IMG/VR virus record: IMGVR_UViG_3300017751_000291
Coordinates: 1 to 21,627 of that record
DNA: 21,627 nucleotides
From: a virus
Reading direction: 5' to 3' (one strand)
Shown here in pieces: positions 1-21,627 of the stretch (position 1 is the first letter of the stretch; each line of letters opens with the position of its first letter). Both the position numbers and the translations under genes were made by a program. The notes below the pieces were generated by a model that saw nothing but the letters and a program-made list of their open reading frames with translations, did no database searches and had not been told where the DNA came from.

Positions 1-2
1 TA

Positions 3-1907
3 AATACATCTTACACATATTACTACACCGATAGACCATCGAATTATTTCGATAAGAGAGTAGAAACTGGTGCTGATATGAGGGCACCAATATTCTACGA
101 TAGAAATAATACTGGATATTACGCAAATCCTGCTTCCACATCGTACTTTAACGATATGAGAGCTGATATTTACTACGATAGAAATAGCACTTCTTATTAT
201 GGTAACTTTGCATCTACATCTCGATTCAATCGAATTGATGTAAACGATACTCGTTCAGATGTATTCTACGATAGAAATAATACTGGTTACTATGTAAACC
301 CTGCAAGTGGGACTCAATTATATGGAATGACCCAAATAAGTGGTGGTCATAGTGATTCTGAATTTGGAGTACGTTTATTATCTGGTAACAATGGGGCTGG
401 TACTGGTGAGATTAATTTAAGAATGTGGTGTTCGGAACCAGGTAGAACTTGGGATTGGGCTGGATTTGGATATAATGTTACTAATAACAATGGTTCACCA
501 TCTGGGTTTGGAAGATTAAATACCAGTCATGGACAGGGATATTGGAGATTCAGTACCTCTGGATATGTGTATATGTATAACACAAACACATCAGGTACTC
601 GTTATCAGACAATGGAATGGAGGTCAGATAATACTGTTATTGCTAACAACTATTTAACGGGAGCTAATTCATTAAGAGCACCAATATTCTATGACAGTAA
701 TAATACGGGATATTATGTAAATCCAGCAGGTCAATCTCATATGAATACTCTTACCTTACAGGGTAATAGAATTGGATTCATTAACTCATCGTTTGATGCT
801 GAAATTAGAGTATCTGATGGTAATCCAAATGGAACTGGTGCAGAATTTACATTCTATGGTGATACTGGAGCGGCAAATGCACAACTTACAGCAGAAGTTG
901 GTAACTTTACTGCAAATGTAAGAACGCCAATAGTCTACGATAGTAATAATACTGCATATTACTCAAACCCTGCAGGTACATCGTATCTTCAATATTTAGG
1001 TAGAAGGGCACACAATACTGGACACTTAGTTGGTTCATATAATAGTGTTGGTGGTAACTCTACCAATACTAACCCAATTTATACTATTGGTTCATCATAT
1101 AACCCATCAACTACAACATTATCAAATATGTATGGTGTTGGTTATTCTCACACAAATGCATCGTTTATTTCATTCACTGGAGCGAGTGGATGGGGTTGGT
1201 ACGCTGCTGCTGATGGTGATGCTAGAGTTTGGATAGGTGCAGCAAACGGAGGACAAGTTTCAGCAAAAGGAAATATGTACGCTGATAGATTCTATGATTA
1301 CAATAATACGGGTTATTATCTAAGACCGGATAGTACATCATTATTGGCAAATATGCAAATTAATGATTACATCTACCATAGAGGTGATACTAACACTTAT
1401 ATGCAGTTCCATGCGGGTGACCAATGGAGAGTTGTAACTGGTGGTACTGAGAGATTAGAGGTAAACAATTCTCAAATCTATATGACTAGAGAATTGAGAT
1501 GTACGCAAGATGTTATCGCATTCTATTCTGATGAAAGATTAAAAGATAATCTTGGTAAGATTGAATCTCCATTAGATAAAATTTCTAAGTTAGATGCATT
1601 CTACTATGTAAACAATGATTTAGCAAAAGAAAAAGGATTCGAAGATGATAAGAAACAAATAGGTTTATCAGCTCAGCAAGTAAAAGAGGTAATGCCTGAG
1701 GTTGTTCATTCAGCACCATTCGATACTGATTTTACTGAGGATGGTGAAATGTTCTCTACATCTGGTGAAGATTACTTAACTCTTAAATACGATAGATTAG
1801 TTCCATTATTAGTTGAAGGTATTAAAGAACAAACTGAAATTGTGAAATCTCAACAAAAAGAGATTGATGAATTGAAGGAAATGGTAAAACTTTTACTAAA
1901 TAAATAA
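3..1907 (+). CDS. Tail fibre protein, C-terminal part, with S74 intramolecular chaperone (5' truncated by window)
   Basis: The frame is open from the window edge, so the 609-residue stretch from the first in-window ATG at 78 is only a minimum; residues below count from there. It carries at least six copies of a ~24-residue motif with core FYDxNNTGYYxNPAxTS, starting near residues 1, 27, 58, 199, 281 and 400, typical of trimeric fibre shafts. The C-terminus (about 480-609) is a Peptidase_S74 domain: YSDERLKDN with candidate catalytic Ser484 and Lys489, then GLSAQQVKEVMPEVV, then a heptad-like coiled coil to the end. In this family the domain trimerises the fibre and then cuts itself off just before the serine, so the mature fibre would end near residue 483. 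Its role is probably host recognition at the distal tail. The call is firm; which fibre (long, short or side) is not determinable. Confidence 0.9.
   Translation, partial: NTSYTYYYTDRPSNYFDKRVETGADMRAPIFYDRNNTGYYANPASTSYFNDMRADIYYDRNSTSYYGNFASTSRFNRIDVNDTRSDVFYDRNNTGYYVNPASGTQLYGMTQISGGHSDSEFGVRLLSGNNGAGTGEINLRMWCSEPGRTWDWAGFGYNVTNNNGSPSGFGRLNTSHGQGYWRFSTSGYVYMYNTNTSGTRYQTMEWRSDNTVIANNYLTGANSLRAPIFYDSNNTGYYVNPAGQSHMNTLTLQGNRIGFINSSFDAEIRVSDGNPNGTGAEFTFYGDTGAANAQLTAEVGNFTANVRTPIVYDSNNTAYYSNPAGTSYLQYLGRRAHNTGHLVGSYNSVGGNSTNTNPIYTIGSSYNPSTTTLSNMYGVGYSHTNASFISFTGASGWGWYAAADGDARVWIGAANGGQVSAKGNMYADRFYDYNNTGYYLRPDSTSLLANMQINDYIYHRGDTNTYMQFHAGDQWRVVTGGTERLEVNNSQIYMTRELRCTQDVIAFYSDERLKDNLGKIESPLDKISKLDAFYYVNNDLAKEKGFEDDKKQIGLSAQQVKEVMPEVVHSAPFDTDFTEDGEMFSTSGEDYLTLKYDRLVPLLVEGIKEQTEIVKSQQKEIDELKEMVKLLLNK
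78..1346 (+). repeat. Six-copy FYDxNNTGYY fibre-shaft repeat
   Basis: Protein-level repeats are encoded at about 78-146, 156-227, 249-320, 672-743, 918-989 and 1275-1346. The first three are nearly back to back; the last three are separated by 60-100 residue inserts that may form small globular domains. The consensus is (R)(A/S/T)(P/D)I(F/Y)YD(R/S)NNTGYY(V/A)NPA. A degenerate further copy seems to lie upstream at the window edge (residues TYYYTDRPSNYFDK). DNA identity among copies is high in the NNTGYY core, so recombination between copies is plausible. Confidence 0.8.
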
Positions 1908-1921
1908 AAAAAACACTTATG

Positions 1922-1961
1922 AATATAACCAATTTACTCTTTTGGGTTTTTTGGTTATATT
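1922..1961 (+). terminator. Hairpin after the fibre gene, possible terminator
   Basis: A perfect 11-bp inverted repeat, AATATAACCAA (1922-1932) and TTGGTTATATT (1951-1961), flanks an 18-nt T-rich loop. It sits 15 nt after the fibre stop codon. There is no T tract after the right arm, so intrinsic termination is uncertain. The right arm overlaps the ATATTTATA motif at 1957-1965, so the repeat could instead affect promoter use. Confidence 0.4.
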
Positions 1962-1965
1962 TATA
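1957..1965 (+). promoter_or_regulatory. Putative late promoter upstream of tail sheath
   Basis: ATATTTATA lies 49 nt before the sheath ATG, in the only gap between fibre and sheath. The same 9-mer recurs before six other genes in this window. The late-promoter role is inferred from recurrence, position and the genes controlled; a phage sigma (gp55-like) would be needed and is not in this window. Confidence 0.5.
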
Positions 1966-2014
1966 TGTGTATTTGGTATAAAATCAAAATAAACTTATTG
2001 GAGAAATAAATAAT

Positions 2015-4279
2015 ATGGCAGAAAGAATTGTATCACCTGGAGTATTCACAAGAGAAAACGATTTATCGTTCTTGGCTCAAGGTATCGGAGAAATTGGAGC
2101 AGCATTCGTAGGACCTTTCAAACAAGGACCTGCTTTCGTTCCCACAGTAGTTAGAACTCAATCAGAATTTGAGGATAAATTTGGTAAACCTGATGGAACT
2201 TACTATACAGGACAAGCAGTACAAAACTATCTTAGAGAAGCTGGTTCTGCAACGATTGTAAGAGTAATGAATGAAGGTACGACTACACAAAACTTCCCTA
2301 TTGGGTTAGTTGCAGATGGAAAACTAATTTCAAGTATTCATTCAACCAACGCTGGTGATGAAGAAGTTGGATTTGGTGCATTTAGTGTAAGTAGTGGAAC
2401 TGCATCTGGTTCATTTGTAGTAAGTGGTAGTGGTATCGGTGAGGTATCATCATCTTTATTACCATCAGCAACTAATGATGTTAGTGATGTATTTGGTGAA
2501 TCACCATTTGGTTCAAAGGATGGATATGTATATTCTTACTTTGAGAATGTAGCAACATCAGCTGATTATTCAGGTGGAGTATCTGCAGTAGCATTACCAT
2601 CTCAAATATTTGGTGGAGCTTCTTCAGCAAACACACCATATGTAAAATCACAATTAATTTCTGGTGAAAGAAGTGATTTATTCCGTTTCCATACAATTGG
2701 ATATGGTAGTAATGAAAATAAAAGATTTAAAATTTCTATCTCAAATGTAAAAGCAGCTGGTGAAGATGGTTCAACTGATTACTCTTCGTTCTCAGTAACT
2801 ATTAGAGGTTTTGCTGATACTGATAAGAGAAAAGTTGTTTTAGAATCGTTTAATAATGTAAACTTAGACCCATCATCACCTAATTTCATCGCAAGAAGAA
2901 TTGGTGATATGTATAGAACAATTGATGCTAATGGTAAAGTTACTGATAATGGTGACTGGGTAAATAACTCTAAGTATGTATGGGTAGAAGTTAAAGCAGA
3001 TGGTTCATACCCTGTTTCAGCTGCACCTTTTGGACATGGAGCATATACTAACCCAATCAACGCTACTGATGGAACTATTGTTCCTGCTGCAGTTTATCAA
3101 ACAAACTCATCAGTTAATACTGCTGGTTCATCAGCAAAATATGCTGGTTTAGATTTTGAAACTGCTGGTGTAAAAGGAGATAACGCTCATTATATGAACG
3201 CAATTCCTGATAACGCAGTTGTTGGTTCAAATGTTGATTTTGGATTCGATTCTCAATTATCATATGTAATGAGTGGTTCTGAATCATCTGATATGGTTAA
3301 GAGGCAATTTACAATAGCATTCCAATATGGATTCGATGGACAATCACCATCTGTATCTAAAAACTTAGGAGCTGATATAAATGGTTCAAACACACAAGGT
3401 TTTGATTGTTCAAGCGCAATAAAAGGTGGTACGATAGCATATGTTAAAGCATTAAACGCAATCTCAAATGTAGATGAGTATGATATCAATATGTTAGTAA
3501 CTCCTGGTATTATTAGAAACCTACACCCAACAGTAACTACAAAAGCTATTGATGTTGTTGAAGCTCGTTCTGATGCATTTTACATTGCTGATTTTAACGC
3601 AGTAAATGATTCAATCGCTCAAGCAACACAAGAATCAAATTCAGTAGATACAAACTACGCAGCTTCTTATTACCCTTGGGTTAAGACAGTTGATACTAAT
3701 ACTAACAAACTAATCTCAGTTCCACCATCAGTATTGATGCCAGCTGTATTTGCAGCAAACGATAACATCGGAGCTGAATGGTTCGCACCTGCTGGTTTGA
3801 ATAGAGGTGGTATTGTAGGAGCAGTTAGTGTATTGAATAGATTAACACATTCTGAAAGAGATACTTTATATGAAAACAAAGTAAATCCAATCGCTTCTTT
3901 CCCTGGGCAAGGTATTGTAGCATTTGGACAGAAAACGTTGCAAGATAAAGCATCAGCATTGGATAGAATCAACGTAAGAAGATTACTAATCACTGTTAAG
4001 AAGTTTGTGGCATCTACATCTCGATTCTTAGTATTCGAACAAAACACCGCTCAGACAAGAGGTAGATTTATAAACACTGTACAACCTTACTTAGAAGGAA
4101 TTCAACAAAGACAAGGATTGTACGCATTTAAAGTAGTAATGGATGAATCTAACAACGGACCTGATGTTGTTGATAGAAACATACTTGCTGGACAAATATT
4201 CTTACAACCGGCTAAGACCGCTGAATTCATTGTAATTGATTTCAACATCTTACCAACTGGAGCAGCTTTTTCAGCATAA
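2015..4279 (+). CDS. Contractile tail sheath protein (gp18-like)
   Basis: This 754-aa subunit would form the contractile sheath around the tail tube and drive injection. The N-terminus (MAERIVSPGVFTRENDLS and GIGEIGAAFVGPFKQGP) is the typical T4-like sheath start. The C-terminal ~200 residues (WFAPAGLNRGGI, RLTHSERDTLYENKVNPI, RRLLITVKKFV, QPYLEGIQQRQGLYAFKVVMDE) match the conserved sheath core that interlocks neighbouring subunits. It is longer than T4 gp18 (659 aa); the extra length lies in the Ser/Gly/Thr-rich middle (about residues 110-400), the region that forms exposed protrusion domains in this family. GGAG at 2000-2003, 11 nt before the ATG, supports the start. The tail tube follows after 54 nt, as in T4. 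Confidence 0.95.
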   Translation: MAERIVSPGVFTRENDLSFLAQGIGEIGAAFVGPFKQGPAFVPTVVRTQSEFEDKFGKPDGTYYTGQAVQNYLREAGSATIVRVMNEGTTTQNFPIGLVADGKLISSIHSTNAGDEEVGFGAFSVSSGTASGSFVVSGSGIGEVSSSLLPSATNDVSDVFGESPFGSKDGYVYSYFENVATSADYSGGVSAVALPSQIFGGASSANTPYVKSQLISGERSDLFRFHTIGYGSNENKRFKISISNVKAAGEDGSTDYSSFSVTIRGFADTDKRKVVLESFNNVNLDPSSPNFIARRIGDMYRTIDANGKVTDNGDWVNNSKYVWVEVKADGSYPVSAAPFGHGAYTNPINATDGTIVPAAVYQTNSSVNTAGSSAKYAGLDFETAGVKGDNAHYMNAIPDNAVVGSNVDFGFDSQLSYVMSGSESSDMVKRQFTIAFQYGFDGQSPSVSKNLGADINGSNTQGFDCSSAIKGGTIAYVKALNAISNVDEYDINMLVTPGIIRNLHPTVTTKAIDVVEARSDAFYIADFNAVNDSIAQATQESNSVDTNYAASYYPWVKTVDTNTNKLISVPPSVLMPAVFAANDNIGAEWFAPAGLNRGGIVGAVSVLNRLTHSERDTLYENKVNPIASFPGQGIVAFGQKTLQDKASALDRINVRRLLITVKKFVASTSRFLVFEQNTAQTRGRFINTVQPYLEGIQQRQGLYAFKVVMDESNNGPDVVDRNILAGQIFLQPAKTAEFIVIDFNILPTGAAFSA

Positions 4280-4299
4280 ACTAAAAATAATAATAACTA

Positions 4300-4308
4300 A
4301 TATTTATT
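4300..4308 (+). promoter_or_regulatory. Putative late promoter upstream of tail tube
   Basis: ATATTTATT (one mismatch to ATATTTATA) starts 25 nt before the tube ATG. It lies within the inverted repeat ACTAATA-TT-TATTAGT (4296-4311). AGGAGA at 4317-4322 is a good ribosome site, 11 nt before ATG 4334. Confidence 0.4.
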
Positions 4309-4333
4309 AGTATAACAGGAGAAAAATAAAAAA

Positions 4334-4822
4334 ATGGCAGAAGTATTAGAATTTAACGAAATGATGTTCACCAACTTCGAACCGAAGATGAAGAATCGCT
4401 TTATAATGGAGATTGAAGGAATTCAATCATACCTTATAAAAACAGCAGCTAGACCTTCAATCAACTTCGAAACTGTGAAATTAGACCACATCAACACATA
4501 CCGAAAATTACAAGGTAAAGGTGAGTGGCAGGATATAACTATAACATTGTATGACCCAATTGTACCATCAGGTGCACAACAGGTAATGGAATGGGTACGT
4601 TTAGGATATGAATCTTTAACTGGTAGAAAGGGTTACGCTGATTTCTACAAAAAAGATATTGATTTTTATATGTTAGGGCCCGTTGGTGATAAGATAGAGC
4701 AGTGGAAGTTAAAAGGTGCATTTATTGCAGCAGCTAACTTCAATGATTTAGATTTCTCCTCTAATGATGCCGCTGATATCGAATTAACGTTATCTTACGA
4801 TTACGCTATATTAGAATTCTAA
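4334..4822 (+). CDS. Tail tube protein (gp19-like)
   Basis: At 162 aa it has almost the length of T4 gp19 (163 aa) and lies directly after the sheath gene, the classic order. The sequence has the tube-protein pattern: MKNRFIMEIEGIQSYLIKTAARPSI near the N-terminus, then DITITLYDPIVPSG, a central VMEWVRLGY segment, and the end LKGAFIAAANFNDLDFSS with a final beta strand (DIELTLSYDYAILEF). Hexamers of this protein stack to form the DNA channel. A strong intrinsic terminator follows at once, so sheath and tube form their own transcription block. Confidence 0.93.
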   Translation: MAEVLEFNEMMFTNFEPKMKNRFIMEIEGIQSYLIKTAARPSINFETVKLDHINTYRKLQGKGEWQDITITLYDPIVPSGAQQVMEWVRLGYESLTGRKGYADFYKKDIDFYMLGPVGDKIEQWKLKGAFIAAANFNDLDFSSNDAADIELTLSYDYAILEF

Positions 4823-4848
4823 AAATACAATAAATATTTTAATAATAG

Positions 4849-4880
4849 AAAAGGTTCTCTTAGTGAGAACCTTTTTTTTT
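4849..4880 (+). terminator. Rho-independent terminator after tail tube
   Basis: A perfect 11-bp stem AAAAGGTTCTC (4849-4859) / GAGAACCTTTT (4865-4875) with loop TTAGT is followed by further Ts to 4880. It closes the sheath-tube unit just before the next putative late promoter. Confidence 0.92.
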
Positions 4881-4899
4881 ACTCTTTTTTAAGTTTTAT

Positions 4900-4908
4900 A
4901 TATTTATA
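4900..4908 (+). promoter_or_regulatory. Putative late promoter upstream of gp26-like gene
   Basis: ATATTTATA ends 22 nt before ATG 4931, right after the terminator at 4849-4880, where a new promoter is needed. This terminator-then-motif order is repeated at 5876-5927 and supports a promoter role. Confidence 0.55.
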
Positions 4909-4930
4909 TACGAACAAATAAAGGTTTATT

Positions 4931-5704
4931 ATGAGTGATACTAAATATGAATTTCCAACGGAAATTGTTGACTTACCTTCAAAAGGTTTAGTCTACCCAG
5001 AAGGACATCCCCTACGAAAGGGTAATGTTGAGATAAAATATATGACTGCAAGAGAGGAAGATATTTTAGCTTCCCAATCTCTAATAAAGAAGGGTGTGGT
5101 TTTAGATAAATTATTCGAATCAGTTGTAGTAGAGAAGGGTGTTGATATTAATGATATATTTATTGGAGATAAAAACGCAATTCTTTTAGCAACAAGAGTA
5201 ATGGGATATGGTGCAGATTATCAAGTAGAAGTAACTGACCCATTTACATTAGAAGCCCAAAATGTAACTATCGATTTAGGAAAGGTTAAAACCAAAGATT
5301 TTGATGAAAAATCATTAAGTGGTGATAACATTTACAAATTTAAATTACCAAAAAGTGGAAAAGAATTGGAATTTAAACTTCTAACTCATGGTGATGAAGC
5401 TGAAATTACAAAAGAAATCCAAGCATTAGCTAGATTATACAAAGGTAAGGGAGAAAAATCATTCGATGTAACAACTAGGTTAAAGTATATGATACAATCG
5501 GTAGATGGTAATCAAGATAGAGGATTCATAACCAATTGGGTTCAGAATGGATTTCTTGCATTAGATACAAAATCATTTAGAAAATATGTTAGGGAACTAA
5601 GTCCAGATATGGATTTAAAATTTGAGTTCACCTCTGAGGTGACCGGTGAGCAGGAGGCACTTGATATCCCGTTCGGGATTTCATTTTTTTACCCTTCCGA
5701 ATAA
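4931..5704 (+). CDS. Baseplate hub protein, T4 gp26-like
   Basis: This 257-aa protein has the family's N-terminal signature, IVDLPSKGLVYPEGHPLRKGNVEIKYMTAREEDIL, a central TDPFTLEAQNVTIDLG strand region, and the usual C-terminal ending in FFYP just before the stop. The T4_baseplate family (gp26) takes part in assembling the central hub of the baseplate; T4 gp26 is 208 aa. The last codons read through a run of seven Ts (5684-5690), and a second conserved ORF in the +1 frame begins to make sense exactly there. The product may therefore exist both alone and as a ~322-residue frameshift fusion. It is preceded by a terminator and a late-type motif, so it starts a transcription unit. Confidence 0.75.
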   Translation: MSDTKYEFPTEIVDLPSKGLVYPEGHPLRKGNVEIKYMTAREEDILASQSLIKKGVVLDKLFESVVVEKGVDINDIFIGDKNAILLATRVMGYGADYQVEVTDPFTLEAQNVTIDLGKVKTKDFDEKSLSGDNIYKFKLPKSGKELEFKLLTHGDEAEITKEIQALARLYKGKGEKSFDVTTRLKYMIQSVDGNQDRGFITNWVQNGFLALDTKSFRKYVRELSPDMDLKFEFTSEVTGEQEALDIPFGISFFYPSE

Positions 5705-5897
5705 CTACACTCAAATACTTCATGACCAAATTTGGCAACTTATTCAATTTGGTAACGGATTTACTTGGAAAGATGTTTACTTCATGCCAATACAATGGAG
5801 AAAATTTTACTTTCAAAAATTAGTAGAATTGAAGAAAAAAGAAGCAGCAGAACATAAAAAAGTAGAACAAAAATCAAAAGTGAGGGTTAAACGATAA
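5646..5897 (+). CDS. Small gp51-type baseplate hub assembly protein or +1-frame extension of gp26-like protein
   Basis: The frame encodes NNYTQILHDQIWQLIQFGNG, then FTWKDVYFMPIQWRKFYFQKL, then a Lys/Glu-rich helix. The GxFTxxDVxxMPxxxRxFYxxKL pattern is one I associate with small hub/assembly proteins that follow gp26 in T4-like phages. The only start before the conserved part is GTG at 5646, 59 nt inside the previous gene and encoding a poor N-terminus (VSRRHLISRSG); AGGTGA lies about 6 nt before it. The first in-frame ATG falls within DVYFMP, too late. A +1 (or -2) slip on the T run at 5684-5690 would join it to the upstream gene. The stop codon lies inside the terminator stem. The coding status is well supported; how translation starts is not. 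Confidence 0.65.
   Translation: MSRRHLISRSGFHFFTLPNNYTQILHDQIWQLIQFGNGFTWKDVYFMPIQWRKFYFQKLVELKKKEAAEHKKVEQKSKVRVKR
5684..5690 (+). other. Candidate programmed frameshift site (T7 run)
   Basis: Frame 0 of the gp26-like gene reads TCA-TTT-TTT-TAC and stops at 5702-5704. Phe-tRNA on TTT can re-pair perfectly after a +1 move (TTT, then ACC CTT CCG AAT) or a -2 move, entering the conserved downstream ORF. Removing one T would also fuse the two frames, so a homopolymer sequencing error is an alternative. Confidence 0.4.
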
Positions 5898-5911
5898 TCC
5901 TCACTTTTTTT
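5876..5911 (+). terminator. Rho-independent terminator after the gp26/gp51-like pair
   Basis: A 13-bp stem AAAAGTGAGGGTT (5876-5888) / AATCCTCACTTTT (5896-5908), with one G-T wobble and a 7-nt loop, is followed by Ts to 5911. It includes the stop codon of the small ORF. Confidence 0.9.
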
Positions 5912-5918
5912 ATATCAT

Positions 5919-5927
5919 ATATTTATA
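5919..5927 (+). promoter_or_regulatory. Putative late promoter of the tape-measure operon
   Basis: ATATTTATA ends 24 nt before ATG 5952 and comes 8 nt after the terminator T tract. It would drive the operon from 5952 to 14061, in which no other terminator or promoter motif was seen. Confidence 0.55.
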
Positions 5928-5951
5928 GGAGTAATAATAGGATAACTAACT

Positions 5952-6149
5952 ATGGCAAATAAAAAGAAATTAAACGAAGCTTCTATTTCTGGATTCATTA
6001 ATCGATTCTTAGATGATATGCAGCAAGGTACGGTAGATAGGTTTATTAAACAAGCTAAAACAAAGAATGTACCAAGACCTGTTGTAAAGCAGTTAGAAAA
6101 ACTTAAAAAAGAAAGACAGGAATTAGAGAAAATTCTTAAAGATTTATAA
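5952..6149 (+). CDS. Small hypothetical protein, helical with C-terminal coiled coil
   Basis: This 65-aa, very basic protein begins MANKKKLNEASISGFINRFLDDMQQGTVDRFI and ends in a Lys/Glu/Leu coiled-coil-like helix (LEKLKKERQELEKILKDL). I do not recognise the family. It opens the tape-measure operon and ends 5 nt before the tape-measure ATG, so co-translation is likely. That place suggests a small chaperone or partner of the tape measure, but this is inferred from position only. The start at 5952 is the only reasonable one and has the late-type motif 24 nt upstream. Confidence 0.7.
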   Translation: MANKKKLNEASISGFINRFLDDMQQGTVDRFIKQAKTKNVPRPVVKQLEKLKKERQELEKILKDL

Positions 6150-6154
6150 TCTAA

Positions 6155-9022
6155 ATGGCTGAAAGTAATAATCTACTTAAAGAAAAGGCTCAATTATTAG
6201 AGCGTATAAGGGGTATTCAAGCCGAACAAGGTAAGGAAGCCGCTAAACTTGATGGTGCCTACCAAATTGCGGCAAGTAGATTAAAGGAGATTGTAAAGAT
6301 AATAAAAGCATCTGAAGTTGCGCAGGAAAATGTAGCAAACTCAGTTGATGAGATGGTTACTGGAGCACAATCATTGGGTAGTGTATATAGTAGAATCAAA
6401 ACTCAACAATTAGAACAAGCTGATATATCTGCAAATATAGCTAATTCATTACAAGGGCGTATTGATAGTAACTCAAAATTATCAAACCAAAACGCAACCG
6501 CACAACAACAAGCATCATCCATCCTAACCGCATATGGTGACCAAGCATCTATTGCAAGGGAAATGTCCCAATTAACTTCAGAGGATGTAGAACAAAAAGC
6601 AAAATTACAATCTGATTTTGATGCAATGGGTCAATTGATTCAAGAAGAATTGGATTCTATGGATAAGAGATTGGCAGTTACTAAAGATTTTATGGCTCAA
6701 CAAGGAGTTATATCTGATTCTGTAAAAAATCAAATAAATGATGCACAAGAGTTATCTTCATTATCTACCGAACAAAAAAGTATATTAGAACAACAAGCAC
6801 AAGTCTTTGATTCAATGAAGAATAAAGTAGATGCATTGGGTTCAACTCTAACCACATTCCTTAAAAGACCACAAGCCGCAATTGGGGCATTGGTAATTGG
6901 TATTGGTAAATTCGCTGGTAAATTTGGTGAAGTAAATAGAGAATTAGGGCAAAGTTTCACACAAGGATTAAATTCATCAACATTATCAGCAACTGGATTA
7001 GGTTTCATATTTGAGGATACTGCTGGAACTGTAAGAGAATTGGCATCAGAATTTGGTGGAGTAGATGCAGCAACACTTAGTACACAAACTAATATTGGAT
7101 TGATGGCATCAAATATGGGTATCACCAATAAAGAGGCTGTTGGATTAACTGCATCATTTGCACGATTGAATGGAAGTTCGAACGATGTTGCAGCTGATAT
7201 GATTAAAACTACTCAAGAGTTTGCTAATCAAAACGGAATAATTCCTGGAGCATTAATGGCTGATTTAGCTGGTTCAACTGAAGAGTTTGCTTTATTTGGA
7301 AAAGATGGTGGTAAAAATATATTAGAAGCTGCTGGTTATGCTGCTAAGTTAGGTACTAATATGAGTACAATTAGTGGTATAGCAGATGGGTTACTTGATT
7401 TTGAATCATCTATTACCAAAGAATTAGAATTGGGAGCAATGTTAGGTAAAAACATCAATCTTGATAAGGCTAGACAATTAGCAATGGAAGGTGACTTAGA
7501 TGGTATGATGAAAGAAACCCTAAAATCACTTGGTGGGATTGATGCATTTAACAAAATGGATTACTTCCAAAAGAAAGCTACGGCTGATTTATTGGGTGTA
7601 TCGGTTGCTGAAATGCAGAAAATGGCAACCAATGCAGAAAAAGCTGGTACAATGGGTGAGGTTATGAGTTCTTCATTTTCCAAAGCAGGTGAATTCTTAA
7701 ATACAGGTTTAAATAAATACTTAGGAACTGGACTACAAGGTTTAGGAGGTATGATTACTATGACAGGACAGGTTGGTACTGGATTCTCAGCAATGGGAAC
7801 CTCAATCGGTGGTGTAATTAAAGGTACTGGGCAAGTTCTTAAAAACATAATGGGTATGGTAGCCGGTCCTGTATTAAAAGGTTTAAAATCAGTAGGTGGT
7901 TTACTTGCTAATAGTAAAGTTGGTAAAAAAGTAGGTGGTATTAAGGACAAAATTCTTGGTGGTGTAAAGGATAAGTTTAGTGGTGGTGGAGATGCATCAC
8001 CTAAAAAAGGTGGTGGAATGCCTGGTAAAGGTATTATGGATGGTATGGCCAAGATTGATATGAAAAAAGTATTACAAGGTGCAGCAGCAATGGTAATCGT
8101 AGCTGGTGCAGTATTCATATTTGGAAAAGCAGTACAAGAATTTATGAAAGTTAGTTGGGAAGCAGTTGGAATGGCTGTGGTATCAATGTTAGCTTTAGTT
8201 GGAGCAGTTGCTCTATTAGGTGCTATTATGATGAGTGGTGTAGGTGCTGTGGCTATTTTAGCTGGAGCAGCGGCAATGTTAGTTGTTGCATCAGCAGTGT
8301 TAGTATTAGGAATTGGATTACAAGCAATTGGAACTGGTTTTGAAATGTTAGGAGCTGGGATATCATCATTAACTCCTAATTTATTAGCAGTTGGTACATC
8401 TATATTAGGTATGGTTACATTACTACCAATGATTGGATTATTATCATTAGGATTAATTGCTCTTGCTGGTTCGTTAGCTTATTTAGCACTATTCGGAACA
8501 GCAGCACTACCTGTTCTTATGGGAATCGGAGTAGCAATGATGATGGCTGGTTTAGGTGTTACTATGTTAGGTAAAGGATTATCATTAGTGGGAGCAGGTT
8601 TAAAAACTATAAGTGATTCTATATCTGGTATAGGTGATACTATTTCTGGTGTAGGTACTGTAATTGGAAATATTGTAACATTTATAGGACCAATAATGGC
8701 ATTATCACTAGCACTAACCGCACTTGCAGCATCTTTGATGTTAGTTAGTGTAGCTGGTATTACTGCTTTGCCTGGATTACTCGCAATAGCCGCAGTTGGA
8801 GCAATAGCTGTGGGTATTAGTGGATTGTTTGGTGGGGATGATGAAACTGCTGATGTGGATACTAATAGTGAGGGTGGAGATAGTGCATTGATAACTGAGA
8901 TTAAAGGATTAAGAGCAGACCTTATTGATGGTAAGGTTGGAGTTTATATGGATGGTACTAAGGTAACGGCTGCTATATCAAAAGTGGTAGATAAGGTGGG
9001 AAGTAATTCTTACGCAATATAA
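6155..9022 (+). CDS. Tail tape measure protein
   Basis: This 955-aa protein is the longest helical product in the tail block. Residues 1-230 are coiled-coil rich (many Gln, Glu and Lys heptads). Residues 240-550 are mixed helical. Residues about 565-620 form a Gly/Lys-rich flexible segment (VGGIKDKILGGVKDKFSGGG). Residues about 635-880 hold long hydrophobic, Ala/Gly-rich runs that look like several membrane segments (for example AAAMVIVAGAVFIFGKAV). This plan, coiled coil plus hydrophobic C-terminal part, is typical of tape measures, which set tail length and enter the host envelope at injection. T4 gp29 is shorter (590 aa). It lies between the gp26-like pair and baseplate/tube-initiator genes. 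No lysozyme or peptidase domain is apparent. Confidence 0.85.
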   Translation: MAESNNLLKEKAQLLERIRGIQAEQGKEAAKLDGAYQIAASRLKEIVKIIKASEVAQENVANSVDEMVTGAQSLGSVYSRIKTQQLEQADISANIANSLQGRIDSNSKLSNQNATAQQQASSILTAYGDQASIAREMSQLTSEDVEQKAKLQSDFDAMGQLIQEELDSMDKRLAVTKDFMAQQGVISDSVKNQINDAQELSSLSTEQKSILEQQAQVFDSMKNKVDALGSTLTTFLKRPQAAIGALVIGIGKFAGKFGEVNRELGQSFTQGLNSSTLSATGLGFIFEDTAGTVRELASEFGGVDAATLSTQTNIGLMASNMGITNKEAVGLTASFARLNGSSNDVAADMIKTTQEFANQNGIIPGALMADLAGSTEEFALFGKDGGKNILEAAGYAAKLGTNMSTISGIADGLLDFESSITKELELGAMLGKNINLDKARQLAMEGDLDGMMKETLKSLGGIDAFNKMDYFQKKATADLLGVSVAEMQKMATNAEKAGTMGEVMSSSFSKAGEFLNTGLNKYLGTGLQGLGGMITMTGQVGTGFSAMGTSIGGVIKGTGQVLKNIMGMVAGPVLKGLKSVGGLLANSKVGKKVGGIKDKILGGVKDKFSGGGDASPKKGGGMPGKGIMDGMAKIDMKKVLQGAAAMVIVAGAVFIFGKAVQEFMKVSWEAVGMAVVSMLALVGAVALLGAIMMSGVGAVAILAGAAAMLVVASAVLVLGIGLQAIGTGFEMLGAGISSLTPNLLAVGTSILGMVTLLPMIGLLSLGLIALAGSLAYLALFGTAALPVLMGIGVAMMMAGLGVTMLGKGLSLVGAGLKTISDSISGIGDTISGVGTVIGNIVTFIGPIMALSLALTALAASLMLVSVAGITALPGLLAIAAVGAIAVGISGLFGGDDETADVDTNSEGGDSALITEIKGLRADLIDGKVGVYMDGTKVTAAISKVVDKVGSNSYAI

Positions 9023-9030
9023 AATAAGAT

Positions 9031-11148
9031 ATGCCAACATTATTAGAATTATTTAAAAGTCAACAACTACTATCTCAGGGAGGAAAAACCGCTGAGGAAG
9101 CTTATGATATCCAAAACTCAAAGGATATCAAAATTTCAACATCAGACCCTTTAGTAAATAACACTGGATTTGCAGCAGCTAATCTATTAAGAAAAACATT
9201 AGGTGTAAGGGGTAGTGAAACACTTTTAGAACAAGAAGTGGTAGGTACTCGTATAATTAGAGGATTTTCTATACCTGTATTGTATGGTAGTGATTTACCA
9301 AGAATTACATTAAAAACAACACCATTATTAGATGTAATGAAAAAGGGTACTGGTGGTACCGAAGGAGATGGTGGGTTAATTGGTGGTGCAATTGAAGATG
9401 CTAGAAACTATATAACTGATAAGTTGGGTATCCCATCAAATATAATCCCAACTAAAATATATAATGATGAGAGAATAAAATCTAAGGGGGAAACTCAAAA
9501 TAGAATGATTCTTTTAGCTGATATCAAAGGAGAGCCATCAGATAAGTTATTAGCAGAGTTGTTAAGAAGTGGTATTAGTGGAAACCTTAAAACCATTGGA
9601 AAGCAAGCAATTGGTGGAGCAATCAACATAGCAAAAGATAAGATTAGAGGTAAGTTATTTGGAGAACGTTCTAAGACGGGATTCAATAACGCTGGTTCTA
9701 ATGAAGATGGTTCAAATATAAGCATAAACTATGGTAGTTTAGATAGTGAAGTTGGTGTAACAATTAAAACCGACCCTAAAACTGGTATAAGAGATGTAGG
9801 TGGTTTGACGTATCAAAAAACATTTAATCTAACCTTCAGAGATGATAATGAGCCTGGTAAATTAAACTTTATAGATTCAACTGATGAAGGTGGATTAGCA
9901 AGAAAAACACCAAATGTAGTAATAAGTAAATTTAAGTTACCATCATATGCTGGATTAAAGGCAGGGGATGTGTTTCCATTATATAGTAAGTTATTTTTAA
10001 ATGCTAAATCTAATAATGTAAAAGATTCAATTGATAGTGAGGGAAAAATAATAAAGAAAACTGATAAGTTAACATTTCCAACTAAATCTGAAGCAGTTAA
10101 TGAAGGTGAAGCTGATAGTGTTCAAATAGCTAATCCAGATTCAATACCATATTCACCAAATACATCATTACATAGTGATAAAAACTCAAATTTAGCTACA
10201 AAGCCAAATCCCACTACTGAGGAAGTATCAACTGATACCAAACCGGAAGCATTAACTTTCAAAACACCATCAGAGACAACTTCTGAAGGTGAAGGTACGT
10301 TTGATACAGATAAATTACCAAAAACACAACCATCAACTGAGAAATTTTCTACAACTGCTAATGAAGCAGATGAACCTCAAAATGATATAAAAGATGCGGT
10401 TAATGGTGATGGTACATTAGCTGATACTGTTCCAATTACATGGTTAGATGCTAATTTCACAAAAGAAGATGGTACATCTACTGAAAAAATAGAACTAACA
10501 ATTGATAGGAATAGAATCACACCAGATTTAGATAGATATCCAAAACGTTTGGATTCTAAACGTGGTATAGAACCTAAAAGTGATAGTATAAACATAACAT
10601 CAATACAAAGTGGAGAAGGTACTGATGAAAACGATGCATTAGATTTTGCACCATTGAAATTTTATTCAATTGCAAAAGATAAAACAGTACAATTTAGAGC
10701 AACTATAAGTGGGTTAAGTGAAACATTATCACCATCTTGGGATTCTGCTAAATTTATGGGAGCACCATTTCAATATTATACATATGGTGGTGTGGAACGT
10801 AGTATAACTTTTAATTTTAAGGTGTTTGCATTAAATGCAAATGAACATAAGGCTGGTTGGGATAAATTGAATTTTTTAACTGGATTGGTATATCCACAAG
10901 GTTATGATGGAGGTTCAACCGCTATAACAGCTCCTTTTATTAAATTTACATTGGGTGACTTGTATAAAAATAAAGAATCATTTATAGAATCGTTATCATA
11001 TACATTCGATGATTCTACTCCTTGGGATATTGATGAAACAAATTACAGATTACCAATGATAACTGATGTAGCAGTTACTATTAAATTTTTACAAAGTAGA
11101 AGTACAACGGAGGGTTCAAAGTTTTATTCATTTGCACCAACAACATAA
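9031..11148 (+). CDS. Baseplate/tail-tube initiator-type protein (gp48/gp54 position)
   Basis: This 705-aa protein starts 8 nt after the tape measure. The N-terminal third is plausibly globular. Residues about 356-456 are a low-complexity Ser/Thr/Glu/Asp/Pro-rich linker (for example TKPNPTTEEVSTDTKPEA). The C-terminal ~170 residues have a well-defined domain: PLKFYSIAKDKTVQFRATIS, WDSAKFMGAPFQYYTYGGVERS, FNFKVFALNANEH, LTGLVYPQGY, FTLGDLYKN, and TPWDID near the end. This domain, together with the position after the tape measure, suggests a protein that caps the baseplate and starts tube growth, the role of gp48 and gp54 in T4. It is about twice the length of either. The family is not assigned with certainty. 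Confidence 0.55.
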   Translation: MPTLLELFKSQQLLSQGGKTAEEAYDIQNSKDIKISTSDPLVNNTGFAAANLLRKTLGVRGSETLLEQEVVGTRIIRGFSIPVLYGSDLPRITLKTTPLLDVMKKGTGGTEGDGGLIGGAIEDARNYITDKLGIPSNIIPTKIYNDERIKSKGETQNRMILLADIKGEPSDKLLAELLRSGISGNLKTIGKQAIGGAINIAKDKIRGKLFGERSKTGFNNAGSNEDGSNISINYGSLDSEVGVTIKTDPKTGIRDVGGLTYQKTFNLTFRDDNEPGKLNFIDSTDEGGLARKTPNVVISKFKLPSYAGLKAGDVFPLYSKLFLNAKSNNVKDSIDSEGKIIKKTDKLTFPTKSEAVNEGEADSVQIANPDSIPYSPNTSLHSDKNSNLATKPNPTTEEVSTDTKPEALTFKTPSETTSEGEGTFDTDKLPKTQPSTEKFSTTANEADEPQNDIKDAVNGDGTLADTVPITWLDANFTKEDGTSTEKIELTIDRNRITPDLDRYPKRLDSKRGIEPKSDSINITSIQSGEGTDENDALDFAPLKFYSIAKDKTVQFRATISGLSETLSPSWDSAKFMGAPFQYYTYGGVERSITFNFKVFALNANEHKAGWDKLNFLTGLVYPQGYDGGSTAITAPFIKFTLGDLYKNKESFIESLSYTFDDSTPWDIDETNYRLPMITDVAVTIKFLQSRSTTEGSKFYSFAPTT

Positions 11149-11154
11149 TATAAT

Positions 11155-11451
11155 ATGGCAAGTAGATATAAAAATAATGAAATAAAAAACACCAATGATG
11201 GTAGGAGAGTATATCGTTCTAAGATATATCCTCAAATTCCATTAAGTGATGATGATATCTATGTAGCAACTGAAACAGGTGATAGATTAGATACCCTTGC
11301 ATATCAATATTACAAAGATGCATCACTTTGGTGGATAATAGCTTCAGCTAACAACATACATACTGCTCCATTAGGTTTAGTAGATGGAACCATATTAAGA
11401 ATCCCACAAAATTATATAGAAATAAATAATAAGTTTATAAATTACACCTAA
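11155..11451 (+). CDS. LysM-like baseplate wedge protein (gp53-like / tail protein X-like)
   Basis: The 98-aa protein has a single LysM-like module: DIYVATETGDRLDTLAYQYY, then KDASLWWIIASANNI, then LVDGTILRIPQNY. This is the T4 gp53 C-terminal / tail protein X pattern, which in contractile tails links wedges to the hub rather than binding peptidoglycan. T4 gp53 (196 aa) has an extra N-terminal domain that is missing here. It starts 6 nt after the upstream stop and ends 7 nt before the hub gene, so it is translated within the operon. Confidence 0.75.
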   Translation: MASRYKNNEIKNTNDGRRVYRSKIYPQIPLSDDDIYVATETGDRLDTLAYQYYKDASLWWIIASANNIHTAPLGLVDGTILRIPQNYIEINNKFINYT

Positions 11452-11458
11452 ATAAGTT

Positions 11459-13705
11459 ATGTCAGCATTTCCTAATTTCTCAAACATCAGAGGGTACATA
11501 CAAACCGAATTGGATTCTAGAATCGATTCTACCTTAAAGTTATCTCAACTAAATTGTTGGGCAAAGGTAACTTCTGGTGTTGGTATGGCTATGGTTTCTA
11601 ATCCTAATTTTAATTTATTTAAAGCAGCTGGTGGTAGTACTGGAATATATGGAAATGAATCATCGTCTGGTACAATTGGAACTGATTGGGGTGGTTCTCC
11701 TATAAACTCTGGAACGGGTCAAGGTTTTAGACCATCTCCTGTAATTTCATCAATTGAGATAGATGAGGGGTCTGGTAACTTATCTAGAAAGGCAACATTT
11801 TCAATTACTGCATATACTTTGGAGCAAATGGAAACTATTACTGAATATTATTTAGAACCTGGATATTCTATATTTTTAGAATGGGGATGGAATACCCCAT
11901 CTGGAGTAGGTGGAATAGTTCCATCAACCGCCAATGCAATAGCAAAATATCAATCATCATTTGAAACTGATAAAAAAAGAGAAGATAGTGGAGGCCAATA
12001 CGATAATTATTTAGGATTCATCACAGGTGGTAGTGTAGCTATTGATGGTGATAAATGGACTATTAGTGTTAAATGTACGGGATTTACTGAATTACCTGCA
12101 TATCTATTAACTTCAGAGACTGGTAATCAGAACGAAGGTGAAGATGCCAAATCAAATTCAGCTACATTATTTGGTAGTGGGTGGTTGGAAGCAAACGCTA
12201 AAAATTTAGGAGAAGAACGTTGGATGAAGGTATTTAATTCATTACCTAAAACAAGACAAACTATTCCTGTTAAAATGTTATATAAAAAGCAAGATAAAGA
12301 TGGAATTCCATATTCTGAAATATCAAATGAGTTTAGTTATATAAACTTTGATGAAGAGGTTTCAGAAAAAATAAATGAAAACACTGCAAATGATGGATGG
12401 TTTGATTTTGGTAAGGGTGATGTTGAAGTAAATGGAGAAACAGTTGATTTAGAAAAGGGTACAAAGATTATAGCCGATGATAGATTTATTAAATTTTCAA
12501 CTTTGATGGTAATATTTAATGAAATTGGTATAGATGGTTATAAATTGGGTGGAGATGACTCAAACGTTGTTAAATTTAGAATAAGAACTAATTTGACAAC
12601 ATGTAGCGCTTTTCCAAAAATATTTAGTACTGATGGTGATAGACTGTTCATACCCAATTCAACGGCACCTAAACTAAGTTTGAATGAAGTAAGTGGTGAT
12701 TCAACGGTTGCGGATATAACAAAGGAAACATATAATGCACAAATCGGAAAAGCTATATTCCCTAGATTCCAAACTGTAACACTACCACCATCTGCCGTAG
12801 GGGGTGGTAATGGTGTTTTGTTAACAAGTGGATATTGGGGTTTATTAGATGATTTATATGTAAATTTTGAATTTGCTAAGGGTATAATGGATACTCCAAA
12901 CTTTTTTGTTAAAGATGCATTATATCAATTATTAAATGGATTATCATCGGCTGTAAATGGTATGTGGAACTTTCAGATACAAGAAACAGCAACTGATGAT
13001 AAACAAACAACGGAATTACGAGTTTATGAATTAAATTCAATTGGAAGTGGTAAACCATCGGAACCATACCAATTTAATATGATAGGTAGTGATTCTGTTT
13101 TTATGGAGGCTTCACTTGATTTGGATATTAGTGGTGCTAAGATGAATCAAATAATTGGACAGAGATTATCTAAAGGTGGAAAAGGTACTAAAGTAAATGG
13201 TGATGCAAGTAGAATACCAGGAAATCTATTTTCAACAAAGCTAGATTTATTAAATGTAGAGATAAAAAAGAAAGAAGTTCCTAAAGTTGAAGAAAAAACT
13301 CAAGCTGCAGATGATGCAGATGCGGCTAAAGAACAAATGTTAAATATAATATTAGGTAAAGCTAAGTTCTATCCAAAACCTGAATTAGAGGAAAGTGATG
13401 ATATGAAAGGTGATTTATTTGGTTATTGTGTACTTGGTGCATTTAATGATAGTGCATTATTTTCTTTATTGAAACATAATATGGATAAAAATTCAGCTGA
13501 TGCAGAAACACCATCACCATTAATGCCAATAAATTTTTCATTTAGTGTACATGGTATTAGTGGAATTAGACGTGGTGATATGTTTAAAGTAAATGGAATA
13601 CCTACTATGTATAAAAAAGGATTCTTCCAAGTGTTATCAGTTAAACATACAATAGATGGTATGATGTGGAAAACGGAAATAACTGGTGGATATAGAAATA
13701 GTTAA
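11459..13705 (+). CDS. Baseplate hub protein (gp27-like)
   Basis: This 748-aa protein has an N-terminal region with PVISSIEIDEGSGNLSRKAT and TEYYLEPGYSIFLEWGW, as seen in hub proteins of contractile tails. A charged linker lies at about 600-630 (KKKEVPKVEEKTQAADDADA). The C-terminal end is the most telling: INFSFSVHGISGIRRGDMFKV, then GIPTMYKKGFFQVLSVKHTID and WKTEITGGYR, a beta-domain ending shared by gp27/gpD/VgrG-type hubs. Such hubs form the trimer at the tube tip that carries the spike. It is nearly twice the length of T4 gp27 (391 aa), so it may include further domains. No lysozyme motif is evident. It starts 7 nt after the gp53-like gene. Confidence 0.65.
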   Translation: MSAFPNFSNIRGYIQTELDSRIDSTLKLSQLNCWAKVTSGVGMAMVSNPNFNLFKAAGGSTGIYGNESSSGTIGTDWGGSPINSGTGQGFRPSPVISSIEIDEGSGNLSRKATFSITAYTLEQMETITEYYLEPGYSIFLEWGWNTPSGVGGIVPSTANAIAKYQSSFETDKKREDSGGQYDNYLGFITGGSVAIDGDKWTISVKCTGFTELPAYLLTSETGNQNEGEDAKSNSATLFGSGWLEANAKNLGEERWMKVFNSLPKTRQTIPVKMLYKKQDKDGIPYSEISNEFSYINFDEEVSEKINENTANDGWFDFGKGDVEVNGETVDLEKGTKIIADDRFIKFSTLMVIFNEIGIDGYKLGGDDSNVVKFRIRTNLTTCSAFPKIFSTDGDRLFIPNSTAPKLSLNEVSGDSTVADITKETYNAQIGKAIFPRFQTVTLPPSAVGGGNGVLLTSGYWGLLDDLYVNFEFAKGIMDTPNFFVKDALYQLLNGLSSAVNGMWNFQIQETATDDKQTTELRVYELNSIGSGKPSEPYQFNMIGSDSVFMEASLDLDISGAKMNQIIGQRLSKGGKGTKVNGDASRIPGNLFSTKLDLLNVEIKKKEVPKVEEKTQAADDADAAKEQMLNIILGKAKFYPKPELEESDDMKGDLFGYCVLGAFNDSALFSLLKHNMDKNSADAETPSPLMPINFSFSVHGISGIRRGDMFKVNGIPTMYKKGFFQVLSVKHTIDGMMWKTEITGGYRNS

Positions 13706-13707
13706 TT

Positions 13708-14061
13708 ATGAAAATAGATAGATACAATAGTATTTCTAAATTAGGAAAGGAGTATAATAAGGTAAAAATAATAGCACATATACCAACTCCTAAAGATACA
13801 GATTATTTAGTTGGTTATATCATACGATATTTTGTACAAAAATCAAATGATATAAATTCTTCTATATTTGAAGTTGGGTCTGATGTATCTTCTAATTTTT
13901 TTAATAATCCTTTTTATGTAGTAACAACAATTGATTGGAGAATAAAGGGAACACCTGAAGAAATAAAGAAATCAAACTCTACATCTATACGATTGGCATC
14001 GGTTGATATTCCTAAAATTGGATTATACTTACCTAACCTCTTACAATTTCATAAGAAATAA
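13708..14061 (+). CDS. Conserved-looking hypothetical protein of the tail operon
   Basis: The 117-aa protein starts only 2 nt after the hub stop codon and is the last gene of the operon. It contains KDTDYLVGYIIRYFVQKSND, NPFYVVTTIDWRIKGTPEEI and a C-terminal IPKIGLYLPNLLQF. The pattern looks like a small folded protein, with no signal peptide and no membrane segment. I cannot name the family. Tight coupling to the hub gene suggests a virion or assembly role. The gene is followed by a host-type promoter, not by a recognisable terminator. Confidence 0.7.
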   Translation: MKIDRYNSISKLGKEYNKVKIIAHIPTPKDTDYLVGYIIRYFVQKSNDINSSIFEVGSDVSSNFFNNPFYVVTTIDWRIKGTPEEIKKSNSTSIRLASVDIPKIGLYLPNLLQFHKK

Positions 14062-14093
14062 TTTTGTAAATCAATATATTTTTCGTATATTTG
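14062..14093 (+). promoter_or_regulatory. Host-type (Bacteroidota) promoter of glycosyltransferase gene
   Basis: TTTTG (14062-14066), 19 nt, then TATATTTG (14086-14093) fit the Bacteroidota -33/-7 rule. The -7 box is preceded by TTTTTCG, also present in three other promoters here. The box ends 19 nt before ATG 14113, leaving a short leader. Confidence 0.8.
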
Positions 14094-14112
14094 GTATCAA
14101 ACTAACAATTAG

Positions 14113-15069
14113 ATGAAAGTTACCATAGTAGTAAGAACATTCAAAAGACCCGAATTCTTAAAACAAGCATTATCATCAATACAACTACAAACCTATGATG
14201 ATTGGGAAGTTATATTGTTCGATGACAGTGGTTCTACTGATAATCTAAATATCTATAATAATTTCAAATCCAACAATCCAACAAAAAGAATAGTCTATAT
14301 TACATCAGCTACTCCATATGATATGTTTAAGGATTCTTGGAATATTGCACCTAAATTATCAAAGGGTGAATTAATTGTAAGATTGGATGATGATGATTTA
14401 TTGAGAGAGAACTCACTTGATTTTATAGTTCGTACTTATGAAAATAATCCAACTTTAGATTTTAGTTATGGTTCAGCTACATTTTTTGAAAATGATACAT
14501 TAAGAAGTAAGATTACAACACAAACTCCAATAGAGGCTCCTAAAACAGTTGATATATGGGAAGGGTATCTATATGAACACCCATATAACCTACCTTGGAG
14601 ATTTAAACACAATCATTATGATGAACCACAATATCATAGTTCTATAATTCATTGTTCTAAGGCTAATCATATGTGTGTATATCACACTTATGTTATGAGG
14701 GTATCATCAATACTGAAAGTTATCGATAAAATGGAAATAACATCCAACTTTGTTGATGATTTGGAAGCTATGGGTATTATGGATTATTTAGGATTATCTC
14801 ACACTTCTATAAAAAAGACACTAACCTACGCTAGAATCCATAGTAATGGTAGAGTTACTGATAAGGCTGGTAATGGTGAAGATACGTTGTGGAATAACAT
14901 ACTCAGAATTAGAGATGATGTTGAATTTCATAGAACTGATGGATTCCAATCTAATATTAATACAAATATAATAGATGGTGATGTTAATGATACTATAACC
15001 GATGAGCATAGACAGAGATTTAGTGAATATCTTAGTAAAGTAAAAAATACTTCAAAAACATTGGGATAA
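14113..15069 (+). CDS. Family 2 glycosyltransferase
   Basis: The 318-aa protein has the GT-A start MKVTIVVRTFKRPEFLKQAL, with QTYDDWEVILFDDSGSTDN (nucleotide-sugar site, about residues 26-43), and the metal-binding acidic motif LIVRLDDDDLL (D92-D95). This arrangement is standard for GT2 enzymes that move a sugar from a nucleotide donor. There is no membrane segment, so it is cytosolic. The acceptor is unknown: phage DNA, a virion protein or a host surface glycan are all possible. The gene stands apart from the tail operon, with its own host-type promoter, so it is probably expressed early. It may be an acquired accessory gene. Confidence 0.85.
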   Translation: MKVTIVVRTFKRPEFLKQALSSIQLQTYDDWEVILFDDSGSTDNLNIYNNFKSNNPTKRIVYITSATPYDMFKDSWNIAPKLSKGELIVRLDDDDLLRENSLDFIVRTYENNPTLDFSYGSATFFENDTLRSKITTQTPIEAPKTVDIWEGYLYEHPYNLPWRFKHNHYDEPQYHSSIIHCSKANHMCVYHTYVMRVSSILKVIDKMEITSNFVDDLEAMGIMDYLGLSHTSIKKTLTYARIHSNGRVTDKAGNGEDTLWNNILRIRDDVEFHRTDGFQSNINTNIIDGDVNDTITDEHRQRFSEYLSKVKNTSKTLG

Positions 15070-15092
15070 TCCAAATATTTTTCGTATATTTG
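15061..15092 (+). promoter_or_regulatory. Host-type promoter of PolA-like gene
   Basis: TTGG (15061-15064) overlaps the end of the glycosyltransferase gene; TATATTTG (15085-15092) follows about 20 nt later, preceded by TTTTTCG. Only 4 nt separate the -7 box from ATG 15097, so transcription would start at or near the start codon. Confidence 0.78.
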
Positions 15093-15096
15093 TATA

Positions 15097-16365
15097 ATGG
15101 TTATAGTTGAATCGCAAAATGAAGTAAATGAGTTCCTACAAATGTGGGAAACAACTCCATCTACAATAATTCCTATTTGGAGTGATTTGGATAAACATCC
15201 AATGAACAACGAACTTGCTTTCTTATTTGTAAGGATGGGAAATACTGACTTTATCCTTATATATAATCATATTGATGGGAAATCCCAACAATTAGACCTC
15301 ACAACTTCCACACAACCAAAATGGGTATGGAATAAGAAAGGCTTATTACAAATGGATATGGGTATCCAAAATACAATTGATATATCTACATACACATTCT
15401 TCGAAACAAATAAAATTATACCCGATGAGGTACAAAATCAATCGTTTATCTCACATTATACCCGAATGGGTATACGTGATAACTTAGGAAAGATATCACC
15501 TCTAATGAAGTGGGGGGAGTTCCTAACAACATTTGTGAATAATCTCAATCTTCCCTCTAAATATGAAAGTTGGGTTGATAAAACGATGATTCCTCTTCTT
15601 TCAGATATCGAACGATATGGGATTAATGTCGATGAGAAAAAATTTATTGATAGATTTCCACAAGCTACTAAACAGCTAATCAATACAACCCTTTATACCC
15701 AATACAACCCATACACCATTACATCCCGTCCATCCAATAGGTTTGGTGGAATCAACTTTGGAGCGTTGAACAAAAAAGATGGAACGAGAGAAGTATTTAT
15801 CCCAAAAGAGAATCATATATTCTTACAAATGGATTTTGATGCATATCATCCCCGTATCATTGGTAAGTTAACTAATTACGATTTACCTAAAACATCCGTA
15901 CACCAATGGTTGGCAGAACAATACGGATGTTCCTATGAAGAATCAAAGGGAATCACATTCCAACTACTTTATGGTGGTATACCTGATGAGTTTGATGAGA
16001 TACCTTATTATAGGGGTGTTAGAGAGTTTATTGATAAATTGTGGTTAAAGAGTACTGAGAGTGGATATCTTCAAACACAATGTAGGAGAATACCCTTAGA
16101 GTGGATTGAGGGAAACAACCCACAAAAGTTATTTAATTATCTACTTCAAGCGACTGAAACTGAGTTGAATATGGAGAGACTAACGAAAATTTTAGAATAC
16201 ATCAAAGATACGGATGTAGAATTAACTTTATATTCATATGATGCATTTTTATTTTCATATCCAATTGAGGGTGGAGCAGAACATGCTAAGAATTTGAAAA
16301 AAATAGTTGAAGGTGGTGGGTTTCCTATCAAAGCTGATTGGGGAACGGATTATGGAAAACTTTAA
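15097..16365 (+). CDS. Compact family-A DNA polymerase (PolA-like) with degenerate exonuclease region
   Basis: The 422-aa protein keeps the polymerase core in order. IERYGINVD (171-179) matches the start of the Pol I palm. TSRPSN with R211 matches TGRLSS. Motif A is MDFDAYHPR (catalytic D246, R253). Motif B is KGITFQLLYGG (K284, F288, Y292). NPQKLFNYLLQATETELNM matches the NxxxQGTAAD helix. Motif C is YSYDAF (D382), in place of VHDE. The steric-gate Glu of motif A aligns with His251, and the O-helix Arg754 position of E. coli Pol I aligns with Tyr. The N-terminal ~110 residues resemble a 3'-5' exonuclease fold, but the acidic residues look degraded (SDLDKHP; WNKKGLL where an Asp is expected). 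Only ~30 residues separate IERYGI from TSRPSN, so the thumb seems missing. T7 gp5 is 704 aa. The alternative start Met16 (15142) would allow a leader. Confidence 0.8.
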   Translation: MVIVESQNEVNEFLQMWETTPSTIIPIWSDLDKHPMNNELAFLFVRMGNTDFILIYNHIDGKSQQLDLTTSTQPKWVWNKKGLLQMDMGIQNTIDISTYTFFETNKIIPDEVQNQSFISHYTRMGIRDNLGKISPLMKWGEFLTTFVNNLNLPSKYESWVDKTMIPLLSDIERYGINVDEKKFIDRFPQATKQLINTTLYTQYNPYTITSRPSNRFGGINFGALNKKDGTREVFIPKENHIFLQMDFDAYHPRIIGKLTNYDLPKTSVHQWLAEQYGCSYEESKGITFQLLYGGIPDEFDEIPYYRGVREFIDKLWLKSTESGYLQTQCRRIPLEWIEGNNPQKLFNYLLQATETELNMERLTKILEYIKDTDVELTLYSYDAFLFSYPIEGGAEHAKNLKKIVEGGGFPIKADWGTDYGKL

Positions 16366-16373
16366 TATTTATA
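16365..16373 (+). promoter_or_regulatory. Putative late promoter upstream of the 741-aa gene
   Basis: ATATTTATA begins at the last base of the polymerase stop codon and ends 27 nt before ATG 16401. Spacing matches the copies before the tube, gp26-like and 65-aa genes. It suggests a return to late expression after the early-type island. Confidence 0.55.
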
Positions 16374-16400
16374 AGATATAGGGATTGAAAACATCAAATT

Positions 16401-18626
16401 ATGAACAAAACCGAATTTATTGAAGAGCTAATATTAGAAATATCCTATCGTTCAGATGAGGGATATCCTATATTAAATAAATCTACACATATTACACTAC
16501 TATCTGAGATATTAGATGAGTGGGGATATACCGAAATTAAAAACGAATTAATACAAAATCTTTTAGAAGCAGATGATGAAACATTTACTGCTACAAAGAA
16601 AGATACAAAACAAACATCAACATTTGATAGTGAAGAAGCAAGAGATGATGCAATTGAAAAGGGAACTCACATTAAGAAAGATGATACTAAAGATAATACT
16701 ACTAAAAAATCAACCACATTTGATGCATCTACTTCTGATGGATTAGCTTATATAAAAAGTTTAGGAAAGGATGATGAGGCATATAAAGCAGCAGTTAAAG
16801 CTGGTCATATAACTGATGATGATAACGATGTTAAAAATACCAATAGTAAACCAAAAACTAATTCCGATTTAGAAAGAAGTGGTTTTGGTGAAAAGGATAA
16901 AAAACACTTAGATAATCCAAATGGACCTACTCGTAAAGAAATAAACGATGATTTAAATGAAGGTAATTTGGATAAACTTACGGAATATCAAAAAGGTGTT
17001 CAACTCAATAGAGAAAAGGGTATTTCTGGAATGGGAGGTGCTGTTGCAAGTGAAGGTGAATCTAAATATTGTGATGCTACTAATACCGATTTTGAAAAAT
17101 GGGATTCCGATAACGAAGATAGAATCAATATTGTACAAAATGAAATAGCACAAAAAACAAAAAAATCAGCAGATGAATTTAGAGTAGCTGATGCATTGGG
17201 ACTATCACCTAATTCAGATGAACTTAATAATTATCTTGCAAAAAGACAAGTTTGGGTTAATGAACAATTGGAAAATATCAAAAAAGAAAAAAACAGTGTT
17301 TTTTACTTAAAAGGTAAAAAAGGCTTTAATGGTAAAGATGCTGCATATGAAGAATGGATGAAAGTTGCTTATGATGGTGCACAAACAACAAAGAGAGCAA
17401 TAGATGATTCATCAATTGATTCATCAAAGCCAAATGTAACAATTCAATCTACGGCAGAAGTAGACCAATCAGTACAAGCACATTTAGAAGATAGTGTACA
17501 AAACGCTAAAACCGATGATGATAGAAAACATGCTGAGATTCAATTAAAAAACTTCAATAAATTTAAAAGTTATCACGATACATATGTAGTTGGTAAGGAT
17601 ATAAATGGTAGAACTACCTATATGGGAATATCTAACAAAAAAGATGGTCAGATGAATGACCCTCAAAATAACACTACTCCAAAGAAGCGTTTTGAACAAT
17701 TAGCAAAAAAATATGGTAAAGATGTTGCTGGTACTGTAACTCAATCATTAAAAAATAATGTAAAGGCAGTTTCTGAGGTCAAAGGAAATACAGTAAAAAG
17801 TTCAAGTAAATTGATAATTGATAGTGAGTATGTTGCTATATGTGAAACAAAAGAAATGAAATCATATCTACAAAAACTAAGAGATACTGGTTCATTTAGA
17901 GATTATGTAAAAGCTAAAGGTATGGATCCTGATACAATTGGTACAAAAGAACTTTTAACCGAAATGAATCAACATGCAAATGAATTAATTGAAGCTGGTA
18001 AGAATCCAGGGTACGATGCATATGGTAAAATTGCTATAAAAGTTGGTGAATTTGCACAACAACCCAAATTTCAAAAAGAAAATCCTCTATTGAACTTCGA
18101 AAATGAAAGTATCAAAAAAGCAGTAGATATAAAGGAAAATGAAAAAAACGTTGTTAAAACATCACACCTTAGAGTTGTTAATGAGTTAGTTGATGCTGAT
18201 AAGCCTGATGGGTATTCTGATGAAAACCCAAATGCAGATAATGGGGTTCATCAGCAAGGTTATATTAGTGGTGTATTAGATGCATGTCATATAGATACAT
18301 ACATAGATATGGATTCTGATGATGGTATGTTACTTCAAATGGGAATTAATGGTGTAAAACCATCTATGTTAAGAAAGTGTGTTGCTGAAAAAAGTGGATT
18401 TGAGGGAGATAGTACAACTACAGAAGGTAAACAACAACTAAAAGACCATTTACGAAAAAGATGTAGAGTTACACCTGGTGGTGATAGAATTACAATTAAG
18501 GGTAGTGATGGTAAGGATACTGAATTATTTGAAGATTCTTGGAGAACTGCTGGTACTTCTCAAAAGGTAGCAACTCATTTTGGGAAGAGTATGAGAATTT
18601 GTTTACAAAAGAAAGCTGCAAAATAG
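16401..18626 (+). CDS. Large hydrophilic protein of unknown function
   Basis: I do not recognise this 741-aa protein. Residues 1-55 (TEFIEELILEISYRSDEGYP, ending NELIQNLLE) look like a small helical domain. Residues 55-165 are low-complexity, rich in Lys, Asp and Thr, with two related segments, TFDSEEARDDAIEKGTHI and FDASTSDG...AAVKAGHI. The middle is charged and helical. The C-terminal ~200 residues look folded and distinct (GVHQQGYISGVLDACHIDTY, DSDDGMLLQMGINGVKPSML, LRKRCRVTPGGDRITIKGSD), with several Cys. No membrane segment or signal peptide is seen. The late-type motif 27 nt upstream suggests a virion, prohead or co-injected protein. A modular plan (short N-terminal domain, disordered linker, C-terminal domain) is all that can be supported. 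Confidence 0.8.
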   Translation: MNKTEFIEELILEISYRSDEGYPILNKSTHITLLSEILDEWGYTEIKNELIQNLLEADDETFTATKKDTKQTSTFDSEEARDDAIEKGTHIKKDDTKDNTTKKSTTFDASTSDGLAYIKSLGKDDEAYKAAVKAGHITDDDNDVKNTNSKPKTNSDLERSGFGEKDKKHLDNPNGPTRKEINDDLNEGNLDKLTEYQKGVQLNREKGISGMGGAVASEGESKYCDATNTDFEKWDSDNEDRINIVQNEIAQKTKKSADEFRVADALGLSPNSDELNNYLAKRQVWVNEQLENIKKEKNSVFYLKGKKGFNGKDAAYEEWMKVAYDGAQTTKRAIDDSSIDSSKPNVTIQSTAEVDQSVQAHLEDSVQNAKTDDDRKHAEIQLKNFNKFKSYHDTYVVGKDINGRTTYMGISNKKDGQMNDPQNNTTPKKRFEQLAKKYGKDVAGTVTQSLKNNVKAVSEVKGNTVKSSSKLIIDSEYVAICETKEMKSYLQKLRDTGSFRDYVKAKGMDPDTIGTKELLTEMNQHANELIEAGKNPGYDAYGKIAIKVGEFAQQPKFQKENPLLNFENESIKKAVDIKENEKNVVKTSHLRVVNELVDADKPDGYSDENPNADNGVHQQGYISGVLDACHIDTYIDMDSDDGMLLQMGINGVKPSMLRKCVAEKSGFEGDSTTTEGKQQLKDHLRKRCRVTPGGDRITIKGSDGKDTELFEDSWRTAGTSQKVATHFGKSMRICLQKKAAK

Positions 18627-18658
18627 TAATAAAAGTTATCCCTTTGTGTAAGTAGTTT

Positions 18659-18667
18659 ATATTTATA
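18659..18667 (+). promoter_or_regulatory. Putative late promoter upstream of the 133-aa gene
   Basis: ATATTTATA ends 39 nt before ATG 18707, in an 80-nt gap with no clear terminator. A weak hairpin (TTCTC / GAGAA) and TATAAATA at 18700-18707, which overlaps the start codon, lie in the leader. Confidence 0.5.
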
Positions 18668-18706
18668 ACTGAAAAAAGGAATTCTCATTTTAGAGAAAAT
18701 ATAAAT

Positions 18707-19108
18707 ATGAAAACGCAATTACTGTGTACATTTACGACAAAGGCTGAGTTACAAAAGGTTCTACAAGATATTAGAGACACTTATGTAATAGTATATAACT
18801 ACATCTACATACTTCAGAACAAATCAAACTTAGATGAATTATACATCACATATAACATCAACACCGAATTCAGACCACATCAACCATTAAGTGATACTAT
18901 TTTGATTCATCGTAAAAAAGAATCAAATTCACTATATACAATCAATGCACTAAACCAACTTGTGAAAGAAGAAAATGGCGGAGTGTTGGATAAATCATTT
19001 ATCATCGATTGGCAGAAGTTTAGAAATTCTATAATACTTACAAATACTGAAGGTACTAAGAAAATCCAAACTCGTATATTTGAAGTAATTGAGTTTAATC
19101 AAAAATAA
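18707..19108 (+). CDS. Hypothetical protein, 133 aa
   Basis: The protein contains TKAELQKVLQDIRDTYVIVYNYIYILQNKSN, then DELYITYNIN and a basic C-terminal half (DTILIHRKKESNSLYTINAL, VLDKSFIIDWQKFRNSIILT). No catalytic motif is evident and I cannot name the family. It is preceded by a putative late promoter and ends 8 nt before the YkuD-like gene, so the two are probably co-transcribed. The start at 18707 is the first Met and follows an A/T-rich leader. Confidence 0.72.
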   Translation: MKTQLLCTFTTKAELQKVLQDIRDTYVIVYNYIYILQNKSNLDELYITYNINTEFRPHQPLSDTILIHRKKESNSLYTINALNQLVKEENGGVLDKSFIIDWQKFRNSIILTNTEGTKKIQTRIFEVIEFNQK

Positions 19109-19116
19109 AATAACAA

Positions 19117-19728
19117 ATGGCAAAATTTACACGAGAACAAATCGAAGAAGCATTAAATTGCAATGGCTATAAATACTTTACAAGTGATAAAGGATATGAT
19201 GTTAACATCGTTGGTATTAGAAATTCCGATACACATGGTGAAGTAACAAATAGATTTGATGATACTTTAACAATATCATATAAGGATTCAGATGGTAAGT
19301 GGATTTATAATGAATACAAAGCAACAACTGATCCTGGTTCTCATTGGGAAAAGAACCTAATGAATGATAAAGGTGTTGCAATACTTAAACCTGGTCAATA
19401 TAGAGGTTCACATAAAATCAGACTTCATCAGGGAAAATATGAAGCATTAGGTCAACAAAAACCTGTTAAAGTTTATAGAGATAATAACAAAGATGGTAAA
19501 TATGATATGATTGAAGAGAATATAGATGAAGGTATATTTGGAATCAATATTCATAAAGCTGGAAAGTTTGTAAATGGTTCAACTCAGATTGATAAATGGT
19601 CAGCTGGTTGTCAAGTATTCTCTAAGGAATCAGATTTTAACGAATTTATGGAAATTTGTAGAAAGGCTAGAGATATATGGGGAAACTCTTTCACATACAC
19701 ATTGATAGAATCTAACGATATCGTATAG
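19117..19728 (+). CDS. YkuD-like (L,D-transpeptidase fold) protein, possible cell-wall enzyme
   Basis: The 203-aa protein carries GIFGINIHKAG (His146) followed by DKWSAGCQVFSKES (Ser162, Cys165). This His...SxGC arrangement is that of YkuD-type L,D-transpeptidases (HxnS-H/x-GC), with Cys165 as the candidate nucleophile. Before it come NIVGIRNSDT, NRFDDTLTISYKD and KATTDPGSHWEKN, then a Ca-site-like loop RDNNKDGKYD (121-130). There is no signal peptide, so it would need a holin, a membrane defect or virion delivery to reach the wall. It could act as an endolysin-like hydrolase or cross-link editor; the activity is inferred from motifs only. It follows the 133-aa gene by 8 nt and is closed by the terminator at 19754, in the probable late unit. 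Confidence 0.6.
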   Translation: MAKFTREQIEEALNCNGYKYFTSDKGYDVNIVGIRNSDTHGEVTNRFDDTLTISYKDSDGKWIYNEYKATTDPGSHWEKNLMNDKGVAILKPGQYRGSHKIRLHQGKYEALGQQKPVKVYRDNNKDGKYDMIEENIDEGIFGINIHKAGKFVNGSTQIDKWSAGCQVFSKESDFNEFMEICRKARDIWGNSFTYTLIESNDIV

Positions 19729-19753
19729 ATACATAAAAAACAAAACAAATTGA

Positions 19754-19786
19754 AAAAGGGGGAAAGAAATTTCCCTCTTTTGTTGT
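19754..19786 (+). terminator. Rho-independent terminator after the YkuD-like gene
   Basis: A 12-bp stem AAAAGGGGGAAA (19754-19765) / TTTCCCTCTTTT (19770-19781), with one G-T wobble and loop GAAA, is followed by a T-rich tail. It separates the late unit from the SSB-UvsX unit. Confidence 0.88.
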
Positions 19787-19813
19787 TTATATCAATTATT
19801 TTTCGTATATTTG
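19781..19813 (+). promoter_or_regulatory. Tandem host-type promoter 1 upstream of ssb-uvsX
   Basis: TTG (19783-19785), 20 nt, then TATATTTG (19806-19813) preceded by TTTTTCG. The -33 box lies in the tail of the preceding terminator. The box ends 8 nt before an ATG that opens only a 32-codon frame. Confidence 0.78.
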
Positions 19814-19915
19814 TGTAACAAATGAAGAAAATGAACACTCTAAAAAGAAATTTGAAAATAAGTAAAAATAAATTTGGCAGTATCAATTTTATTTCGTATA
19901 TTTGTATAACAAATG
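19792..19915 (+). repeat. Direct repeat of the promoter core (33 nt, two copies)
   Basis: Copies at 19792-19824 and 19883-19915 match at 30 of 33 positions, spanning TCAATT through TATATTTG to a following ACAAATG. They are 91 nt apart. The near-identity beyond the promoter boxes suggests a duplicated promoter or a shared protein-binding site. Confidence 0.8.
19873..19904 (+). promoter_or_regulatory. Tandem host-type promoter 2 upstream of ssb-uvsX
   Basis: TTTG (19873-19876), 20 nt, then TATATTTG (19897-19904) preceded by TTTCG. It gives a leader of about 110 nt to SSB, containing the weak terminator-like hairpin, the late-type motif and the 19959-19975 hairpin. Confidence 0.78.
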
Positions 19916-19924
19916 GATAAATAC

Positions 19925-19945
19925 CCACTTAAAAGTGGATTTTTT
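19925..19945 (+). terminator. Weak terminator-like hairpin in the ssb leader
   Basis: CCACTT (19925-19930) / AAGTGG (19933-19938), a short tight stem, is followed by a T run to 19945. Read-through must occur if the early promoters are to express SSB, so it may act as an attenuator or as the end of leaky upstream transcription. Confidence 0.4.
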
Positions 19946-19946
19946 G

Positions 19947-19955
19947 ATATTTATA
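19947..19955 (+). promoter_or_regulatory. Putative late promoter upstream of ssb
   Basis: ATATTTATA ends 65 nt before ATG 20021, the longest leader among the seven copies. With the two host-type promoters it would allow SSB and UvsX to be made early and late. Confidence 0.5.
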
Positions 19956-19958
19956 TAA

Positions 19959-20020
19959 GGTGTAGGAAACACACCAAAATAAAACCATTAAATAAATAAA
20001 ACAATAAAATTTAAACAATT
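19959..20020 (+). promoter_or_regulatory. Structured then A-rich ssb leader, possible autoregulatory site
   Basis: A hairpin GGTGT (19959-19963) / ACACC (19971-19975) with a 7-nt loop is followed by 45 nt of almost unstructured A/T-rich RNA up to the SSB start. T4 gene 32 mRNA has a comparable plan (a pseudoknot, then an unstructured leader) at which gp32 binds its own message and blocks translation. Similar control here is an inference from layout; a pseudoknot was not established. Confidence 0.35.
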
Positions 20021-20836
20021 ATGGCACTAGATTTAAGCGCAATCAGAGGTAGACTGAACAAACTACAAAACACTGGTAATTCTAAAAGTAATCTTTGGAA
20101 ACCAACTCCTGGTAAACATCAAGTAAGAATTGTACCTTACCTATTCAACAAAGAAAATCCTTTCATCGAATTGTATTTTCACTACAACATCAACAACAAA
20201 ACTTATTTATCTCCTTCTTCGTTTGGAAGACCAGACCCTATTGTAGAGTTTGCTGACAAACTAAAAAGAATGGGTGATAAAGAAGATTGGAAAGCAGCTA
20301 AGAAAATGGAACCTAAGTTAAGAACTTTTGTACCTGTATTAGTTAGAGGTGAAGAAGGTGAAGGAATCAAATTTTGGGGATTCGGTAAAACTGTTTATCA
20401 AGAAATCTTAGGATATATCGCAGATCCTGATTATGGTGATATTACTGAACCAACAACTGGTAGAGATATTACTATTGAATATACTTCAGCTGAAGATGCA
20501 GGGACTTCATATCCTGTAACTACAATTAGAGTAAAACCAACTCAAACTCCTATAACAAACGATGAAGCGCAAGTAAAACAATTGTTAGAAGGACAAACTA
20601 ATATTACTGATATCTATTCAGAATTAACTTATGATGAATTGAAAGGTATTTTAGAAGGTTGGTTGAATCCATCTGCAGAAGGAGGACAAGAGAGTGTATC
20701 ACAACAATCACTTTCAACTCCATCAACTCCATCAACTCCAGCAGCACCTGCTCCACAGGCAGCAGCACCTGTTGCAGAAGATAGAAAAAAGTTAGATGAT
20801 GTAGCAAACGCATTTGACGATTTATTCAATTCATAA
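20021..20836 (+). CDS. Single-stranded DNA-binding protein (gp32-like)
   Basis: The 271-aa protein has the gp32 start (ALDLSAIRGRLNKLQ, then SNLWKPTPGKHQVRIVPY) and an OB-fold-like core with NPFIELYFHYNINNKTYLSP and IKFWGFGKTVYQEIL. The C-terminus is a Pro/Ser/Thr/Ala-rich linker (about 232-250) and an acidic tip (DDVANAFDDLFNS), which in T4-type SSBs recruits replication and recombination partners. T4 gp32 (301 aa) binds zinc through one His and three Cys; this protein has no Cys at all, so the zinc site is absent. It is followed after 12 nt by uvsX, and the two proteins would act together on single-stranded DNA. Confidence 0.88.
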   Translation: MALDLSAIRGRLNKLQNTGNSKSNLWKPTPGKHQVRIVPYLFNKENPFIELYFHYNINNKTYLSPSSFGRPDPIVEFADKLKRMGDKEDWKAAKKMEPKLRTFVPVLVRGEEGEGIKFWGFGKTVYQEILGYIADPDYGDITEPTTGRDITIEYTSAEDAGTSYPVTTIRVKPTQTPITNDEAQVKQLLEGQTNITDIYSELTYDELKGILEGWLNPSAEGGQESVSQQSLSTPSTPSTPAAPAPQAAAPVAEDRKKLDDVANAFDDLFNS

Positions 20837-20848
20837 TACTAAAACTTA

Positions 20849-21627
20849 ATGGCAAAAAAGACAAAAGAAGATGATTTGGCAAGTTTACTTGCTGAATCAT
20901 TAAATAAACAGGCAAAAGACCAAAAGGTAGCATTCTTTTTGGACGGGGGAGATTCCCCTACTGATGTATCCGATTGGGTATCAAGTGGAGCATCTATGTT
21001 AGACGTTGCCATTTCGAATAGACCTTATGGTGGATTTCCTGTTGGTAGAATCGCCGAAATTACTGGATTGGAACAATCTGGAAAATCATTAGTATCAGCT
21101 CACCTCCTTGCGGAAACGCAGAAAAAGGGTGGTGTAGCTGTACTGATTGATACTGAGAACGCAGTAAGTAGAGAGTTCTTAGAAGTAATTGGTGTAGATG
21201 TATCTAAATTATTATATGTAGCAGCTGAGACAGTAGAACAATGTTTCGAATTTACTGAAACTATTATTGAAAAAGTGAGAGTAGCATCGAAAGATAAACT
21301 TGTAACAATCGTAGTAGATTCAGTAGCAGCAGCATCAACTGAAAAGGAGATGGATGCAGATTATGGTAAAGATGGGTACGCAACTGATAAGGCAATTATC
21401 ATTTCCAAAGCAATGCGTAAAATTACTAATTTAATTGGTAGACAGAAAATCACATTGGTTTTCACAAATCAGTTAAGACAGAAAATGAACGCAATGCCAT
21501 TCTCTGACCCTTGGACTACTTCTGGTGGTAAAGCTATCGCTTTTCACGCTTCGGTACGTTTAAGATTAAAAGGAATGGGAAGTATTAAGGCTAAAGTAAA
21601 TGGTATTGATAGAATAGTAGGTATTAA
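20849..21627 (+). CDS. uvsX: UvsX-type RecA family recombinase (3' truncated by window)
   Basis: From ATG 20849 the frame is open to the window end (259 codons). Walker A is GLEQSGKS (residues 73-80), the catalytic Glu lies in LIDTEN (E103), and Walker B is LVTIVVDSVA (D157). TNQLRQKM and TTSGGKAIAFHASVRLRL match the RecA/UvsX core after the DNA-binding loop L2. T4 UvsX is 391 aa, so roughly two thirds is present. It forms filaments on single-stranded DNA for strand exchange and recombination-dependent replication. It is 12 nt downstream of the gp32-like gene, giving an SSB-recombinase operon; no promoter was seen between them. Confidence 0.93.
   Translation, partial: MAKKTKEDDLASLLAESLNKQAKDQKVAFFLDGGDSPTDVSDWVSSGASMLDVAISNRPYGGFPVGRIAEITGLEQSGKSLVSAHLLAETQKKGGVAVLIDTENAVSREFLEVIGVDVSKLLYVAAETVEQCFEFTETIIEKVRVASKDKLVTIVVDSVAAASTEKEMDADYGKDGYATDKAIIISKAMRKITNLIGRQKITLVFTNQLRQKMNAMPFSDPWTTSGGKAIAFHASVRLRLKGMGSIKAKVNGIDRIVGI

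Follow-up and report, generated by a model that had tools for sequence, protein, structure and literature searches.

The locus at 15097-16365 and its neighbours

The window analysed here is the whole 21,627-base IMG/VR virus record IMGVR_UViG_3300017751_000291, beyond which nothing exists in that record. An uninterrupted reading frame on the plus strand, 15097-16365, runs from an ATG to a stop and encodes 422 amino acids, and there are many stops on the opposite strand. The product is a thumb-truncated family-A DNA polymerase and a new member of divPolA1, a family published in 2024 and named by Yutin et al. (Virol J 21:200; PMC11348598) from 14 genomes, including that of Flavobacterium phage immuto_3-5A; the name is used solely in that paper and its preprint. 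At 422 residues the protein is 282 residues shorter than T7 gp5 (704 residues), much as the preliminary description had estimated (~280). It is not a frameshifted or truncated fragment of a longer polymerase, because 202 distinct full-length homologues have the same length.

Immediately upstream, at 15061-15096 (+), is a putative promoter of the Bacteroidota type, with TTG followed after 21 bases by TATATTTG. The motif reads TTTTTCGTATATTTG, with a -7 box TAnnTTTG, and a similar sequence precedes divPolA1 in most close relatives. It stops 4 bases short of the ATG, so a leaderless divPolA1 transcript is possible. This promoter-like motif recurs in intergenic DNA at positions 14086, 19806, and 19897 of the window.

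The upstream part of the window carries T4-like tail genes, among them a sheath gene (PHROG_23) at 2015-4279. Downstream of divPolA1 are genes for a gp32-like single-strand-binding protein (SSB; 20021-20836, +) and a UvsX/RecA-like recombinase that is cut by the contig end (20849-21625, +), both assigned from Pfam and PHROG matches and from conserved gene order. In nearly all loci that are long enough the order is the same: a gene for a 748-residue protein, one for a 117-residue protein, divPolA1, a gene for a 133-residue protein, SSB, UvsX, a 5'-nuclease, and DnaB. Among eligible loci these neighbours were found in 138 of 138 (748-residue protein), 148 of 160 (117-residue), 119 of 119 (133-residue), 86 of 93 (SSB), 73 of 81 (UvsX), 59 of 66 (5'-nuclease), and 55 of 63 (DnaB). 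divPolA1 thus heads a conserved gp32 - UvsX - 5'-nuclease - DnaB helicase module.

The window departs from the published divPolA1 loci in the two genes that flank its polymerase gene. A family-2 glycosyltransferase gene (14113-15069) lies between the 117-residue protein gene and divPolA1, and its presence there in just 6 of the 160 eligible loci suggests that it was inserted recently. On the other side, a gene for a 741-residue protein without family matches (16401-18626) separates divPolA1 from the 133-residue protein gene, and among relatives the gap between these two ranges from 40 bases to more than 4 kb. The window also encodes a 203-residue protein (19117-19728) that matches PHROG_3000 and a PHROG endolysin family; of the 103 eligible loci, only 4 have it within the replication module.

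The 133-residue protein (18707-19108, +) is encoded by the next family-wide gene downstream of divPolA1, and accompanies it wherever the contig is long enough. It is present at 37-46% identity in exactly those six phage records that contain divPolA1, and all ten of the contigs above 10 kb that were tested encode both it and divPolA1. Seven of its residues are invariant (H68, K70, N74, Y77, N80, N83, and W102). Its AlphaFold2 model is confident (pLDDT 92.7). Neither the families of Pfam, PHROGs, and NCBIfam nor the PDB, searched by sequence and by fold, contain a match to the protein. The 748- and 117-residue proteins, taken as a comparison for co-occurrence, diverge faster, and tblastn found both in LR756508 only; the phyletic co-occurrence of the 133-residue protein may therefore be in part a clade signature. 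Because it and divPolA1 could both mark a single phage clade, we regard it as only a candidate partner of divPolA1.

Fold, active site, thumb region, and exonuclease-like domain

The single sequence matches Pfam DNA_pol_A below the curated cut-off (E = 0.002; 17.5 bits vs 34.3), and some members of the immuto clade exceed the cut-off once their pieces are summed. More sensitive comparisons are consistent with each other: the window protein matches the DNA polymerase family PHROG_17 (E = 7e-13), a PDB search with a profile of 76 homologues hits the Klenow fragment (E = 2e-8), and hhalign aligns the homologue profile to Pol I with E = 1e-10. An AlphaFold2 model built with the 76-sequence alignment (pLDDT 94.5, pTM 0.91) has Klenow structures as its top Foldseek matches, with 1kfd at E = 7e-20 and 1d8y at a TM-score of 0.72 by query length. 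Neither T7 RNA polymerase nor T7 gp5 alone gives a significant match to the divPolA1 profile. Membership in the family is direct, with CDS 1 of immuto_3-5A matching the window protein by tblastn at E = 3e-38 over residues 149-418, and with 29% identity in a full-length alignment. PMC11348598 describes the family as having a truncated thumb, exonuclease aspartates that are replaced, palm residues that are kept, a further DNA polymerase of the regular kind (family A, B, or C), and a conserved set of replication genes downstream. The window member has the truncated thumb, the palm residues, and the downstream gene order, together with a degenerate exonuclease-like domain, and its long relatives encode the further polymerase; that independent analysis reads the fold and the co-occurrence of polymerases as we do.

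An alignment to the Pol I motifs A, B, and C made earlier by eye, with D246 and D382 as the catalytic aspartates, holds up in the profile alignment to E. coli Pol I, which pairs D246 with D705, H251 with E710, Y280 with R754, K284 with K758, F288 with F762, Y292 with Y766, N347 with N845, Q351 with Q849, Y381 with H881, D382 with D882, and A383 with E883. It thus also recovers the three substitutions proposed previously, of the steric-gate Glu by His251, of the O-helix Arg by Tyr, and of HDE by YDA. Motif A (DFDAYHPR; 15832-15855, +) contains D246 and, at the steric-gate place, H251; motif B, the O-helix, lies at 15934-15975 (+) and contains Y280, K284, F288, Y292, and G293; and motif C is Y381-D382-A383 (16237-16245, +).

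These positions are strongly constrained. Among the 202 distinct full-length homologues D246, H251, K284, F288, Y292, and G293 are invariant, as are K344, Y348, Q351, E354, T355, and N358, and Y381 and D382 are invariant in all 201 sequences that have a letter at those columns; neither catalytic aspartate has therefore been lost in homologues. The residue at the E883 place is Ala in 133 and Ser in 68, that at the R754 place is Tyr in 186 of 202, and D248 is acidic in 183 of 202. The equivalents of R668, N845, and Q849, which contact the minor groove, are invariant or nearly so in the same 202 sequences. Pairwise dN/dS values of 0.03-0.26 indicate strong purifying selection and, together with the invariance of the core residues, argue strongly against a dead enzyme.

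Compared with Klenow, divPolA1 retains the overall fold, the order of motifs A, B, and C, and the equivalents of K758, F762, Y766, D705, D882, R668, N845, and Q849. However, Klenow is 183 residues longer and has a full thumb, an active 3'-5' exonuclease, a Glu gate, R754, and HDE; the thumb, Glu gate, and HDE that mark canonical family-A enzymes such as Pol I and T7 gp5 are all missing from divPolA1. T7 RNA polymerase belongs to the same superfamily, and its motif C (HDSF) is near the YD(A/S)F of divPolA1, but it has Gly at the gate, Met at the F762 place, and an N-terminal promoter-binding domain of its own. divPolA1 has neither the small gate residue nor the motif B Met of single-subunit RNA polymerases, and has instead His and Phe, both invariant. 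T7 RNA polymerase has Gly at a place where divPolA1 has the bulky His, so the gate may be altered without having been lost, and this His together with Phe at the F762 place points to an active site of the DNA-polymerase type. The word 'steric' does not occur in the main text of PMC11348598.

The region at the place of the Pol I thumb (G175-R211; 15619-15729, +) was delimited from landmark distances, the AlphaFold2 model, and the homologue alignment. It spans 36 residues, close to the ~30 counted initially between IERYGI and TSRPSN, whereas the corresponding Pol I region (G544 to R668) spans 124. The model bears out the proposed loss: in place of a full thumb, just two very short helices connect the IER helix (159-172) to the TSRPSN strand, and the region is even shorter in about 90 of the 202 homologues. 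TSRPSN itself (residues 209-214; 15721-15738, +) corresponds to TGRLSS in Pol I, and T209, R211, P212, and N214 are invariant.

The N-terminal 150 or so residues (15097-15546, +) form an exonuclease-like domain, as judged from column statistics, the AlphaFold2 model, and PMC11348598. The motif I and II columns have no conserved acid, and this, with the published family structure, backs the view that the domain has probably lost the expected acidic residues. H34, H58, K81, and D95 are invariant or almost so, and E141, conserved in 187 of 202, lies near exonuclease motif III as placed by homologue columns. Global alignments of this half to Klenow by hhalign and MAFFT were misplaced and were excluded.

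A second family in the same paper, divPolA2 of the barbaviruses and their relatives (AUR84708), is likewise a thumb-lacking family-A polymerase encoded beside a regular one. It gives no match to the divPolA1 profile, and we rejected kinship between the two on that ground. Read by eye, divPolA2 differs from divPolA1 in having a Glu gate (DFKAFE) and a motif C that retains DE (FDE); its N-terminal domain also differs and its gene neighbourhood is variable (PMC11348598).

Distribution, co-encoded polymerases, and primase

Scans of IMG/VR with three queries found at least 560, at least 312, and at least 109 stretches encoding divPolA1, in lists that overlap. Bacterial genome assemblies contain seven divPolA1 loci, mostly on contigs of metagenome-assembled genomes named as Flavobacteriia or other Bacteroidota.

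Because the window record is only 21.6 kb long, the gp43-like PolB that the preliminary description had proposed to look for in the rest of the genome was sought in relatives, and it is present in the nearest long ones. A full-length polymerase was found in 20 of the 21 divPolA1 records of at least 100 kb, the exception (G017) being 114 kb long and possibly incomplete. It is a PolB of about 850 residues in phages like that of the window and in those resembling Mel-JY01, and a PolA of about 780 residues in those resembling immuto. One near-complete relative of the window (G004) encodes an 852-residue PolB whose exonuclease and motif A/B/C sequences are intact (YDIECE, DLTSLYPS, YGVLG, and YIDTDSVF), followed by gp44- and gp62-like clamp-loader genes. 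Whereas the window's subclade has this gp43-like PolB, immuto has a second PolA, which retains DYTSLE, with an intact gate, and YDTET. The immuto gene for the full PolA adjoins GroES/GroEL, and this phage also has a 7-deazaguanine pathway with DpdA. The 484-kb LR756508 encodes a PolB and a DnaE-like protein besides divPolA1; in LR756508.1 at least two reading frames near 260-267 kb match PolB, perhaps because an insertion splits the gene, and the DnaE-like gene is at 47 kb.

The presence of PolB or PolA alongside divPolA1 fits a second polymerase and does not fit the replicative enzyme of a new lineage, so that of the two proposals made initially the latter is unsupported and a role as sole replicase was rejected. 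The former, a second, specialised polymerase for translesion synthesis, repair, or priming, stands as to the second polymerase but is weakened as to priming. A primase of the DnaG/gp61 type, about 320 residues long, is present in immuto, Mel-JY01, LR756508, and a number of long contigs, and in a 213-kb contig of the window-like subclade (G034) divPolA1, PolB, and this primase occur together, with the primase about 135 kb from divPolA1. There is no DnaG_N match in the contigs of 110-148 kb nearest to the window, but given the distance in G034 these simply end before the gene; a search of a 207-kb contig (G035) also gave no primase match. Replacement of the primase by divPolA1 at first seemed possible, but was rejected on the primases of G034 and other relatives, which make it unlikely.

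Possible roles of divPolA1 in the replication module

The reading that we favour, and consider probable, is that divPolA1 is a second, accessory family-A DNA polymerase of large T4-like phages, distributive and non-proofreading, that would act in gap filling or repair within the gp32-UvsX-5'-nuclease-DnaB module. It would catalyse template-directed addition of dNTPs; the absence of a duplex-gripping thumb predicts distributive synthesis, and the probable loss of the exonuclease acids predicts that there is no proofreading. Recruited by a module partner, whether SSB, the helicase, or the linked 133-residue protein, it may, alongside the 5'-nuclease that has a gene of its own, fill short gaps or extend 3' ends where recombination intermediates, Okazaki junctions, or lesions occur. 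The invariant bulky His is probably still a sugar gate, with altered stringency. Gap filling is suggested here by the gene neighbourhood; an enzyme that fills short gaps, extends 3' ends during recombination, or bypasses lesions could do without a thumb and without proofreading, and sequence does not separate these roles. In Pol I, replacing R754, E710, or E883 would each lower activity or fidelity, and as all three equivalents are replaced, catalysis by divPolA1 could be weak or different.

A dedicated translesion polymerase, with an open, thumb-poor site and missing proofreading specialised for bypass on damaged templates rather than for gap filling, is a less probable reading that we nevertheless take seriously. 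Surface-water phages are exposed to UV damage, divPolA1 stands near UvsX, and the absent proofreading and the altered O-helix (Tyr for R754) and gate would suit such an enzyme. However, no sequence feature is specific for lesion bypass, and no link to a damage-response gene is seen in the conserved module. It is distinctly unlikely, though conceivable, that divPolA1 is one half of a two-part enzyme, in which the thumbless core would obtain its grip on DNA in trans from the 133-residue protein and the His gate would confer a sugar or lesion selectivity unlike that of any studied family-A polymerase.

We consider it quite improbable that divPolA1 synthesises RNA, having evolved from a family-A DNA polymerase into a primase or a transcriptase in the manner of T7 RNA polymerase. 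The loss of the gate Glu in all 202 homologues, the closeness of YD(A/S)F to HDSF, and the placement near SSB and the DnaB helicase are in keeping with it, but the gate is a bulky His and not Gly, the F762 place has Phe and not Met, the profile does not match T7 RNA polymerase, and relatives, one of them the 213-kb contig from the window-like clade, have their own DnaG/gp61-type primase. A catalytically dead relic, retained to scaffold or regulate the replisome, is very improbable: the thumb is lost and the exonuclease half is kept even though its catalytic acids have probably gone already (also PMC11348598), but a dead palm needs none of the metal-binding aspartates or the K758/F762/Y766 and R668/N845/Q849 equivalents that are invariant, or nearly so, in 202 sequences. 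Least probable of all is that divPolA1 is the main replicative polymerase and the other one auxiliary, for although divPolA1 is constant and sits in the conserved module while the other polymerase varies (PolA, PolB, or PolC) and lies in a variable neighbourhood (also PMC11348598), lack of both thumb and proofreading would be very unusual for genomes of 150-200 kb, the co-encoded PolB is gp43-like, with its motifs intact and with clamp-loader genes of the T4 type, and the immuto PolA keeps DYTSLE and YDTET.

Polymerases of this kind, including the observations on thumb and exonuclease, have been known since 2024 (PMC11348598), and the testable additions made here are the invariant His gate and the linked protein of ~133 residues. 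divPolA1 is widespread in aquatic phages, with at least 560 IMG/VR stretches encoding it. The family demonstrates that a family-A core without its thumb, and probably without proofreading, can still be maintained by strong selection in phages that encode a complete replicase, and raises the question of why a T4-like replisome would need a second polymerase that barely grips DNA.
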